Source: Chloroflexota bacterium (GTDB taxonomy: Bacteria; Chloroflexota; Chloroflexia; Chloroflexales; Roseiflexaceae). From it: 60,055 bases of DNA. The translations under genes and the position numbers were made by a program. The stretch lies in assembly GCA_018969485.1 (NCBI GenBank), contig JAGWYG010000012.1:1-60055 (forward strand). Reading direction: 5' to 3'. Shown here piece after piece: positions 1-60,055 of the stretch. Position 1 is the stretch's first letter. The number at the start of each line of letters is the position of its first letter. Below the pieces are notes generated by a model. The model saw nothing but the letters and a program-made list of their open reading frames with translations, was not told the origin of the DNA and did no database searches.

Positions 1-131
1 CTTCGTGTGAGCCCGTCTCCCGTCTCCCGCCCCTTCGTGTCTTCGTGTCTTCGTGTGAGCCCGTCTCCCGTCTCCCGCCCCTTCGTGTCTTCGTGTCTTC
101 GTGTGAGCCCGTCCCCGCCCGTTCGTGTGCG
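1..131. repeat. 48-bp tandem repeat (about 2.7 copies)
   Basis: The motif CTTCGTGTGAGCCCG begins at 1, 49 and 97, giving a 48 bp period. Each unit is built from CTTCGTG and CGTCTCC-type sub-repeats, and the last copy degenerates toward 131. The array runs off the left edge, so its full size is unknown. A relative of the same unit lies at 30425-30499. There are no unique spacers, so this is not a CRISPR array. No convincing gene lies in it. Confidence 0.85.
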
Positions 132-148
132 ACCGTCGCTCCCGGCCC

Positions 149-508
149 TCACGCATCCGGCAGCGGCAGGCCATGCATGCGCAGAAAGCCCAGGCGATCC
201 CAGTAGCCGCGCTGAAACACGATCATCCCATCGCGCACGCGGAAGAACCCACAGCCGCGCAGCCCGAGCGGATCGCGCCACTCGAGGATCGCCCACTCCC
301 CATCCTCCAGCACCTGCTCGACCAGACACACCATCGTGGCGCTGGCAAATTCAGCGGCGAACATCGCGGTGATGGCCGCGCGCCCCACCACCGGCGCCTG
401 GACGACCTGATGGTTCACCGCATCGTCGGCATACATCGCCGCCAGCGCCGCCACATCGGCGCGGTTGAACGCCTCGACCCAGGCCAGCACCCGTTCGCGT
501 GGTCGCAT
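149..508 (-). CDS. SnoaL/NTF2-like domain protein
   Basis: A 119-residue single-domain protein with the look of the SnoaL-like polyketide-cyclase/NTF2 fold. An N-terminal helix (WVEAFNRAD, about 10-18) is followed by MYADDAVNHQ, and the C-terminal half carries strands around GEWAILEWRDP and GCGFFRVRDG. The fold is a small ligand-binding cone used by isomerases, cyclases and many uncharacterised proteins, so the substrate cannot be told. Its ATG lies three bases after the stop of the upstream aminotransferase, with a GGAG ribosome site inside that gene's last codons. The two are therefore probably cotranscribed. Confidence 0.8.
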   Translation of the reverse strand: MRPRERVLAWVEAFNRADVAALAAMYADDAVNHQVVQAPVVGRAAITAMFAAEFASATMVCLVEQVLEDGEWAILEWRDPLGLRGCGFFRVRDGMIVFQRGYWDRLGFLRMHGLPLPDA

Positions 509-511
509 CAG

Positions 512-1693
512 TCACTCCATCATGTCGTTCAGCATCGTGAACGCGCGCGCCAGCCGCGCGGCACCCTCGAGCAACTCGGGCACATCATACAGGCTGAACG
601 CCAGCCGCAAGGCCGGGCGGGCGGCGGGTTGCAGATGAAAGCGTGCGCCATCGAGCACGGCCACCCGCTGCGCGGCGGCAGCACGGCCGAGCGCCGCCAG
701 CGACGCGTCCTGCGGCAGTTCGATCCAGGCAAAGAACCCGCCCGCCGGTGGCCGCAGGCGCATGCCAGCCGACAACGACGGCGCCAGCGCCGCCACCAGG
801 GCGGTGGCGCGCGCGGCATAGGCCGCCGTCAGCCGCGCCACGTGGCGTTCGTACGCGCCGACGGCGCAGTACTCCGCGACGATCATCGCACTGAAGAAAC
901 TGGGTGCACCACCGCTGTCGAGCACGCCGCATCCGGCGATCCGGCTCACCAGCGCCGCCGGCCCCGTCATCCAGCCCAGCCGGAGCGACGGCGCCACGGT
1001 CTTGGCAAACGAGCCGAGGCGCAGCACCGTGTCGGCGGCGTCACCGCTCCACAACGAGGGCGGCGCCGCGCCATCGAACGCCAGATCGCGATAGACATCG
1101 TCCTCGAGGATCAGCAGGCGTTCGCGGGCGGCCAGCGCCAGCAGCGCCTCGCGGCACGCCGTCGGCAGCGAATCGCCCGTCGGGTTGTGAAAGGTCGGCA
1201 CGGTGTACAGAAATGCGACGCGCCGGCCGCTGGCGGCGGCGCGATGCAGCAGGTGCGCCACGACCGCCGGATCGATGCCCGCAGCATCGCGTGGCACCGG
1301 CCACAGTTCGAGCGGATGATCGCGCAGGATGCGTACCGCCAGATGGTACGTCGGGCTCTCGACCAGCACCACATCGCCGGGCTGCGTCAGCAGCGCGCAC
1401 ACCTGATCGATCGCCCACGACGTCCCGCCGGTGAGCATCAGTTCGGCAGAGCGCGGGGCGCGCCCCTCACGCCGGGCAATCCGTTCCGCCAGCCACGCAC
1501 GGAGCGACGCCGGGCCGCGCTCGTGGCCATACCCCAGCGCGATCGCCCGCGGCCGCGCCAGCGCCGCCGCCGCCGCCGCCTGCAACGCTGTTGCCGGCAG
1601 CAATGCCGGATCGACATGCCCCCAGGTCAGGTCGATGACGCCTGGTTCGATCACCAGCTGCGAGGTTGGCTCGCGCAAGAATTCCTGGAGCAT
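512..1693 (-). CDS. PLP-dependent aminotransferase, class I/II (MocR/LysN type)
   Basis: A fold-type I aminotransferase of 393 residues. The PLP-binding lysine is K231 in GSFAKT, preceded by the LILEDDVYRDLAF segment. The order of motifs matches the 2-aminoadipate/aromatic aminotransferase (LysN/ARO8) branch and the catalytic half of MocR regulators. There is no N-terminal GntR helix-turn-helix, so this is an enzyme rather than a regulator. I use the ATG at 1693 because GGAG sits six bases upstream. An in-frame ATG at 1714 would add seven residues but has a weak ribosome site and lies on the -35 box of the divergent tRNA promoter. The natural amino-acid substrate is not evident. Confidence 0.85.
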   Translation of the reverse strand: MLQEFLREPTSQLVIEPGVIDLTWGHVDPALLPATALQAAAAAALARPRAIALGYGHERGPASLRAWLAERIARREGRAPRSAELMLTGGTSWAIDQVCALLTQPGDVVLVESPTYHLAVRILRDHPLELWPVPRDAAGIDPAVVAHLLHRAAASGRRVAFLYTVPTFHNPTGDSLPTACREALLALAARERLLILEDDVYRDLAFDGAAPPSLWSGDAADTVLRLGSFAKTVAPSLRLGWMTGPAALVSRIAGCGVLDSGGAPSFFSAMIVAEYCAVGAYERHVARLTAAYAARATALVAALAPSLSAGMRLRPPAGGFFAWIELPQDASLAALGRAAAAQRVAVLDGARFHLQPAARPALRLAFSLYDVPELLEGAARLARAFTMLNDMME

Positions 1694-1708
1694 CACGTTC
1701 TCCGCCAG

Positions 1709-1737
1709 TTGCACATTCCAGACACCTATGCTACACT
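1709..1737 (+). promoter_or_regulatory. promoter of tRNA-Lys
   Basis: TTGCAC (1709-1714), a 17 bp spacer and TACACT (1732-1737, preceded by TGC). This predicts a start near 1744, a few bases before the mature tRNA 5' end at 1748. It lies over the upstream end of the divergent aminotransferase gene. Confidence 0.75.
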
Positions 1738-1747
1738 GCGCCGCGTC

Positions 1748-1822
<75 letters not shown>

Positions 1823-1827
1823 CCAGT

Positions 1828-1856
1828 GGCGCGGGGATGCAGTGCGTTCCCGCGCC
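1828..1856 (+). terminator. hairpin downstream of tRNA-Lys, possible terminator
   Basis: An 8 bp perfect stem, GGCGCGGG (1828-1835) with CCCGCGCC (1849-1856), starts six bases after the tRNA CCA. No T-tract follows, so it may be a weak terminator or a 3' processing boundary. A second small hairpin, CACCCCG-CGA-CGGGGTG, follows at about 1875-1891. Confidence 0.45.
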
Positions 1857-2022
1857 GTCGCATCAGCGCCACGGACACCCCGCGACGGGGTGGCACGGCG
1901 TCCGGAGTTGCCGGTTCACCCCAATCATACCACCAGTTGATCGACAGCCTCACACTGTCCGATGGGATCGGCATGAACACTGTGGTACACGCTCCCCCGG
2001 CACCACCCCACGCCCCGCATGC

Positions 2023-2051
2023 TTGACAGCCGGCGCGGCGCCCCGTAGGAT
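2023..2051 (+). promoter_or_regulatory. promoter of the IPP isomerase-recF unit
   Basis: TTGACA (2023-2028), an exact 17 bp spacer and TAGGAT (2046-2051) put the start near 2058, about 40 bases before the ATG. The rest of the 1823-2096 gap shows only the hairpins noted after the tRNA. Confidence 0.8.
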
Positions 2052-2096
2052 GCGCATGGCGCGGCTGCGCCAGCGCACAGGAGCGAGCGACACCCG

Positions 2097-3134
2097 ATGG
2101 CCGATACCGATCCGACGGCGAGCCGCAAGCTCGACCATGTGCGCATCGTGCTGAACGAAGACGTCGCCGCAAAAGGGGTCAGCACCGGCTTCGACGCCTA
2201 CCGGCTGCCGCACGAGGCGCTCCCCGAGCTCGATCTCGCCGCCATCGACACCCGTACCAGGTTTCTCGGCAAGCCGCTCCGCGCCCCACTGCTGATCAGT
2301 TCGATGACCGGTGGCGCACGCGACGTGCAGCGCATCAACCTCGCGCTGGCCGAGGCCGCCGAGACGCTGGGCATCGCGATGGGGGTCGGCTCGCAGCGTG
2401 CCGCCATCCGCGACGCCGCCGTCGCCGAGACGTACCAGGTACGGCGGGTGGCGCCGGGCATTCCATTGCTCGCCAATCTCGGCGCGGTACAGCTCAACTA
2501 TGGGTATGGCGTCGACGAATGCCGCCGGGCGGTGGCGATGATCGGCGCCGATGCGCTGATTCTGCATCTCAACGCCCTGCAGGAGGCCGTCCAGCCCGAG
2601 GGCAACACGCAGTTTGCCGGCCTGCTGGCGCGCATCGAGCACGTCTGCCGCGACGTCGGCGTGCCAGTGATCGTAAAGGAAGTCGGCAACGGCATCAGCG
2701 CCGCCACCGCCCGACGGCTGGTCGATGCCGGGGTGTGGGGCATCGACGTCGCCGGCGCCGGCGGCACAAGCTGGAGCGAAGTCGAGCGGTTCCGCCACAC
2801 CAGCGCCGGCGGCCAGCGCGTCGCCGCCGCCTTCGCCGGCTGGGGCATCCCCACCACCGAGTCGATCATCGCCGTCCGTGCGGCGCTCCCCACCGTGCCG
2901 CTCATCGGCAGCGGCGGCGTCCGCAGCGGTGTCGATGTCGCCAAGGCGCTGGCGCTCGGCGCCGACCTGGCGGCGACAGCCCGGCCGGCGCTCTCGCCCG
3001 CAGCAGCCGAGCACGGCGCCGCGGCGGTGATCGAGGAGCTCTCGGCCTGGCTCGCCGAGCTGCGCATCGCCATGTTCTGCAGTGGCTGTGCCGATCTGGC
3101 GGCACTGCGGCGCGTGGGCCTGGCCCGCGGGTGA
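2097..3134 (+). CDS. fni: type 2 isopentenyl-diphosphate delta-isomerase (FMN-dependent)
   Basis: Interconverts isopentenyl and dimethylallyl diphosphate in the cytosol, using FMN, NADPH and magnesium. The 345 residues match the family length. Recognisable elements are RKLDHVRI near the N-terminus, SSMTGG (about 69-74), GVGSQRAA, ANLGAVQLNYG, LHLNALQE, VKEVGNG and the phosphate-binding VAGAGGTSW. The sequence is closer to the FMN-dependent type 2 enzymes than to the unrelated Nudix type 1 enzymes. It supplies precursors for carotenoids, which fits with crtB at 13.7 kb. Its stop is followed three bases later by recF, so the two are cotranscribed from a TTGACA/TAGGAT promoter. Confidence 0.95.
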   Translation: MADTDPTASRKLDHVRIVLNEDVAAKGVSTGFDAYRLPHEALPELDLAAIDTRTRFLGKPLRAPLLISSMTGGARDVQRINLALAEAAETLGIAMGVGSQRAAIRDAAVAETYQVRRVAPGIPLLANLGAVQLNYGYGVDECRRAVAMIGADALILHLNALQEAVQPEGNTQFAGLLARIEHVCRDVGVPVIVKEVGNGISAATARRLVDAGVWGIDVAGAGGTSWSEVERFRHTSAGGQRVAAAFAGWGIPTTESIIAVRAALPTVPLIGSGGVRSGVDVAKALALGADLAATARPALSPAAAEHGAAAVIEELSAWLAELRIAMFCSGCADLAALRRVGLARG

Positions 3135-3137
3135 GCG

Positions 3138-4313
3138 ATGCAGATCACGGCGCTCACGCTGCGCGACTTCCGGAACCACACGGCGCTCGACCTGGCCCTG
3201 ACCGGCGGCATGACGCTGTTCTATGGCGCCAACGCCGCCGGCAAGACATCGATCCTCGAGGCGGCGTTCGTGCTGGCGACGACGCGCTCGCCGCGCGCGG
3301 GCAACGATCGCGAGCTGATCCGGTTCGATGCGGCCGGCGATATCGGTGTGGCGCCGTTCACCCGACTGACCGGCAGCATCGCCCGGCGGGGCGCGGCGGT
3401 GCAGCTCGAGCTCGTGGTTCAGCGGCGCGATGCCGATGACGACAGCACAGCGGTGAACAAGACCGCCCGGGTCGACCGGCGGCCGGTGCGGTTGTTCGAT
3501 ATGGTCGGCCAGTTGCGCGTGGTGCTGTTCACTCCGGGCGATATCGAGCTGGTGACCGGTCCGCCGGCGGCGCGCCGACGCTATCTCGACGTGACGCTGT
3601 CGCAGATCGATGGCCGATACATGCGCACGCTCGCGCAATACAACCGGGTGCTGCAACAACGCAACAGCCTGCTCCGTGGCTGGCGCGACGGCCGGCGGCC
3701 GATGCACCGCACCGCCGACGAGCTGCAGTATTGGGACGACCAGCTCGCCAGCGCCGGGGCGTACGTCATCGAACAGCGGCGCGCGGCGATCACCGCGCTC
3801 GAGCTGCTGGCGGCGCCGATCGCACAGCAGATCGGCACCGAGGCGACGGCCTTCCGGCTGGACTATCTGGCCCACGTGGCGCACGATGCCGCGCTCACGG
3901 CGGCGGCGGCCATCGCGCCGGCGTTCCGTCAGGCGCTCGAACGCGCCCGCGACGACGACCTGGCCCGTGGTCTGACGACCGTCGGCCCACATCGCGATGA
4001 TCTGGCGATTGCCATCGAGGGGCATCCGCTGGGAGCGTACGGCTCGCGTGGCCAGCAGCGCAGCGCCACGCTGGCGCTACGGCTCGCCGAGGCTGCGCTG
4101 ATGGACGCGCGCACCGGCGAGCGGCCGGTGGTGCTGCTCGACGACCTGCTGTCGGAGCTCGATCTCAGCCGCCGCGAGCGCCTGCTGCAGCTGCTCGGCG
4201 AGGCCGCGCAGCAGACCCTGATCACGGCGACCGGGCTCGAAGGGTTCGATGCCGCGTTCCTGCGCCGCGCCCGGCTGGCACGCGTCGATGCCGGGCGCGT
4301 GTATGTGCTCTGA
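3138..4313 (+). CDS. recF: DNA replication and repair protein RecF
   Basis: An SMC/ABC-like ATPase that works with RecO and RecR to load RecA at gaps and stalled forks. The 391-residue product begins LTLRDFRNH, as RecF proteins do. It has Walker A GANAAGKT at about 30-37, the signature segment YGSRGQQRS near 300 and Walker B VVLLDDLLSELD near 330-340. The length is slightly above the usual 360-380. It sits three bases after the isomerase stop rather than in the common dnaA-dnaN-recF arrangement. It converges on trkA, with a hairpin between them. Confidence 0.95.
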   Translation: MQITALTLRDFRNHTALDLALTGGMTLFYGANAAGKTSILEAAFVLATTRSPRAGNDRELIRFDAAGDIGVAPFTRLTGSIARRGAAVQLELVVQRRDADDDSTAVNKTARVDRRPVRLFDMVGQLRVVLFTPGDIELVTGPPAARRRYLDVTLSQIDGRYMRTLAQYNRVLQQRNSLLRGWRDGRRPMHRTADELQYWDDQLASAGAYVIEQRRAAITALELLAAPIAQQIGTEATAFRLDYLAHVAHDAALTAAAAIAPAFRQALERARDDDLARGLTTVGPHRDDLAIAIEGHPLGAYGSRGQQRSATLALRLAEAALMDARTGERPVVLLDDLLSELDLSRRERLLQLLGEAAQQTLITATGLEGFDAAFLRRARLARVDAGRVYVL

Positions 4314-4327
4314 GGCCGCGCGCCGCC

Positions 4328-4357
4328 GTGCTCCGTCGCGCCCGACGGGCGCAGCAC
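4328..4357. terminator. hairpin between convergent recF and trkA
   Basis: A nested stem: GTGCT (4328-4332) with AGCAC (4353-4357), enclosing GCGCCC-GAC-GGGCGC (4338-4352). It lies in the 58-base gap between convergent genes and could terminate both strands. No T-run is present. Confidence 0.5.
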
Positions 4358-4371
4358 CACAGCATGGCGCC

Positions 4372-5058
4372 TCACCCGCGTGGTGCGGCCTGTGACTCGA
4401 AGCAGGCTGCCAGCGCCGCCGCGCGCTCCTGGCGCGTCATCGCGATCACCTCATCGCCGGCCAGGATCACCGTATCGCCGGCCGGAATGACAATATCGCC
4501 ACCAGCGCGGATCACCGCGACCAGCACCGAGTCGCCGGGGAGCTGAAGCCGATGGATCGGCACGCCGACGGCGCGCGACTCCGCTGCCACCGTCAGTTCG
4601 ACCAGCATCAGCCGTCCCTCGCGCAGGCGCAGCAGCTGAACGACTGCGCCCAGATTGATGTCGGCCTCGAGGCTGCGGGCGATGATCTGCGCGTCGTCCA
4701 CCGCAATATCGACGCCCATCCGCCTGGTGAACAGCCAGCTATTTTTGGGGTTGTTCACCCGCGCCGCGACGCGGGCGATGCGAAACTCGCGCTTGCACAG
4801 CAGCGCCACCACCAGATTGTCCTCATCGTCGCCCGTCACCGCCGCCACCGCATCAATGCCATCGGCGCCGGCCTCGCGCAGCAGTGCCGGATCGCAGCCG
4901 TCGCCCTCGAGCACCTGCACCCCCGACAGCGCCGTGCGCAGCGCCCGCACCACCACCTCGCGCTTCTCGACCAGCGTCACGTGATGGCGCCCCTCGCTGA
5001 CCAGCGAGAGCGCCAGATTGCGGCCGACCTGCCCGCCGCCGACGATCAGGATCTTCAT
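4372..5058 (-). CDS. TrkA/RCK-domain potassium uptake regulatory protein (second of pair)
   Basis: A cytosolic NAD(H)-binding regulator of Trk/Ktr-type potassium channels, 228 residues. An N-terminal RCK Rossmann domain begins MKILIVGGGQVGRNLA, with the GxGxxG nucleotide loop and the acidic residue after strand 2 (LVEKRE). A C-terminal TrkA-C ligand domain carries LPGDSVLVAVIR and IPAGDTVILAGDEV. The ATG at 5058 overlaps the upstream stop as ATGA, so translation is coupled to the partner gene. A longer reading from 5220 would run inside that partner and is not credible. No TrkH/KtrB pore gene is in the window. Confidence 0.88.
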   Translation of the reverse strand: MKILIVGGGQVGRNLALSLVSEGRHHVTLVEKREVVVRALRTALSGVQVLEGDGCDPALLREAGADGIDAVAAVTGDDEDNLVVALLCKREFRIARVAARVNNPKNSWLFTRRMGVDIAVDDAQIIARSLEADINLGAVVQLLRLREGRLMLVELTVAAESRAVGVPIHRLQLPGDSVLVAVIRAGGDIVIPAGDTVILAGDEVIAMTRQERAAALAACFESQAAPRG

Positions 5059-5699
5059 CGGATCATCGTCTCCAGGACCCCGACGGCGCTCGCGCGCACG
5101 GCGACGTGCAGCACGTCGCCCGGCTCGAACGGAACGCCGGGCGTCGGCAGGAACGCCCGCCCGCGACGCACGATCGACACCGGCAGAATCTCGCCAGGCA
5201 CCGACAGGTCGCGCGGGCACCGCCCGACCAGGCGTGCGCTGATCTCGACCTCGACGATCTCGACCTCGCCGCCGCCGAACTGATGTGCCGCCGCATGGCC
5301 ATCGCCGACCAGCATGCGCTTGATCGTATGGACTGCCCAGCTTGTCGAACTGATGGTCTGGATCCCCAGTTCGCGATAGATCGTCTCGCGCTGCGGATCG
5401 TAGATCCGGGCGACGACATGGGGGATGCGGAACGTATCGCGCGCGACGCTGGCGGCGATGAAATTGCTGTTGTCGCCGTTGGTCACCGCCGCCAGCGCAT
5501 CGGCATGCTCGGCGCCGGCGGCGCGCAGCACGTCGCGATCGAATCCGATGCCGACCTGTGTCGCCCCGCCATAGCCGCGCACCAGCCGCTTGAACGCCAG
5601 CGGGTCGCGATCGATCACCACCACGCGGTGGCTCTCGGCATCGAGCACCTGCGCCAGATATGCGCCGACGCGACCACAGCCGATGATGATTACGTGCAT
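5055..5699 (-). CDS. TrkA/RCK-domain potassium uptake regulatory protein (first of pair)
   Basis: A 214-residue RCK protein. The N-terminal Rossmann domain opens MHVIIIGCGRVGAYLA and has VVVIDRD after strand 2. A TNGDNSN segment (about 93-99) follows, then a C-terminal TrkA-C domain around LSVPGEILPVSIVRRG. It is a tandem paralogue of the next gene and overlaps it by four bases. Each protein has a single RCK_N plus RCK_C pair, whereas enteric TrkA has two in one chain, so the two products probably form a hetero-ring. A 42-base gap separates it from argF upstream. Confidence 0.88.
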   Translation of the reverse strand: MHVIIIGCGRVGAYLAQVLDAESHRVVVIDRDPLAFKRLVRGYGGATQVGIGFDRDVLRAAGAEHADALAAVTNGDNSNFIAASVARDTFRIPHVVARIYDPQRETIYRELGIQTISSTSWAVHTIKRMLVGDGHAAAHQFGGGEVEIVEVEISARLVGRCPRDLSVPGEILPVSIVRRGRAFLPTPGVPFEPGDVLHVAVRASAVGVLETMIR

Positions 5700-5741
5700 C
5701 GCCTCACCCGCCTGGTGCGCACCGGTGGCGCGCGCTGGCCA

Positions 5742-6671
5742 TCAGGACGCCTCGAGCAGCGTCAGGATCAGCGCCTTCTGGACGTGCAGGCGGTTCTCGG
5801 CCTGGTCGAACACCAGCGACGCCGGGCCGTCGATCACATCGGCAGTGACTTCCTCGCCGCGGTGCGCCGGCAGGCAGTGCAGGAAGCAGGCTCCCGGCTC
5901 GGCCTGTGCCATCAACCCGGCGTGCACCTGATACGGTGCGAAGACCGGGCGGCGGCGCGCGGCCTCGTGCTCCTGGCCCATCGACGTCCAGACATCGGTA
6001 TAGACTGCATGAGCGCCCCGCACCGCCTCGGCCGGCGCGTGGCCGAGCTCGATCGTGGCATCGCTCTCGCCTGCCAGGCGCCGCGCCCGTTCGAGGATGC
6101 CGCCGTCGGGCTGGTAGTCGGGCGGGCACGCCAGCGCCAGGTTGACGCCGAGCAGGCCGCCGAGCAGCACCAGCGAATGGCAGACATTGTTGCCATCGCC
6201 GACATAGGCCATCCGCAGGCCTTGCAGCCGCCCATAGCGCTCGCGCAGCGTCAGCATGTCGGCCAGCGCCTGGCATGGATGCTCGCGGTCGCACAACGCA
6301 TTGATCACCGGAACCGTCGCGTGGCGCGCCAGTTCGACGACCGTGCTATGCCGGAAGACGCGTGCGGCGATCACCTGGACCCAGCGGCTCAGGTTACGCG
6401 CGACGTCGGCGACGCTCTCGCGCCCGCCCATGTCGATGTCATTGGCCGAAAGATAGCTGCCGTGGCCGCCGAGCTGTGTCATGCCCGCCTCGAATGCCAC
6501 GCGTGTTCGCAGCGAGGGCTTCTCGAAGACCAGCGCCAGCGTCTTGCCGCGCAACGGCGCGGCCGGATGACCACCCGCATGCCACTCGGCCTTCAGTGCC
6601 AGCGCCCGCTCGAGCAGTGCCTCAGCCGTGGCGCGATCCAGATCCTCGATCGAGAGCAGATGACGTAGCAT
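5742..6671 (-). CDS. argF: ornithine carbamoyltransferase
   Basis: Converts ornithine and carbamoyl phosphate to citrulline in arginine synthesis. The 309 residues match the family. The carbamoyl-phosphate loop reads FEKPSLRTRVAFE, followed by MGGRESVADVARNLSRW, the HPCQALAD motif and the catalytic HCLPAHRG loop near the C-terminus. The ATG at 6671 has GGAGG nine bases upstream; longer in-frame readings cross the promoter region and are rejected. It lies 12 kb from the arg operon and on the other strand. Its promoter is an extended -10 rather than the attenuated arg promoter. Confidence 0.96.
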   Translation of the reverse strand: MLRHLLSIEDLDRATAEALLERALALKAEWHAGGHPAAPLRGKTLALVFEKPSLRTRVAFEAGMTQLGGHGSYLSANDIDMGGRESVADVARNLSRWVQVIAARVFRHSTVVELARHATVPVINALCDREHPCQALADMLTLRERYGRLQGLRMAYVGDGNNVCHSLVLLGGLLGVNLALACPPDYQPDGGILERARRLAGESDATIELGHAPAEAVRGAHAVYTDVWTSMGQEHEAARRRPVFAPYQVHAGLMAQAEPGACFLHCLPAHRGEEVTADVIDGPASLVFDQAENRLHVQKALILTLLEAS

Positions 6672-6702
6672 TCCCTGAGCCTCCGCAACCTGATGTCGCC
6701 GC

Positions 6703-6711
6703 ATTCTATCA
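6703..6711 (-). promoter_or_regulatory. extended -10 promoter of argF
   Basis: On the minus strand, TGA precedes TAGAAT (6703-6708). The wider string GTGATAGAATGCG is almost repeated in front of selB. There is no good -35, as expected for extended -10 promoters. It is back to back with the ferredoxin promoter in a 63-base divergent gap. Confidence 0.6.
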
Positions 6712-6719
6712 CAGCCACG

Positions 6720-6728
6720 TGCTACAAT
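6720..6728 (+). promoter_or_regulatory. extended -10 promoter of the ferredoxin gene (leaderless)
   Basis: TGC-TACAAT, with the hexamer at 6723-6728. The expected start lies at about 6735, which is the A of the ATG itself. No Shine-Dalgarno sequence precedes the ATG, so a leaderless mRNA is likely. Confidence 0.6.
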
Positions 6729-6734
6729 GGACAC

Positions 6735-7028
6735 ATGATCGACGAACGACGGTTCCGCCTGTACCTGTGCGCTGCCATTCACTGCAGCGCCGCCGGGCGC
6801 GCCGCAGTCCACCGCGCGCTGGCCCAGCAGATCGCCGCCGCCGGCCTCGGCGACGCCGTCGAACTGCGCGACAGCGGCTGCCAGAACCGCTGCGAAGACG
6901 CGCCGAACCTGACGGTCTGGCCCGGGCCGGTGCGCTACCGCCGCCTTCAACCCGCCGACGTGGCGCGGCTGGTCATCGCCCGGTTGCACGACGACGCGCC
7001 ACCCTCCGATTCCGGCAGCGCGCGCTGA
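6735..7028 (+). CDS. thioredoxin-like [2Fe-2S] ferredoxin
   Basis: A 97-residue protein of the thioredoxin-like [2Fe-2S] ferredoxin family, related to the NuoE C-terminal domain. The four cluster cysteines are in the expected pattern: C11 and C16 in LCAAIHC, then SGCQNRCEDAPNL, with a hydrophobic VWPGPVRYR strand following. These proteins carry electrons in the cytosol, but the redox partner is not known here. It opens a run of iron-sulfur genes. However, it ends within one base of an inverted repeat and a new promoter, so mrp probably has its own control. The start at 6735 appears leaderless. Confidence 0.85.
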   Translation: MIDERRFRLYLCAAIHCSAAGRAAVHRALAQQIAAAGLGDAVELRDSGCQNRCEDAPNLTVWPGPVRYRRLQPADVARLVIARLHDDAPPSDSGSAR

Positions 7029-7053
7029 TTTCGCAAGGGAACGCTTGCGAAAT
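7028..7053. promoter_or_regulatory. 26-bp perfect inverted repeat, candidate operator of mrp
   Basis: ATTTCGCAAG (7028-7037), a 6-base spacer and CTTGCGAAAT (7044-7053) make perfect 10 bp arms. The site ends five bases before the -10 hexamer of the mrp promoter, covering roughly -20 to -45. That is where a repressor or activator would act. No T-run follows, so a terminator is unlikely. The cognate regulator is unknown. Confidence 0.7.
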
Positions 7054-7054
7054 G

Positions 7055-7063
7055 TGCTACAAT
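7055..7063 (+). promoter_or_regulatory. extended -10 promoter of mrp
   Basis: TGC-TACAAT (hexamer 7058-7063), with a start near 7070 and a 40-base leader containing GGAG six bases before the ATG at 7111. The -35 position is occupied by the inverted repeat and has no TTGACA-like hexamer. Confidence 0.6.
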
Positions 7064-7110
7064 CACATCTGCTGGCGGTCACGCTGCCGCCACGACGGTC
7101 GGAGCAGCTC

Positions 7111-8214
7111 ATGGGATTCTTCTCACGTCTCACCGGCGGCATCGACGAGCGGCGCGTACTCGCCGCGCTGTCGACCGTCCAGGAGCCCGAACTCGGCGGC
7201 GATCTCGTCAGCCGCAAGATGATCAAGGACGTCGTCATTCGTGGCGACCGCATCGCATTCGCCATCGAGCTCACCACGCCGGCCTGCCCGCTGAAGGACC
7301 AGATCCGCGACGAATGCCTCGCCGCGATCGCACGCGACCTCAGTGTCCCGGCGGAGCGGGTCGACATCAGCTTCACCGCGCAAGTCCGTCCGCGGGGCGG
7401 GCTGCTCGACAAATCCGCCGTGCCGGGGGTCAGCCACGTCATCGCCGTCTCGGCCGGCAAGGGCGGGGTCGGCAAATCGACCGTCGCCGTCAATCTGGCG
7501 GTCGCGCTCGCCGGCGAAGGCGCGCGGGTAGGGCTGCTGGACGCCGACATCTACGGGCCGTCGATCCCGCTGATGCTGGGCGTCAGGGGCCAGCAGCCCG
7601 AGGGCACCGTCCTGCCCGACGGGCAGCAGGCGATGGTACCGATCGCCGCCCACGGCATCACGATGATCTCGGTCGGGTTTCTCGTCGACGAACGGCAGCC
7701 CGTGATCTGGCGCGGCCCGATGGTCTCGCAGCTCCTGCGGCAGTTCCTCTACCAGGTCGCCTGGGCGCCGCTCGATTATCTGATCATCGACATGCCGCCC
7801 GGCACCGGCGACATCGCGCTGACGCTGACGCAATCGCTGCAGAACGTCGGACTCACCGGGGCCGTCTCGGTCACCACGCCGCAGGCCGTCGCCACCGCCG
7901 ACGTCGTCAAGAGCATGGAGATGTTCCGCAAGGTCGATGTGCCACTGCTCGGCATCATCGAGAACATGGCGTACTTCGTGGCCCCCGACACCGGCGCGCG
8001 CTACGACATCTTCGGCAGCGGCGGCGCCGCGCGTCTCGCCGGGCAACTCGGCGTGCCGCTGCTCGGCCAGATCCCGCTGGGGATGGCGGTGCGCGAGAGC
8101 GGCGATGCCGGCCGGCCGGCCGTCGCCGACGCACGCCCCGACGCCTACGGCGATGCCTTTCGCGAAATCGCCCGGCGCCTCGCGGCCCGGGTCAGTGTCA
8201 TGGAATACGCCTGA
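7111..8214 (+). CDS. Mrp/ApbC-family iron-sulfur cluster carrier ATPase
   Basis: A P-loop NTPase that binds and transfers Fe-S clusters, 367 residues. An N-terminal MIP18/DUF59 domain (about 1-90) contains TPACPLKDQI. It is followed by the deviant Walker A SAGKGGVGKST (114-124), the switch DADIYGPS, the DMPPGTGD motif and a C-terminal IFGSGG. The CxxC found in enteric ApbC after the ENM motif is replaced here by APDTG, so the cluster is held differently or on other residues. ATG 7111 is chosen for its GGAG. A longer frame from 7045 begins upstream of the predicted mRNA start. moaA follows 16 bases later. Confidence 0.92.
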   Translation: MGFFSRLTGGIDERRVLAALSTVQEPELGGDLVSRKMIKDVVIRGDRIAFAIELTTPACPLKDQIRDECLAAIARDLSVPAERVDISFTAQVRPRGGLLDKSAVPGVSHVIAVSAGKGGVGKSTVAVNLAVALAGEGARVGLLDADIYGPSIPLMLGVRGQQPEGTVLPDGQQAMVPIAAHGITMISVGFLVDERQPVIWRGPMVSQLLRQFLYQVAWAPLDYLIIDMPPGTGDIALTLTQSLQNVGLTGAVSVTTPQAVATADVVKSMEMFRKVDVPLLGIIENMAYFVAPDTGARYDIFGSGGAARLAGQLGVPLLGQIPLGMAVRESGDAGRPAVADARPDAYGDAFREIARRLAARVSVMEYA

Positions 8215-8230
8215 GCGCCGGAGGTGAGCG

Positions 8231-9295
8231 ATGAACGCTGATGTTCGCCGTGGCACGATCACGCTATACCAGGCCGGTGCGCGCGAGGCGGTGCCGCGCT
8301 ACGCCGATGACGCGCCGGCGCACGACGCCCACGGCCGGCGCATCGACTACCTGCGGGTCTCGCTGACCGATCGCTGCAATATGCGCTGTGTGTACTGCAT
8401 GCCCGACATCGGCATGAAGTATCTGCCGCGCCCCGAGCTCCTGACCACTGACGAACTGCTGCTGGTGTTGCGTGCGGCGGCGCGGGCCGGCTTCCGCAAG
8501 ATCCGGCTCACCGGCGGCGAGCCGACGCTGCGCCCCGACCTGGTCGAGATCGTGCGGGCGACGCGGGCCATCCCGGGCATCGAGCACATCGCGATGACGA
8601 CCAACGCATTGCGGCTGGCGCAGCTCGCCGGCCCGCTGCGCGCCGCCGGCCTCGACCGGGTGAACATCAGCATCGACACGCTCGACGCCGACATGTTCCG
8701 CCGCATGACCCGCGGCGGCGACCTGGCGCGGGTATGGGCGGGCATCCAGGCCGCCGACGAGGCGGGCCTGGTGCCGATCAAGCTGAATGCGGTGATCGTA
8801 CGCGGCCTGAACGACCACGAGGTCGAGCGGCTGGCGGCGCTCACGCTCGACCACCGCTGGGAGATGCGCTTCATCGAGGTGATGCCGCTCACCGGCGTCG
8901 CCGATGTCGCCAGCGACGGCGTCGTGCGCAGCGATGAGCTGATCGGCCGCCTGACGGCGGCGTTCGGGCCGCTCGACGATCTGGGCCATGCGGCCAGCGA
9001 CTCGGCGCGGCGGCACCGCATCCGTGGCGCCCGCGGCAGCCTGGGGTTCATCAGTTCGGTGAGCGATCCGTTCTGTGCCAGTTGCAACCGCATGCGGCTC
9101 ACATCCGACGGCCGGCTGCACCTGTGCCTGCTGCGCGACGACGAGCTCGACCTGCGCGCCGCGATCCGCGCGGGCGCCGATGAGGCGGCGATCGAGCAGC
9201 GCATCCGCCACGCGGTGGCGATCAAGCCGTGGGGTCACGGATTGCCCGAGGGAGTCCTGCCGACGCTGCGCGGCATGTCGGCACTTGGCGGCTGA
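8231..9295 (+). CDS. moaA: GTP 3',8-cyclase MoaA (molybdopterin biosynthesis)
   Basis: A radical-SAM enzyme that, with MoaC, turns GTP into cyclic pyranopterin monophosphate. C49, C53 and C56 form the CxxxCxxC SAM cluster, and C282, C285 and C299 form the C-terminal CX2CX13C cluster that binds GTP. The protein ends in GG, the conserved C-terminal tail needed for activity. Its 354 residues include an N-terminal extension of about 35. It follows mrp closely, with a good AGGTGA ribosome site. No other moa or moe genes are in the window. A molybdoenzyme is implied elsewhere in the genome. Confidence 0.96.
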   Translation: MNADVRRGTITLYQAGAREAVPRYADDAPAHDAHGRRIDYLRVSLTDRCNMRCVYCMPDIGMKYLPRPELLTTDELLLVLRAAARAGFRKIRLTGGEPTLRPDLVEIVRATRAIPGIEHIAMTTNALRLAQLAGPLRAAGLDRVNISIDTLDADMFRRMTRGGDLARVWAGIQAADEAGLVPIKLNAVIVRGLNDHEVERLAALTLDHRWEMRFIEVMPLTGVADVASDGVVRSDELIGRLTAAFGPLDDLGHAASDSARRHRIRGARGSLGFISSVSDPFCASCNRMRLTSDGRLHLCLLRDDELDLRAAIRAGADEAAIEQRIRHAVAIKPWGHGLPEGVLPTLRGMSALGG

Positions 9296-9300
9296 GGGGC

Positions 9301-9329
9301 TTGCCCTGGTCACCGGTGTCTGGTATAGT
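9301..9329 (+). promoter_or_regulatory. promoter of the IscA/ErpA-like gene
   Basis: TTGCCC (9301-9306), an exact 17 bp spacer and TATAGT (9324-9329). The start lies near 9336, giving a leader of about 48 bases with GGAGGG before ATG 9384. It begins six bases after the moaA stop. Confidence 0.75.
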
Positions 9330-9383
9330 GCGCAACATCTACCGATCCGGATCATGCGACACACGTTCGAGGAGGGTTCACCC

Positions 9384-9857
9384 ATGACGACGACTGCCAC
9401 TCCTGCTACTACCATCAATCTCAATCTCACCGTCGCCCCGCCGGTGCAGCCAGTGATCGACATCGCCGTGAGCGCCTCGTCGCGCCTGCTGGCGATGATG
9501 GGCGAGAAGCAACTCGCCGGCTACGGCCTGCGCGTGTTCGTGTCGGGCGGTGGCTGCTCGGGCCTGCAGTACGGCATGACGTTCGACGACGAAGTGCGCG
9601 ACGGCGACGCCGTGTGGGAGGCGAACGGCCTCAAGGTGATGGTCGACGCGGTCAGCACGCGCTACCTGCGCGGCGCGACGATCAGCTACCAGCAGGACAA
9701 CATGCTGGCCGGGGCGTTCAAGATCGACAACCCCAACGCGACGTCGGGGTGCGGCTGTGGCCACTCGTTCCGCGCCCGCGGCGACGATGGCGCCGCCGAG
9801 GACGACGGCTACGACCGCCCGTCGGGCGGCGGGTGCGGTAGCTGCAGCCACGGCTGA
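9384..9857 (+). CDS. HesB/IscA/ErpA-family iron-sulfur carrier
   Basis: An A-type carrier that receives clusters from the scaffold and passes them to target proteins. The 157 residues contain the three cluster cysteines in the family spacing: C58 in GGGCSGLQY, then C123 and C125 in SGCGCGHSF. The segment YLRGATISYQQD before the last pair is typical. An N-terminal extension of about 25 residues and a glycine/cysteine-rich tail (GGGCGSCSHG) go beyond the 105-120 residues of enteric IscA. The tail could bind metal. The start is fixed by GGAGGG nine bases upstream and by its own promoter. A rhodanese gene follows after 58 bases. Confidence 0.9.
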   Translation: MTTTATPATTINLNLTVAPPVQPVIDIAVSASSRLLAMMGEKQLAGYGLRVFVSGGGCSGLQYGMTFDDEVRDGDAVWEANGLKVMVDAVSTRYLRGATISYQQDNMLAGAFKIDNPNATSGCGCGHSFRARGDDGAAEDDGYDRPSGGGCGSCSHG

Positions 9858-9915
9858 TCGGTCTCGTACGGTGGGCGTCGGCGGCATGCCGGCGCCCGCC
9901 CCGTCTCGAGGGAGT

Positions 9916-10242
9916 ATGGCGAGCTATCAGGATCTCGGCGCGGCCGAGGTCGCGGCGATGCTGCGTCGCGGCGACCCGCTGCGTCTCATCGATGTCCGCG
10001 AGCCCGACGAGCATCGCGTGGCGCATGTCGCCGGCGCCGAACTGTGGCCGCTGAGCCGCGCCCGGGCGTGGCTGCCCGACGTGCCGCGCGATACGCTGGT
10101 CGTCTTCATGTGCCACCACGGCATGCGCAGCGCGTCGGTCGCCGGCTACCTGGCCGAGCGCGGCTACACGCGCGTCGCCAATCTGGTCGGCGGCATCGAC
10201 GCGTGGTCGCTCGAGGTCGATGGGTTGGTGCCGCGCTATTGA
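9916..10242 (+). CDS. single-domain rhodanese-like sulfurtransferase
   Basis: A 108-residue rhodanese domain. The opening strand is LRLIDVREPDEHRVAHVAGA. The catalytic cysteine C66 lies in the loop CHHGMRS, the persulfide-forming site, and NLVGGIDAW closes the fold. It is probably a cytosolic sulfur carrier. It lies beside the A-type cluster carrier and downstream of mrp, so sulfur delivery to cluster assembly is plausible. The ATG has GAGGGAG just upstream. Its TGA overlaps the next ATG as TGATG, so the DUF309 gene is translationally coupled. Confidence 0.9.
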   Translation: MASYQDLGAAEVAAMLRRGDPLRLIDVREPDEHRVAHVAGAELWPLSRARAWLPDVPRDTLVVFMCHHGMRSASVAGYLAERGYTRVANLVGGIDAWSLEVDGLVPRY

Positions 10243-10568
10243 TGTCGGCGCTGCTGCACGGTGTCGCCCTGTTCAACCAGCGCGAGTGGTGGCACGCCCA
10301 CGAGGCCTGGGAGCCGCTGTGGCTCGCGGCCCGCGAGCCGGAGCGCACGTGCTATCGTGGGCTCATCCAGGTGGCGGCGGCGCTGGTGCACTGGCAACGC
10401 GGCAATCCGCGCGGCCTGCGCCGCAACTACGCCAAGGCCCGGCCGCAGCTACTCGCCGTCGAAGACCTGGCGACGATCATCGCGCTGCGCCGGCTGCGCC
10501 GCGAGATGGATCGCTTTGTGATCACCGGCGCCACGCCACCACCGCTGATCTTTGTGCCTGGAGGGTGA
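10242..10568 (+). CDS. DUF309 family protein
   Basis: A 108-residue all-helical protein with the DUF309 hallmark FNQREWWHAHEAWEPLW (about 11-27), then RGLIQVAAALVHWQRGN and RGLRRNYAKA. The conserved histidines and glutamates of HAHEAWE suggest a metal or small-ligand site, but no biochemical role is established. It is coupled to the upstream rhodanese through TGATG and followed two bases later by the methyltransferase, inside one operon. Confidence 0.88.
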   Translation: MSALLHGVALFNQREWWHAHEAWEPLWLAAREPERTCYRGLIQVAAALVHWQRGNPRGLRRNYAKARPQLLAVEDLATIIALRRLRREMDRFVITGATPPPLIFVPGG

Positions 10569-10570
10569 CG

Positions 10571-11398
10571 ATGCGACGCGATGCGCTTGCGGTCCTGTGC
10601 TGCCCGGCGTGCGCCGGGGCGCTCGTCGCCGATGGCGACGCTGCCGTGCTCGATGATGGCGCGGCGTGCTGCGCGGCATGCGGCGCGCGCCATCCCATCC
10701 GTGGGGGCGTGCTCGATCTGCTCGGCGCGCCACGGCCGGCGACGGCGGCACAGTGGGTCAACGAACTGCGGCTCACGGCCTGGGCGTACGAGCGCACATG
10801 GCGACCACACGCCCTGAGCCTGCTGAGCGGCGAGCCATTCGGCGAGGCGCGCGAAGCGGCGCTGCTCGTCGCGGCGGTCGCCGACGCACCCGCCGGAGCC
10901 TTCGTCGACCTGGCGTGCAGTAGCGGGCGCTATGCCCGGGTGCTGGCCGGCATGGCGCCACAGCGCACGGTGATCGGCATCGACTGCTCGGCGGCGATGC
11001 TGGTCGAGGCGCAGCGTCGGGCGCGCGTCGCACGGTTGCCGATCAGCTACGTCCGTGCCGATGCGCTCGCGCCGCCGCTGCGGCCGGCGACGGCGGCGGC
11101 GGTCGTGATGGGTGGATCGCTCAACGAGATCGCCGATGCGCCGGGCGCACTGGCGGCGATGGCCCGCAGCGCCATGCCGGGCGCGGCGCTGTTCTTGATG
11201 ACGCTGCTCGGGGCGGGCAGTACGGCCGGCCGGCTGCTGCAGCGGCTGCTCCAGCCCGGCGGCTTGCAGTTCTTCGACGGCGCTGCGCTGGACGGGCACA
11301 TTCGCGCCGCTGGCTTCGCCATCAGCGACCGTCGCATCCACCGCAGCGTCGCGCTCATCAGCGGCCGGCGGCACGCGCCGGCTGACAGTGGGGGGTGA
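10571..11398 (+). CDS. SAM-dependent methyltransferase with N-terminal Trm112-like zinc ribbon
   Basis: A 275-residue class I methyltransferase. The first 50 residues hold a Cys4 ribbon, CCPAC (10-14) and CCAAC, ending HPIRGGVLDLL as in Trm112/YcaR-like domains fused to methyltransferases. The SAM-binding motif I is FVDLACSSGRYARVLAG (about 109-125), followed by the acidic GIDCSAAML. The usual glycine-rich motif reads ACSSGRY. The target is unknown; fusions of this kind include small-molecule and quinone-type methyltransferases. GAGGG precedes the ATG, and the gene lies in the rhodanese-DUF309 operon. Confidence 0.85.
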   Translation: MRRDALAVLCCPACAGALVADGDAAVLDDGAACCAACGARHPIRGGVLDLLGAPRPATAAQWVNELRLTAWAYERTWRPHALSLLSGEPFGEAREAALLVAAVADAPAGAFVDLACSSGRYARVLAGMAPQRTVIGIDCSAAMLVEAQRRARVARLPISYVRADALAPPLRPATAAAVVMGGSLNEIADAPGALAAMARSAMPGAALFLMTLLGAGSTAGRLLQRLLQPGGLQFFDGAALDGHIRAAGFAISDRRIHRSVALISGRRHAPADSGG

Positions 11399-11399
11399 T

Positions 11400-12242
11400 A
11401 TGGCCCGCGCGGCGCTGCTCCTCATCGGTGGCGACACCGGATTGCTGCAACTGACGGCGCCCGGCGCCGGCGAGCGCTGGCTGCGCACGCCGGTGCGCCT
11501 GCTGGAGCAGCCGGTCACGACGATCTGGCTCGATCGCCATGACCCACTGGTGTGCGCCGCCGGCGGCCCCGCGGGCGGCCAGGTCAGCACCGATGGCGGG
11601 AGTAACTGGCGCCCATTCACCGGCGAGGCCGTGCGGCAGCTGATCGGCTGGCCGTCACCCGCGCGCCGGATCGTCGCACAGCTGGCCAGCGGCGATTGCC
11701 TGACGGTCGACGCTGCGACCGGCGCGACGACGCCGCTCGGCACTGCGGGCGGCCTGCTCGTCGCCGATGCCGATGGTCCGCTCGCCATCGACGCCGCCGC
11801 CGTGCGCCATGTCGGCAGAACCGACCGGGTGGCCGCGCCTGCCCCGCTGCCCGACGCGCCACGAGCGGTGGCGGGCACACCGCATGGGCACTGGGTCCTG
11901 ACCGACAGGACGGTGTGGCGCTGGGGCGACGGGGGCTGGCTGCGCTACGCCGCGTGCCCCGCCGCCCATCTGCTGGCCGTGCCCGACGCGGCCCCCGCGC
12001 TGGTGGTGGTCGCCGGCGACGCCATCTGGCGCATCGCCGACGACGAACCGCCCGCCCGCGTTGCCATCGCGCCGGGCGGCGGGCAGTTCCGTGCCCTCCA
12101 GGCTGTGCCGTATCACCCGGATTTCCTCGTGGCAGCCACCGCCGACTGCGTCCTGTGGTCGCGCGACCGCGGGGCAGGCTGGGTCACGCTGCGCGATGAT
12201 CTGACCGGCGTGCACGCACTCGCCAGCGCCCGCCTCGCGTGA
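11400..12242 (+). CDS. beta-propeller-like protein (BNR/sialidase-type repeats), function unknown
   Basis: A 280-residue product with no signal peptide. It repeats short strand units with sialidase/BNR flavour: STDGGSNWRPF (about 64-74) and a late SRDRGAGWVTL, with regular turns such as VLTDRTVWRWGDGGW between them. This resembles half of a photosynthesis-assembly (Ycf48-like) or exo-sialidase propeller. No catalytic residues are evident. ATG 11400 is preferred, with GGGGGG upstream; a GTG at 11388 is possible. It is the last gene of the iron-sulfur/rhodanese run. Confidence 0.65.
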   Translation: MARAALLLIGGDTGLLQLTAPGAGERWLRTPVRLLEQPVTTIWLDRHDPLVCAAGGPAGGQVSTDGGSNWRPFTGEAVRQLIGWPSPARRIVAQLASGDCLTVDAATGATTPLGTAGGLLVADADGPLAIDAAAVRHVGRTDRVAAPAPLPDAPRAVAGTPHGHWVLTDRTVWRWGDGGWLRYAACPAAHLLAVPDAAPALVVVAGDAIWRIADDEPPARVAIAPGGGQFRALQAVPYHPDFLVAATADCVLWSRDRGAGWVTLRDDLTGVHALASARLA

Positions 12243-12286
12243 CCGGGCCAGGGCACCGGTAGCGCCGTCGCGCGCCAACACCTCCT

Positions 12287-12309
12287 GGGCGCGCGGGCCT
12301 TCGGCCCGC
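12287..12309. repeat. GGGCGCGCGGGCC hairpin element, copy 1
   Basis: The 13-mer GGGCGCGCGGGCC (12287-12299) is followed by TTC and GGCCCGC, giving a 7 bp stem. The same 13-mer occurs at 47388, 47518, 47648 and 47883. Here it follows the last gene of an operon by 45 bases and could serve as a terminator or REP-like element. The remaining bases of 12310-12480 show no gene. Confidence 0.7.
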
Positions 12310-12485
12310 AGCGCGAACCCGGCGGCCCTTCCCGTCCGCTGCCCAGACCTCCGCGCCTCGGCCCGCCCGCACAGCCCCCGCCTCCACCGGATGCTCCCGG
12401 ATACGCGCCGACACTGCGGCTGGCTTCCCGCGTCGCACATCCGGCGCTCCGGCACAATCCCGGCGCTGCGGTCACTCGGGGATTG

Positions 12486-12518
12486 CTGTGCAATATCTTG
12501 ACACTGACTGTGCATCAT
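12486..12518 (+). promoter_or_regulatory. three tandem 11-bp repeats, candidate CarH operator
   Basis: CTGTGCAATAT (12486-12496), CTTGACACTGA (12497-12507) and CTGTGCATCAT (12508-12518) are contiguous 11 bp units sharing CT, CA and a trailing A/T pattern. The middle unit contains the -35 TTGACA. In Thermus, tetrameric CarH binds three 11 bp direct repeats that cover the -35 box, which is the geometry seen here. The gene behind it encodes a CarH-like protein, so dark autorepression is the inferred mode. Confidence 0.75.
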
Positions 12519-12526
12519 GCTACACT
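12498..12526 (+). promoter_or_regulatory. promoter of the carH-like gene
   Basis: TTGACA (12498-12503), a 17 bp spacer and TACACT (12521-12526) preceded by TGC. The start is near 12533, with a leader of about 35 bases. The operator repeats cover the -35. Confidence 0.85.
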
Positions 12527-12567
12527 AGCGGCACGGTCAGCCAGGCCCGACAGCGGAGCGTAATCCT

Positions 12568-13524
12568 GTGGCACAGCCCATGGCGTTCCTGCAACTCACC
12601 ACCACGCCGATCTACAACACCCGGGCCGTCGCGCGCGAGACCGGGGTTCCGCCCGACACATTCCGTGCCTGGGAGCGGCGTTACGGTGTCCCGCGGCCGG
12701 AGCGCACCGCCGGCGGGCACCGGCTGTACTCCGAGCGCGACATCGCCATCATCCGCTGGCTGCGCGACCGCACCGCGGAGGGCATGAACATCAGCCACGC
12801 GGTCATGTTGCTGACCAGCGCCCTGGAGGAGCGCGTCACCCCCGCCGTCGAGCAGACGCGCGGCGTCGAGCACATCGTCGACGAGCTCGTCGAGCGGCTG
12901 ATCGTCTTCGACGGGCCGCGCGCCGAACTGTTGATCAGCGAAGCCTTCGCGCTCTACCCATTCGAGCGCGTCCTGCTCGACATCGTGCAGCCGACGATGG
13001 TCGAAGTCGGCGAGCGCTGGCACCGTGGCGAGATCAACGTTGCTGCCGAGCACTTCGCCACCGAATTCGTCCGGCGCAAGCTCGCCGGCCTGCTGAACGT
13101 CTTCGAGAACAGTGCGCAGCGCGAGACGATCGTCGTCGCCTGTGCGCCCGGCGAGCTACACGACATCGGCCTGCTCTTCACGAGCCTGTTCCTGGTACGG
13201 CGCGGCTGGCACGTCGTGTATCTCGGGCCGCAGGTGCCGCTGCCCGATCTGCTGGCGACGATCCAGTCGGTGCGTCCGGCGCTGGTCTGCGTCTCGGCCA
13301 CCACCATCGAGACGGCGCTCGAGGCGCTGGACGTCGCGCGCGCGGTGACGTCCAGCTTTCCGCAGGTGCATTTCGGCTACGGCGGCCGGGTCTTCAACCT
13401 CAACCCCGAGGTGCGGCAGCAGATGCCGGGCGTCTTCCTCGGCGTCGACGGCCGCAGCCTGATCAGCACCGTCAGCGCGCTGCTGGCGCGCCCGGCGGGC
13501 ATCAACCACGGGTCACCGAACTGA
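12568..13524 (+). CDS. carH: CarH-like MerR/B12-binding light-responsive transcriptional regulator
   Basis: A repressor that would use adenosylcobalamin as light sensor: DNA-bound in the dark, released on photolysis. The 318 residues comprise a MerR winged helix (about 15-85, with TFRAWERRYGVPRPERT), a four-helix cobalamin cap and a Rossmann-like B12 domain (about 185-310). The photoreceptor motif W-x9-EH is exact (W151, E161, H162). The cobalt-ligand motif E-x-H-x-x-G is present (E196, H198, G201). GTG 12568 has GGAG nine bases upstream; an ATG four codons later is the alternative. It lies directly upstream of crtB, as expected for light-induced carotenogenesis. Confidence 0.88.
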   Translation: MAQPMAFLQLTTTPIYNTRAVARETGVPPDTFRAWERRYGVPRPERTAGGHRLYSERDIAIIRWLRDRTAEGMNISHAVMLLTSALEERVTPAVEQTRGVEHIVDELVERLIVFDGPRAELLISEAFALYPFERVLLDIVQPTMVEVGERWHRGEINVAAEHFATEFVRRKLAGLLNVFENSAQRETIVVACAPGELHDIGLLFTSLFLVRRGWHVVYLGPQVPLPDLLATIQSVRPALVCVSATTIETALEALDVARAVTSSFPQVHFGYGGRVFNLNPEVRQQMPGVFLGVDGRSLISTVSALLARPAGINHGSPN

Positions 13525-13613
13525 GCAGGCGATTACGCGATGCATGGGCACCGCTGGGCGACCCGATCGGCGCCATGGCGGGTGCCTCACGCACGGCCCG
13601 CACGTGGATCGGG

Positions 13614-13619
13614 TATAAT
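13614..13619 (+). promoter_or_regulatory. -10 box of a crtB promoter
   Basis: A perfect TATAAT lies 49 bases before the crtB GTG. No TTGACA-like -35 and no extended TGn are present, and none of the CTGTGCA units seen before carH are found here. It may depend on an activator, or crtB may be partly read through from carH. Confidence 0.5.
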
Positions 13620-13667
13620 GAGACATCAGCCGCCCCATTGCCGCACCCGAGGCGGAAGGAGCCGCGC

Positions 13668-14672
13668 GTGTCGCTCAGCCAGTCACGACGTCTGATCAAC
13701 CGAGCATTCGCCGAACGCGAGGTCCCGGCGGGCGATGCGGCAGCCCTGTTGGCCCAGGTGCGTGCCCGCGCAGGCCACGACCTGCAGCGCGAATATCACC
13801 CGCCGCGCAGCGACGAGCCGGCAGTCGCGCTCGACCAGGCCTACCTGCAATGCCGTGCGCTCACGCGGCAGCACTCGCGCAGCTTTTATGTCAGCTCCGG
13901 CCTGCTGCCACGCGAGAAGCGGCGCGCCGTCCGCGCACTCTACGCCTTCTGCCGCACCAGCGACGATCTGGTCGATCGGGCTGCCGGCGACCCAGTCGAT
14001 GCGCTGGCGCACTGGGTCGCGCTGGTGCATGCTGCCCATCCGCCCGCGCACGATCCGGTGCTGGTGGCGTGGCACGACACCGTGCAGCGGCATGGCATCG
14101 CCCGCGAGCTCGTCGACGAACTGCTGGCCGGCATCGCGATGGATCTCACCGTCGACCGCTACGAGACCTTCGACCGGCTGTGGCTGTACTGCTACCGGGT
14201 GGCATCAGTCGTCGGGCTACTATCCATGCAGATCATCGGCTACTACGAAGGTGCGACCGAGTATGCGGTGAAGCTCGGGGTCGCGCTGCAACTCACCAAC
14301 ATCCTGCGCGATGTCGGCGAGGATGCCGGGCGCGGCCGGGTGTATCTGCCGCTGGAGGATCTGGCGCAGTTCGGATTGAGCGACCGCGACGTGCTGGACG
14401 GCGTCCGCGACCAGCGGTTTCGCGCGCTGATGCAATTCGAGATCGCGCGGGCGCACCGGCTGTACGACGAATCGCGGCCGGGGATCGCGCTGCTCGATCC
14501 TGATGGCCGGCTGGCGATCGCCGCGGCGAGCGACATCTACCGGGGCATTCTTGGCCGGATCGAAGCCAACGGCTATGATGTCTTCGCGCGGCGGGCGTAC
14601 GTGCCGTTGCACCAGAAGCTGTGGATCGTCGCGCGGCTGTGGCCGCAGTACCAGCGGCGGGTGCGCCCATGA
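13668..14672 (+). CDS. crtB: phytoene/squalene synthase family protein, probable phytoene synthase
   Basis: Condenses two geranylgeranyl diphosphates to phytoene, the first committed step to carotenoids, at the membrane face. The two aspartate-rich magnesium sites are D99-D100 in CRTSDDLVD and D215-D219 in LRDVGEDAGRGR. SRSFYVSSGLLP, YCYRVASVVG and the FxxARRAY tail are family marks. At 334 residues it is slightly long. I use GTG 13668 (AAGGAG six bases upstream) because the ATG at 13575 lies upstream of the predicted mRNA start. Squalene synthase is the alternative, but the CarH neighbour favours phytoene. The next gene overlaps as ATGA. Confidence 0.85.
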   Translation: MSLSQSRRLINRAFAEREVPAGDAAALLAQVRARAGHDLQREYHPPRSDEPAVALDQAYLQCRALTRQHSRSFYVSSGLLPREKRRAVRALYAFCRTSDDLVDRAAGDPVDALAHWVALVHAAHPPAHDPVLVAWHDTVQRHGIARELVDELLAGIAMDLTVDRYETFDRLWLYCYRVASVVGLLSMQIIGYYEGATEYAVKLGVALQLTNILRDVGEDAGRGRVYLPLEDLAQFGLSDRDVLDGVRDQRFRALMQFEIARAHRLYDESRPGIALLDPDGRLAIAAASDIYRGILGRIEANGYDVFARRAYVPLHQKLWIVARLWPQYQRRVRP

Positions 14673-15184
14673 GCAGCACACCTGTGGCAGCGCGCCGCTG
14701 GCCGGCGTGGCCGTGGCTGGCAATGATGGCGATCCTGTTCCTCGGCCCGCTGGCGGTGCCGACATTCCTGGCGAGCCGCAGCGTCCCGCTGGTGCGGCTC
14801 GGCGGCTTCGCCCACGAACTGCTCAGCACTGCGATCTGCCCGACGCCGGCGCGCTCGTACTGGCTGTTCGATCAGCCGATGGGCGTCTGCGCGCGCTGCT
14901 GGGGCGCGACCATCGGCCTGTGGCTGGCGTGGGCCTGCGCCCGTCGTGGCAGCGCGCTGCTCGCGCCGTTCTGCGCGCTGCACTGGCTGCCGCGCCTCGG
15001 CGTCGCCGCGCTGCCGTTCTGGCTCTGGATCCTCGAGATCGTACGGTTCCCGACGGCACCGCTCGGGCTCCTCCTGGCGAACGGCATGCTGGCCGGCTTC
15101 AGCGCGGGGCTGTGGATCGTCTCGGTCTGGCCGGGCATGCTGGCAGTGCGCGGCGGCGCAGGCGGCACAGTGGAGGGGCGATGA
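14669..15184 (+). CDS. DUF2085 family membrane protein
   Basis: A 171-residue protein with about four hydrophobic segments, at approximately 17-35, 75-90, 100-120 and 125-145. It has the DUF2085 pattern AICPTPARSYW followed by MGVCARCWGATIGLW, that is, spaced cysteines and a CARC motif between membrane helices. The function is unknown and metal binding is possible. It overlaps crtB and the next gene by ATGA junctions on both sides, so the three are translationally coupled. Confidence 0.82.
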   Translation: MSSTPVAARRWPAWPWLAMMAILFLGPLAVPTFLASRSVPLVRLGGFAHELLSTAICPTPARSYWLFDQPMGVCARCWGATIGLWLAWACARRGSALLAPFCALHWLPRLGVAALPFWLWILEIVRFPTAPLGLLLANGMLAGFSAGLWIVSVWPGMLAVRGGAGGTVEGR

Positions 15185-16110
15185 CAGACCGACGCATCTG
15201 CGTGAGCGGCGCCACCGGCCTGATCGGGCGTGCGCTCTGCGCCGCGCTGATCGCACGCGGCGACCAGGTGACCGTCCTGACGCGCGATCCCGCGGCGGCG
15301 GCGCGACGCGTGCCGGGCGCCCATGCATATCTGGCATGGCAGCCGGCCGACGACGGCCCATGGGCCGCTGCCGTCGCCGCGAGCGATGCCGTCGTCCATC
15401 TCGCCGGCGCGTCAATCGCCGGGCAGCGCTGGAGCCCCGCCTACCAGCGCGAGATCCGCGACAGCCGGGTCGTGGGCACACGGGGCATCGCCGCCGCACT
15501 GGCGCGCGCCGGCCGCGCCGGCGTTCTCGTCAGCGCCTCGGGGGTCGATTATTATGGCGACTGTGGCGATCAGGCCGTCGACGAGCGCAGCCCGGCGGGG
15601 CGCGGCTTCCTGGCGGACGTGTGCGTCGCATGGGAAGCCGAAGCGCTGCGGGCGCGCGCCGCCGGCGTCCGCGTCTGCGTCATCCGCACCGGCATCGTCC
15701 TCGATCGCGACGATGGCGCGCTGGCGCGCCTGCTGCTGCCGTACCGGCTGGGCCTCGGCGGGCCGGTGCTGCCGGGCACGCAGTGGTGGTCGTGGATCCA
15801 TCGCGATGATGTCGTCGGGATGATCCTGCTCGCGCTGGATGACGCCCGGGCCGACGGGCCGCTCAACGGCACCGCGCCGCACCCGGTGCGCAACCGCGAG
15901 TTCAGCGACACGCTCGCCCGGGTCATGCGGCGGCCGGCATTCCTGCCGCTGCCCGAATTCGCCGCACGGCTGGTGCTGGGGGCGATGGCGCGCCCGCTGC
16001 TCATCGAGAAACAGCGCGCGCTGCCGCGCGCGGCCGAGGCGCTCGGCTACGCCTTCCGCTATCCGACGCTCGAACCGGCGCTGCGCGCCGCCCTTGCCGC
16101 AGCCCCGTGA
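15181..16110 (+). CDS. TIGR01777-type NAD-dependent epimerase (YfcH/SulA family)
   Basis: A short-chain dehydrogenase-like protein of 309 residues. It starts with the Rossmann loop CVSGATGLIGRALC, followed by HLAGASIAGQRW, SASGVDYYGDCG and the DUF1731 C-terminal region ending in a GYAFRYPTLEPAL motif. All of these are typical of the YfcH/TIGR01777 group. The substrate is unknown. In Chloroflexia the gene commonly travels with lipid or carotenoid genes. It is coupled to the DUF2085 gene by ATGA and ends the crtB operon. Confidence 0.9.
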   Translation: MTDRRICVSGATGLIGRALCAALIARGDQVTVLTRDPAAAARRVPGAHAYLAWQPADDGPWAAAVAASDAVVHLAGASIAGQRWSPAYQREIRDSRVVGTRGIAAALARAGRAGVLVSASGVDYYGDCGDQAVDERSPAGRGFLADVCVAWEAEALRARAAGVRVCVIRTGIVLDRDDGALARLLLPYRLGLGGPVLPGTQWWSWIHRDDVVGMILLALDDARADGPLNGTAPHPVRNREFSDTLARVMRRPAFLPLPEFAARLVLGAMARPLLIEKQRALPRAAEALGYAFRYPTLEPALRAALAAAP

Positions 16111-16167
16111 CGACCGTCGTACCGTCGCGCCCGCGATCTGGCCATACCCGTCGTACAGAGAGGCTGC

Positions 16168-17427
16168 ATGCGTCGCACCATCATCGGCACCATCCTCGCC
16201 GCGCTGCTCGTCGGCGGCTGCGGCAACCCCGCCGGCACTGCCGAGACGGTCATCCGGCGCATGCTCAGCGCCGTGACCACGCCGACGCCGGACGCGACGC
16301 CCACGCGCGCGCCGACGGCGGCCACGGCCACGCCGCGGGCCAGCGCCACACCGGCGCCGCCGCTGCCCACGATTGCGCCATTGCCCACCCTGGCGATCGG
16401 CGAGGATAACCCGCTCGTCGCACAAGAGCGCATCCTCGTCGAGCTCTACCGGCGCGTCGCGCCGGCGGTGGTGCGGATCGAAGCGCTCGCCGAACACCCA
16501 CCCGTCGATGGCGCGCCGGTGCCCGGGATCATCCCGCTGCCGCTCGGCTCGGGGTTCCTCACCGACGACCAGGGGCACATCGTCACCAACAACCACGTCG
16601 TCGAAGCCGGCGACGCGCTGTACGTCCGCTTCGCCGACGGCTCGATGTTCGCCGCCAGCCAGGTGGGCCGTGATCCCGGCAGCGACCTGGCCGTGCTCAA
16701 GATCGAGCGCATCCCCGCCGGCGTCGTGCCGCTGGTCCTCGCCGATTCGCGCGAGGTCGCGGTCGGGCAGATGGCCATCGCGATCGGCAACCCGTTCGGC
16801 CTGCAGAACACGCTCACCGTCGGCGTCGTCAGCGGGCTGCAGCGCTCGCTCGCCGGCCCGAGCAGCGATACCGGGCGCTTCCGCATCGCCAACGTGATCC
16901 AGACCGACGCGGCGGTGAACCCGGGCAACTCGGGCGGCCCGCTGCTCAACATCCGCGGCGAGGTGATCGGCGTGAATACCGCCATCAGCAGCGACACCGG
17001 CGTGTTCGATGGCGTGGCCTACGCCGTGCCATCGAACGCCGTCCGGCGCATCGTGCCGGCGCTGATCGCGCAGGGGCGCTACGCGTATCCCTGGATCGGC
17101 ATCTCGATGCAGGACGTGAGCCCGCCGCTCGCCGCTGCGCTCGACCTCGGCACCGACCGCGGCGTGCTGGTGACCAGCGTGGTGGCCGATGGCCCGGCCG
17201 AGCGGGCGGGGGTGCGCGCCGGCACCCGCGATGTCGACATCGGCGGCCAGACGTGGCGCGCCGGCGGCGACGTCATCATCGCGGTGGATGGCCAGCCGGT
17301 CACCTCAGCCGATGCGCTGATCGGCTTCACTCAGCTTGAGGCAGCGGTTGGCGACGAGGTCACGTTCACCATCGTGCGCGACGGGCGCGAGGTGTCGCTC
17401 ACGGTGGTGCTGGGCGAACGCCCGTGA
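16168..17427 (+). CDS. HtrA/DegP-like trypsin-type serine protease, lipoprotein with PDZ domain
   Basis: An envelope quality-control protease. The precursor (419 residues) has a lipoprotein signal ending LLVGGCG (lipid-anchored Cys19). A proline/threonine-rich linker follows (about 40-75, with PTPDATPTRAP). The trypsin-fold domain has the catalytic triad H143 (VTNNHVV), D173 (GSDLAVLK) and S255 (NPGNSGGP). One C-terminal PDZ domain follows, around DRGVLVTSVVADGPAERAGV. It faces the exterior or periplasm-like space, tethered by lipid. AGAGAGG precedes the ATG. It converges on aat. Confidence 0.93.
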   Translation: MRRTIIGTILAALLVGGCGNPAGTAETVIRRMLSAVTTPTPDATPTRAPTAATATPRASATPAPPLPTIAPLPTLAIGEDNPLVAQERILVELYRRVAPAVVRIEALAEHPPVDGAPVPGIIPLPLGSGFLTDDQGHIVTNNHVVEAGDALYVRFADGSMFAASQVGRDPGSDLAVLKIERIPAGVVPLVLADSREVAVGQMAIAIGNPFGLQNTLTVGVVSGLQRSLAGPSSDTGRFRIANVIQTDAAVNPGNSGGPLLNIRGEVIGVNTAISSDTGVFDGVAYAVPSNAVRRIVPALIAQGRYAYPWIGISMQDVSPPLAAALDLGTDRGVLVTSVVADGPAERAGVRAGTRDVDIGGQTWRAGGDVIIAVDGQPVTSADALIGFTQLEAAVGDEVTFTIVRDGREVSLTVVLGERP

Positions 17428-17440
17428 GGCGCCGGCGCCC

Positions 17441-18037
17441 TCAAAACCGTACCGGCAGCCGCGTCGCCGCGTGCAGCCGCCGCAGGTACTCGAACCGCGG
17501 GATCTCGATCGCGCCGAACTGCCGCATGTGATCACCCACGAGAAACTGGGTGTCGAGCAGCACGAACCCGGCGGCGCGCAGCCGCGCCACCAGCGCCACC
17601 AGCGCCACCTTGCTGGCATCGCGCTCGCGGCTGAACATGCTCTCGCCGGCGAAGAAACCGCCGATCGCCACGCCATACAGGCCGCCGACCAGCCCGCCAT
17701 CGCGCCACGTCTCGACGCTGTGGGCGAAGCCCGCCTGATGCAGCGCGGTATAGCTGACGACCATCGAGGGCGCGATCCAGGTCGACGGCCGATCCGGCGT
17801 GCTGGCGGCACACGCCTGCATCACGGTCGTGAAGCAGGTATTGATGCGGATCTCGAAGCCGGCGTTGCGGCACGTGCGCGCCAGGCGGCGCGACAGATGG
17901 AAGCCGTCGAGCGGAATGATCGCGCGCGGATCGACGGTATACCAGCCGATGTGGCCGGCATCGTCGCGCATCGGGAAGACGCCCCGCCGATAGCCGGCGA
18001 GCAGGTCGTCGACCGAGAGTGGTTCATCAGCAGCCAT
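17441..18037 (-). CDS. aat: leucyl/phenylalanyl-tRNA--protein transferase
   Basis: Adds Leu or Phe to proteins with N-terminal Arg or Lys, marking them for ClpS-ClpAP degradation under the bacterial N-end rule. The 198 residues show LLAGYRRGVFPMRDD near the N-terminus, WYTVDPRAIIPLDGFHLSRRLAR, SVETWRDGGLVGGLYGVAIGGFFAGESMF split across the GNAT-like core, and LLDTQFLVGDHMRQFGA. It is slightly shorter than the 234-residue E. coli enzyme. ATG 18037 has GAGG upstream. The gene is nine bases behind a small membrane-protein gene and shares its promoter region. Confidence 0.95.
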   Translation of the reverse strand: MAADEPLSVDDLLAGYRRGVFPMRDDAGHIGWYTVDPRAIIPLDGFHLSRRLARTCRNAGFEIRINTCFTTVMQACAASTPDRPSTWIAPSMVVSYTALHQAGFAHSVETWRDGGLVGGLYGVAIGGFFAGESMFSRERDASKVALVALVARLRAAGFVLLDTQFLVGDHMRQFGAIEIPRFEYLRRLHAATRLPVRF

Positions 18038-18045
18038 CGTACGCC

Positions 18046-18216
18046 TCAGCGGCGCCGGCGGCGCACCAGCGCGGCAAACGCCAGGCTCACCAGCGGCAGC
18101 AATGGCCACGGCACCGTGATCCGATACATCGCGCCGAGGACATAGCTCGCGCCGAGCATGACCGTCAGCATCATCGCGAACGCCAGGATCGTCAGTTCCC
18201 AGGAAGACTGTTGCAT
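18046..18216 (-). CDS. small two-helix membrane protein, unknown
   Basis: A 56-residue protein with two predicted membrane helices (about 8-30 and 35-50) ending in a run of five arginines, which would face the cytosol. No family is recognised. ATG 18216 has GGGG upstream; a TTG at 18234 would add six residues but overlaps the divergent arg promoter. It is followed by aat after eight bases. Its 5' end lies about 10-15 bases from the -35 of the arginine operon. Confidence 0.6.
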   Translation of the reverse strand: MQQSSWELTILAFAMMLTVMLGASYVLGAMYRITVPWPLLPLVSLAFAALVRRRRR

Positions 18217-18227
18217 ATCGCCCCATC

Positions 18228-18256
18228 TTGACAAGAGCCGAACCCTCTCGTATTAT
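18228..18256 (+). promoter_or_regulatory. consensus promoter of the arginine operon
   Basis: TTGACA (18228-18233), exactly 17 bases, then TATTAT (18251-18256). The start is expected near 18263, only about four bases before the ATG of the leader peptide at 18267. No ArgR-type palindrome is obvious around it. Confidence 0.88.
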
Positions 18257-18266
18257 ACCCGGCGTT

Positions 18267-18356
18267 ATGCATACGAACAGCGAGCGCTTCGACAATCTGT
18301 ACACGCTGCGGCGTCCCTGCCGTCGTCCGGGCCGTGAGGGCTCGGGGGGCGGCTAG
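18267..18356 (+). CDS. argL: arginine-rich leader peptide of the arg operon
   Basis: A 29-codon ORF too small for ordinary gene calling. It starts about four bases after the predicted transcript start, so it must be translated as a leaderless message. Six of its 29 residues are arginine, five of them within residues 15-23 (RRPCRRPGR). The ORF ends with a G-rich stretch coding for GSGGG and a TAG at 18354. That G-run (GGGGGC at 18345-18350) can pair with GCCCCC at 18412-18417 in the downstream terminator. A ribosome stalled on the arginine codons would leave it free to do so, while a ribosome at the stop would cover it. The name argL is descriptive. Confidence 0.78.
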   Translation: MHTNSERFDNLYTLRRPCRRPGREGSGGG

Positions 18357-18410
18357 CGTGCGTCCAGCCTCAGGCTGCCAGCGCGCCAGCAGTTGCGGTG
18401 ATCGCATCGA

Positions 18411-18450
18411 AGCCCCCGGTCGCACCAGCGGTGCCCGGGGGTCTGTTTTT
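18411..18450 (+). terminator. intrinsic terminator of the arg attenuator
   Basis: The outer stem is CCCCCGG (18413-18419) with CCGGGGG (18435-18441). The inner stem is GCACC-AGC-GGTGC (18422-18434). A T-run follows at 18446-18450. It lies 15 bases before the argC ATG and 55 bases after the leader stop. GCCCCC in its left arm is complementary to GGGGGC at the end of the leader ORF, the expected antiterminator. A small hairpin, AGCCT-C-AGGCT, lies between them at about 18366-18376. Confidence 0.88.
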
Positions 18451-18464
18451 GCAGGAGGGTCGGG

Positions 18465-19478
18465 ATGATCAGGGTCGGAATCTTCGGCGTGAACGGATAT
18501 GCCGGCTACGAATGCCTGCGCTGGCTGCGCCGCCACCGCCAGGCCGAGGTCGTCTTCACCACATCGGAGTCGCAGGCCGGGCGCCAACTCGGCGACATCT
18601 TCGCCGGGCCGCTCGACGCACCACTGATCGCCAGCGACGACGCGCCGCTCGACGCGGTGGATGTCGTCTTCGTGGCGCTGCCGCATGGCGCGGCCGGGCT
18701 GATGGCGCGGCGCGCGCGGGCCGCCGGCGTGCGCGTGATCGACTTCTCCGCTGACCTGCGCCTGACGACGGTCGACGAGTACCGGCGCTGGTATGGTCAC
18801 GAGCATCCCGCCCCGGAGCTCCTGCCGGCGCCGTACGGCATCCCCGAGCTGTGGCGTGCGCAGCTGCGCGACGCGCCGCTGATCGCCAACCCGGGCTGCT
18901 ACCCCACCAGCGTGCTGCTCGGCCTGGCGCCGCTGCTACAACAAGGCCTGCTGGCCCAGCCGACCATCATCATCGACGCCAAGTCGGGCGTATCGGGCGC
19001 CGGGCGCGCGCCCAAGCAGAACACCCACTTCGTCGAGGTCAACGAGAGCCTGGCGCCCTACAATGTCGGGCGGGTGCATCGCCACGTCGGCGAGATGCAG
19101 CAGGAGGCGGCGCGCCTGGCCGGTGGCGCCGTCGCGCCCGAGATCATCTTCTCGCCGCACCTGATGCCGATCTCGCGCGGCATCCTCAGCACGATGTACG
19201 TGGCCATCCCCGGCGAACTGCGCGTCGAGGCGCTCCACGAGCTGTATCACGGGCACTACCGGAACGAGCCATTCATCCGCGTGCTGCCAGTCGGCCAGCT
19301 CGCCACCATCGCCCACACCAGCCACACCAACGACTGCGTCATCTCGGTCGCGCTGGCACGGCCCGGCATGGCGATCATCATCGCCAGCATCGATAACTTG
19401 GTGCGTGGCGCCGCCGGCCAGGCCATCCAGAACATGAACGTGATGTTCGGCATCGACGAGCACGAAGGGCTACGCTGA
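18465..19478 (+). CDS. argC: N-acetyl-gamma-glutamyl-phosphate reductase
   Basis: Third step of arginine synthesis: reduces N-acetylglutamyl phosphate to the semialdehyde with NADPH. The 337 residues include the Rossmann loop GVNGYAGYE, catalytic C145 in NPGCYPT, the KSGVSGAGRAP motif and the SPHLMPISRGIL region. GGAGGG precedes the ATG. It is the first structural gene behind the attenuator, and argB starts at the base after its stop. Confidence 0.97.
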   Translation: MIRVGIFGVNGYAGYECLRWLRRHRQAEVVFTTSESQAGRQLGDIFAGPLDAPLIASDDAPLDAVDVVFVALPHGAAGLMARRARAAGVRVIDFSADLRLTTVDEYRRWYGHEHPAPELLPAPYGIPELWRAQLRDAPLIANPGCYPTSVLLGLAPLLQQGLLAQPTIIIDAKSGVSGAGRAPKQNTHFVEVNESLAPYNVGRVHRHVGEMQQEAARLAGGAVAPEIIFSPHLMPISRGILSTMYVAIPGELRVEALHELYHGHYRNEPFIRVLPVGQLATIAHTSHTNDCVISVALARPGMAIIIASIDNLVRGAAGQAIQNMNVMFGIDEHEGLR

Positions 19479-20237
19479 ATGGGAACCATCGTCGTGAAGA
19501 TCGGCGGCAACGAGCTCGATGATCCGCAGTTCGTCGCCGCGCTGACCGGCAGCATCGCCGGACTGCGCCCGCTGCCGGTGATCGTGCATGGGGGTGGCAA
19601 AGAGATCGGCGTGGTGCAGCAGGCGCTCGGCGGCCAGCCACGCTTCGTCGCCGGCCTGCGCGTCACCGATGAAGCCGCGCTGCGCGCCGCCGAGATGGTG
19701 CTGTGCGGCAGCGTCGCGACGCGCCTCGTCGCCGCGCTCATGCTGGCCGGCGCCGAAGCCCAGGGGCTGTCGGGCGTCGACCGCGGCCTCATCCGGGTGA
19801 CGCGCGTCGCCCACCCCGCCGGTGATCTGGGCCGGGTCGGCCGGCCGGTGGCGATCCGCACCGACATCATCCACCGCCTGCTGCAGGATGGCGTCATCCC
19901 GGTGATCGCGCCGATCTCGCTCGGCGCCGACGGCCCATACAACGTCAACGCCGACGAAGCCGCCGGCGCCATCGCCGCCGCACTCGACGCCGACGAGGTC
20001 GTGTTCGTCACCAACGTGAGCGGCGTGAAGGACGCCACCGGCGCGACCGTGCCGCGGCTGAGCCGTCGCGCCAGCGAGGCGCTGATCGCCGACGGCACGA
20101 TCAGTGGTGGTATGATTCCCAAGGTGCGCGCGGCGCTGAGCGCCCTCGAGGGTGGCGTCGCGACGGTGCGCATCACCACCCTGGAGCAACTGGCACAGCC
20201 GGCGCTGGGCACGCGCATCAGCGAGGCCGACCTGTGA
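19479..20237 (+). CDS. argB: acetylglutamate kinase
   Basis: Phosphorylates N-acetylglutamate with ATP. The 252-residue amino-acid-kinase fold begins IVVKIGGNELDD and has VHGGGKEI (about 35-42), the NADEAAGAIAAALDADEVVFVTN region in two halves, and ISGGMIPKVRAAL near the C-terminus. The length is that of the short ArgB class. The N-terminal helix characteristic of arginine-inhibited hexameric kinases is lacking, so feedback may act elsewhere (inference). Its TGA overlaps the GTG of the next gene. Confidence 0.96.
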   Translation: MGTIVVKIGGNELDDPQFVAALTGSIAGLRPLPVIVHGGGKEIGVVQQALGGQPRFVAGLRVTDEAALRAAEMVLCGSVATRLVAALMLAGAEAQGLSGVDRGLIRVTRVAHPAGDLGRVGRPVAIRTDIIHRLLQDGVIPVIAPISLGADGPYNVNADEAAGAIAAALDADEVVFVTNVSGVKDATGATVPRLSRRASEALIADGTISGGMIPKVRAALSALEGGVATVRITTLEQLAQPALGTRISEADL

Positions 20238-20794
20238 GCACGTCCGTCCCGGCCGCCGATGCGGCGCCGACCCCGCCGCCGGGCGCCATCCAGGTGCGCC
20301 CGGCGCGCGATGACGACATCGCGGCGATCGTGGCGATCGTGGACGAGAATGTCCGGCTGGGGCATCTGCTGCCGCGCAGCGCCGCCGACATCCGCCGCAG
20401 CCTGGCGAGCTGGCTGGTCGCCGACCGTGGCGGCAGCATCGTCGGCATCGGCTCGCTGCTGGTGATGACGCCGGTGCTCGTCGAGGTGCGCTCGCTCGCG
20501 GTGGCCCCCGATGCGGCCGGGCAGGGCGTCGGCGCCGCGCTGGTGCGCGGCCTGATCGCCGAGGCACGGCGGCGCGGCTTTCCGACGATCTTTGCGCTGA
20601 CCCGTGCCGTCGGATTCTTCACCCGGCTCGGGTTCAGCGTCACCGAGCACGAGCGCTTCCCCGAGAAGGTCTGGCGCGATTGTGTGCTCTGCCCCCTGCG
20701 TGAACGCTGCGACGAGACAGCCGTCGTCATGGCTTTGCATGATCAAGCGGGAGATCCGGATGATACAGCGACCACGGGCGACGCTCGCCCTTGA
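20234..20794 (+). CDS. GNAT-type N-acetylglutamate synthase (short ArgA)
   Basis: Makes N-acetylglutamate from glutamate and acetyl-CoA. The 186 residues form a single GNAT domain with the acetyl-CoA loop [14 protein letters not shown] (about 95-108). The C-terminal pattern [18 protein letters not shown], with its conserved cysteines, is the hallmark of the short synthases found in actinobacteria and Chloroflexi. It has no kinase-like regulatory domain, unlike E. coli ArgA. The start is GTG, overlapping argB by four bases. Its last 35 bases overlap carA. With ArgJ in the same operon it would mainly have a priming role. Confidence 0.85.
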
Positions 20795-21899
20795 AGATGG
20801 CACGATCTGGCATGGCACGGCGTTCGGCGCGCGCGGCGAACGCAGCGGCGAGGTGGTGTTCAACACCGCGATGACCGGCTACCAGGAGGTGCTGACCGAT
20901 CCGTCGTACTTCGGCCAGATCGTGGTGATGACGGCGCCGCACATCGGCAACACCGGCATCAACCCCGAGGACGCCGAAAGCCGTGCGCTATGGCTCTCGG
21001 GGTTCGTCGTGCGCGCCGCCAGCCGCCGGGTGAGTAGCTGGCGCGCAACCCGTACGCTCGACGACTATCTCGCCGAGCATGGCGTGGTGGGCATCACCGG
21101 GCTCGACACCCGCGCTCTGGTGCTGCACATCCGCGAAGCCGGCGCACTGCGCGGCGTGATCTCGTCGCACGGCGCCGATGCCGCCACGCTGGTCGCGGCG
21201 GCGCGCGCGGCCCCGTCGATGGAAGGGCTCGATCTGGTGCCGCAGGTCACCTGCGCCGAGCCGTATCACTGGCACGCCGGCGTCGATCCCCAATGGCTCG
21301 TCGAGCCGATCACGGGCCACAGCGACTACCATGTCGTCGCGTACGACTTCGGCATGAAGCACCACATCCTGCGCATGCTCGCCCAGCGTGGCTGCCGGGT
21401 GACCGTTGTGCCGGCCACCACACCCGCCAGCGCGGTGCTGGCGCTCGCACCCGACGGCGTGTTCCTGTCGAATGGCCCGGGCGATCCCGCCACGGTGCGC
21501 TACGGCATCGCCGCCACCCGCGAGCTCATCGGGCGCGTGCCGCTGTTCGGCATCTGCCTCGGCCACCAGATCCTGGGCCTGGCGCTCGGCGCCGGCACCT
21601 ACAAGCTGCGATTTGGCCACCACGGCGGCAATCAGCCGGTGCGTCACTCGACGACCCGGCGCGTCGAAATCTCGAGCCACAATCACGGATTTGCCGTCGA
21701 TGCGACGACCCTGCCCGCCGATGTCGCCGTGAGCCACCTCAACCTGAACGACGCGTGCGTCGAAGGGCTCGATGCGCCCGGGCTGCGCGCCTTCAGCGTG
21801 CAATATCATCCGGAATCGGCGCCGGGCCCCCACGACTCGGGCTATCTGTTCGATCGTTTCATCGCGCTGATGCGGCGCGACGCGCCTGCCGATGCGTGA
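20760..21899 (+). CDS. carA: carbamoyl-phosphate synthase small subunit
   Basis: The glutamine amidotransferase subunit, passing ammonia to CarB. The 379 residues have an N-terminal CPSase small-chain domain ([32 protein letters not shown]). A class I amidotransferase domain follows with nucleophile C266 in FGICLGHQ and partners H350 and E352 in QYHPES. ATG 20760 (GGGAG upstream) gives the family length and overlaps the preceding gene by 35 bases. An in-frame ATG about 20 bases earlier is a less likely alternative. Confidence 0.96.
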
Positions 21900-21935
21900 C
21901 GCCACCGGCAAGAAGAATAGAGCGACGAGAGAGCG

Positions 21936-24900
21936 ATGCCAAAACGCAGTGATATCCAGACGATCCTGGTGATCGGCTCCGGGCCGATCGTGATCGGCCA
22001 GGCGTGTGAGTTCGATTACTCCGGGGTGCAGGCCTGCAAGGTGCTGCGCCGCGAGGGCTATCGTGTCGTGCTGGTCAACAGCAATCCGGCGACGATCATG
22101 ACCGATCCGCAGTTCGCAGACGCGACCTATATCGAGCCGCTGACGCCGGAGGTGCTCGAGAAGATCATCGTCATCGAACGCCCCGACGCCGTCCTGCCGA
22201 CGGTCGGCGGCCAGACCGGGCTGAACCTGGCGATGCGGCTGCATCAGCTCGGCATCCTCGCACGCCACGGCGTACAGCTGATCGGCGCGTCCCCCGCGGC
22301 GATCGAGCTCGCCGAGGATCGCCAGCGCTTCAAGGAGGCGATGATCGCCGCCGGCCTGGGCATCCCGCCGGGCGAGACGGTCACCAGCGTGGCCGGAGCG
22401 GTCGATGCCGCCGAACGCATCGGCTATCCGGTGCTGATCCGCCCGTCGTTCACGCTGGGTGGCTCGGGCGGTGGCATCGCCTACGATCAGGCACAGCTGC
22501 GCGAGATCGCCGACCGCGGCCTGCGCGCCTCGCCGGTGACCCAGGTGCTGATCGAACAGTCGGTGCTCGGCTGGAAGGAATACGAGCTCGAGGTGATGCG
22601 CGACTGCGCCGATAACTTCGTGGTGGTCTGCTCGATCGAAAACCTCGACCCGATGGGCGTGCATACCGGCGACTCGATCACCGTCGCGCCGGCGATGACC
22701 CTCACCGACCGCGAACTGCAGCGCCTGCGCGATATCGCCCGCATCGTCATCCGCACCGTCGGCGTCGAGACCGGTGGCTCGAACATCCAGTTCGCCGTCG
22801 ATCCGGCCAATGGCCAGGTGGTGGTGATCGAGATGAACCCCCGCGTCAGCCGCTCGTCGGCGCTGGCGAGCAAGGCGACTGGCTTCCCGATCGCGAAGAT
22901 CGCCGCACTGCTCGCCGTGGGCTATACGCTCGATGAGATCCAGAACGATATCACCCGCGTGACGCCCGCGTCGTTTGAGCCGAGCCTTGATTATGTCGTC
23001 GTGAAAATTCCGCGCTGGGCCTTCGAGAAGTTCCCCGGCGCCGACCCGGTGCTCGGCCCGCAGATGAAGAGCGTCGGCGAGGTGATGGCGATCGGTGCGA
23101 CGTTCACCGAGGCATTCCAGAAGGCGCTGCGCAGCCTGGAGACCGGCGCGCTCGGCTTCGGTATGCGGCGCAACCGGCAGGCGCCGCTCCCCGGCACCGA
23201 CTGGCAGCCGCTGCTGGCGACGCCGACCCCCGAGCGTATCGGGCATGTCGCCGAGGCGCTGCGCGCCGGCTGGAGCATCGAGCAGGTCTGCGCCGCGACG
23301 CGCTACGATCCCTGGTTCGTCGATCAGCTGAGCCAGTTGATCGAACTGGAGGCCGGGCTGGCGCGCACGCCGCTGCACGCGATCACCGCCGAGCTGTGGC
23401 GCGAGGTCAAGGGGCATGGGTTCGGCGACGCCCAGATCGCCGCGATCGTCGCGGCCAGCGAAGCGGATGTTCGCCGACAGCGCATCGCCCACGGCGTCAT
23501 GCCGGTCTACCGGCGCATCGACACCTGCGCCGCCGAGTTCGCCGCCCACACCCCCTACCTGTACAGCAGCTACTCGAGCCACGATGAGGCGGCAGTGACC
23601 GACCGGCCCAAGGTGATGGTGCTCGGCGGTGGCCCCAACCGCATCGGCCAGGGCATCGAATTCGACTACTGCTGTGTGCACGCCTGCATGGCGCTGCGCG
23701 ATCTCGGCTACGAGACGATCATGGTCAACTGCAACCCCGAGACCGTCTCGACCGACTACGACACCTCGGACCGGCTGTACTTCGAGCCACTGACGCTCGA
23801 GGACGTGCTCAACATCTGGGAGCACGAGTCGCGCCATGCGGCGGGCCAGCCGGTGCCGGCGCTGGTGCAGTTCGGTGGCCAGACGCCGCTGAATCTGGCG
23901 CGCGGCCTGGAAGCGGCCGGCGTGCCGATCTGGGGCACCTCGACCGACGCCATCGATCTGGCCGAGGATCGCGGCCGGTTCGGCGCGCTGATGCGGCAGT
24001 TGGACGTCGCCCAGCCCGAGAGCGGCATGGCCGACGATCTCACGACGGCGCGCGCCGTGGCCCAGCGCATCGGCTACCCGGTGCTGGTGCGCCCGAGCTA
24101 TGTGCTCGGCGGGCGGGCGATGGCGATCGCCTATGATGATGCCAGCCTGGCCGAGTACCTGCGCGAAGCCAGCGCGATCAGCGCGGGCCAGCCGGTGCTG
24201 ATCGACCGCTACCTCGAAGACGCCTTCGAGATCGATGTCGACGCCGTCGGCGACGGCGACCAGATCGTCATCGGCGGCATCATGGAGCACATCGAGGAAG
24301 CCGGCGTCCACTCCGGCGATTCGGCGATGGTGATGCCACCCTACAAGGTCAGCGCCTATCATCTCGCGATCATTCGCGACGAGACCGTCCGGATCGGCAA
24401 GGCGCTGCGCGTCCGTGGGCTGATGAACATCCAGTACGCCATCCTCGATGACGAGGTGTACGTGCTCGAGGTCAATCCGCGCTCGTCGCGCACGGTGCCG
24501 TTCGTCGCCAAGGCGACCGGCGTCCCGCTGGCACGCATCGCCGCGCAGGCTGCCGCCGGGCGCACGCTCGCCGAGCTCGGCCTGACGGTCGAGCCGCCGC
24601 TGGACGGTTTCTTCGTGAAGGAGGCGGTGCTGCCCTTCGACAAGTTCCCGGGCGCTGCCGTGCATCTGAGCCCGGAGATGCGCTCGACCGGCGAGGTGAT
24701 GGGGCATGCCGCCAGCTTCGGCCACGCCTTCGCCAAGGCCCAGATGGGTGCCGGGCAGCGCATCCCCACCAGCGGTGGTGTGCTGCTGACGGTGAATGAC
24801 TTCGACAAGGGCGCCATCGTGCGCATCGCCCGCGATCTCGTCAAGCTCGGCTTCACGATCTATGCCACGCATGGCACCACCGGCTGGCTCAACGGCGTCG

Positions 24901-25187
24901 GCATTCCCGCCGAGGCGGTCAACAAAGTCTCGCAGGGCGGCTTCACCACCGTCGACCTGATCGCCCAGGGGCGCGTCGGGCTGGTGGTGAGCACCCCGCT
25001 CGGGCCGCAGGCCTACGCCGACGGTCAGGCCATCCGCTCCGCCGCCATCCGCTACGGCGTGCTGCTCGTGACGACGCTCACCGCCGCCGCGGCGATGGTG
25101 CCGGCGATCCGTGCGCTCCAGCACGCCGACTTGCGCGTTCGTTCGTTGCAGCATCATCACGCGTTGCAGCGCCACCGCGCCGAATGA
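21936..25187 (+). CDS. carB: carbamoyl-phosphate synthase large subunit
   Basis: Makes carbamoyl phosphate from bicarbonate, ammonia and two ATP. The 1083 residues show the two homologous ATP-grasp halves. The first has [26 protein letters not shown] and [20 protein letters not shown]. The second, from about residue 560, has [28 protein letters not shown] and [19 protein letters not shown]-terminal MGS-like allosteric domain (about 940-1083) follows, with [15 protein letters not shown]. The product feeds both ArgF and pyrimidine synthesis, so arginine-controlled attenuation of this operon would also affect pyrimidines. Confidence 0.97.
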
Positions 25188-25227
25188 TTGCCCGCTCGCC
25201 CGTTCTGGACGTTGACAGGAGCCCCTC

Positions 25228-26436
<1,209 letters not shown>

Positions 26437-26463
26437 GGCCGGTGCCACGGGGAGGTGGCTGCA

Positions 26464-27681
26464 ATGAGCGATGAACTGGCGTCGTTCACGCTGGCGCCGG
26501 GGTTTCATGCCCTGGCGACCGCGTGTGGCCTGAAGAAGAACGGCGCGCTGGATCTGGCGCTGGTGACGAGCGCGACGCCGTGCAGCGCGGCTGGCGTGTT
26601 CACCACCAACCGCGTCAAGGCGGCGCCGGTGCTCTACGACCAGGCGGTGCTCCAGCGCAATTCCGCCGGCATCCGCGCGGTGATCGTGAATGCCGGCAAT
26701 GCGAATGCCTGCACCGGCCCGCGCGGCATGGAGGATTGCCGGGCGACGGCGGCGCTCACCGCCGACCGGCTCGGCTGCGCCACCGATGCGGTGCTGGTGC
26801 TCTCGACGGGGGTGATCGGCCGGCATCTGGACATGGCCCGGCTGAGCGCCGGGGTGGCGGCGCTCACCGCTACCCCGTCGGCGGTGCAGCCGGGCGCTGC
26901 TGCCGCGGCGCGCGCCATCATGACGACCGACACGCGGCCGAAGGTGGCGCATCATCGCTATGCGCTCGCCGGCGGCCAGGTGACGATCGCCGGCATGTGC
27001 AAGGGCGCCGGGATGATCCATCCGGCGATGGCCACGATGCTGGCGATCGTGACGACCGATGCGGTGATCGCGCCGGCGCTGCTCGACCGCGCGCTGCGTC
27101 ATGCTGCCGACCGCAGCTTCAACCGGATCAGCGTCGATGGCGATACCAGCACCAACGACACGCTGCTGCTGCTGGCGTCGGGGAGCTCGGGCGTAGTCAT
27201 CGGCGACGCCGAGCTGGCGGCGTTCAGCGAGGCGCTCGGCGAGACGTGCGCCGCGCTGGCGCGGCAGGTCGCCCGCGATGGCGAGGGCGCGACCCGCCTG
27301 ATCGAGGTGCGCGTCACGGGTGCCGCCGATGACGCCGAGGCGCACCAGGTGGCCAATGCGATCGCCCGGTCGCCGCTGTTCAAGACGGCGGTGCATGGGG
27401 GCGATCCCAACTGGGGGCGCGTGCTGTGCGCCGCCGGCTACAGCGGTGCCGAGATCGACCCCGCGACCCTGGCGCTGTGGTTCGGCGTGGGTGCGCACCA
27501 GATCGCGCTCGTGGCCGGTGGCCTGCCGCTCGCGGCCGATCTGGCGGCGGCGTCGCGGCTGCTGCGCCAGGATCCGGTGATCATCACGCTGGATCTCGGT
27601 CGTGGCACCGCCGCGACGACGGTCTGGACGTGCGACTTCTCGAAGGAATATGTCGAGATCAACGCCCACTACACCACGTGA
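26464..27681 (+). CDS. argJ: bifunctional glutamate N-acetyltransferase / amino-acid acetyltransferase
   Basis: Transfers acetyl from N-acetylornithine back to glutamate, closing the acetyl cycle. The 405-residue precursor is expected to self-cleave before nucleophile T191 in GMIHPAMATML, giving alpha and beta chains. STGVIGRHL, NRISVDGDTSTNDT and HGGDPNWGRVL are family marks. ATG 26464 has GGGGAGG upstream; a GTG three codons earlier is possible. Whether it can also use acetyl-CoA is not visible in the sequence. A separate synthase gene in this operon suggests the monofunctional mode. Confidence 0.96.
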   Translation: MSDELASFTLAPGFHALATACGLKKNGALDLALVTSATPCSAAGVFTTNRVKAAPVLYDQAVLQRNSAGIRAVIVNAGNANACTGPRGMEDCRATAALTADRLGCATDAVLVLSTGVIGRHLDMARLSAGVAALTATPSAVQPGAAAAARAIMTTDTRPKVAHHRYALAGGQVTIAGMCKGAGMIHPAMATMLAIVTTDAVIAPALLDRALRHAADRSFNRISVDGDTSTNDTLLLLASGSSGVVIGDAELAAFSEALGETCAALARQVARDGEGATRLIEVRVTGAADDAEAHQVANAIARSPLFKTAVHGGDPNWGRVLCAAGYSGAEIDPATLALWFGVGAHQIALVAGGLPLAADLAAASRLLRQDPVIITLDLGRGTAATTVWTCDFSKEYVEINAHYTT

Positions 27682-27717
27682 TCCGCTGACGCCTGGCCGA
27701 GATGAAAGGATTCGACG

Positions 27718-29085
27718 ATGTGGGGTGGGCGCTTCACCGGTGGCATCGATGCGCAGATGGCGCGCTTCAATGACTCGTTTCCCTTCGATCGGCGCATGTG
27801 GGCCGAGGACATCCGCGGCAGCCGTGCCTGGGCGCGACAACTGGCGGCCGTCGGCGTGATCAGCGCCGACGAGGCCGACGCCCTCGATCGCGGGCTGCAG
27901 GCCGTCCACGCCGAATTCGCCGCCGGCGCGTTCGTCGCGCAGCCCGGCGACGAGGACATCCACACCGCCGTCGAGCGCCGGCTGGGCGAACTGGCCGGGC
28001 CGGTCGCCGGCAAGCTCCACACGGGCCGCAGTCGGAACGACCAGGTCGCCACCGATCTGCGGCTGTGGACGCTCGGCGCGATCGGGCGCATCGATGCCGG
28101 GTTGCGTGGGCTGCAGCAGGCGCTGCTGGCGCAGGCCGACGCCGCCGGCGCGGCGCTGATGCCCGGCTATACCCACCTGCAGCGGGCGCAGCCCGTCTTG
28201 CTGGCACACTGGCTGCTGTCGCACTTCTGGCCGCTGCAGCGCGATCGCGAGCGGCTCGCCGACGCCGCCCGGCGCGCCGCCACGCTGCCGCTCGGGGCGG
28301 GCGCCATCGCCGGCACGCCGCTGCGCGTCGATCGCATGGCGCTCGCCGCCGAGCTCGGCATGCACGCCGTGACCCCCAACAGCATCGATGCGGTCAGCGA
28401 TCGCGACTTCGCCGTCGAGGTTCTCGCCGCCGCCGCGCTGGTCGGCGTCCACCTCAGCCGCCTCGCCGAGGACATCGTGCTCTACAGCACCAGCGAGTTC
28501 GGCTTCGTGCGCCTGGCCGATGCCTACTCGACCGGCTCGAGCCTGATGCCGCAGAAGAAGAACCCGGACTCGTTCGAGCTGCTGCGCGGCAAGTCGGGCC
28601 GCCTGGTCGGCGGCCTGGTGACGCTGCTCACGGTGCTGAAGGGATTGCCCTCGGCCTACGACAAGGATCTGCAGGAAGACAAGGAGCCGCTGTTCGATGC
28701 CAGTGACACGCTGGAGCTGTCGCTGGTCGTCGCCGCCGGCGCGATCGCGACGGCGACGTTCGATCACCGACGGATGCGGGCGGCGCTGGACGACGCGATG
28801 CTGGCGACCGACGTCGCCGATATGCTGGTCGAGCGTGGCATGCCATTTCGCGAGGCGCATCGCGCCGTCGGCGCCCTGGTGCGGGCTGCCGAGACGCACG
28901 GCGTGCCGCTGTCGCAGGTGCCCGCGGCGGTCGCCGGCGCGATTGATGTGCGCCTCGATGACCAGTTGTCGGCGGTGTTCCAGCTCGAACGCTCGGTCGC
29001 GGCACGCCGCGTGATCGGGGCGACGGCGCCCGAGGCGGTGCAGCAGCAGCTCGCCGCGGCCCGCGCCGCCCTGGCGCTGCCCTGA
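27718..29085 (+). CDS. argH: argininosuccinate lyase
   Basis: Last step of the pathway: splits argininosuccinate to arginine and fumarate. A 455-residue fumarase/aspartase-superfamily protein with the family opening MWGGRFTGG, LHTGRSRNDQVATD, the histidine region MPGYTHLQRAQPV, and the signature GSSLMPQKKNPD (serine loop at about 273-284). AAAGGA precedes the ATG. A small ORF with a strong ribosome site follows 58 bases later. Confidence 0.97.
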   Translation: MWGGRFTGGIDAQMARFNDSFPFDRRMWAEDIRGSRAWARQLAAVGVISADEADALDRGLQAVHAEFAAGAFVAQPGDEDIHTAVERRLGELAGPVAGKLHTGRSRNDQVATDLRLWTLGAIGRIDAGLRGLQQALLAQADAAGAALMPGYTHLQRAQPVLLAHWLLSHFWPLQRDRERLADAARRAATLPLGAGAIAGTPLRVDRMALAAELGMHAVTPNSIDAVSDRDFAVEVLAAAALVGVHLSRLAEDIVLYSTSEFGFVRLADAYSTGSSLMPQKKNPDSFELLRGKSGRLVGGLVTLLTVLKGLPSAYDKDLQEDKEPLFDASDTLELSLVVAAGAIATATFDHRRMRAALDDAMLATDVADMLVERGMPFREAHRAVGALVRAAETHGVPLSQVPAAVAGAIDVRLDDQLSAVFQLERSVAARRVIGATAPEAVQQQLAAARAALALP

Positions 29086-29143
29086 GCGGCTGTCCGCGCC
29101 GGCTGCCGGCGCAGCGTGCGCACATCACACATCGGGAGGAGTG

Positions 29144-29314
29144 ATGCAGATTCGCCTGAGTGAGGTATTGACGCCGGCGCTGATCGAGCAGCACCGTGGT
29201 CACATCCGCGATTTTCTGGCACTCGAGGGGATTCGCGCCGATGACGACCTCGGCGCGACGCTGCTGAACGATCGTCAGATCAAGGAGTTGCTCGAGGAGC
29301 TCGCCGCTTCCTGA
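29144..29314 (+). CDS. small protein of unknown function at the end of the arg operon
   Basis: A 56-residue ORF with a strong ribosome site (GGGAGGA, four bases before ATG). It begins MQIRLSEVLTPAL and ends LNDRQIKELLEELAAS; helical and charged, with no cysteines. No family is recognised. Position and orientation suggest cotranscription with argH. It is followed after 18 bases by a perfect 24 bp palindrome. Its codon use looks like its neighbours', so I take it as real. Confidence 0.6.
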   Translation: MQIRLSEVLTPALIEQHRGHIRDFLALEGIRADDDLGATLLNDRQIKELLEELAAS

Positions 29315-29331
29315 GGTGGGCCCGCGGGCAG

Positions 29332-29355
29332 CGGGCGGTGCCCGGGCACCGCCCG
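29332..29355. terminator. 24-bp perfect palindrome ending the arg operon
   Basis: CGGGCGGTGCCC (29332-29343) is immediately followed by its reverse complement GGGCACCGCCCG (29344-29355). As RNA it would be a very stable hairpin 18 bases after the small ORF. No U-tract follows. The rest of 29356-29577 contains no gene that I can support; it has short GCCCCGCA direct repeats near 29551-29572. Confidence 0.55.
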
Positions 29356-29577
29356 TGCCTCGCACAGCTCGCCGGGCCTGGCTGGCACGGCCAAGCGCAC
29401 GATGGATGGTGCGCGTACCGCGGCATGCCGCACATGCCTGAATGTGCGCGCTGCGGCAGCGCCGCCGCCGCCGTCGAACCGCCGGGCGGAACCGGTATGC
29501 GATCAGCGTCACGACGCCGCAGCGCATGCCGCGCGCCCTGTCGCGCCGCAGCCCCGCAGCCCCGCAGCCCCGCTCAG

Positions 29578-29606
29578 TTGCGCGCGCGGCGCGATGCTGG
29601 TATGCT
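29578..29606 (+). promoter_or_regulatory. promoter of the Crp/Fnr-type regulator
   Basis: TTGCGC (29578-29583), a 17 bp spacer and TATGCT (29601-29606). The start lies near 29613, which rules out the in-frame ATG at 29602 as start codon. Confidence 0.6.
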
Positions 29607-29640
29607 CAGGGCAGACACCGCCATCGACCCCGAGGTGCCT

Positions 29641-30345
29641 GTGGACCCCACCAAGCGGCGCATTACCACGCTGCCGGTCTATACCGTCGCCGACGGCGAT
29701 GTGTTCGCGATGCTCCCCGAGGCCGAGCGCACCTGGCTCGAACGCCAGACGGTCTCGGCGGACTATCCGGCCGAGCATCCGTTCTACTCGCCCGATGATG
29801 CCGGCGATCGCATCTTCATCCTGCGCCGCGGGCGCGTGCGTCTCTACAAGCTCTCGCCCGAAGGGCGCGCGCTGACGCTGCTGGTCCTCGAGCCGCTGGC
29901 GGTGTTCGGCGAGATGGCACTGTGGGAGCATTGGCGGCACGACAGCTTCGCGGAATCGATGACCGAATGCGTCATCGACAGCATCCGCCGCGAGCGGGTG
30001 CGAACGATTCTCGATCGTCATCCGCTCGTGGCGATGCGGCTGATGGAGGTGATGAGCAGCCGGATGCACGCGATGGAGCGCAAGTTGGCCGACATCACCT
30101 TCAAGAGCGTGCCACAGCGCATCGCCACCGTGCTGCTCAGCCTGGCCGGCGATGATGTCGCGCCCAGTGCGCCGCCGTCGGTCACGCGCTACACCCATCA
30201 GCATCTCGCCGAGATGATCGGCTCGTATCGTGAGACGGTCACCAAGGTGATCGGCGAGCTGCGCGAGACCGGCCTGATCCGCATCGAGAATGACACGATC
30301 TTCCTGACGAACGTGGCGCGCCTGCAGCAGCTCGCCGGCCGCTGA
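29641..30345 (+). CDS. Crp/Fnr-family transcriptional regulator
   Basis: A 234-residue regulator with an N-terminal cyclic-nucleotide-binding-type barrel and a C-terminal winged helix. The barrel runs from about 25 to 140, with DDAGDRIFILRRGRVRLYK and FGEMALWEH. The winged-helix recognition segment is THQHLAEMIGSYRETVTKVIGEL. No Fnr-type N-terminal cysteines are present. The barrel lacks a clear cAMP-contacting RxS pair, so the effector is unknown. I use GTG 29641, with a GAGG-like site upstream; GTG 29635 is possible. It is probably monocistronic and converges on tlpA across a repeat. Confidence 0.85.
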   Translation: MDPTKRRITTLPVYTVADGDVFAMLPEAERTWLERQTVSADYPAEHPFYSPDDAGDRIFILRRGRVRLYKLSPEGRALTLLVLEPLAVFGEMALWEHWRHDSFAESMTECVIDSIRRERVRTILDRHPLVAMRLMEVMSSRMHAMERKLADITFKSVPQRIATVLLSLAGDDVAPSAPPSVTRYTHQHLAEMIGSYRETVTKVIGELRETGLIRIENDTIFLTNVARLQQLAGR

Positions 30346-30424
30346 CGCCGCACGGCCGTCCGGAGGCTGCGCCGCGGTGACGCCATGAAGAGCGATGAGC
30401 ATGGAACCTTGCCCCCTCTCCCCC

Positions 30425-30499
30425 GTGCCTTCGTGGCTTCGTGTGAGCCCGTCTCCCCCGCCCCCGCCCCCGCCCCTTCGTGCCTTCGTGGCTTCGTGA
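30425..30499. repeat. dispersed CTTCGTG/CGTCTCC repeat, relative of the left-end array
   Basis: CTTCGTGTGAGCCCGTCTCC recurs here with flanking CCTTCGTGGCTTCGTG and CCCCCG runs, as in the 48 bp units at 1-131. It fills the gap between the convergent Crp-like gene and tlpA. No gene is seen in 30346-30523. Confidence 0.8.
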
Positions 30500-30523
30500 T
30501 GCCGCCGTCGGGGCGGACCCGCA

Positions 30524-31030
30524 TCACTCGGCGGCGAGGATGCCGTCCAGCCATCGCGCCAGATCACGGTCGCGCAACGGCCCCAGATGTCGCTCGCGGA
30601 TCACGCCGTCGCGGTCGATCAGGAACGACACCGGCAGATTCTTCACCAGATAGCGATCAGCGACCAGCCCGTCCGGATCGAGCGCGATCGGCATGTCCAG
30701 CGCCTGTTCGGCCACGAACGCACGCACAGTCGCCGGGTCTTCGCGCAGATTGACCGCGACGACCGTCACGCCGCGATCGCGGTAGGCATCGTGCGTTCGC
30801 TGCAGCACCGGCATCTCGGCCAGACACGGGCCGCACCAGCTTGCCCAGAAGTTGAGCACCACCACTTGGCCGCGCAGTGCCGCGAGCTCGACGGGCGCGC
30901 CGGCCGCACCCTCGAGGCGAATATCGGGTGCCGTACGCCCGATCTCCGGTGCGGCAGCCCCGGGGGCTGCGCACGCAGCGAGCACCCCGAGGCCGATGAT
31001 GAGCAGACGGCAAACGCTATATCGGATCAT
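30524..31030 (-). CDS. TlpA/ResA-like thiol-disulfide lipoprotein
   Basis: A membrane-anchored thioredoxin-fold protein that reduces or resolves disulfides outside the cytosol, for example in cytochrome c maturation. The 168 residues have a lipoprotein signal ending LGVLAACAA (Cys20). The redox site is WASWCGPC, with C66 and C69. The cis-proline region is KNLPVSFLIDRDG, with the TlpA-type insertion between. The ATG overlaps the stop of a truncated rhodanese frame as ATGA, a relic of translational coupling. Confidence 0.9.
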   Translation of the reverse strand: MIRYSVCRLLIIGLGVLAACAAPGAAAPEIGRTAPDIRLEGAAGAPVELAALRGQVVVLNFWASWCGPCLAEMPVLQRTHDAYRDRGVTVVAVNLREDPATVRAFVAEQALDMPIALDPDGLVADRYLVKNLPVSFLIDRDGVIRERHLGPLRDRDLARWLDGILAAE

Positions 31031-31149
31031 TGCTCGATCGTACGCTCCTGGCGATTACCGTACGCTTCCCACGAGCCATCGTAATTGCGCACATTCGGGT
31101 AGCCGGGCGCGCTCATCCATTCCAACCAGCGCCCGACCGACAGGCGCGC
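31027..31149 (-). pseudogene. C-terminal remnant of a thiosulfate sulfurtransferase
   Basis: Read on the minus strand, 40 codons after an in-frame TAG (31150-31152) encode GYPNVRNYDGSWEAYGNR and a short tail. This is the conserved C-terminal end of two-domain rhodaneses. Its TGA overlaps the tlpA ATG by ATGA. Everything upstream, including the catalytic cysteine, is gone, and the end of the aldo/keto reductase gene lies 16 bases away. A deletion or rearrangement has removed the rest. It has no plausible start of its own. Confidence 0.72.
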
Positions 31150-31165
31150 CTACCCCCGCCCCGGC

Positions 31166-32101
31166 TTACCAGGGCAGCGGATCCGCGCGGATCTCACGCT
31201 CCCACAGCGCATCGATCGCCGCGATCGTCGCGGCGGGCAGCGTCACCGCCGCGGCCGCGAAATTCGCCCGCGCCTGCTCGACGTTGCGCGCCCCCGGGAT
31301 GACCGTCGCCACCGCCTGGTGGGCCAGCGTGTAGCGCAGCGCCGCCTGCGCCAGCGTGACGCCTGCGGGCACCAACTCGGCGAACGCCTCGACCAGCGCG
31401 GCGCGGCGGGCGATCACCTCGGGCGCCCAGCGGCGCCGCAGGTCGGTGAAGCGGGCATCACCGCGGTGATGGCCGCCGAGCCAGCCCGAGTCGAGCGGCA
31501 CCTTCACGATCAGGCCGGCACCACGCGCCTGGGCCTGCGGAAACGCGGCGCGCGGTTCCTGGAAGAACGCGTTGTACAGCACCTCGATCGCCCGGCTGGC
31601 AGTCGTTTCGAGCACGAGCTCGAGCTCGTCGCGCCAGTCGAGCGACACGCCGAAGTGCCGGATGAGGCCTTCCTGCCGCAGCCGCTCGAGCTCTTCGTAC
31701 TGGCTCGCCAGGCGCCCATCCATGATATCGCGCGGCGGATTGTGCAGCAGCAGGATGTCGACATACTCCGTGCGCAGCCGGCGCAGGCTCCCCTCGAGCG
31801 ACGGCCGGATGGCGGCGGTGCTGAAGTCGGTGCCCCAGTCGAGCTTGTAGCCCACCTTGGTGCAGATCACGACATCGTGGCGCACGCCGGCCAGCGCCTC
31901 GCCGAGCACCGTCTCGCTGCGCCCCTGGCCATAGCCCGGCGCCGTGTCAAAGAACGTGCATCCGGCGGCCAGCGCCTCGGCGACGATCTGGTGCGCCGCG
32001 CGCGGATCATCGGCGTGCCAGTCGGGATTGGCGAGTTGCCAGGCGCCCAGCCCGATCTCGCTCACGTGCATGCCCGTATCACCGAATGGGCGCAGCTGCA
32101 T
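31166..32101 (-). CDS. aldo/keto reductase
   Basis: A 311-residue TIM-barrel NAD(P)H oxidoreductase. Recognisable residues of the tetrad lie in FFDTAPGYGQGRSE (Asp, Tyr), CTKVGY (Lys) and LLHNPP (His). The cofactor-binding C-terminal segment is ATVIPGARNVEQARAN. It resembles the group of sugar- or aldehyde-reducing enzymes near L-glyceraldehyde reductase and D-threo-aldose dehydrogenase. The substrate is not evident. ATG 32101 has GAGGAA upstream; an ATG five codons earlier is not favoured. A 59-base gap separates it from the YkgJ-type gene upstream. Confidence 0.9.
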   Translation of the reverse strand: MQLRPFGDTGMHVSEIGLGAWQLANPDWHADDPRAAHQIVAEALAAGCTFFDTAPGYGQGRSETVLGEALAGVRHDVVICTKVGYKLDWGTDFSTAAIRPSLEGSLRRLRTEYVDILLLHNPPRDIMDGRLASQYEELERLRQEGLIRHFGVSLDWRDELELVLETTASRAIEVLYNAFFQEPRAAFPQAQARGAGLIVKVPLDSGWLGGHHRGDARFTDLRRRWAPEVIARRAALVEAFAELVPAGVTLAQAALRYTLAHQAVATVIPGARNVEQARANFAAAAVTLPAATIAAIDALWEREIRADPLPW

Positions 32102-32160
32102 GTCGGTTCCTCTCATTCATCATCGAACACCCGAGCTTCCGGAACGATCATGGCCAGACA

Positions 32161-32448
32161 TCATGCCGTCGGCTCACCCGACGGCGCGGGGGTAGGGCTT
32201 GTGAGCAACTCGAGGATCGCCAGGCCGCGCAGCGCCGCATCGCGATCGGTAGCGCACATCTCGCTGCCCGGCTGCAGCCCGCTGCAGCACGCCGGGCGCT
32301 CGGGATGGCCATACAGCCGGCAGCGGTAGGCCGCATCGAGATGGATGCACGGCACACCCGCCGGCTTGCCGTGCGGCATGCCCGGCATCGGCGAACTGAT
32401 CGATGGGGCGATGCAGCAGGCACCGCACCCCGCACGACACGCGATCAC
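32161..32448 (-). CDS. YkgJ-type cysteine-cluster protein
   Basis: A 95-residue protein of the putative zinc/iron-chelating YkgJ family. The cysteines fall in CRAGCGACC near the N-terminus, GVPCIHLD, YRCRLYGHP and PACCSGL, the usual CxxxCxxCC...C...C...Cx pattern. These domains probably bind a metal or cluster, but no activity is established. The GTG start overlaps the upstream stop as GTGA, so it is coupled to the NIPSNAP gene. Confidence 0.82.
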   Translation of the reverse strand: MIACRAGCGACCIAPSISSPMPGMPHGKPAGVPCIHLDAAYRCRLYGHPERPACCSGLQPGSEMCATDRDAALRGLAILELLTSPTPAPSGEPTA

Positions 32449-32771
32449 TGCAGCGGCGAGTAGTCGGTGGGCGTCAGCCAGACGCTGGTGATGCGCGTCA
32501 CCAGCGGGCCGGCGCTCTCGCTGGCCGCCTTGCCGGCACGCCACTCCGGATCGGCGCGAAACGCCAGCCACGCCGCCTCGAGCGCGGCCTGATCGGCTCC
32601 AGCCACCAGATAGACCAGATCGCCATCATCGGGGCGTGGCGGCACCCAGAAGCCCACCACCCCGATGCCGTGCCGCGCGAAGCAGCGCAGCGTGAGCTCA
32701 CGGAAACGCCGGTGCAGCGCGCCAGCACACCCCGGCGCCGCCCAGTAGGTACGCAACTCGTAGATCATCAT
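32445..32771 (-). CDS. NIPSNAP-family dimeric alpha-beta barrel protein
   Basis: A 108-residue protein starting MMIYELRTYWAAPG, the classic NIPSNAP opening. LVYLVAGADQAALEAAWLAFRADPEW follows in two parts, and a final SVWLTPTDYSPL. The fold is ferredoxin-like (EthD/ABM superfamily). Bacterial members are of unknown role and often sit with oxidoreductases. GGGAGGGG precedes the first of two ATGs. Its stop overlaps the next gene. Confidence 0.85.
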   Translation of the reverse strand: MMIYELRTYWAAPGCAGALHRRFRELTLRCFARHGIGVVGFWVPPRPDDGDLVYLVAGADQAALEAAWLAFRADPEWRAGKAASESAGPLVTRITSVWLTPTDYSPLQ

Positions 32772-32786
32772 GCCCCTCCCGCCACC

Positions 32787-32795
32787 ATCCTATCA
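32787..32795 (-). promoter_or_regulatory. extended -10 promoter of the NIPSNAP-ykgJ unit
   Basis: Minus-strand TGA-TAGGAT (hexamer 32787-32792) within GTGATAGGATGG, the same layout as the argF and selB promoters. Confidence 0.5.
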
Positions 32796-32850
32796 CACCA
32801 CACCGCACCCGGCGCAGGGTGTACCACCAGGGCGCCAGCCGTGCCAGTGT

Positions 32851-32862
32851 GCAGTATACTGC
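32851..32862. promoter_or_regulatory. 12-bp palindrome over a TATACT -10 box before the Gfo/Idh/MocA gene
   Basis: GCAGTATACTGC is a perfect palindrome and contains TATACT (32855-32860). The start would be near 32867 and the ATG is at 32901. No clear -35 is seen. It may be an operator overlapping the -10. Confidence 0.4.
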
Positions 32863-32900
32863 GACGGTGTGCCGAACCGGCCTGATGAAGGGGGACATCG

Positions 32901-34031
32901 ATGACGCATTCCGTGATCCGCGCGGGCCTGGTAGGATGTGGCTCGCTGGCGCAGCGCGGCGTCCTGCCACACCTCGCGCAACCCGACGCCCGCGAGCGAC
33001 TGATCCTCGCGGCGGTCGTCGACGCCGACGGCGAGCGCGCGCGGCGCACCGCCGAGGCCTACGAGGTACCCAACTGGTTCACCAGCGTCGAGGCGATGCT
33101 CGCCGGCTGCGACGTCGACGTCGTCCTGGTGCTCACGCCCATCCCGCTGCATTACGCCCACGCTGCGGCGGCGATCGCCGCCGGCAAGCACGTCTACGTC
33201 CAGAAGGCGATGACCGCCAGCCTGGCCGACGCCGACGCATTGCTCGCCGCACGGGATCGCGCCGGGGTCCGGCTGGCAGCCGCCCCGGGCTACGAACTGT
33301 TCCCCGCCACCGCCGCCATCCGCGCCGAGATCGCCGCCGGCGCGATCGGCCAGGTCGCGGTGAGCTACACCTACACCATGGGGTTCGGCCACGAGCACGA
33401 GGGCATCCGCCAGGGCGAGGGCGCGCTGCAGGCGATCGACCCTAGCTGGTACTATCGGCGGGGCGCCGGCCCGCTGCCCGACGTGACGGTCTATGCGCTC
33501 CAGTTGGTGACGAGCGTGCTGGGGCCGGTGCGCCGCGTGACGGCGCTGGCCAACCAGTTGATGCCGCTGCGGCGCTGGCGCGACCGCGAGATCGCCATCG
33601 AAGTCGCCGACAACCAGGTCGTGCTGCTCGAGCACCACAGCGGCGCGCTGAGCGTGGCAGTCGGCTCGGACTGCCGTGGGGCGCCGGGGGTGCCGTGGGG
33701 GGCGGCCACCTTCTTCGGCACCCACGGCTGTCTCGACATCGTCGATGTCGATGGCGCCAGCGGCTACCCGACGCGCTACCGCGTGGCGGGGCGCGAGGTG
33801 GCGTTCGGGCTGGATGCCCAGCCGTACCTGCGCGGCGCGCACCTGACGCTCGAGGAGCCGCATGTCTATGCCGACATCATGGAACTGGTCGATGCGATCG
33901 GGCAGCAGCGCGCGCCGCGCGCCAGCGGCGAACACGCACGGCATGTGGTCGAGCTGATCGCCGCCGCACACCGCGCCGCCGACACTGGCGCGGCACAGGT
34001 GCTCACCACCACATTCGAGGCGGGCAGTTGA
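32901..34031 (+). CDS. Gfo/Idh/MocA-family oxidoreductase
   Basis: An NAD(P)-dependent sugar or cyclitol oxidoreductase of 376 residues. The N-terminal Rossmann fold opens with RAGLVGCGSLAQRGVLPHL. VLVLTPIPLHYAHAAAAI and the catalytic-lysine motif KHVYVQKAMT (EKP-type, here QKA) follow. The C-terminal GFO_IDH_MocA domain starts around APGYELFPA. In typical members the dipeptide before the lysine position is EK-P; QKA is a mild departure. The substrate is unknown. It stands alone and converges on a lipoprotein gene. Confidence 0.88.
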   Translation: MTHSVIRAGLVGCGSLAQRGVLPHLAQPDARERLILAAVVDADGERARRTAEAYEVPNWFTSVEAMLAGCDVDVVLVLTPIPLHYAHAAAAIAAGKHVYVQKAMTASLADADALLAARDRAGVRLAAAPGYELFPATAAIRAEIAAGAIGQVAVSYTYTMGFGHEHEGIRQGEGALQAIDPSWYYRRGAGPLPDVTVYALQLVTSVLGPVRRVTALANQLMPLRRWRDREIAIEVADNQVVLLEHHSGALSVAVGSDCRGAPGVPWGAATFFGTHGCLDIVDVDGASGYPTRYRVAGREVAFGLDAQPYLRGAHLTLEEPHVYADIMELVDAIGQQRAPRASGEHARHVVELIAAAHRAADTGAAQVLTTTFEAGS

Positions 34032-34053
34032 GCGCGGCGCACCCGGCATGGTC

Positions 34054-34087
34054 GGGCAGGGCGGCGGCACACGCTGCCGCCCTGCCC
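34054..34087. terminator. bidirectional hairpin between convergent genes
   Basis: A 12 bp perfect stem: GGGCAGGGCGGC (34054-34065) with GCCGCCCTGCCC (34076-34087) and a 10-base loop. It lies between the Gfo/Idh/MocA stop and the stop of the lipoprotein gene. Confidence 0.65.
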
Positions 34088-34098
34088 AGAGCCCGATC

Positions 34099-35382
34099 TC
34101 AGAACCCGATATGGATGATCGTCCGGCCCGTACGATCCTGAAAGAAGCCGACGCCGTCCTGGATCAGGCCGACGTAGAAGCCCATGCGCGTCTCTGGCTG
34201 ACGCACCCGGATGCGCCCGACGACCAGCGCCTCCTCGCCGGGCAGCAGCACGTCCTCGACGAACGGGATGCGCCAGGCCTCGGGTGGGCGCGGCGTGATC
34301 GCCCAGCGGTACGGATAGCGCCGCGCGCCACCGCCGCTGTTGGCGTCCCAATCGACGCCGATGCGCCAGAAGCCGCCCGAGCGCGCGGTGAATGCGCCGT
34401 CTTCGATCGAGGAGTAGACATCGTCGGTGGTGTATTCGTAGCCCGACGCCGGCCCGTAGGTGCGGATGGGCACATCGCCGTCATTCACCACCCGCATCGT
34501 CACGGTGAGCACCTCGCCCAGCATCAGCGCCTGTGGCGCCATGGTGCTGTAGGTGATCGTGGCGCTCGGCTGGCCGCCATCGGCGATCGTGATCTCGCCG
34601 CCCCGCTCGACGACGTTGCCGAGCCCATCGCGCACCCGCACCGTGTAGCGGTAGGCACCATCGCCGAGCAGAAACCCGTCGACGGTGCGGCCATTCCAGA
34701 CGAAGCGCTGGTTGGCCGGCTCGAGCTCCTCGCCGCTGATGAACGGGTAGACGGTGCCGTCGGGACCGGTGACCACCAGATCGACCGTCGTCGTCACCGG
34801 CACGCTGAAGGTGATCTCGCTGACATCGTCGATGCCATCGGCATTGGGCGAGATGGTCGTCGGCGCCGCCACCAGGCCATCGATCGAGGGTGGCTGCCGC
34901 TCATCGCCGACGATCTCCAGCGGTAGCTCGACCGTCTCGCGGCTGCCGTCGACACCGGTGGCCGCGAGGACCACGCGGTATGTGCCGCCCGGTAGCGCAC
35001 GGCGCCGGATCACCGGATCATCGGTGGGCGCGGTGCCATCGAACTGCAGCGTGTACGGCTCGCCCGACGGCATGCGCCGCTGGTCGCGCCGCAGGGGGTA
35101 CGTCGTGCCATCGGCGGCGACCAGCGCCACCGACACCAGCGCCTCGCGGCCGACCACATAGCGGATCGCCAGCGTCTCGCCGGCGCCGCTCGGCTGCAGC
35201 ACCGGCTGCGACAGCACCACATCCGTGAGCAGGGCGGTGCTGCCGCAGGCGCTCAGCGTCGGCGCCAGCACCATCAGCCATGCGAGCACCAGTCGCCCCG
35301 CCGACTGCCGACTGTCCACCGCCGACTGCCCCATCAGCCATGCGAGCACCAGTCGCCACCAACGCGTCATGCTGTCCCTCAT
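34099..35382 (-). CDS. lipoprotein with FlgD-like Ig-type domain
   Basis: A 427-residue secreted lipoprotein. A hydrophobic signal ends LSACGST, and the mature part contains Ig-like repeats. The segment SPNADGIDDVSEITFSV followed by TTVDLVVTGPDG resembles the FlgD-Ig/gliding-motility C-terminal fold that often ends in bacterial surface proteins. A later region carries ALMLGEVLTVTMRVVNDG. No enzymatic motif is seen. The signal peptide is unusual in that RLVLAWLM occurs twice because of a 60 bp in-frame duplication. ATG 35382 overlaps the upstream stop by ATGA. Confidence 0.8.
   Translation of the reverse strand: MRDSMTRWWRLVLAWLMGQSAVDSRQSAGRLVLAWLMVLAPTLSACGSTALLTDVVLSQPVLQPSGAGETLAIRYVVGREALVSVALVAADGTTYPLRRDQRRMPSGEPYTLQFDGTAPTDDPVIRRRALPGGTYRVVLAATGVDGSRETVELPLEIVGDERQPPSIDGLVAAPTTISPNADGIDDVSEITFSVPVTTTVDLVVTGPDGTVYPFISGEELEPANQRFVWNGRTVDGFLLGDGAYRYTVRVRDGLGNVVERGGEITIADGGQPSATITYSTMAPQALMLGEVLTVTMRVVNDGDVPIRTYGPASGYEYTTDDVYSSIEDGAFTARSGGFWRIGVDWDANSGGGARRYPYRWAITPRPPEAWRIPFVEDVLLPGEEALVVGRIRVRQPETRMGFYVGLIQDGVGFFQDRTGRTIIHIGF
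35271..35357. repeat. 27-bp direct repeat, 60-bp duplication in a signal peptide
   Basis: The 27 bases at 35271-35297 are repeated exactly at 35331-35357, a 60 bp period. The 33 bases between contain CCGACTG units (CCGACTGCCGACTG and GCCGACTGCC). The length is a multiple of three, so the lipoprotein frame is kept and 20 residues are added. Confidence 0.9.
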
Positions 35383-36350
35383 GCGTGTTCGTCGGCATGG
35401 CTACCATGCCGTCGGCGAAACCAGAGCAGCGCCAGCGCGCCGAGCGCCACACCGAACCACAGCGTCGCGAACCGGATGATGATCGTCGCCGCCGCCGCCG
35501 GGCCGCCGGCCAGCGGCACCAGCAGGACGAGCAGCCCGGCGCTCGAGGCCTCGGAGACGCCCAGCCCGCCGGGCAGGAAGGAGACCAGGCCGAACAGCGT
35601 CGAGGCGGCGAAGACGAATGTCGCGACGATGACCAGCCGGGCGTCGAGCGGGACGCCGAGGCCGACGAGGACGAACGTGAATGCGAGGCATTCGCCGAAC
35701 CACGATGCCAGGCTGACGGTGGTGGCGCCGAACAGCGCGCGCCAGCCCAGCAGGGCGCGGGTGCTGTCGTACGCCGCCGCGAGACGCGTGGCGCTGCGCT
35801 GCGCCGCCGGGATGGCAGCCAGCCGCGCCAGGCTCCAGGCCACCGCCTGCCGCCACTGGACGAGCGCCAGCCCGCCGAGCGTCAGCAGCACCAGGGCGAT
35901 GAAGGCCGGCCGCGCGGGCTCGTACAGCGTCAGGCCGACGCTCATCAGCAGCAGCATCGCGATGCCGTCGGTGACGCGCTCGGCTACCACGATCGGCGCC
36001 GATGCGCTGATCGCGGTGCCGTTCAGCCGCTTCAGCAACGCTGATTTCAGGACCTCGCCGACCTTCGCCGGCGTCACCGCCATGATCATGCCGCCGGTGA
36101 AGATCAGCGCGCTGTCGAGCAGCGTCACGCCGCCGGCCATCGCCAGATGATGCAGATAGCCGTGCCATTTGGCCCAGCGCAGGGCGTAGTTGAGCGCAGT
36201 GAGGCCGATCACCAGCGGCAGGACGCCGAGGTCGAATGCTGCCAGGCTCGCCGCGACGGCACGGGCGTCGGCCAGCAGCCCCAGCGCGAGGCTGATCGCC
36301 AGGCCCAGTCCGGCGGCGAGCAGCAGATTGCGGCGCATCGTCGGTGACAC
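35379..36350 (-). CDS. lysylphosphatidylglycerol synthase transmembrane-domain (UPF0104/YbhN-like) protein
   Basis: A 323-residue integral membrane protein with about eight helices. It matches the flippase part of MprF and the AglD/YbhN group: RWAKWHGYLHH, FTGGMIMAVTPAKVGEVLKS, VAERVTDG and FLPGGLGVSEASSAGLL. The catalytic aminoacyl-transferase half of MprF is absent. Members are thought to move lipids across the membrane. It is coupled by ATGA to the downstream lipoprotein gene, and the epimerase gene lies just upstream. Confidence 0.85.
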   Translation of the reverse strand: MSPTMRRNLLLAAGLGLAISLALGLLADARAVAASLAAFDLGVLPLVIGLTALNYALRWAKWHGYLHHLAMAGGVTLLDSALIFTGGMIMAVTPAKVGEVLKSALLKRLNGTAISASAPIVVAERVTDGIAMLLLMSVGLTLYEPARPAFIALVLLTLGGLALVQWRQAVAWSLARLAAIPAAQRSATRLAAAYDSTRALLGWRALFGATTVSLASWFGECLAFTFVLVGLGVPLDARLVIVATFVFAASTLFGLVSFLPGGLGVSEASSAGLLVLLVPLAGGPAAAATIIIRFATLWFGVALGALALLWFRRRHGSHADEHA

Positions 36351-36358
36351 AGGCCCTC

Positions 36359-36766
36359 TCAGGTTGCGCCGTGCTCGACGAGCTCGGTGAGCACGCCGGC
36401 GACGGCCGTGGGGTGGATGAAGGCGACGCGCGTGCCGTGCAGTCCCGGGCGCCCGACGTCGTCGATCAGGCGGACGCCGCGGCGCCGCAGCGTGGCGAGC
36501 GCCGCGTCGAGATCGCTGACCCGGTAGGCGATGTGGTGCATGCCCGGGCCACGTTCGGCCAGGAACCGGCTGAATGCGGCGGCCGGACCGGTGGGTGCGA
36601 TCAGTTCGATGGCGCTGCCGCCGATCCGCGCGAAGGCGACGCGCATGTGTCGCTCGGGCAGTTCGCTGACCTGCCAGTCGGCGACGTCGAACTGCGCGCG
36701 GTAGCCGGCGATGGCTGCCTCGAGATCCGTCACTGCCATGCCGATGTGGTCGATCTCGTGGAACAC
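36359..36766 (-). CDS. mce: methylmalonyl-CoA epimerase
   Basis: Interconverts the two methylmalonyl-CoA epimers in propionate metabolism or the 3-hydroxypropionate cycle. A vicinal-oxygen-chelate protein of 135 residues. EIDHIGMAVTDLEAAIAGY carries the first metal histidine, IELIAPTG the middle acidic residue and GMHHIAYRVSDLDAAL the second histidine. GTRVAFIHP and a C-terminal LTELVEH close the fold. Start is GTG 36766, with GAGGGGG six bases upstream; a longer frame has no such site. No mutase subunits are in the window. The gene is eight bases upstream of the flippase gene. Confidence 0.9.
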   Translation of the reverse strand: MFHEIDHIGMAVTDLEAAIAGYRAQFDVADWQVSELPERHMRVAFARIGGSAIELIAPTGPAAAFSRFLAERGPGMHHIAYRVSDLDAALATLRRRGVRLIDDVGRPGLHGTRVAFIHPTAVAGVLTELVEHGAT

Positions 36767-36904
36767 CCGTGCCCCCTCACTCGCCGCCGCAGTATAGCCG
36801 GGCCACTGCGGCGCGTCAATCGCCCCCGCCTGCCCACCAGGGCTGCGCCGTGCTTGAAGCTCTGCCCCTGAGCCCCCGCCGGAGGTGACCTTGGCTGCCC
36901 GCAC

Positions 36905-38287
36905 TCACCACACCAGCGCCTGATCCGGGGCGAGCGCATATGGCGCGAACCAGCCGGTGGTATCGGCGAGCGGCAGCACGCTCTCGTGTAGCGTGATGCC
37001 GAGGGCCTGCTGCATCCAGGCACGCCGCGCCTGCATGCGCTCCCAGCAGGCCGGCGCCGTCGCCGCCAGCGCCGCCCGCAGCGCCGCATCGGCCAGGACG
37101 ACGCCATCCTCGGCATTGGCGGTGCAGAATGGTCCGCGGCTGACCGGGATGATGTCCATCTGCAGCACCATGCCCGAGGCCAACATCACGTCGCTCGTGG
37201 CGGTGAATGCCGAATGCACCCATTCGTCGAGATGCAGCGCGTGACCGGGATTGACGGCGAAGTCGAACAGCGCCGGGTCGCGCAGCCCGTCGGCGGCGTG
37301 AAACACGCTGCGGGCCGGCACGCCGACCGCCAGCGCCTGGTACCAGGCGCGCGTGACGGCGAAGTAGTTCGCCGCAAACGATGGGTAGAACTCGGCCAGC
37401 CCGGCCGGCAGGTCGGCGGGCCCGGCGGCGATCGCGCCGGCACGGCAGGTGAGCGCACCGCTCACGCCGAAGGCGCAGGTGAAGCTGTCGCCGAGCTGCG
37501 CGCGCCCGGCGCCCGGGCTGGCGAGGCCACGCCGCGCCTTGGCGCCGACGCTGAGCATCCGGTGGCACGAGAGCGGCAGGCCGCGCGCATCCAGCATCCG
37601 CTCGAGCATGTCCTCGCGGACGCCCGGCCGCAAGGCCGCCACCACGGCACGGACCCCCGCCGAGGTGATGCCGGCGGCGTACTCGAAGCGCACGATCTGC
37701 TCGGGCTCGCAGCGCAACCGCAGACCGTCTGCCGGGTCGATGAACAGCCCGGTGGCATTGCGCACTGCATCGATGGCGCCGCAGCGGGCGCGCAGCGCAT
37801 CGATCAGGTAGGCCGGCAGCTCGCTGGCCAGCGCGCCACCGGCGATGAGCGCACCGTCGAAGACCTTCCAGCCGACACAGCCGACGCGCTGGCCCGGCCC
37901 GATGCCGACATCGGCCAGCAGTCGGTCCAGTGGCCGGCTGGCGTCGCGCGCCTGCCCCGGCAGGCTCAGCTCCTGGAACAGCTCGATCTCGATGCCCAGC
38001 GCCGCGTCGGGCAGGTAGCCGAGGCATTCGTTGCCGACCAGCAGGCGCATGCGGCCATCGGCGGCGACCAGCAGCAGCGCTTCTTCGAACCGCGGATCGA
38101 ACCCGGTGAGATAGGCCAGGTTGGCGCTGTGCTCGCGATCGCCATAGACCACCAGCCAGTCGAGGCCGGCGGCGTGCATGCGTTGCTGCATCGCAGCATG
38201 GCGCGCCCGGTAGCAGGCGGGCGAGATCTCCGGCGGCGGTTCGGCGATGCCGTGATCGAGTGGTGACACCGAGGCAAGCTGTGGCAT
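36905..38287 (-). CDS. M24-fold (creatinase/Xaa-Pro peptidase-like) protein, metal ligands doubtful
   Basis: A 460-residue protein with an N-terminal creatinase-type domain (about 25-190, AGLDWLVVYGDREHSANLAYLTGF). The C-terminal half is pita-bread-like (ITSAGVRAVVAALRPGVRED). The Asp-Asp-His-Glu-Glu metal ligands expected in Xaa-Pro dipeptidases are not evident: the GDSFTCAFGVSG strand lacks the paired aspartates, and MVLQMDIIP replaces the usual glutamate strand. It may be a metal-free creatinase-like hydrolase or a pseudoenzyme. ATG 38287 has GGAAGGAG upstream. A TATAAT lies at 38333-38338 on the same strand. Confidence 0.7.
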   Translation of the reverse strand: MPQLASVSPLDHGIAEPPPEISPACYRARHAAMQQRMHAAGLDWLVVYGDREHSANLAYLTGFDPRFEEALLLVAADGRMRLLVGNECLGYLPDAALGIEIELFQELSLPGQARDASRPLDRLLADVGIGPGQRVGCVGWKVFDGALIAGGALASELPAYLIDALRARCGAIDAVRNATGLFIDPADGLRLRCEPEQIVRFEYAAGITSAGVRAVVAALRPGVREDMLERMLDARGLPLSCHRMLSVGAKARRGLASPGAGRAQLGDSFTCAFGVSGALTCRAGAIAAGPADLPAGLAEFYPSFAANYFAVTRAWYQALAVGVPARSVFHAADGLRDPALFDFAVNPGHALHLDEWVHSAFTATSDVMLASGMVLQMDIIPVSRGPFCTANAEDGVVLADAALRAALAATAPACWERMQARRAWMQQALGITLHESVLPLADTTGWFAPYALAPDQALVW

Positions 38288-38399
38288 GGCGGGCTCCTTC
38301 CGCTGGTGTGGCGCATGGCCTGGGCCCTCATGATTATACTGCGTCGCGATCGCCCGTGCCCTGCATCGCAGCGGCTGGCCCGGCAGCAGGCGCCCCGGC

Positions 38400-38429
38400 T
38401 TGACAACCGCGGGCGCCGCCCGGTATGGT
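38400..38429 (+). promoter_or_regulatory. promoter of the enolase-superfamily gene
   Basis: TTGACA (38400-38405), an 18 bp spacer and TATGGT (38424-38429). The start is near 38436. GGGAGGAG precedes ATG 38460. Confidence 0.7.
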
Positions 38430-38459
38430 GGGTGCGCCAGCAGGCGGGAGGAGCATTCG

Positions 38460-39626
38460 ATGAAGATCACCGGCATCCGATCACTTGTCGTCAACGCGCG
38501 CATGCGCAACTGGATCTTCGTCCAGGTCATCACCGACCAGGACGGCCTGACGGGTTGGGGCGAAGCGACGCTCGAATGGAAGACGCGCGGCGTCGTCGGC
38601 GCCATCGAGGACGTCGGGCGGCTGCTCATCGGCGAGGACCCGCGCCGCATCGAGCACCTGTACCAGATGATGTACCGCCAGTATTTCTGGAAGTCGGGCA
38701 TCGAGGGCATGACGGCGATCAGCGGCATCGAACAGGCGCTATGGGACATCAAGGGCAAGTGGCTGGGGGTGCCGGTGTACGAGTTGCTCGGCGGCCGCGT
38801 GCGCGACCGCGTGCGGGTCTATGATCATCTCGGCGGCGGCACGATGGAGAGCATGTACGAGAGCAGCGACCCGGCCGAGTTCGCCGAGCGCGCCCTCAGC
38901 GTCACTGCCGCCGGCGCGACGGCCCTGAAGTTCATGGCCGTGCCGCGCACCGAGCCGATCGAGGGGCTGCGCCCGGTGCGCTTCGCCGAGCGCATGGTGC
39001 GCGCGGTGCGCGAGGCGGTGGGCGACGGGGTCGATCTGATGGTCGACCTGCACGCCCGGTGCAGCTCGCCGGCGATGGCGCTGCAATACTGCCGTGCGCT
39101 CGAGCCCTACGGCCTGTTCTTCTTCGAAGAGCCGTGTCCGACCGAGGACCTCGAGGCGACGGCCCAGGTGACGCGGGCGGCGCGCATGCCGATCGCGACC
39201 GGCGAGCGCCTCGTCGGCCGCCACCAGTTCCGCGAGGTGTTCGAGCGCCGCGCCTGCCATGTCATCCAGCCCGATCTGTCGCATTGCGGCGGGCTGTGGG
39301 AGGCGCGCAAGATCGCCGCGGCGGCCGAGGCGGTGTCGATCGCCGTCGCGCCACACAACCCGAACGGGCCGATCGCGACGGCGGCGGCCATCCACTTCGC
39401 CCTGGCGACGCCGAACTGGGTGATCCAGGAGGCGATCAGCAGCGATGTGCCGTGGCGCAACGAGGTCGTCCGCACGAGCCATCGGCTGGTCGACGGCGCG
39501 TATGGCGTCCCCACCGCGCCCGGCCTGGGCATCGAGGTGGACGAACGCGCGGCGGCACGCCATCCCTGGCAGCCCGAGCTGATGCAGCGCTACTTCCATC
39601 CCGATGGTGCGGTAGCGGACTGGTGA
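38460..39626 (+). CDS. mandelate racemase/muconate lactonizing enzyme family protein
   Basis: An enolase-superfamily sugar-acid dehydratase or racemase, 388 residues. An N-terminal capping domain (GWGEATLEWKTRGV, YFWKSGIEGMTAISGIEQALWDIKG) is followed by the barrel. Metal ligands are in DLMVDLHARCS, FFFEEPC and ATGERLVGR. A histidine in APHNPNGPI and a C-terminal glutamate (IQEAI) fit the galactonate/gluconate-dehydratase group, in which the His-Asp dyad is general base. The exact sugar acid cannot be told. It is likely cotranscribed with the orphan gene behind it. Confidence 0.88.
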   Translation: MKITGIRSLVVNARMRNWIFVQVITDQDGLTGWGEATLEWKTRGVVGAIEDVGRLLIGEDPRRIEHLYQMMYRQYFWKSGIEGMTAISGIEQALWDIKGKWLGVPVYELLGGRVRDRVRVYDHLGGGTMESMYESSDPAEFAERALSVTAAGATALKFMAVPRTEPIEGLRPVRFAERMVRAVREAVGDGVDLMVDLHARCSSPAMALQYCRALEPYGLFFFEEPCPTEDLEATAQVTRAARMPIATGERLVGRHQFREVFERRACHVIQPDLSHCGGLWEARKIAAAAEAVSIAVAPHNPNGPIATAAAIHFALATPNWVIQEAISSDVPWRNEVVRTSHRLVDGAYGVPTAPGLGIEVDERAAARHPWQPELMQRYFHPDGAVADW

Positions 39627-39668
39627 TATCGCCGGCGCGCCTGTCGCGCGGCATAGCGGAGCAGCGCC

Positions 39669-40229
39669 ATGATGACCGAGCGATACCCGTCGGTGCAGTT
39701 CGCGGGCGAAAACCACATGATCACGCTGTTCGACGAGCACGGCACGGCATGCGCGTGCGCCAGCCTGTGGCGCGCCAGCTACAGTCCGGCCGGCTGTGGC
39801 GCGGCGCTGTTCCTGTGGCATGGCGCGCACCGCGTGCTGCTGAGCGATGCGCCGGCGCTGGCATGCCATGTGCGCGATCGGTTCAATCAGTACTTCGCCG
39901 GCTTTGCCGAGCGCGGCTTCGCCACGATCGCGCCGACGGCCGGGCGCGTCACGGTCACCGCCGGCGACCCCACGCCATGGCGTGCGTCGTGGCACAGCGC
40001 CGTCGGCACCATCGAGCTGTGGTGGGATGCGATCTTCGAGGCGGCCTTCGAGCGGTTCGACAACACCAGCGGCCCGCAACGCTACGCGGTGAGCGCGGTC
40101 ATCAGCAACTGCCGCGCCGCCGGCATCATGATCGATGGCCAGCCGCTCGCCGGTGCGATCGGCGTCCCCGCCGGCGCATCGCTCAGCTCGGGGTTCCTCG
40201 CCTTCAGCGAGACTTGGTGCGATGCGTGA
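39669..40229 (+). CDS. unknown protein, orphan
   Basis: A 186-residue soluble protein with no recognised domain. It begins with strands (VQFAGENHMITLFDEHG) and is rich in Cys, Trp and His, with a central FNQYFAGFAERGFATIAPTAGRV region in two parts and FEAAFERFDNTSG. No signal peptide is seen. Two ATGs at 39669 and 39672 follow GGAG by seven bases. It lies 42 bases after the sugar-acid dehydratase, so a role in the same catabolic unit is possible. Its end overlaps the convergent allantoinase gene by 26 bases. Confidence 0.7.
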   Translation: MMTERYPSVQFAGENHMITLFDEHGTACACASLWRASYSPAGCGAALFLWHGAHRVLLSDAPALACHVRDRFNQYFAGFAERGFATIAPTAGRVTVTAGDPTPWRASWHSAVGTIELWWDAIFEAAFERFDNTSGPQRYAVSAVISNCRAAGIMIDGQPLAGAIGVPAGASLSSGFLAFSETWCDA

Positions 40230-41550
40230 GCAGGCGGCCGGCCGGCGCACCGAACTGGCCGCAGTCGTACGCCAGGTGGCCACGCACCAGCGTCTGGTGC
40301 ACCCGCGGGCGCACGCGCCAGCCCAGGTACGGATTGAGCCGATGCCGGTCATGCAGCCGGTCCGGCGTCACGTCCCACGGATCGTCGAGCGCCACGATCG
40401 CCAGATCGGCATCATATCCCGGCGCGACCTGCCCCTTGCCCTGCAGGCCAAACCGCTGTGCGACCGCGCCGGCCGTCACCGACGCGAGCCACGGCAGGCC
40501 CAGGCCACGCACCAGGACGCCCGCCTCGAGCAGCAGTGGCAGCGTCAGCTCGCAGCCGGCGATGCCGCCCCAGATCGCGAAGACGTCATCGCCCTGCTTC
40601 ATGTCGGGCGGCGCCGGCGAATGATCCGACGCCACCATCGGCAGGCTGCCGTCGGCCAGCGCGGCCCACAGCGCGGCGCACTCGGCGGCCGGGCGCAGCG
40701 GCGGCGCACACTTCGCGGCCGCGCCGATGCGCTCGAGCGCGTCCTCATCGAGCACCAGGTAGTGCGGGCATGTCTCGCAGCTCACATCGATGCCGGCGGC
40801 GCGCGCCGCGCTGACCAGCGCCACGCCCCGGCCCGTGCTGACATGCACGATGTGCAGCCGGCACCCGGCATCGGCCGCCAGGTGAATCGCCCGCCCGATC
40901 GCCTCCAGTTCGGCGACCGCCGGGCGCGAGTCCAGATATGCGCGGGCGTCGCGCCGGCCGGCATCGCGGGCGCGCTGCGCCAGCGCGGCGGTGATGCCGT
41001 CATTCTCGGCGTGCACCGCCACCAGCAGGCCCAGGTGCGCGGCGCGGCGCATGCCGAGGTACAGCGTCGCGTCGTCGGCTGCGGCAAACTCGGGGGTACC
41101 GCTGCGCGACATGAACGCCTTCAGCCCGATCACGCCGGCCTCGGCCAGTTCATCGAGCCGATCCAGGTTGTCCGGCGTCAGGCCGCCCCACAGTGCCAGA
41201 TCGACGTGCGCCACGCCGGCCAGCGCCGCCGCCTTGGCCGCGAACGTGGCCGCATCGAGCGTCGGCGGATTGGCATTCAGCGGCATCTCGAACGCACACG
41301 TCGCCCCACCCGCCGCCAGCGCCCGCGTCCCGCTGGCAAAGCCTTCCCAGTGGCCGCGGCCGGGCTCATTGAAGTGCACGTGGGCATCGATCACGCCCGG
41401 CAGCACCAGCCTGCCGGTGGCGTCGAGCTCGTGGGGGGCTGCCGCGAGCGCCGGGCCGATCGCCACGATCCGGCCATCGGCAATCGCCACGTCCGCCCGT
41501 TCACCATTCGCCAGCGTCCCGCCGCGCACCACCAGATCAACTGCCGTCAT
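40204..41550 (-). CDS. allB: allantoinase (cyclic amidohydrolase)
   Basis: Hydrolyses allantoin to allantoate. The 448 residues match allantoinase better than dihydroorotase or hydantoinase: VIDAHVHFNEPGRGHWEGF with the HxH metal pair, FEMPLNANPPT, GLKAFMSRSG containing the carboxylated lysine, HAEND, HIVHVS and MVASDHSPA. ATG 41550 has GGGAGGG upstream. No other purine-degradation gene adjoins it, so a related cyclic-amide substrate is possible. It converges on and overlaps the orphan gene by 26 bases. Confidence 0.88.
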   Translation of the reverse strand: MTAVDLVVRGGTLANGERADVAIADGRIVAIGPALAAAPHELDATGRLVLPGVIDAHVHFNEPGRGHWEGFASGTRALAAGGATCAFEMPLNANPPTLDAATFAAKAAALAGVAHVDLALWGGLTPDNLDRLDELAEAGVIGLKAFMSRSGTPEFAAADDATLYLGMRRAAHLGLLVAVHAENDGITAALAQRARDAGRRDARAYLDSRPAVAELEAIGRAIHLAADAGCRLHIVHVSTGRGVALVSAARAAGIDVSCETCPHYLVLDEDALERIGAAAKCAPPLRPAAECAALWAALADGSLPMVASDHSPAPPDMKQGDDVFAIWGGIAGCELTLPLLLEAGVLVRGLGLPWLASVTAGAVAQRFGLQGKGQVAPGYDADLAIVALDDPWDVTPDRLHDRHRLNPYLGWRVRPRVHQTLVRGHLAYDCGQFGAPAGRLLTHRTKSR

Positions 41551-41576
41551 CGCGTTCCCTCCCACCGGCACGCCGC

Positions 41577-41873
41577 TCAGACGTAGAATCCGTCCGCCGG
41601 CAGCGGCGCCGTATCCGCCAGCACCACCTGCAGCCGCGCGTCCTGGCGAATGACCCGCCGCACGACCCCCCGGACGTGCCCGGCGTCGGCGCGCCAGCGC
41701 ACCAGATCACCGACGCGGACATCATAGCGTTCGGGGCCGAGCCGTGCCCCGCGGCACTCGATGACGAACCCCTCATCGCTGCGCTCGTCGACCGGGAGCA
41801 TCGTGTAGCGCCGGCCATAGCCGCGGCGGTCGATGTCAACGGTCAGCAGCGCGACGCCGCGCGATTCGGCCAT
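41577..41873 (-). CDS. small unknown protein
   Basis: A 98-residue protein, mostly beta strands by eye (GVALLTVDIDRRGYGRRYTML, FVIECRGARLG, YDVRVGDLVRWRAD, RLQVVLADTAP), suggesting a small barrel. No family is recognised. GGGGAGG seven bases before the ATG and a TTGCCG/TATGAT promoter support it as a gene. It lies 26 bases upstream of allB on the same strand and may be cotranscribed with it. Confidence 0.65.
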   Translation of the reverse strand: MAESRGVALLTVDIDRRGYGRRYTMLPVDERSDEGFVIECRGARLGPERYDVRVGDLVRWRADAGHVRGVVRRVIRQDARLQVVLADTAPLPADGFYV

Positions 41874-41904
41874 GCCCACCTCCCCGTGAATACGCCATGC
41901 GCCC

Positions 41905-41933
41905 ATCATACCAGCGTCGGATGGGTGCGGCAA
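41905..41933 (-). promoter_or_regulatory. promoter of the small unknown-allB unit
   Basis: On the minus strand, TTGCCG (41928-41933), exactly 17 bases, then TATGAT (41905-41910). The start lies near 41898, about 25 bases before ATG 41873. Confidence 0.65.
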
Positions 41934-42025
41934 GCAGCCCGGCGCGGGGTGCGCGAGATGCCATGGCGCCGCGCCGCCAGCCGGCCACACCGTCGCATCA
42001 TGATGCCGCCGGCCCGCTTCTCGTA

Positions 42026-42090
42026 TATACTGGGCGCACACCTGATCGGCTTCGCGGGCGCCCGGCATCCGGCGCATGCCGGGCGGCGAA
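42026..42090 (+). promoter_or_regulatory. nadK -10 box and leader hairpin
   Basis: TATACT (42026-42031) has no clear -35. The leader of about 100 bases begins with a strong hairpin: GCCCGGCAT (42060-42068) with ATGCCGGGC (42076-42084), extended by TTCGC (42051-42055) with GCGAA (42086-42090). It may stabilise the message or regulate it. No terminator U-run follows. Confidence 0.5.
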
Positions 42091-42139
42091 GCAGCGGTGA
42101 ACACGCGCTGTACTCACCGGACGTGGCGAGGTTCCGCCC

Positions 42140-42967
42140 ATGCATGTGGCCATCATCTACAATCCGCTGTCCCCCGAATCGACGCGCCTGTCGGCACGAC
42201 TGGCCGACTGGCTGCGCGCGCGGTACGTCCAGGTCTGGCGTGGCGTCTCGCACGAAGGGCGCGAGTTGCCAGCACCCGAGCGCGTCGACCTGATCGTGGC
42301 GCTGGGGGGCGACGGCACGGTGCTGCGGGCGGCGCGCCTGGCGATCAACTGGGGCGTGCCGGTCTTGCCGGTGGCGCTCGGCCGGCTCAACTTCATGTCG
42401 GAACTGACGCCCGAGACGCTGTACGACGGGCTGGACACCCTGCTGCGCGGTGGTGGCTGGCACGACCGGCGCGCGCTGCTCGAGGCGACGGTCCGCCACC
42501 AGGATGGCCGTGCGGCGCCGCCGGTGATCGCGCTCAACGAGGTGCTGGTGGCGCGTGGCGAGGTGAACCGCGTGCTGATCATCGCCGTCGAGATCTATGA
42601 TGCGCAGGTGACGACCTACCACGCCGACGGCGTGATCGTGGCGACGGCGACCGGTTCGACGGCGTATGCGCTGGCGGCCGGTGGGCCGATCATCGATCCG
42701 CGCTCGCAGGCGCTGGTGATGGTGCCGATCGCGGCCCACCTGACGACCATTCCGTCGCTGGTGCTCCACGAAGATGCCCAGGTGACGCTGCGGGTGCGCA
42801 GCCGGCATGCGGCGGCGTTCTCGGCAGACGGCCGTGATCCGGTGGCGCTGCACGAGGGGGATCAGGTGGTGGTGCGTCGCGCGGCGGCAGCCTGCACCTT
42901 CGCCCGGGTCTTTCCGCCGAGCACCTTCTACGCCCGCCTGCCACAGCGCCTGCGCCGCGATTCGTGA
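42140..42967 (+). CDS. nadK: NAD kinase
   Basis: Phosphorylates NAD to NADP. The 275 residues have LIVALGGDGTVLRAAR (the GGDG motif at about 55-58), LGRLNFMSEL, ALNEVLVARG (NE motif) and the glycine-rich ATGSTAYALAAGGPI. The conserved segment near HADGVIVAT is present, and the C-terminus is FARVFPPSTFYARL. The family is cytosolic and tetrameric. It converges on nurA 16 bases downstream. Confidence 0.96.
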   Translation: MHVAIIYNPLSPESTRLSARLADWLRARYVQVWRGVSHEGRELPAPERVDLIVALGGDGTVLRAARLAINWGVPVLPVALGRLNFMSELTPETLYDGLDTLLRGGGWHDRRALLEATVRHQDGRAAPPVIALNEVLVARGEVNRVLIIAVEIYDAQVTTYHADGVIVATATGSTAYALAAGGPIIDPRSQALVMVPIAAHLTTIPSLVLHEDAQVTLRVRSRHAAAFSADGRDPVALHEGDQVVVRRAAAACTFARVFPPSTFYARLPQRLRRDS

Positions 42968-42983
42968 CGCCCGCCGCGGGCCG

Positions 42984-44195
42984 TCACACCGCCGTATGGT
43001 CCTTGCTGGTGCGCTTCTGCGACTCCTCCGGCGCGAGGCCGCTGCGGCGCAGGCTGCTCTCGACGATGTCGAGAAACGCGCGGCGATCGGCGCTGCGGAT
43101 GACCGCCTGCTCGTGTGCCCGCGCCAGTGCGACCGGATACCCGCGGCCACGGGCCGCCTGATCGACCGCCACGGCGTGCACGCGATCGACCAGCGCGGGG
43201 TCGCGCGCGACCCACTGCGGGATCTCGATGCGCGCGAGCTCGCGGCCGACGCGCACGTAGAAGAAGTGGATCAGGTGCGGGCCGTAGGCCTCGACGTTGA
43301 TGCGCGACATCGAGACGAACAGCGGGCCGCGCTGGCCGTCCGCCAGCATCTCGCCCAGCACGTCGGCGTCGGTCAGGCCGTCGCAGCGCTGGCACGACGG
43401 CGGCCGCCCGGCGGCGACATCGCTGCAGGCGCGGCAGTTGGCCGGCCGGCCGGCCTCGATGTCGAGATCAGGGCAGAACATCAGCCGGATGCTGCCGACG
43501 ACTTCGGGAGCCCGCGGCCGGCTGATGTACGACGCCACCGGGATGCCGCGCTGGCGCATCGCATCGAGGAACCGCAGGAACGGCACCAGGAAGCGCTCGC
43601 GCACCGCCGGATCGGCGTTGGCCAGCGTCCAGCGCACCAGCGTGCCGTCCTGCAGCGCCAGGCCGGGCGCTGCCGCGAGCGGCTCGGCCCACTCGTCGGC
43701 CAGCCCGGCCAGCGCCAGGCTCTCCTCGAGGTCGCGGCGCGCGCTGAGGCAGGCGCCCTCGACGGGGATGCGCCGCAATCCATCGGTGATGTACAGGTCC
43801 TCGTCGCGCCAGTACAGCGCCGGCTGGGCCGACAGGCGCGCCAGCGGCTCGTCGCCGTAGCGCAGGAAGACACGGCCGATGTTGATCACGTAGCACTGCG
43901 CGACGCCGTGCCGCTCGACATCGATCTGCGAGCCATCGCTGGCGATCAGCGCGTAGGCCGCGATGGCCGGCGCGTCGCGCACGGTGTTCAGCGGCTCGAC
44001 CGGCCGCGCCAGCAGCCACTCGGCGGTATTGGCGCTGAGATCGACGCCTCGGGCCCACCATGCGGGCTGCGACGACTCGCGCAGCAGGCGCTGCAGCGCC
44101 ACCATGCGGCGCTCCAGCCGATCGTCGGCGCCGGCGGCCAGCGCGCCGCCCATCGCGCGAATCTGCCGCCCCAGTGCTGTCAGGTCGAGAGCCAT
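42984..44195 (-). CDS. nurA: NurA-domain nuclease family protein
   Basis: NurA proteins are 5'-3' nucleases that partner the HerA translocase in DNA end resection. The 403-residue product has the NurA landmarks ALIASDGSQIDVERHG (about 80-95), with the catalytic aspartate, and LALQDGTLVRW. The C-terminal acidic region reads LARAHEQAVIRSADRRAF. An insert of two CxxC pairs (NCRACSDV and SCQRCDGL), preceded by FCPDLDIEAG, may form a zinc site. HerA is not in the window. The gene starts 25 bases after the stop-distal end of the zincin gene, in tandem with it. Confidence 0.85.
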   Translation of the reverse strand: MALDLTALGRQIRAMGGALAAGADDRLERRMVALQRLLRESSQPAWWARGVDLSANTAEWLLARPVEPLNTVRDAPAIAAYALIASDGSQIDVERHGVAQCYVINIGRVFLRYGDEPLARLSAQPALYWRDEDLYITDGLRRIPVEGACLSARRDLEESLALAGLADEWAEPLAAAPGLALQDGTLVRWTLANADPAVRERFLVPFLRFLDAMRQRGIPVASYISRPRAPEVVGSIRLMFCPDLDIEAGRPANCRACSDVAAGRPPSCQRCDGLTDADVLGEMLADGQRGPLFVSMSRINVEAYGPHLIHFFYVRVGRELARIEIPQWVARDPALVDRVHAVAVDQAARGRGYPVALARAHEQAVIRSADRRAFLDIVESSLRRSGLAPEESQKRTSKDHTAV

Positions 44196-44220
44196 GCCCG
44201 GCCTCCTGTCGCGGCGTCGA

Positions 44221-45426
44221 TCACCGCCCGGCGGCAGCGGCCGGCAGCCCCGGCGATTGCGCTGTGACCCGGGCGATCCAGCGCGCCGGGTCGCGGATCT
44301 CCACGGTCGTCGGCAGATCGGCAGCGCTGCGCCACACCAGGTTGGCGCAGGCGATGCCGCGTGCGGCGACGACGGCGTCGATGAACGCCTGGCCCTGCTG
44401 GTACTGGGCGAGCTTGAGATCCATGCCGGTGACGCGATTGACGACGTCGTCGAGCAGCGGCCGATTGAGCCGGCGCGCCGTCACCTGGCGCTCGATGCGG
44501 GCATAGGTGGGCAGCAGACGCTGGCCGATAGCGTTCATCGTATGGTTCGAATACCCTTCGATCACCGACATCAGCGCCTGGATCTGATCAAACACCACGC
44601 GCTGCTCCGGCGTCAGCAGCCACTCGATCCAGTGCTGGTCGAGCGGCTGGCGCCGCGCGAGCCGCCCGGCGAGCTCCGGCAGCGACTGCGCCAGCGCGCC
44701 GAGTTGATCCGACGTCTGGGCGATGAACGTCTGCACCAGATCGGCGAAGTACGGCCGTACCCATGGGAACGCCTCGAACTGGAAGACGTGCGTCGTCTCG
44801 TGCAACGCGATCCACAGGCGAAACTCGTCGCCGGGGACATCGAGCGAGCGCACGAGCCGATCGATATTGGGCTCGACGAAGTACAGCGTGCCGCGCGCGG
44901 CCGGCTCGGCCGCGAAGATGCCCAGATCGTACTGGCCGAGCACACGGCGCGCCAGGTAGCCGAGCATGGCGCCGAGCTGTGCCGCCACCGCCTGACGGTT
45001 GACCTCGAAGAGCAGGGCGTCGAGCGCGCCGCTGCCGTCGGCGCCGCCATGGAGCGCCTCGAGGCTGGCGATGACGCCGCCGAAGGTCTGCAGGTTGGCG
45101 TCGATCCAGCCCGCGCGATCGACGACGGCGAGCGCCTCGATCGGCTGGGGCAGGCGCACCCCCATATATTCGGCGACGAGCAACTCGCTGCGCCGCACCA
45201 TGCCCGCGTAGGCCGCGTGGTGCCGCGCACGGTCGCGCAGCGGCGCTGCACCGTCAACTGCGACGCGCGCCGCAATCCAGCGCGCCCGCTCCCAGTCGAC
45301 GGTGGCGGATGGCTGCCGACGGTGCAGGGCGGCACGCTGTCGGAGATAGCGGGCGCCGACGTAGCCGGCGAGGCCGAGCGCCGCCGCCACGCCGAGCCAG
45401 CCCGTCAGCGAAGATTTGCGTGCCAT
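44221..45426 (-). CDS. zinc-dependent metalloprotease-like protein (zincin_2/DUF2342 family)
   Basis: A 401-residue protein with one N-terminal membrane helix (about 8-24). It matches the family long annotated as a putative hydrolase or F420-biosynthesis-associated protein. The zincin motif is LHETTHVFQFEAFPW (HExxH at about residues 212-216). A downstream acidic segment, VIEGYSNHTMNAIG, could give the third ligand. SLTGWLGVAAALGLAGYVG forms the anchor, so the domain probably lies at the membrane. The substrate is unknown. ATG 45426 has GAGGGAG upstream. It is 40 bases behind selB. Confidence 0.82.
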   Translation of the reverse strand: MARKSSLTGWLGVAAALGLAGYVGARYLRQRAALHRRQPSATVDWERARWIAARVAVDGAAPLRDRARHHAAYAGMVRRSELLVAEYMGVRLPQPIEALAVVDRAGWIDANLQTFGGVIASLEALHGGADGSGALDALLFEVNRQAVAAQLGAMLGYLARRVLGQYDLGIFAAEPAARGTLYFVEPNIDRLVRSLDVPGDEFRLWIALHETTHVFQFEAFPWVRPYFADLVQTFIAQTSDQLGALAQSLPELAGRLARRQPLDQHWIEWLLTPEQRVVFDQIQALMSVIEGYSNHTMNAIGQRLLPTYARIERQVTARRLNRPLLDDVVNRVTGMDLKLAQYQQGQAFIDAVVAARGIACANLVWRSAADLPTTVEIRDPARWIARVTAQSPGLPAAAAGR

Positions 45427-45466
45427 CAGATGATTCTCCCTCTCGGGGTGCGCCGGACGCGTCACG

Positions 45467-47329
45467 TCAGCGCCGGTATGCCACCCTGACATCGCCGATG
45501 CGGCGCGTGACGCGCTGGGCGTCGAGGTGCTCGAGCACCGCCAGCGCATAGCGTCGCGTGGTCTGGAACTGGTCGCGGACCTGGCCGACGGCGATCTGGC
45601 CGTCGGTGCGCAGTTGCTGCCCGATCCACTGCACCATCGCGTGGTAGGCGACCGCAGGCAGGATGATGTCGCCGGGCAGGCGCACCACCTCACCATGGCC
45701 GACCAGCCAGGCGAGCAACTCGTCGTCGCCGCCGAACGATGGCGGCGCCCAGGGATTGGCGGCGCTGGCCTGCTGCCACGCGGCCAGTTGCGCGCGCTGG
45801 CTGGCGGTGGGCTGTGGGCTGAAGCCGGGCAGCGCCACGACATCGCCCGCCAGCACCAGATGCTGCGCCGCCTCCAGCGCAGCGATGGCGCGCCCGAACG
45901 CCTCGTCGGGCCAGCCGGTCTGCTGCCGTAGCACTTCGAGCGGCAGCCCGCGGCGCAGCGGCCACGCCTGGTGGTACCCGTGCGCAGTGGCCACCGCCGC
46001 CGCAGCCCAGCGCCGCCAGGCCTCGGCAGCGATCAGCCAGGCGCCACCGCCGCCGAGCTCACGCAGCACGTCGCGCTGCACCAGCGGCCCGATCGCCGCC
46101 GCCAGCAGCGCGGCGGTCAGGCCGGTGACGCGGGCCAGTGCCACACGCGACTGCGGCGCCCCATCGGCCAGCGCCTCGCACAACAGGTCTTCGGGCGTGC
46201 CGCGCGCCAGCGCCGCCAGCGTCGCGATCACCTCGGGCCGGTGACGGCGGTGCCGCGGCGGATGGGCGGCGAGCACCACGCCGCCGCCCAGCGTCACGCC
46301 AGGCGACGGCTGGCGGATGACGAACCGGTCGCCGCGCGACACCGGTGTGGCTCCGGCCAGCCGTAGCTGCACCCAGCCGGCGCTCCCCGGCGCCAGCTGC
46401 TCGGCGTCGAGAAGCGTCACCGCCGCCCGGACCTCGGCTGCGCCAACGTAGATGTCGACCGCCATATTCTGCTCGACCGGCCGCCCGGCATCGGCCGCGA
46501 TGTGCAGGCGCGCATCCACGCGCTCGCTCGGCTGGATCCATCCCGGCGGCGCCAGCATGTCGCCGCGCCGCACCGCGCTGCGCGCCACTCCGGCGACGTT
46601 GACCGCCACCCGTGCGCCGGGCAGTGCCTCGGCGACGCTGCGGCGGTGCATCTGCAGCCCGCGCACCCGCCCGCGCAGCCCTGTCGGGGTGAATTCGATC
46701 TCGTCGCCGATGCGCAGCGGGCCGTCGAGCAGCGTGCCGGTGACGACGGTGCCGAAGCCGGCGATGCTGAACGCCCGGTCGACCGACAGCCGCGGCGTGC
46801 CGTGAGCGCTGCGCTGGACGGCGGCGCGGTCGCATAGCGCGGCGATCGCGCGGCGCAGCGCACCGAGGCCGATGCCCCGTGGCGCAGCGATCTCGACCAG
46901 CGGCGCGCCGGCCAGCCCGCTGCCCGCCAGCGCCGTGCCGACATCGTCGCGCACCAGTGCCAGCCAGTCGGGTTCGACCAGATCGACTTTGGTGAGGACG
47001 ATGATGCCATGCCGGATGCCGAGAACATCCAGAATGGTCAGATGCTCGCGCGTCTGCGGCATCATGCCCTCGTCGGCGGCGATCACCAGCAGCACAGCAT
47101 CAATGCCACCGACGCCCGCCAGCATGTTGCGGATGAACCGCTCGTGGCCCGGAACATCGACGATGCTCACCTCGCGGCCGTCGTCCAGCGTCAGCCAGGC
47201 GAAGCCCAGATCGATCGTCATGCCGCGCGCCCGCTCTTCGGCCAGCCGATCCGGATCGATGCCGGTCAATGCGTGCACGAGCGTCGATTTGCCGTGGTCG
47301 ACGTGCCCGGCAGTGCCGATGACGATCAT
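45467..47329 (-). CDS. selB: selenocysteine-specific translation elongation factor SelB
   Basis: Delivers Sec-tRNA(Sec) to UGA codons followed by a SECIS element. The 620 residues begin with G1 GTAGHVDHGKST (5-16), then G3 DVPGHERF and G4 TKVD. Two EF-Tu-like barrels (AGFGTVVTGTLLDGP) and the SelB-specific C-terminal winged helices (about 370-620, ending VLEHLDAQRVTRRIGDVRV) follow. ATG 47329 has GGAG eight bases upstream; a longer frame runs into the tandem repeat. No selA, selD or tRNA-Sec was found in the window. Confidence 0.95.
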   Translation of the reverse strand: MIVIGTAGHVDHGKSTLVHALTGIDPDRLAEERARGMTIDLGFAWLTLDDGREVSIVDVPGHERFIRNMLAGVGGIDAVLLVIAADEGMMPQTREHLTILDVLGIRHGIIVLTKVDLVEPDWLALVRDDVGTALAGSGLAGAPLVEIAAPRGIGLGALRRAIAALCDRAAVQRSAHGTPRLSVDRAFSIAGFGTVVTGTLLDGPLRIGDEIEFTPTGLRGRVRGLQMHRRSVAEALPGARVAVNVAGVARSAVRRGDMLAPPGWIQPSERVDARLHIAADAGRPVEQNMAVDIYVGAAEVRAAVTLLDAEQLAPGSAGWVQLRLAGATPVSRGDRFVIRQPSPGVTLGGGVVLAAHPPRHRRHRPEVIATLAALARGTPEDLLCEALADGAPQSRVALARVTGLTAALLAAAIGPLVQRDVLRELGGGGAWLIAAEAWRRWAAAAVATAHGYHQAWPLRRGLPLEVLRQQTGWPDEAFGRAIAALEAAQHLVLAGDVVALPGFSPQPTASQRAQLAAWQQASAANPWAPPSFGGDDELLAWLVGHGEVVRLPGDIILPAVAYHAMVQWIGQQLRTDGQIAVGQVRDQFQTTRRYALAVLEHLDAQRVTRRIGDVRVAYRR

Positions 47330-47358
47330 GGGCGTCGCTCCAGCCAGCTCATACACGC

Positions 47359-47367
47359 ATTCTATCA
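47359..47367 (-). promoter_or_regulatory. extended -10 promoter of selB
   Basis: Minus-strand TGA-TAGAAT (hexamer 47359-47364) in the string GTGATAGAATGCG, which is shared exactly with the argF promoter. The tandem repeat starts about 17 bases upstream, where a -35 would lie. Confidence 0.55.
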
Positions 47368-47383
47368 CGATGAGCCCGCGCCA

Positions 47384-47685
47384 TCCCGGGCGCGCGGGCC
47401 CCCAACCCGCATCCTGCGCCATGCCGCCTCCGACGCGCGTACCCGCTGCACGTCCCGGGTGCGCGGGCCTCCGCGAACGGACTGTAGTCGGCATCGGTCG
47501 GCACAGCTGCGCGTCCCGGGCGCGCGGGCCCCCAACCCGCATCCTGCGCCATGCCGCCTCCGACGCGCGTACCCGCTGCACGTCCCGGGTGCGCGGGCCT
47601 CCGCGAACGGACTGCAGTCGGCATCGGTCGGCACAGCTGCGCGTCCCGGGCGCGCGGGCCGCCGGCCCGTATCCTGCGCCATGCC
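47384..47685. repeat. 130-bp tandem repeat (about 2.3 copies)
   Basis: Copies start at 47384, 47514 and 47644 (partial). The first two differ at very few bases, for example T at 47485 against C at 47615. Each contains GGGCGCGCGGGCC and, about 67 bases later, a variant with CGGGTGCGCGGGCC, so the unit is itself an imperfect duplication. In some frames it is open, which produces spurious long ORFs. The following 47686-47813 shows no gene. Confidence 0.9.
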
Positions 47686-47813
47686 GACCGTCGGCCTGCA
47701 TATCCGGTCGCCCACCCGTTCGGCGGTGGGGTTTTCCATAGACGCAGAAGACAAGGCCACCTGCTGCGGCACGCGCGTCCAGGCGTTGCCGGAGGTCCGG
47801 CCGGGGCGCGGGC

Positions 47814-47879
47814 GCCAGGTACCCGCACCAGCTCGGCGCCGGTCAGCGCCGCGACGCCTTCGCCGGTGGCGGTCGCCCA
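47814..47879 (-). pseudogene. decayed copy of the ybaK 3' end
   Basis: Minus-strand codons read WATATGEGVAALTGAELVR, close to WAAAGTPYHVVALTAAELVR at the C-terminus of the intact YbaK gene about 130 bases upstream on the same strand. There is no start or intact domain, only about 22 codons. It points to a duplication of the gene's end, now flanked by hairpin repeats. Confidence 0.55.
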
Positions 47880-47882
47880 CCC

Positions 47883-47905
47883 GGGCGCGCGGGCCGCCGG
47901 CCCGC
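47883..47905. repeat. GGGCGCGCGGGCC hairpin element, isolated copy
   Basis: The 13-mer (47883-47895) is followed by GCC and GGCCCGC, so GCGGGCC-GCC-GGCCCGC folds as a stem. It lies 37 bases beyond the ybaK stop. Confidence 0.75.
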
Positions 47906-47941
47906 ACGGCGAGGTCGGGCCAGCCCGAGCGCATCACATCC

Positions 47942-48427
47942 TCACCGCTGCGCCAGCTCCGCCACGGCGCCGCCAGTCGCCCGCACCAGCTCGGCCGCCG
48001 TCAGCGCCACGACGTGATAGGGCGTCCCGGCGGCGGCCCAGATCGGCGCCATCCGCAGCAGATCAGCGTCGATGAACGTACGCAGCGGCTGCGGATGGCC
48101 GAGCGGCGCCACGCCACCGATGGCGAAGCCGGTATGGCGGCGGACGAACGCCGCGTCGACCCGGGCCACCGGCAGCAGCAGCAGCTGCGACAGCCGCAGC
48201 TCGTCGACCCGATTCGCGCCGCTGGCGATCACCAGGATCGGCTCGGCAGCCACACCGGCGCCGAACAGCAGCGACTTGGCGATCTGGGCCAGCGCGCAGC
48301 CCAGCGCTGCGGCGGCCTCGGCGGCGGTGCGCGCGCTCGCCGGCAGGCGCACCACCGGACTGGTGATTCCATGCGCCGCGAGCGCCTGTTGTACCCGCAG
48401 CACCGATTCGGATGATACCGTCGTCAT
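47942..48427 (-). CDS. YbaK/EbsC-family aminoacyl-tRNA deacylase
   Basis: Trans-editing domain that hydrolyses mischarged aminoacyl-tRNA, for example Cys- or Ala-tRNA(Pro). The 161 residues contain AAALGCALAQIAKSLLFGA with the conserved lysine, VIASGANRVDELRL, and GFAIGGVAPLGHP with the GxxxP substrate loop. The paralogue subtype (YbaK, ProXp-ala or other) cannot be decided by eye. It lies 15 bases after the amidase stop on the same strand. Confidence 0.9.
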   Translation of the reverse strand: MTTVSSESVLRVQQALAAHGITSPVVRLPASARTAAEAAAALGCALAQIAKSLLFGAGVAAEPILVIASGANRVDELRLSQLLLLPVARVDAAFVRRHTGFAIGGVAPLGHPQPLRTFIDADLLRMAPIWAAAGTPYHVVALTAAELVRATGGAVAELAQR

Positions 48428-48442
48428 GACCCCTCGCGTCGC

Positions 48443-49765
48443 TCACGCGGATCGCAGCGGCGGATCGCACCAGCCGCCGCCCGCCGCCTCGATCACCGCC
48501 GCCGCCGCCACCGCCAGATCATCGCGCCAGCGTGCCGCCACCACCTGAACCCCGATCGGCAGGCCGTCGTCGCTCAGGCCGGCCGGCACCGACACCGCCG
48601 GCTGGCCGGTCAGGCTGTAGGGCAACGTATACGGAATGCCGCCGCCGGGCGAGCCGAACCGCGCCGCCGGACGCTCCGCCGTCGGCGTCAGGATCAGGTC
48701 GACGTGCTGCATGAACTGCGACATGGCGCGGCGGAAGCGATCCCAGACGAACAGGTGGCGTTCGACCGCCATGCTGCTCAGGCGTGCCGGCCCGTCGGGC
48801 AGCCACTGCCCGGCATCGAGCGACTCGGGCCGCGCCCAATAGTCGCGGGTGATCGGCCAGGCTTCCTCGATGCGCGGCGGCAGGCGCTGTACCACGTGGG
48901 CCCCGGCGGCAGCCAACGCATCGGCGGCGCGGACGCACGCTGCCACCACCGGCGGCGGCGGATCTGCCTCGGCGTGGTGCGTGTACCACGCCACGCGCAC
49001 GCCGCGCAACGACTGCGCGCGCCAGTCGTCCAGCGGTACGGGGGCGGTCGACGGATCGCTGGCATCGGCGCCGGCGATCACCGCGAGCAGCCGCGCCGCA
49101 TCGGCCACCGTACGCGCCATCGGCCCGATGACGGTGCGCGGGTCGTTCAGCGCGCTGATGAATGGCGCATGCCCGGTCAGCGGCACGCGCCCGGCGCTCG
49201 GCTTGATGCCGACGATGCCACACGCATGGGCCGGCTGGCGGATGCTGCCGCCCGAGTCAGAACCCAGCCCGCCGGCCGAGCAGCGCGCCGCGATCGCCGC
49301 CGCCTCGCCCGAACTGCTGCCCTCCGGCGAGTAGCCGAGCGCATGCGGGTTGCGCGTCCGGCCGAACAGCGCATTCTCGATCGCCACGTTGGTCTTGCCC
49401 AGCACGACCGCGCCGGCGGCGCGCAGCCGCGCCACCGCCAGCGCATCATCGGCCGGGCGGCGGTCGCGATGACGTTCCTCGCCCATCGTGCACGGCAGCC
49501 CCGCCACGTCGATCCAGTCCTTGACGGTCAGCGGGATGCCATGCAGCGGGCCGAGCCAGCCGCCGGCGGCGCACGCCGCGTCGGCGGCCTGCGCTGCCGC
49601 CCGCGCCGCGGCATCATCGCGGGCCACAATGGCGTTGATGCGCGGGTTGACCGCCGCAGCGCGCGTCAGATACGCCGCAATGATGTCGGTGGCACGCAGC
49701 GTGCCGGCGTGCTGGGCCGCCAGCAACTCTTCGATCGTCAGCCGGGTGATCGCGTCGTCGTTCAT
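48443..49765 (-). CDS. amidase-signature family enzyme
   Basis: Hydrolyses an amide to acid and ammonia with a Ser-cisSer-Lys triad. The 440 residues contain LTVKDWIDVAGL (Lys), EGSSSGEAAAIAARCSAGGLG and GSDSGGSIRQPAHACGIVG, the signature with the cis-serine and nucleophile serine. LHGIPLTVKD precedes. It is somewhat shorter than GatA and has no gatB or gatC neighbours, so a stand-alone amidase is more likely than the transamidosome. ATG 49765 has GGAGG five bases upstream. Very long upstream readings in this frame are shadows of ppk2. Confidence 0.9.
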   Translation of the reverse strand: MNDDAITRLTIEELLAAQHAGTLRATDIIAAYLTRAAAVNPRINAIVARDDAAARAAAQAADAACAAGGWLGPLHGIPLTVKDWIDVAGLPCTMGEERHRDRRPADDALAVARLRAAGAVVLGKTNVAIENALFGRTRNPHALGYSPEGSSSGEAAAIAARCSAGGLGSDSGGSIRQPAHACGIVGIKPSAGRVPLTGHAPFISALNDPRTVIGPMARTVADAARLLAVIAGADASDPSTAPVPLDDWRAQSLRGVRVAWYTHHAEADPPPPVVAACVRAADALAAAGAHVVQRLPPRIEEAWPITRDYWARPESLDAGQWLPDGPARLSSMAVERHLFVWDRFRRAMSQFMQHVDLILTPTAERPAARFGSPGGGIPYTLPYSLTGQPAVSVPAGLSDDGLPIGVQVVAARWRDDLAVAAAAVIEAAGGGWCDPPLRSA

Positions 49766-49856
49766 CGATCCTCCGTGTGCTCTGGCCGCGCTACGGCCGC
49801 CACCGCGCGCGGCACCACCAGGAGTGTAGCACGAGCGCCCATCGCCGGCATGCACA

Positions 49857-49865
49857 TGGTATAAT
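49857..49865 (+). promoter_or_regulatory. extended -10 promoter of the PPK2-DUF507 unit
   Basis: TGG-TATAAT (hexamer 49860-49865), with a start near 49872 and ATG at 49898. No TTGACA-like -35 is present. Confidence 0.65.
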
Positions 49866-49897
49866 CTGCCGCGGGTCCAGCGACACCGGGGGCGCTC

Positions 49898-51454
<1,557 letters not shown>

Positions 51455-51466
51455 CAGGAGGCCACG

Positions 51467-51766
51467 ATGCGATTGACGCCCGAGAAAGTTCAGCGGATCG
51501 CCGAACGCCTGTCGGATGAGCTCGCCGAGCGCGGCTTGCTCGAGTATCGCCCACCCGACGGCCAGCGCGTCGGCGAAGCGCGCACGCTGCGCATCCGCGC
51601 CATCGCGGCGGCGCTCAGCGCGGATCTCGCCATCGAGGACGAGATCGACGCCGAGGTCGAGCAGATCCTCGACAGCTACTCGCGCACGCTGCGCGGCACC
51701 GAGCGCGATGTGCTCTTTCGCAAACACAAGGAGGAGGTCGCGCGGCGGCGCAGGTACACCCTCTAG
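51467..51766 (+). CDS. DUF507 family protein
   Basis: A 99-residue helical protein with the DUF507 pattern [20 protein letters not shown] at the start, then [17 protein letters not shown] and a basic end, [17 protein letters not shown]. The function is unknown. It has AGGAGG upstream and follows ppk2 after 12 bases. Its stop overlaps the convergent nucleotidyltransferase stop. Confidence 0.88.
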
Positions 51767-52605
51767 CGGCGTTGTGCCAGCAGCTCGACCAGCATCGCCA
51801 GCACGTCGGCGCGGTCGGGGCCGCCGAGGGCCAGCGCTAGCTGGGCGTTCAGCAGGCCGTACCGCACGCCGACGTCATAGCGCGCGCCGATCACCTCGAG
51901 CGCCAGCAGCCGCTCCTGCGCCGCCAGCCGGCTGAGCGCCGGCGACAGCTGGATGCGCGCGTCGGCCGGCGCCGCGGCGATCATCTCGTCGAGAATACGC
52001 ATCACTGCGGGGGTGAGGACATGCATGCCGAAGAAGCACAGGTAGTGGCCGGCGCGCAGCCCCGGTACCGCCAGCCGCCCCTCGGCCTCGGTCGGCGTCG
52101 GTTTCTCGATGACTTCCTCGACCAGGTAGCGATCGCGCCGGCCGGCGATGCGCCGCCCGCCGATCACACCGTAGTAGGGGAGCAGATGCTCGCGCGACGC
52201 CTGGACTGCCGACACGGCACAATGTTCGTGGACGGCGAGCTCGACGAGCTGCTGGGCACAGCTGCGCGCGTCGTCGCTGACGTGCAGATGGTCGCCGACC
52301 AGATGCAGGAAGGGCTCGTCGCCGACGAATGCGCTGGCACAGGCCACGGCGTGGCCGTAGCCGCGTGGCTCCGGCTGCTCGATGAAGCGCAGCCGGCCGG
52401 CATGCTCCGGCGCGGCGGCGGCATAGGCGGCGGTGTCGCCCGGGCTCACCACGATGCAGACCTCGTCGATGCCGCTCGAGAGCGCCTCGTCGATGATGAT
52501 CGCCAGCACCGAGCGGGTAGCGCCGCCGCGGTCGATGATCCGCTGCAGCGGCAGGGCGCGCTGGTCGCGCCCGGCGGCGGTGATGACGGCTCTGGTGATG
52601 CGCAT
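51763..52605 (-). CDS. sugar-nucleotidyltransferase-like protein (GalU type)
   Basis: A 280-residue GT-A-fold nucleotidyltransferase. [17 protein letters not shown] replaces the usual GxGTRxxP loop, so the phosphate-binding residues deviate. [29 protein letters not shown] (VGDD-like), [17 protein letters not shown] and [13 protein letters not shown]-type ends agree with UTP-glucose-1-phosphate uridylyltransferase relatives. Because GxGTR is changed, activity should not be assumed. GAGG precedes ATG 52605. A minus-strand TATAAT lies at 52642-52647. Confidence 0.75.
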
Positions 52606-52709
52606 GGGTTTTCCTCTCGCACTGACGTCGCGCGCGACACGATTATAGCCGATCTGACCTGGCCACGGCGCGGCGCCGTCGCTGGATCGCTGTGGTGAAG
52701 GAGCACGAT

Positions 52710-53405
52710 ATGACCGGAACCCTGGTGCTGGCGGGTGGTGAAGAGTTCGGCGGGCGGATGCGCGAGGTCGATGAACGGGCGATGCGCGCTGCCGGCGGTG
52801 CGCGCGCGGTGATCCGGGTGGTGCCCACCGCCGCCGCGGCCGATGCCGGCCATGAGCGCGCCGGCCGCGCGGCGCTCGAGTGGTTCGCCAGCCTGGGTGC
52901 CACCGACGTCGCCATCGTCCCGGTCCTCGACCGCGCCAGTGCCGATGATCCGGCGGTGCTGGCGCCACTGGCCGATGCAGACCTGGTGTATCTGCCCGGT
53001 GGTTCGCCCGCGTACCTGGCACAGGCGCTGGTGGGCAGCCGGTGTGCGGCCGTGCTGCGCGCGCGCTACGAGGCCGGGGCGGTACTGGCTGGCAGCAGCG
53101 CCGGCGCGATGCTCTTCGGTGAATATGTCTACCACCCCGAGACTGGCCGTACCCTGCGGGGATTGTGCATGCTGCCGAACGTCTGTATCGTGCCGCACTA
53201 CGACCGCTACGGCCAGCGCTGGATCGCGCGGCTGCGCCAGACGCTGCCCGACGCGCTCCTGCTCGGCATCGACGAGCGGACTGCCGCGCTGGCGACCGGC
53301 GACCTCAGCCGCCGGCCGTGGTCGGTGGCCGGTCAGGGATGTCTCACCGTGTATCGCGGCTCGATCGCGGCGCGCTATGTGCCGGGCGCCGAGCTGCGCC
53401 TGTGA
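52710..53405 (+). CDS. cyanophycinase-like S51 family serine peptidase
   Basis: A 231-residue class I amidotransferase-like fold. The nucleophile is the serine in [10 protein letters not shown] (about residues 130-139). [11 protein letters not shown] opens the protein and [14 protein letters not shown] precedes the elbow. [11 protein letters not shown] may supply the histidine and [11 protein letters not shown] an acidic partner. Cyanophycinase and dipeptidase E share this motif; with no cyanophycin synthetase in the window the substrate is undecided. AAGGAG precedes the ATG. Confidence 0.82.
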
Positions 53406-53411
53406 TGGCGC

Positions 53412-54242
53412 TCACGTCGTCGTCAGTCGCAGCGACGCCAGCGGCAACTGCTCGACCGAGGCGCGCCAGATCTGCCCGGCCGCAATCGGATACGCTGCCG
53501 TGAGCGTGCCCGTCGTCACGACATCGCCCTCGCGCAGCCCTGCGCCACCCTGACGCGCCAGCGCGTCGATCAGGAACCCGAGGGCGCGCAGCGGGCTGCC
53601 CAGCACGTTCGCCCCCACGCCACGATCGATCACGGCGCCATCGCGGGTCAGCTCGAGCGAGCACTCCCGCAGCATGCGGGGCATCCGCGAGCGCCGGCCG
53701 TGCTGCAGATAGTGTTTGGGACCGATGATCAGCCGGGCATGCAGGCCAAAATCGGCGGCGCACTCGGCCGAGGTGAACTGCCAGTTGGGGTAGTGGCAAT
53801 CGACGATCTCGAACCCGAGCGCCATCCAGATGATCTCGGACAACACCGCCTCTTCGTCGGCCGGATCTGGTCGCGCCGTGCGGATCGAGGCGCCCAGCCC
53901 GAACACAATCTCCGGCTCGATGCGTGGCGCCACCAGCTCGCCTGTCGCCAGATCGGCGGTGCCGAACAGCGATTGCGTCACGGTCGTGCTGTAGACCGGC
54001 GCCCACAGCGGCCGATCGACGCCATACGCCGGCCACAGCGCCGTATTGGTGAACCCGATCTTCCAGCCCACCGGCTGCTCGCCGCGCCGGCGGCGCAGCG
54101 CCGTCAGCCGCTCCAGGACATCATAGGCGTCATCGAGATCAAATGCCCCGCGGCTGGTCGGCCGGGCGGTGATGCGTCGACGGTCGAGGCTGGCCAGCAG
54201 TTCATCGGCCAGCTGATGTCGCGCCACCTCATCCATCTGCAT
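53412..54242 (-). CDS. 2-keto-4-pentenoate hydratase-like protein (FAH superfamily)
   Basis: Hydrates dienoates or decarboxylates oxo-acids in catechol meta-cleavage pathways. The 276 residues have GWKIGFTN, APVYSTTV and the metal-binding IEPEIVFGLG (E-x-E), then EIVDCHY and an acidic third ligand region. GANVLGSPLRALGFL and GDVVTTGTLTAAYPI close the barrel. It fits the MhpD/DmpE/DmpH group. No ring-cleavage dioxygenase of the catechol type adjoins it. ATG 54242 has GAAGGAAG upstream. Confidence 0.85.
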   Translation of the reverse strand: MQMDEVARHQLADELLASLDRRRITARPTSRGAFDLDDAYDVLERLTALRRRRGEQPVGWKIGFTNTALWPAYGVDRPLWAPVYSTTVTQSLFGTADLATGELVAPRIEPEIVFGLGASIRTARPDPADEEAVLSEIIWMALGFEIVDCHYPNWQFTSAECAADFGLHARLIIGPKHYLQHGRRSRMPRMLRECSLELTRDGAVIDRGVGANVLGSPLRALGFLIDALARQGGAGLREGDVVTTGTLTAAYPIAAGQIWRASVEQLPLASLRLTTT

Positions 54243-54313
54243 GGCTGCTTCCTTCTCACAACGCTGGCTGCCGGCGGGCAGGCGCGCCCGGTCATGCTCC
54301 CGCCGTGCGCCTG

Positions 54314-54322
54314 TGGTACAAT
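54314..54322 (+). promoter_or_regulatory. extended -10 promoter of the TIM-barrel epimerase gene
   Basis: TGG-TACAAT (hexamer 54317-54322), with a start near 54329 and GGAGGAG before ATG 54354. Confidence 0.6.
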
Positions 54323-54353
54323 TTCGGGCGTCCTCAACGAGTCTGGAGGAGCT

Positions 54354-55163
54354 ATGCGCCGCCTGTCACTCACGACCTGGAGCCTGCATCGCCTGCTGGG
54401 CGCCCCCGAGATCGGCCGCGGCCCGGGATCACCGACGACCGCTGCCGAGATGACGCTCGAGCAGGTGCCGGCGCGCATGCGCCAGGCGGGCATCGAGACG
54501 CTGGAGATCTGCCATTTCCACCTGACGGGCATCGACGATGCCGCGCTGGCACGCATGCGTGCGGCGTGCGACGCAGCCGGCATCGAGGTGTTCAGCGTCC
54601 TGATCGACGCCGGCGACGTGAGCGCCACCGACGCCCGGCGCGCCGACGACGACGAAGCGATGATCGCCGGATGGATCGATGTCGCCGCGCGGCTCGGCGC
54701 CAGCCACGTACGGGTGATCGCCGGCGATGCCCCGGCTGACGACCACGCCGCGCGCCAGCGCTCGGTCGCGGCGCTGCAGCGGCTGGCAGCCTACGCGGCG
54801 CCGCAGGGTATCCGCGTGCTGACCGAAAACTTCCGCACGCTGGCGGCGACGGCCGAGAGCTGCCGCGCGATCATCGCCGCCGCCAGCGGCACCGTCGGGC
54901 TGTGCGCCGACATCGGCAACTTTCCGCTCGCCAGTCGCGTCAGCGAATTCGCTGCGGTGGCGCCGCTCGCCGAGTCGATCCATGTCAAGGCGCACTACTC
55001 GGCCGATGGCACGATCGTCGGCAGCGAACTCGAGCAATGCCTGGCCGCCAGCGTCGCGGCCGGGTTCGCCGGCCCATATACGCTGGTGTACGACCGGCCC
55101 GGCGACACCTGGTCCGGCATCGACACCCTGCGCGGGATCGTGGCGCATCACTGCGTCGGGTAG
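54354..55163 (+). CDS. sugar phosphate isomerase/epimerase family TIM-barrel protein
   Basis: A 269-residue AP-endonuclease-2/xylose-isomerase-like barrel. It opens LSLTTWSLHRLLG, then GIETLEICHFHLTGID, LTENFRTLA (metal glutamate), GLCADIGNFPL (metal aspartate) and SIHVKAHY (metal histidine). Members include inosose isomerase IolI, hydroxypyruvate isomerase and sugar epimerases. The substrate is unknown. Its end overlaps the convergent VOC gene by 16 bases. Confidence 0.87.
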   Translation: MRRLSLTTWSLHRLLGAPEIGRGPGSPTTAAEMTLEQVPARMRQAGIETLEICHFHLTGIDDAALARMRAACDAAGIEVFSVLIDAGDVSATDARRADDDEAMIAGWIDVAARLGASHVRVIAGDAPADDHAARQRSVAALQRLAAYAAPQGIRVLTENFRTLAATAESCRAIIAAASGTVGLCADIGNFPLASRVSEFAAVAPLAESIHVKAHYSADGTIVGSELEQCLAASVAAGFAGPYTLVYDRPGDTWSGIDTLRGIVAHHCVG

Positions 55164-55540
55164 CGCGCACCGATCGGTTGGAACAGCTCAACCTGGTTGC
55201 CGTCGGGGTCGGTGAAGAATGCGAGCCGGACCACCGGCGCCTCCGGCGGCACCGATCGCGGCTCGATGTGGAACGGCACGCCCTGCGCGTGTAGCTCGGC
55301 GTACGCCGCGTCGGTATCGTCGACCTCGAGGGCCAGGTGATGCCAGCCCTGGGTGGCCGGCGCTGCGGGGCCTTCGGCTTCGATCAACTCGACGGTGGTC
55401 GTACCGGCATCGAGGAAGATGATGTTCTTGCCGGCAAATCCACCGAGATAGGCCATGCCGAGGATGTCGCTGTAGAAGTGGCGCATCGTGGCGAAATTGG
55501 ACGTACGCAGGGCGATGTGATGGGTGCCGCGGATCCGCAT
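55148..55540 (-). CDS. VOC (glyoxalase/bleomycin-resistance) family protein
   Basis: A 130-residue vicinal-oxygen-chelate protein with two beta-alpha-beta-beta-beta modules: THHIALRTSNFATMRHFYSDILG, and GWHHLALEVDDTDAAYAEL through FFTDPDGNQVELFQP. Histidine and glutamate residues at H8/E52-like and H67/E121-like positions could bind a metal. It could be a lyase, dioxygenase or resistance protein. The gene is convergent with the TIM-barrel gene and divergent from the SIS-domain gene. Confidence 0.85.
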   Translation of the reverse strand: MRIRGTHHIALRTSNFATMRHFYSDILGMAYLGGFAGKNIIFLDAGTTTVELIEAEGPAAPATQGWHHLALEVDDTDAAYAELHAQGVPFHIEPRSVPPEAPVVRLAFFTDPDGNQVELFQPIGARYPTQ

Positions 55541-55628
55541 GCGAGGCTCCTCCTGCTGGTGGGACCAGTGGAACGTCGGGGCTGCGGCGACGGTAGCACG
55601 AATGCAGCGCGGCTGTCAAGGGGAATCG

Positions 55629-56651
55629 ATGCAATCAGCACTTCGTGAGGATATTCTGGCGCAGCCGGCGATGCTTGATGCGGCGGCGCAGCGTCACGCC
55701 GCGGCCGATGGGCCGCTCGCCGCGGCCGCAGCCCTGCTGTGCCGCCCCGGGTTGCGCCGCATCGTATTCAGCGGGATGGGCAGTTCGCACGCGGCGGCGT
55801 ATCCGGCGATGCTGCGCCTGTTCGCCGCCGGCCTGCCGGTGCACTGGATCGAACTGGCCGAACTGCTGCACTACGGTGGCACGCTCGATGCCACGACGGC
55901 GCTGGTGGTGGTGTCCCAGTCGGGCGAGACGATCGAGGCCCGGCGCCTGCTGGAGCGACTGGCGCCGTCGGTGCCGCTGGTGGCGGTGACCAACGCCGCG
56001 GCGAGCACGCTGGCGCGGCGGGCGGCGGTGGTGATCGAGACCTTCGCGGGGGCCGAGTTGGGGGTGGCGACGCGCACCTACACGGCGGCGCTGCTGGCGC
56101 TCCATGCGCTGGCGGCGCATGTGCTGGGCGAGGCGTCGTTCCTGACGGCGCTGGCGCCGGCGCTGGCGCGGGTGCACGCCGTCGCGGCGGCCGCACCGGC
56201 GTTCGTCGCGGGGCTCGACGACGCGTGGTTCGATGAGGCACCGGTCATCGTGGTGGGGCGCGGCCCGGCGCTGGCGACCGCCCATTCGGGGGCGCTGGTG
56301 CTGAAGGAGACGGCGCGGCGCGCCAGCGAGGCCCAGAGCAGCGCCCAGTTCCGCCACGGCCCGCTCGAGATCGCCGATGCGCGGGTGCGCGTGCTGGTGT
56401 GCATGCAGCCCGGGCCGACTGCCGCATTCGATCGGGCGCTGGTCGCCGAGATCGCGGGCTACGGCGTGCCGACGCTGACGATTGGGCCGCTGGCGCCGGA
56501 GCATGGCGCGTGGCTCCCGATCGCCGATGCGCCGTTCGCCGAATTCGCGGCCATCCTGCCCATTCAGTTACTGGCGTACGCCGCCGCCGAACGTCGCGGT
56601 CTGGTGCCCGGGGTGTTTCGCTACATCGGCAAGGTGACCAGCACCGAGTGA
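55629..56651 (+). CDS. SIS-domain aminosugar isomerase/deaminase-like protein
   Basis: A 340-residue protein with two SIS domains, like the isomerase half of GlmS or AgaS. IVFSGMGSSHAAAYPAM and VVVSQSGETIEARRLL lie in the first, VIVVGRGPALATAHSGALVLKE and SSAQFRHGPLEI in the second. It lacks the N-terminal glutamine amidotransferase domain, so it is a deaminase or isomerase rather than GlmS. ATG 55629 has AAGGGG upstream. The neighbouring epimerase may act in the same sugar pathway (inference). Confidence 0.87.
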   Translation: MQSALREDILAQPAMLDAAAQRHAAADGPLAAAAALLCRPGLRRIVFSGMGSSHAAAYPAMLRLFAAGLPVHWIELAELLHYGGTLDATTALVVVSQSGETIEARRLLERLAPSVPLVAVTNAAASTLARRAAVVIETFAGAELGVATRTYTAALLALHALAAHVLGEASFLTALAPALARVHAVAAAAPAFVAGLDDAWFDEAPVIVVGRGPALATAHSGALVLKETARRASEAQSSAQFRHGPLEIADARVRVLVCMQPGPTAAFDRALVAEIAGYGVPTLTIGPLAPEHGAWLPIADAPFAEFAAILPIQLLAYAAAERRGLVPGVFRYIGKVTSTE

Positions 56652-56659
56652 GAGCCGGC

Positions 56660-56894
56660 CAGCGTCGTGCCCGCCGGTCACACCGACGCCGGTCAGGCCG
56701 CTGCCATCGGCAGCGCCAGCGCTGCATCTGCGGGACGCGGCGCTTCGTCGGCCCGGCCAGTGCCAGCGCCCGCCGGTCACGTCAGGCGCTGCCATCTGCA
56801 GCGCCAGCGCCAGCGCCGCGTCGAGCTCACCGACGCCACCCGGTGCGGCATCGGCCCGGCCAGCACCGTACCCGCCGGTCACACCGGCGCCGGC
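56660..56894. repeat. degenerate tandem copies of the alaX 3' end
   Basis: CAGGC-GCTGCCATC starts at 56694, 56783 and 56895, the last being the true gene end. Each copy carries GCCAGCGCC runs, a GTCGAGCTC-type segment and the CCCGCCGGTCAC spacer. Spacings are 89 and 112 bases. In the alaX frame the copies read GELDAALALALQMAA, as the gene's C-terminus does. The copies are decayed and hold no gene. Confidence 0.75.
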
Positions 56895-58081
56895 CAGGCC
56901 GCTGCCATCTGCAGCGCCAGCGTACGCGCCAGCGCCAGCGCCGCGTCGAGCTCGCCGACGTCGCCGAAGCCACCCTGTGCGGCTTCGGCCCGGCCACCGC
57001 CACGCCCGCCGAACTGCGCGACGACCTGGCGGACGAGTTGGCCACAGTGTGGCACACCACCGCTCGCGGTGACGAGTTGCGGGCCGGGCGTGTCGGTCAG
57101 CAGCAGTGCCGTGCCACCGGAGGTGGCGATGAGGCGCGCCAGCGTGCGCAGTTCGTCGACCGGACGGCCGCGCAGCACCTGCGCGACCAGCCAGGGGGGA
57201 TCGGCAGCCGCGCGCAGCACCAGCGCTTCGCTGGCGAGTGCCCGCTCGAGCGCCATGCTGGCCTGTGTCCGTGCCGCGGCCTCACTCGCGACCAGCCGCT
57301 CCAGCGCTGCATCAAGCTCATCGGCCGCCACGCTCAATCGCCCGGCACTGCGCCGCACCAACTCGTGATCGCGGCGCACGGCCGCCCACGCCCGCCCGCC
57401 ACACAGAAACTCGACCCGCACCACATCGCCGCGCCGCTCCCAGCGCCGCACCAGGCAGGCGCCCACCTCGGCGGTGTGCCGCGGGTGCGTCCCGCCGCAC
57501 GCCGAATGATCGAAATCGGCGATGCTGACCACCCGGATCGGGCCAGCCACCGTCGGCGGCTTGCGCAACGTGATCGTCGCCAGTTCCTCGGCCGGGACGA
57601 AGCGTGCGTGGATCGGCCGCGCCTCGCCGATCACCTGCTGCACCAGGTCTTCCGCCCGGTGTACCTGCCCGCGCTCCAGCGCCGTCGTCGCCAGGTCGAT
57701 GGTGACGACGCTGCTGCCGAGATGAAAGCTGACGGTGCGCAGCCCGAACTCGCGCTCGAATGCCGCCGACAGCAGGTGCTGCCCGCAGTGCTGGTGCATG
57801 TGATCCAGCCGGCGCGCGCCATCGATCGCGCCGGACACCAGGTCGGTGCTGTCGAGCGGCATCGCCAGCGTGTGCCATACGACGCCCGCATCGAGCTGGA
57901 CATCGAGCACTGCCACGCCATCGATGGTGCCGCGATCGCCCGGCTGCCCGCCACCCTCGGGATAGAAGGCGCTGCGGTCGAGCGCGACCGCCGGGCCGGC
58001 CGGCGTCTGGCGCCGGCCAACAATGCGGGCGGTGAATTCCCGGCACCGCGCATCCATCAGATCCATGCGCTCTGTCGTCAT
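56879..58081 (-). CDS. alaX: alanyl-tRNA editing protein AlaX, long form with DHHA1 domain
   Basis: A free-standing editor that deacylates Ser- or Gly-tRNA(Ala). The 400 residues have an N-terminal AlaRS-like editing core: RSAFYPEGGGQPGDRG, the zinc motif HMHQHCGQHLLSAAF and CGGTHPRHTAEVG. A C-terminal DHHA1-type region follows (about 250-380, GTALLLTDTPGPQLVTA). This is the AlaX-L layout. The extreme C-terminus, rich in LDAALALA, merges into tandem copies of itself, so the natural stop may have shifted. ATG 58081 has GGGAG upstream. Confidence 0.88.
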   Translation of the reverse strand: MTTERMDLMDARCREFTARIVGRRQTPAGPAVALDRSAFYPEGGGQPGDRGTIDGVAVLDVQLDAGVVWHTLAMPLDSTDLVSGAIDGARRLDHMHQHCGQHLLSAAFEREFGLRTVSFHLGSSVVTIDLATTALERGQVHRAEDLVQQVIGEARPIHARFVPAEELATITLRKPPTVAGPIRVVSIADFDHSACGGTHPRHTAEVGACLVRRWERRGDVVRVEFLCGGRAWAAVRRDHELVRRSAGRLSVAADELDAALERLVASEAAARTQASMALERALASEALVLRAAADPPWLVAQVLRGRPVDELRTLARLIATSGGTALLLTDTPGPQLVTASGGVPHCGQLVRQVVAQFGGRGGGRAEAAQGGFGDVGELDAALALARTLALQMAAAWPAPV

Positions 58082-58159
58082 GACGTTGCTCCCAGAACAG
58101 TCGGGCCCCGCCGCTGCGCGACGGGGCCATGCGGGACAGCCGCACCATGGAGCGCCTGA

Positions 58160-58624
58160 TCAGTTGACGGTCAGCGTGCCCTTCATGCCGCCGGCATAGT
58201 GCGCCGGGTAGGTGCACAGGAAGGTGTACGTGCCGGCCGCCGGCGCGGTGAACGTGATGGTCGCCTTGCCGCCCGGGGCAACCATGTTGGTCGCCGCGAC
58301 GATGTTGGCGTCGCCCGCAGGGACATAGTTCGGCGGGCCGGCATCAAGCGCAGCTTCGTCGACGGTCAGGGCGACGTCGTCGCCGCCGGCGACAAGCACC
58401 CAGTTGTGCTGCTGCGCGGCCGACTCGTTGACGAACGTGAGCGAGACGCTCGAACCTGCCGCGACCGACAGGCTCGCCGGCTTGTATGCCAGATTCTCGC
58501 CGTCGCTCGATACCGTCAGGCCGCCGCCCGAGTCACCACCCGAACTGCCACCACCACATGCGACGATCAGCAACGCACCAGCGACCAGAAGGCTACCGAC
58601 CCACAAGCGCGTACGGGAATTCAT
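58160..58624 (-). CDS. auracyanin-like blue-copper (cupredoxin) lipoprotein
   Basis: An electron-transfer protein anchored outside the cytoplasmic membrane. The 154-residue precursor has a signal ending LLIVACGGGSSGG (lipid-anchored Cys about 23) and a serine/glycine linker. The cupredoxin domain has the type 1 copper ligands in order: His in AQQHNWVLV, then Cys, His and Met in FLCTYPAHYAGGMKG. VAAGSSVSLTFVN and VAPGGKATITFTAP are the usual strands. It resembles auracyanins of Chloroflexales. ATG 58624 has AAGGAG upstream. It has a strong promoter of its own. Confidence 0.85.
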   Translation of the reverse strand: MNSRTRLWVGSLLVAGALLIVACGGGSSGGDSGGGLTVSSDGENLAYKPASLSVAAGSSVSLTFVNESAAQQHNWVLVAGGDDVALTVDEAALDAGPPNYVPAGDANIVAATNMVAPGGKATITFTAPAAGTYTFLCTYPAHYAGGMKGTLTVN

Positions 58625-58676
58625 GTCTGCTCCTTGTGACGTACCAGCGTGTGCGTGAAATTCTGCACACATCGCC

Positions 58677-58705
58677 ATTCTACCCGTGGGTCCGGTTCCT
58701 GTCAA
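58677..58705 (-). promoter_or_regulatory. promoter of the copper lipoprotein gene
   Basis: On the minus strand, TTGACA (58700-58705), exactly 17 bases, then TAGAAT (58677-58682). The start lies near 58670, giving a leader of about 45 bases. Confidence 0.85.
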
Positions 58706-58806
58706 CACTACGTGAAGGGCATCACAGATGATCGATCATACCATTTTGCGCGCCACAACGGGAACCGCCGACCATACCGCGGTGCAGCACCGGTGGGCGC
58801 CACGCT

Positions 58807-59841
58807 TCAGTGCGGCCGGGGGCGATGCAGCACCAGGCCTTCGAAGACCAACTGCGGGTTGACGTTCTCGCGCAGTTGGCCGTGTGCCTGCGTGAGGCGG
58901 ACGAGGAACGCGTGCACCGCGCCGATGTGGAATTGTGTGGCAGCACGGGCGGCCTCGGCGGCACGATCGAGGTGTGTCATATGGCGGCCCTGGCCAGCCT
59001 GCGCCAGCAGCACGTCGCGCCACCACAGCTGCCAGCGCAGCAGCTCATCAGTGACGGCCGCATGCTCGCCGCGGCGCCAGGCCTGCGCGCGGGCCTCGGC
59101 CCACTCCAGGCCGGCATGGCGCGGCAGCGTGCCCAACGCGATCAGCTCGTCAAGCTGTTCGCGCAGCGCCTGCCACGCTGCGGGATCATCGCGCATCTGC
59201 AGCGCCCAGCCGACGCGCCCACCGCTCCAGGCCGCCAGCAGGCGGGCCTCGGCGGGCGCCACGCCAGTCGACTGCAACGCCGCGTCGATGGTCGCGCGCG
59301 GCACCGGCCGAAGTCGCAGCATGCGGCAGCGCGACACGATGGTCGGCATCAGATCGCCCGTCGTGTTGGCGACCAGGATGATCATGGCATAGGGCGGCGG
59401 TTCTTCGAGCGTCTTGAGCAGCGCATTCGCACCGGAATCGTTGAGACGCTCGGCGTCGTGCATGATGAACACCCGCCGCCGGCCCTCATAGGGCTGCAAC
59501 GCGAGATCGGCGATCCAGCCGCGCACGCTGTCGATCTTCAGATCGCGCTGTCGCGCCGCTTCCTCGGCTTTGAGCCCCTGCCCCTGCTCGGCCAGGCCAG
59601 TGCTGCGGACATCAGGGTGATTGCCGTGCGCAATGCGCGTGCAGTCGCGGCACCGGCCGCAGGGCGCGGCTGCGGCACCACAGAGCAACGCCTGCGCCAG
59701 GCGCAGCGCGATCGTCGCCTTGCCGATCGCCGGCGGCCCGCAGAGCAGGTACGCGTGGCCGGCCCGCTCGGTCCGCAGCGCGTGTCGCACCATGTCGATC
59801 GCCCACTCGTGGCCAATGATACCCCACCGGTCGTCGTCCAT
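58807..59841 (-). CDS. holB: DNA polymerase III subunit delta'
   Basis: Clamp-loader subunit, 344 residues. GIIGHEWAIDMVRHAL opens the AAA+ domain and LLCGPPAIGKATIALRLA is a P-loop-like segment. The zinc module CGRCRDCTRIAHGNHPDV follows with a fourth Cys upstream. FIMHDAERLNDSGANALLKTLEEPP is the sensor region, and SRCRMLRLRPVP replaces the SRC arginine-finger motif of the family. The length is that of delta'. ATG 59841 has GGAGGG upstream; an earlier ATG has no ribosome site. Confidence 0.93.
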   Translation of the reverse strand: MDDDRWGIIGHEWAIDMVRHALRTERAGHAYLLCGPPAIGKATIALRLAQALLCGAAAAPCGRCRDCTRIAHGNHPDVRSTGLAEQGQGLKAEEAARQRDLKIDSVRGWIADLALQPYEGRRRVFIMHDAERLNDSGANALLKTLEEPPPYAMIILVANTTGDLMPTIVSRCRMLRLRPVPRATIDAALQSTGVAPAEARLLAAWSGGRVGWALQMRDDPAAWQALREQLDELIALGTLPRHAGLEWAEARAQAWRRGEHAAVTDELLRWQLWWRDVLLAQAGQGRHMTHLDRAAEAARAATQFHIGAVHAFLVRLTQAHGQLRENVNPQLVFEGLVLHRPRPH

Positions 59842-59873
59842 GCCTGCCCTCCGCAGCGTGCGTCGACTGCTCC

Positions 59874-59882
59874 AGCCTATCA
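59874..59882 (-). promoter_or_regulatory. extended -10 promoter of holB
   Basis: Minus-strand TGA-TAGGCT (hexamer 59874-59879) within GTGATAGGCTGG, the same GTGATAG layout as before argF, selB and the NIPSNAP gene. Confidence 0.4.
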
Positions 59883-59951
59883 CATCCGTCGGCCGGCGTC
59901 ACGAGCGTACGCATCGCCGCATCGCCGCATCGCCGAGGAGAAGAGAGAAGA

Positions 59952-60055
59952 GAGGAGTGAGGAGTGAGGAGTGAGGAGTGAGGAGTGAGGAGTGAGGAGT
60001 GAGGAGTGAGGAGTGAGGAGTGAGGAGTGAGGAGTGAGGAGTGAGGAGTGAGGAG
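59952..60055. repeat. 7-bp GAGGAGT tandem array
   Basis: GAGGAGT is repeated without change from 59952 to the end of the window, close to 15 copies, and continues beyond the edge. It is preceded by AGAGAAGAGAG-type purine runs. No gene lies in 59883-60055. Exact short tandem repeats of this kind are prone to slippage. Confidence 0.95.

Follow-up and report, generated by a model that had tools for sequence, protein, structure and literature searches.

A conserved inverted repeat at the mrp promoter is a putative operator of a SufR-like regulator in Roseiflexaceae-type Chloroflexales

Introduction

In a 60,055-nucleotide stretch of a Roseiflexaceae genome (contig JAGWYG010000012.1; the whole stretch is called the window below), a perfect inverted repeat sits directly against the promoter of mrp. 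Is the repeat a regulatory site and, if so, which protein reads it? A sequence-only reading of the window had taken it for the putative site of a dimeric regulator that senses iron, clusters or oxygen, and this idea is supported, as sites of the same type precede iron and Fe-S genes. What that reading did not foresee is that the regulator is likely SufR-like, not IscR or Fur, and that no suf operon was found in the window's own genus.

In the literature, the SufR operator is described as a CAAC-N6-GTTG inverted repeat (PMC8593673); from it, cyanobacterial holo-SufR represses suf and its own gene until iron runs short, oxidative stress sets in or the cluster is reduced (PMC8593673, PMC13421787).

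Results

The inverted repeat and the mrp promoter

The features of the locus are as follows (positions in the window).

6735..7028, + strand: 2Fe-2S ferredoxin-like open reading frame upstream of mrp (NCBIfam NF041613, 3.8e-8, under the cut-off of that model)
7028..7037, no strand: left arm of the putative operator, ATTTCGCAAG, with half-site TTTCGCAAG at 7029-7037; the dyad is kept before mrp in relatives
7038..7043, no strand: 6-bp spacer GGAACG; its length of 6 is the conserved property (spacer test)
7044..7053, no strand: right arm of the putative operator, CTTGCGAAAT (direct sequence check)
7055..7063, + strand: extended -10, TGC-TACAAT, of the mrp promoter (sequence check; same position in relatives)
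7111..8214, + strand: mrp, the putative regulated gene, encoding an ApbC/NUBPL-type Fe-S cluster carrier with an N-terminal FeS_assembly_P domain

Direct inspection confirms a perfect inverted repeat, ATTTCGCAAG-GGAACG-CTTGCGAAAT, of 26 bp (7028-7053), which begins on the last base of the TGA stop codon of the ferredoxin-like frame (7026-7028), as had been described from the sequence alone. The same description let the repeat run from 7028 to 7063; its start was correct, but the repeat ends at 7053, and 7063 is the end of the -10. The gap to TACAAT (7058-7063), given as five bases, is four, GTGC (7054-7057). The extended -10 reads TGCTACAAT, and the ATG of mrp follows at 7111. The repeat was also said to occupy the -35 region, which holds for its place, but no -35 hexamer lies there: a promoter scan of 6600-7200 returned no sigma-70 pair with a usable -35. 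A dyad that abuts the -10 or covers the -35 is suited to a repressor, not to a classical activator. The product of mrp matches Pfam PF10609 (3.9e-95) and PF01883 (5.3e-19) and scores 330 bits with NCBIfam ApbC, slightly below the cut-off of 348.

The GTGCTACAAT of the mrp promoter recurs at 6719-6728 of the window, six bases before the ATG of the ferredoxin-like frame (6735); such a -10-like element would give an almost leaderless ferredoxin-like transcript.

Taken alone, the mrp repeat is near chance level and statistically unremarkable. The window contains seven perfect repeats with arms of at least 10 bp and loops of 3-12; 20 first-order Markov simulations of the window give 4.1 (0-8) such repeats, and 0.65 are expected with a loop of exactly 6. 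These counts are what a chance palindrome would call for, yet comparison refutes that reading, which retains practically no probability, since the dyad keeps its position across many genera and sites like it precede genes of related function. Thus, the repeat is regarded as functional because it is conserved in relatives, not because of repeat statistics.

The dyad is conserved upstream of mrp

We detected mrp in all 60 genomes (own plus relatives), 53 of which have a usable upstream region; G010, G013, G014, G019, G024, G025 and G059 were left out for want of one. Conservation before mrp had been named beforehand as a test that could refute a regulatory site, and an N6 dyad with TTWCGAWAG-like half-sites, a consensus written only after the mrp sites were seen, lies 5-8 bases before a -10 upstream of mrp in 23 of the 53. 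Each of these dyads has p <= 0.013 against shuffles, and 19 are at the floor of 1/301. By clade, it occurs in 12/12 genomes of the own family (Roseiflexus and Roseiflexaceae MAGs) outside genus g8 and in 0/8 within g8, in 10/18 of family f4 (which includes Chloroflexus and Oscillochloris), in 1/9 of f3 and in 0/6 of f2. A spacer of 6 scores best: across 18 mrp upstream regions, including two without a site (G028 and G051), the mean best score is 15.83 at N6, against 11.22-12.67 for N2-N5 and N7-N12. At the same position, the promoters of the relatives have TATGC, TATGG or TGTGC ahead of TACAAT, TATACT or TATAAT. Genus g11 of f3 (L047-L053 except L051) has a different conserved stretch, CGACTTAAGTCATAGCTAGTCGTGCTATAAT, at its mrp promoter.

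The dyad could instead end transcription of the ferredoxin gene before it, or form a hairpin in that gene's RNA, as it starts at the stop codon and its RNA folds with -18.4 kcal/mol (z -2.6). However, there is no T tract after the stem, no intrinsic terminator is called at the repeat and the region has no Rfam match. Moreover, the dyad is found before mrp in genomes in which no ferredoxin-like gene was found upstream (for example, G003, G009, G012, G015, G005 and G007), whereas genus g8 has the ferredoxin upstream of mrp and lacks the dyad. The element therefore belongs to mrp, and the terminator-only alternative that the sequence-only reading had allowed for fails; we consider a hairpin function extremely improbable.

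Sites elsewhere in the genome

A search of the own genome (G000) with the mrp site, allowing up to three mismatches, gives four places against none in the reversed control: mrp itself, the promoter of a SufR-like gene followed by superoxide dismutase (SOD; contig C123), the promoter of a ferric-iron transporter (C207) and a position inside modA. The match within the modA-like frame is taken as chance, which leaves the promoters of the SufR-like gene (hereafter SufR2) with SOD and of the ferric-iron-binding ABC transporter as the only other intergenic near-copies found. No exact or flexible-spacer copy was found in this genome beyond the mrp site itself; the further sites surfaced at three mismatches and have right arms merged with TTGACA. 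A second own-genome pattern took part of its letters from these three sites, which makes their zero mismatches circular, and with up to three mismatches it gives 11 strand-hits against 13 in the reversed control. Extra matches in G000 (C183, L278) overlap open frames and are probably fortuitous.

The SufR2-SOD site, TTTCGCAAG-CACGTT-CTTGACAAT, lies upstream of the SufR-like gene, which is followed by the gene for an Fe/Mn superoxide dismutase. The transporter site, TTACGCAAG-ATTGTG-CTTGACAAA, is followed by TATACT and precedes the gene of a solute-binding protein (fbpA) whose best solved relative is the ferric-iron-binding protein 7w3w (6e-91). In both, the -35 TTGACA is at the same time the right arm of the site, and the distance from the end of the site to the -10 is 16 bp (SufR2) and 15 bp (fbpA) versus 5 bp at mrp, a shift of about one helical turn.

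The other genome of the genus, G001, has the site before mrp and before an fbpA-type transporter gene; it is the one relative in which the transporter site was compared, the solute-binding proteins of other relatives being 28-38% identical. Where other genera have CGAWAG, all three G000 sites (mrp, SufR2 and fbpA) and both G001 sites (mrp and fbpA) read CGCAAG, a shared change of the kind that a single cognate regulator would call for. G001 has another element, TTTCGCAAG-CATTGT-GTTGACAAA with a -10-like TAGACT (G001:C239:8585; L281:1586-1609), ~220 bp before the frame of a small membrane protein, possibly a further target.

SufR2, a candidate regulator

SufR2 is a protein of 214 residues (G000:C123:85315-85905, minus strand) encoded by the leading gene of the SufR2-superoxide dismutase operon. 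Its best library match is SufR_cyano (NCBIfam TIGR02702), at 113.3 bits against an equivalog cut-off of 178.8; since it stays below this cut-off, a point against our reading, we class it as SufR-like and not as SufR. A Roseiflexus-like SufR2 scores 101.9 with the same model and the suf-linked SufR1 scores 79.6. The N-terminal part is a winged helix-turn-helix of ArsR/DeoR type (PF01022 HTH_5, 1.9e-8), and residues 3-78 of the AlphaFold model resemble ArsR/MarR-type winged helices (top match 1uly, Z 12.9, r.m.s.d. 1.9 over 71 aligned residues). Among solved structures, a sequence search found no SufR chain and only weak ArsR-type matches.

Cysteines 161, 165, 174 and 202 are invariant in all 13 aligned SufR2 sequences (a fourteenth, L170, was omitted because its coordinates ran over a stop). 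The spacings of Cys 161, Cys 174 and Cys 202 are 13 and 28, identical to those of the three cysteine ligands of Mycobacterium tuberculosis SufR (Rv1460), for which PMC6034842 gives C203, C216 and C244 as required. Rv1460 heads the suf operon, whereas SufR2 precedes a SOD gene and has Cys 165 as a further invariant cysteine. The N-terminal winged helix and C-terminal cysteines are likewise shared with SufR of cyanobacteria (Synechocystis sll0088) and Streptomyces avermitilis, as are the N6 inverted-repeat layout of the putative operator and a site before the own gene (PMC8593673, PMC11995493). Compared with the SufR core CAAC described there, the core of the putative operator is CAAG-N6-CTTG in the own genus and GAWAG in other genera, N6 and CAA being shared. 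Unlike these proteins, SufR2 is encoded outside the suf locus, falls below the SufR_cyano cut-off, is present where suf was not found and has a predicted regulon of mrp, SOD and ferric-iron uptake.

The gene neighbourhood is stable. Superoxide dismutase, not suf, lies next to SufR2: it follows in the own genome and in 20/20 relatives fetched, and a wider scan places it within 400 bp in 42 of 46 loci. In 5 of the 46, in Chloroflexus-type genomes, mrp is the divergent neighbour of SufR2-SOD. The promoter of SufR2 itself carries a dyad-type site in all 12 own-family genomes examined (11 relatives and the own), with a TTWCGAWAG-like left arm, an N6 spacer and TTGACA as part of the right arm; G007 has TTTCAAAAG. 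Chloroflexaceae SufR2 promoters are without this -35 version of the site, which weighs against our reading, and some have a variant after the -10. SufR2-like proteins also occur in Abditibacteriales (39% identity) and Poribacteria (36%) MAGs (L266, L267), with no SOD in the locus.

SufR2, SufR1 and the suf genes

Neither genome of the window's genus (G000 and G001) yielded SufR1, SufC or SufB, which leaves SufR2 as the best candidate there. With completeness of 95.6% (G000) and 85% (G001), loss of suf in this genus is likely; SufB is detected in 23/26 family genomes and 14/14 controls. An IscU-like protein is present, and its G000 gene, on C114, has a rhodanese, a cysteine synthase and a Mov34-type gene as neighbours (names read by eye).

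Most relatives also carry the suf-linked SufR1, and the two proteins are distributed differently. SufR2 is present in 21/23 genomes with the mrp dyad and in 9/30 without a scored one (p 6e-6, uncorrected for kinship), the latter nine counting against our reading, while SufR1 is present in 20/23 and 29/30, respectively. Judged by gene content, the mrp dyad goes with SufR2 and not with SufR1.

A classical suf regulon extended to mrp, with SufR1 reading the site, would explain why the same kind of site occurs before suf genes in two relatives: a perfect dyad, TTTCGAAAG-N6-CTTTCGAAA, lies upstream of sufR1-sufC in G002, and TTTCGACAG-N6-CTGTCGAAA upstream of sufC in G004. We nevertheless hold this to be very unlikely. 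The mrp sites of G000 and G001 are perfect or almost so, and no SufR1 was detected in either genome. SufR1 was not found in G004 either (84% complete), it is present in nearly every genome without a scored dyad, and suf promoters elsewhere carry other dyads. In G002 and G004, SufR1 or another protein may share or own the site, with shared control in G002, and SufR2 may regulate suf in G004. The suf operon of G004 (L094) seems to begin with sufC, with no sufR1 between the perfect dyad and sufC. Chloroflexaceae sufR1 promoters (L109-L128) have another N6 dyad, approximately AATAAAAAAGG-N6-CCTTTTTTATT, before TTGACA, presumably the SufR1 operator.

Sites in relatives

A genome-wide search for similar sites, proposed in the sequence-only reading, bore out the expected link to iron and cluster genes, in the own genome by the SufR2-SOD and ferric-iron transporter promoters and in relatives by sites before suf, SufT, siderophore-type transporter and flavodoxin genes. 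With the first family pattern, derived from the mrp sites, most genomes have few matches, about as many as the control. G002 stands apart, with 11 strand-hits against 1 in the control and, for a second pattern, 17 strand-hits (14 places) against 1, though many of its sites coincide with TTGACAAA -35 elements, so that their right arms look more alike than they otherwise would. Ten of the 14 places precede suf, mrp, SufR2-SOD, five Peripla_BP_2 genes, one FecCD gene or a flavodoxin gene; the other four (L090-L093) are before or near genes without an evident iron link. Sites also lie before a SufT-like gene in G013 and an ABC transporter ATPase gene in G005. In G007, the second pattern gives 7 matches against 13 in the control, and those inspected besides mrp and SufR2 (L275-L277, L280) are not at iron genes. 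An extra match in G003 (L279), over an open frame, looks like chance.

The siderophore-type transporter and flavodoxin promoters of G002 (L268-L274) have, by eye, an ATTAG-N6-CTAAY-like palindrome over the -10, after each dyad, which we take to resemble a DtxR/IdeR box. Repressors of the DtxR/IdeR and Fur types control iron uptake and flavodoxin genes. The dyad might accordingly be read by another iron regulator (Fur/PerR, DtxR-like or Rrf2/IscR-like) with SufR2-SOD as a mere target, and both the kinds of genes behind the G002 sites and the presence of the second palindrome at each of these promoters would suit an iron-sensing repressor. On the other hand, the targets are similar but the operator type differs: the second palindrome suggests a separate element of iron-box type beside the dyad, the dyad itself has the N6 layout of SufR operators, and SufR2 is tied to it by the autoregulation sites in all 12 own-family genomes examined and by co-occurrence. 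We therefore regard a different iron regulator as unlikely. The two palindromic elements at these G002 promoters point to dual regulation, one through iron and one through clusters.

Discussion

We conclude that the mrp repeat is most probably the operator of SufR2, a putative SufR-like winged-helix regulator that would repress when loaded with its cluster. Starting from the observed site and its conservation, the three copies in the own genome, the gene order, the cysteines and a genus in which SufR1 was not found, we infer that SufR2 binds the site, that it carries a cluster and that holo-SufR2 is a repressor.

In the mechanism we propose, a SufR2 dimer would place one winged helix on each half-site of TTTCGCAAG-N6-CTTGCGAAA, against the extended -10 of mrp, and so shut RNA polymerase out of the promoter. 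The same protein would repress its own SufR2-SOD operon and the ferric-iron transporter operon. By analogy with SufR, the DNA-binding form would hold a [4Fe-4S] cluster through Cys 161, Cys 174 and Cys 202. Iron shortage or oxidation would strip the cluster and SufR2 would leave the DNA, so that Mrp for cluster delivery, SOD for protection and iron import would rise together. A similar logic of Fe-S cluster repression, with an operator over promoter hexamers, is used by RisR and Escherichia coli IscR of the Rrf2 family, a different protein family of which no member is implicated at the present sites; PMC9973013 describes such an overlap for RisR of Myxococcus xanthus.

SufR-type regulation itself is known; what appears new is a putative SufR-like operator with a regulon that lacks a fixed link to suf. 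In the open-access literature searched, we found no report linking SufR to superoxide dismutase in Chloroflexi, no related report on Chloroflexi or Roseiflexus regulons and, for SufR together with Chloroflexus, only an obituary. With modest confidence, we go further and recast the SufR-type protein as a global iron and oxidative-stress regulator of Roseiflexaceae-type Chloroflexales, which in the window's genus would have outlived the loss of SUF while its operator drifted from CGAWAG to CGCAAG at all known targets together. If so, a regulator from a family otherwise dedicated to the SUF machinery would govern SOD, Mrp and flavodoxin as well as the uptake of ferric iron or siderophore-type compounds.

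Within a single genome, the analysis names a specific putative operator and three targets that can be tested, and cultured relatives have orthologues. It also assists the annotation of iron regulation for a group of anoxygenic phototrophs. In Chloroflexales, a SufR-like protein appears to tie the state of Fe-S clusters to their delivery, to defence against superoxide and to the import of iron, and it appears to persist where suf was not found.

Follow-up and report, generated by a model that had tools for sequence, protein, structure and literature searches.

Ribosome-mediated attenuation is a known class of mechanism, exemplified by the trp, his, leu and ilv attenuators of the E. coli type. 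The arginine attenuator peptide of fungi (CPA1/arg-2), encoded by an upstream ORF that controls carbamoyl-phosphate synthase for arginine, acts in eukaryotes by nascent-peptide arrest at high arginine, and its mechanism is unrelated to that of the Chloroflexales leader considered here. In bacteria, consecutive Arg codons in orf34, the upstream ORF of Salmonella speF, sense arginine, and ribosome stalling there alters mRNA folding; however, the target is a polyamine gene instead of an arg operon, and control runs via Rho and RNase G instead of an intrinsic terminator (PMC6386406). The Arg codons of the Staphylococcus aureus rbfL leader peptide sense arginine shortage, but under shortage rbfL represses translation of a biofilm regulator, without a terminator switch (PMC13009471). 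The 5' end of the Sinorhizobium meliloti trpL transcript coincides with the ATG of the attenuator leader peptide (PMC7298713). Ribosome-mediated attenuators were predicted in Actinobacteria, and the passages of that survey that were consulted list no Arg attenuator (PMC1262725). Naville and Gautheret (2010) mention neither the Chloroflexi nor arginine.

The window, 60,055 nucleotides of a Chloroflexota genome whose family is labelled f1, contains eight arg/car genes on one strand, with argC the first and neighbours overlapping or no more than about 40 nt apart (Table 1). A gene for a Crp/FNR-type regulator (29566–30345) follows argH on the same strand. We conclude, with a probability of about 0.88, that transcription of the argCBA(GNAT)-carAB-argGJH operon is attenuated by ribosomes in the classical trp/his manner, in specific response to arginine. 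Like the trp, his, leu and ilv attenuators, the arg attenuator has a leader ORF with codons for the end product ahead of the cognate biosynthetic operon, mutually exclusive 3:4 and 2:3 pairings, with a candidate 1:2 pairing alongside 3:4, and a terminator with a U-tract before the first structural gene. Unlike them, it would sense arginine, belongs to a Chloroflexales host, and has a leader that begins about 3 nt (0 nt in g9) after the putative transcription start, without a Shine-Dalgarno sequence. In the latter respect it resembles the leaderless S. meliloti trpL, where the transcript begins at the ATG, while here such a start is predicted; trpL differs in sensing tryptophan, in its alphaproteobacterial host, and in sequence and structure (PMC7298713).

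Table 1. Features of the arg/car locus and of the related lysine leader. Coordinates are those of the window unless a contig is given.
Feature	Coordinates	Strand	Basis and remarks
Promoter -35, TTGACA	18228–18233	+	sequence scan; TTGACA kept in 31/31 homologous loci
Promoter -10, TATTAT	18251–18256	+	17-nt spacer from -35; exact spacer in 31/31 loci
Predicted 3-nt 5' UTR (GTT)	18264–18266	+	putative start 18264, 8th base after -10
Leader ORF, 29 codons, MHTNSERFDNLYTLRRPCRRPGREGSGGG and stop	18267–18356	+	conserved core LRR..RRPxR
Sensor Arg codons 15, 16, 19, 20, 23 (CGG CGT .. CGT CGT .. CGT)	18309–18335	+	sequence
Outer part of 1:2	18307–18362	+	Arg codons 18307–18314 with conserved post-stop GCGTGCG 18356–18362; RNAalifold consensus
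Putative protector hairpin 1:2, inner	18326–18346	+	TCCGGGCC 18326–18333 with GGCTCGGG 18339–18346; would mask segment 2
Segment 2, antiterminator 5' strand, at the leader ORF end	18340–18349	+	comparison
Segment 3	18412–18421	+	common to antiterminator (2:3) and terminator left arm (3:4); covaries with both partners
Intrinsic terminator	18412–18450	+	hairpin 18412–18442, T-rich tail 18444–18450; folding and comparison
Shine-Dalgarno AGGAGG of argC	18453–18458	+	sequence
argC	18465–19478	+	TIGR01850
argB	19479–20237	+	TIGR00761
GNAT N-acetyltransferase, argA-like	20234–20794	+	PF00583; best NCBIfam matches below cut-offs
carA, carbamoyl-phosphate synthase small subunit	20760–21899	+	PF00988/PF00117
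carB, carbamoyl-phosphate synthase large subunit	21936–25187	+	PF02786 and others
argG	25228–26436	+	PF00764/PF20979
argJ	26467–27681	+	PF01960
argH	27718–29085	+	PF00206/PF14698
Lys-codon leader, source genome	G000:C216:6061–6158	minus	L234, L251; same chassis and terminator before aminoadipate lysine genes

The promoter is nearly perfect for the sigma-70 type, matching 11 of 12 consensus bases, and was the only one found by a search that yields 0.2 in shuffled sequences. The leader ATG lies 10 nt downstream of the -10 hexamer. In the 31 homologous loci of families f1 and f3 the hexamer has the form TAnnnT and the distance to the ATG is 7–10 nt (7 nt in all g9 loci, 9 nt in one locus, and 10 nt otherwise). 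In 17 of 18 distinct sequences position 8 after the -10 box is a purine, and in as many position 7 is a pyrimidine, giving a conserved YR start candidate. Our best estimate for the transcription start is position 18264. If the eighth base is taken as +1, the 5' UTR is 3 nt long in most members, and in g9, where this base is the A of the ATG, its length is zero. The preliminary description had the leader starting leaderless; a near-leaderless start is indeed kept throughout two families and by the majority of a third, while f2 lacks it, its ATG sitting further from the -10 box. The Arg leader of genome G067 is not leaderless either.

The leader ORF is short and rich in codons for the end product, as expected for an attenuator: Arg occupies positions 7, 15, 16, 19, 20 and 23. 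The start, the stop and the core are conserved across the 31 loci, and the length varies between 24 and 35 codons, with the Arg core present in each. Alignment gaps within the ORF are of 3 and 9 nt, while those after the stop codon are not multiples of three, which fits the expectation for a translated ORF. The signal might be the general state of translation or something other than arginine, e.g. proline or slow decoding of CGU and CGA. This is suggested by a conserved proline, which in many leaders follows RR (RRP), and by the rarity of the sensor codons in the operon genes: CGT and CGA account for 43% and 29% of the Arg codons in the leaders and for 9% and 2% in the operon genes, where CGC makes up 67%. 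However, the leaders are strongly enriched in Arg (20% of their codons vs 7% in the operon genes), and the choice of codons shifts from CGT to CGA in g9, while Arg itself is retained. Moreover, related leaders ahead of lysine genes, described below, carry Lys codons. Hence we regard a signal other than arginine as unlikely.

The terminator lies between the leader ORF and the first structural gene, the place it has in attenuators. Its hairpin (-27.9 kcal/mol, z = -3.2) is followed by CTGTTTTT; 22 nt separate the hairpin end from argC, and 14 nt the end of the T run. It was located by folding; a simple terminator pattern scan overlooked it owing to an internal loop in the stem. The antiterminator 2:3 competes with this terminator, and covariation supports it. 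The helix statistics come from a hand-registered alignment of fifteen representatives at approximately the genus level, with g5, whose helix uses another register, excluded from the counts. The antiterminator is paired in 84.7% of cells, a part of which stems from setting the register by eye so that segment 2 pairs with segment 3, and six of its ten pairs have changes on both sides. For the terminator 3:4 these values are 93.3% and eight of ten. None of 500 shuffles reached the observed pairing or covariation score of 2:3, and the same holds for 3:4; shifting the register along the alignment abolishes pairing and covariation of both helices. Since registration by eye inflates the fraction of paired cells, a register-free test is important. 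The duplex energies of segments 2 and 3 from the same leader sum to -284 kcal/mol, compared to -237 (s.d. 10) for permuted partners, and none of 20,000 permutations was as low; with eleven less related representatives, 7 of 20,000 were. In f2 and f4 the preference for the own partner is modest (479 of 20,000). The preliminary description paired GGGGGC (18345–18350) with GCCCCC (18412–18417). These are complementary, but the register kept in relatives is slightly different, 18340–18349 with 18412–18421.

The putative protector hairpin 1:2, in which segment 2 pairs with the last Arg codons, is present in the RNAalifold consensus and is paired in 88.8% of cells in ten family members, in which its covariation is no higher than in shuffles. 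An additional small hairpin (18390–18410 and homologues; A3 columns 133–146) just 5' of the terminator shows compensatory changes on both sides in RNAalifold.

A different role for the ORF would be to encode a small functional protein or to block Rho by its translation, the hairpin then being an ordinary terminator or one controlled riboswitch-like or by an ArgR-like protein. Leaderless small proteins exist, and the Arg-containing upstream ORF of Salmonella speF works via Rho and mRNA stability (PMC6386406). However, conservation of the peptide is confined to the Arg core and does not extend to its termini or length, and the covariation of segment 2 with the terminator arm is not explained by a protein product. 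Rfam covariance models at the gathering score matched only a tRNA in the window, so we rejected a riboswitch. Regulation by ArgR/AhrC was rejected as well: the ArgR C-terminal domain (PF02863) was found in none of 82 genomes of the order, whereas the same search was positive in 8 of 14 control genomes. A small protein, Rho blocking or a protein-controlled terminator is thus very unlikely.

Orthologous loci across the order were retrieved with ArgC. The full layout, that is, the promoter, the ORF with the Arg core and the terminator before argC, was observed in all 31 loci from two families (the 23 f1 loci whose upstream sequence was available, and 8 f3 loci adjoining argC), with ArgC identity down to 55%. 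In f4 and G067, argG is upstream of argJ, argH, the GNAT gene and argC, and the Arg leader precedes argG, with a promoter, a terminator and complementary segments. In f2 the Arg leader precedes argG in 15 of 20 sampled genomes. Five f2 genomes (L196, L201, L203, L212, L213) have no Arg leader before argG; the stretch upstream contains tRNA genes. In g12 the leader precedes a histidine-phosphatase-like gene of the kind that comes after argG in f4. In operons with argG as the first gene the leader is found before argG, so it tracks the head of the operon, not argC. A supposed absence of the element from f2 and f4 was accordingly rejected once the region upstream of argG, not argC, was examined.

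Models R1 and R2 yielded no convincing match outside the order; weak R1 matches in G418, G411, G046, G041, G045, G056 and G075 looked chance-like when read individually. In L292, from a distant Chloroflexota genome (G256:C97, reverse strand, match 33542–33654), a similar pair of hairpins comes after a Pro-rich short ORF (MPMRLPSPPEPEKPDRRSG and stop) and before a metallophosphatase-like ORF, without a clear U-tract. In G031–G034, G036–G038, G042 and G059–G063 identity to ArgG of the window is only about 31% even for the best argG match, which suggests that argG was replaced there by another type of argininosuccinate synthase.

A chance combination of promoter, ORF and hairpin without function, conceivable since GC-rich DNA folds readily and the z-score of the full leader is only -1.8, is refuted by the comparative data: the arrangement recurs in all 31 loci with an unchanging promoter spacing, its helices covary and it sits at the head of the operon.

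The preliminary description had proposed the promoter, the 29-codon Arg-rich ORF and the terminator before argC; these are confirmed, and their recurrence in all 31 loci together with the covariation places them beyond chance. Its attenuator interpretation is supported by the conserved layout and by the covarying 2:3 and 3:4 helices. The comparison it called for, in related Chloroflexia, revealed both a conserved Arg-rich upstream ORF and compensatory changes in the two stems; the contrary outcome that could be checked in silico, lack of conservation of the ORF and terminator in relatives, did not occur. It lacked the putative protector 1:2, the placement at argG across the order, the missing ArgR and the lysine twin.

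Sequence comparison establishes the promoter, the leader ORF, the terminator, the covarying antiterminator and the location at the operon head; we infer the transcription start, the translation of the leader, the stalling and the response to arginine. The attenuator would work as follows. Transcription would begin about 3 nt upstream of the leader AUG, with ribosomes loading by leaderless or near-leaderless initiation. When charged Arg-tRNA is present, the ribosome would reach the UAG and either mask segment 2 or wedge itself between segments 2 and 3; segment 3 would then pair with segment 4 and transcription would terminate ahead of argC. Under a shortage of Arg-tRNA the ribosome would stall at Arg codons 15–20, open the protector hairpin 1:2 and free segment 2, which would pair with the emerging segment 3; no terminator would form and the operon would be transcribed. 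In modelled nascent RNA that stops short of the right terminator arm, 2:3 forms with a mean probability of 0.28 in the absence of a ribosome and of 0.70–0.79 if a ribosome occupies the first Arg codons; the value of zero with a ribosome at the stop arises by construction, because segment 2 is hidden. In g9 and f3 the stop codon is several codons past segment 2, so a terminating ribosome would separate segment 2 from segment 3, not cover segment 2. This presumed position between the two segments is the weakest geometric point of the attenuator model.

Model R2, built from Arg leaders only, also matches a second place in eleven genomes, and the matches examined precede genes of the aminoadipate pathway. 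The proteins encoded downstream match the homoaconitase family (TIGR01343) and homocitrate synthase (TIGR02146), with scores below the full-length cut-offs because the query sequences are partial. The leaders contain Lys codons: MHSLFVKQVKQSKKPDSWSG (G008), MQITDAIIAKQQKRAKKPDNVSG (G022), MRNIHASTKQSKRAKKPAARSG (G038) and, in the source genome itself, MNTLVVKQDKRSATPDAPSG (G000:C216), each ending with a stop. The Lys-codon leaders with the same chassis and terminator are, besides L234 and L251 of the source genome, L233, L236, L243, L244, L248–L250, L252, L253, L256 and L257. The Lys leaders and the Arg leaders of f4 and f2 have in common the CCGG..GTCTGGTTAG....GCTTG frame and the CCAGAC terminator element. 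As an Arg-only model finds Lys leaders of the same architecture, the two attenuators seem to be one chassis with exchanged sensor codons. It is somewhat more probable than not that they are paralogues derived from one ancestral RNA, mirroring the enzymes ArgB/LysZ and ArgC/LysY, which are paralogous too. For the shared frame, common descent with exchange of sensor codons is the simplest reading, though the leaders may instead have converged on one RNA solution.

In the literature on arginine, lysine and leaderless attenuation and in attenuation surveys, covered incompletely, we found no arginine-biosynthesis leader-peptide attenuator in the Chloroflexota, nor any account there of a near-leaderless arg start or of an aminoadipate Lys leader. 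The class of mechanism is known; what sets the locus apart, with priority not established, is its arginine specificity in the Chloroflexota, a near-leaderless start that is conserved, and its Lys twin.

Through this attenuator, the synthesis of arginine and carbamoyl-phosphate could be regulated in a lineage in which ArgR is not detected, and arginine would join the amino acids sensed by classical attenuation. The locus also provides a conserved near-leaderless leader gene whose function would depend on ribosomes loading at a bare 5' end. If the kinship of the Arg and Lys leaders is true, the Chloroflexales regulate the two pathways with recoded versions of a single attenuator, without ArgR. 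The Lys twin opens the evolution of attenuator specificity by exchange of sensor codons to direct test.
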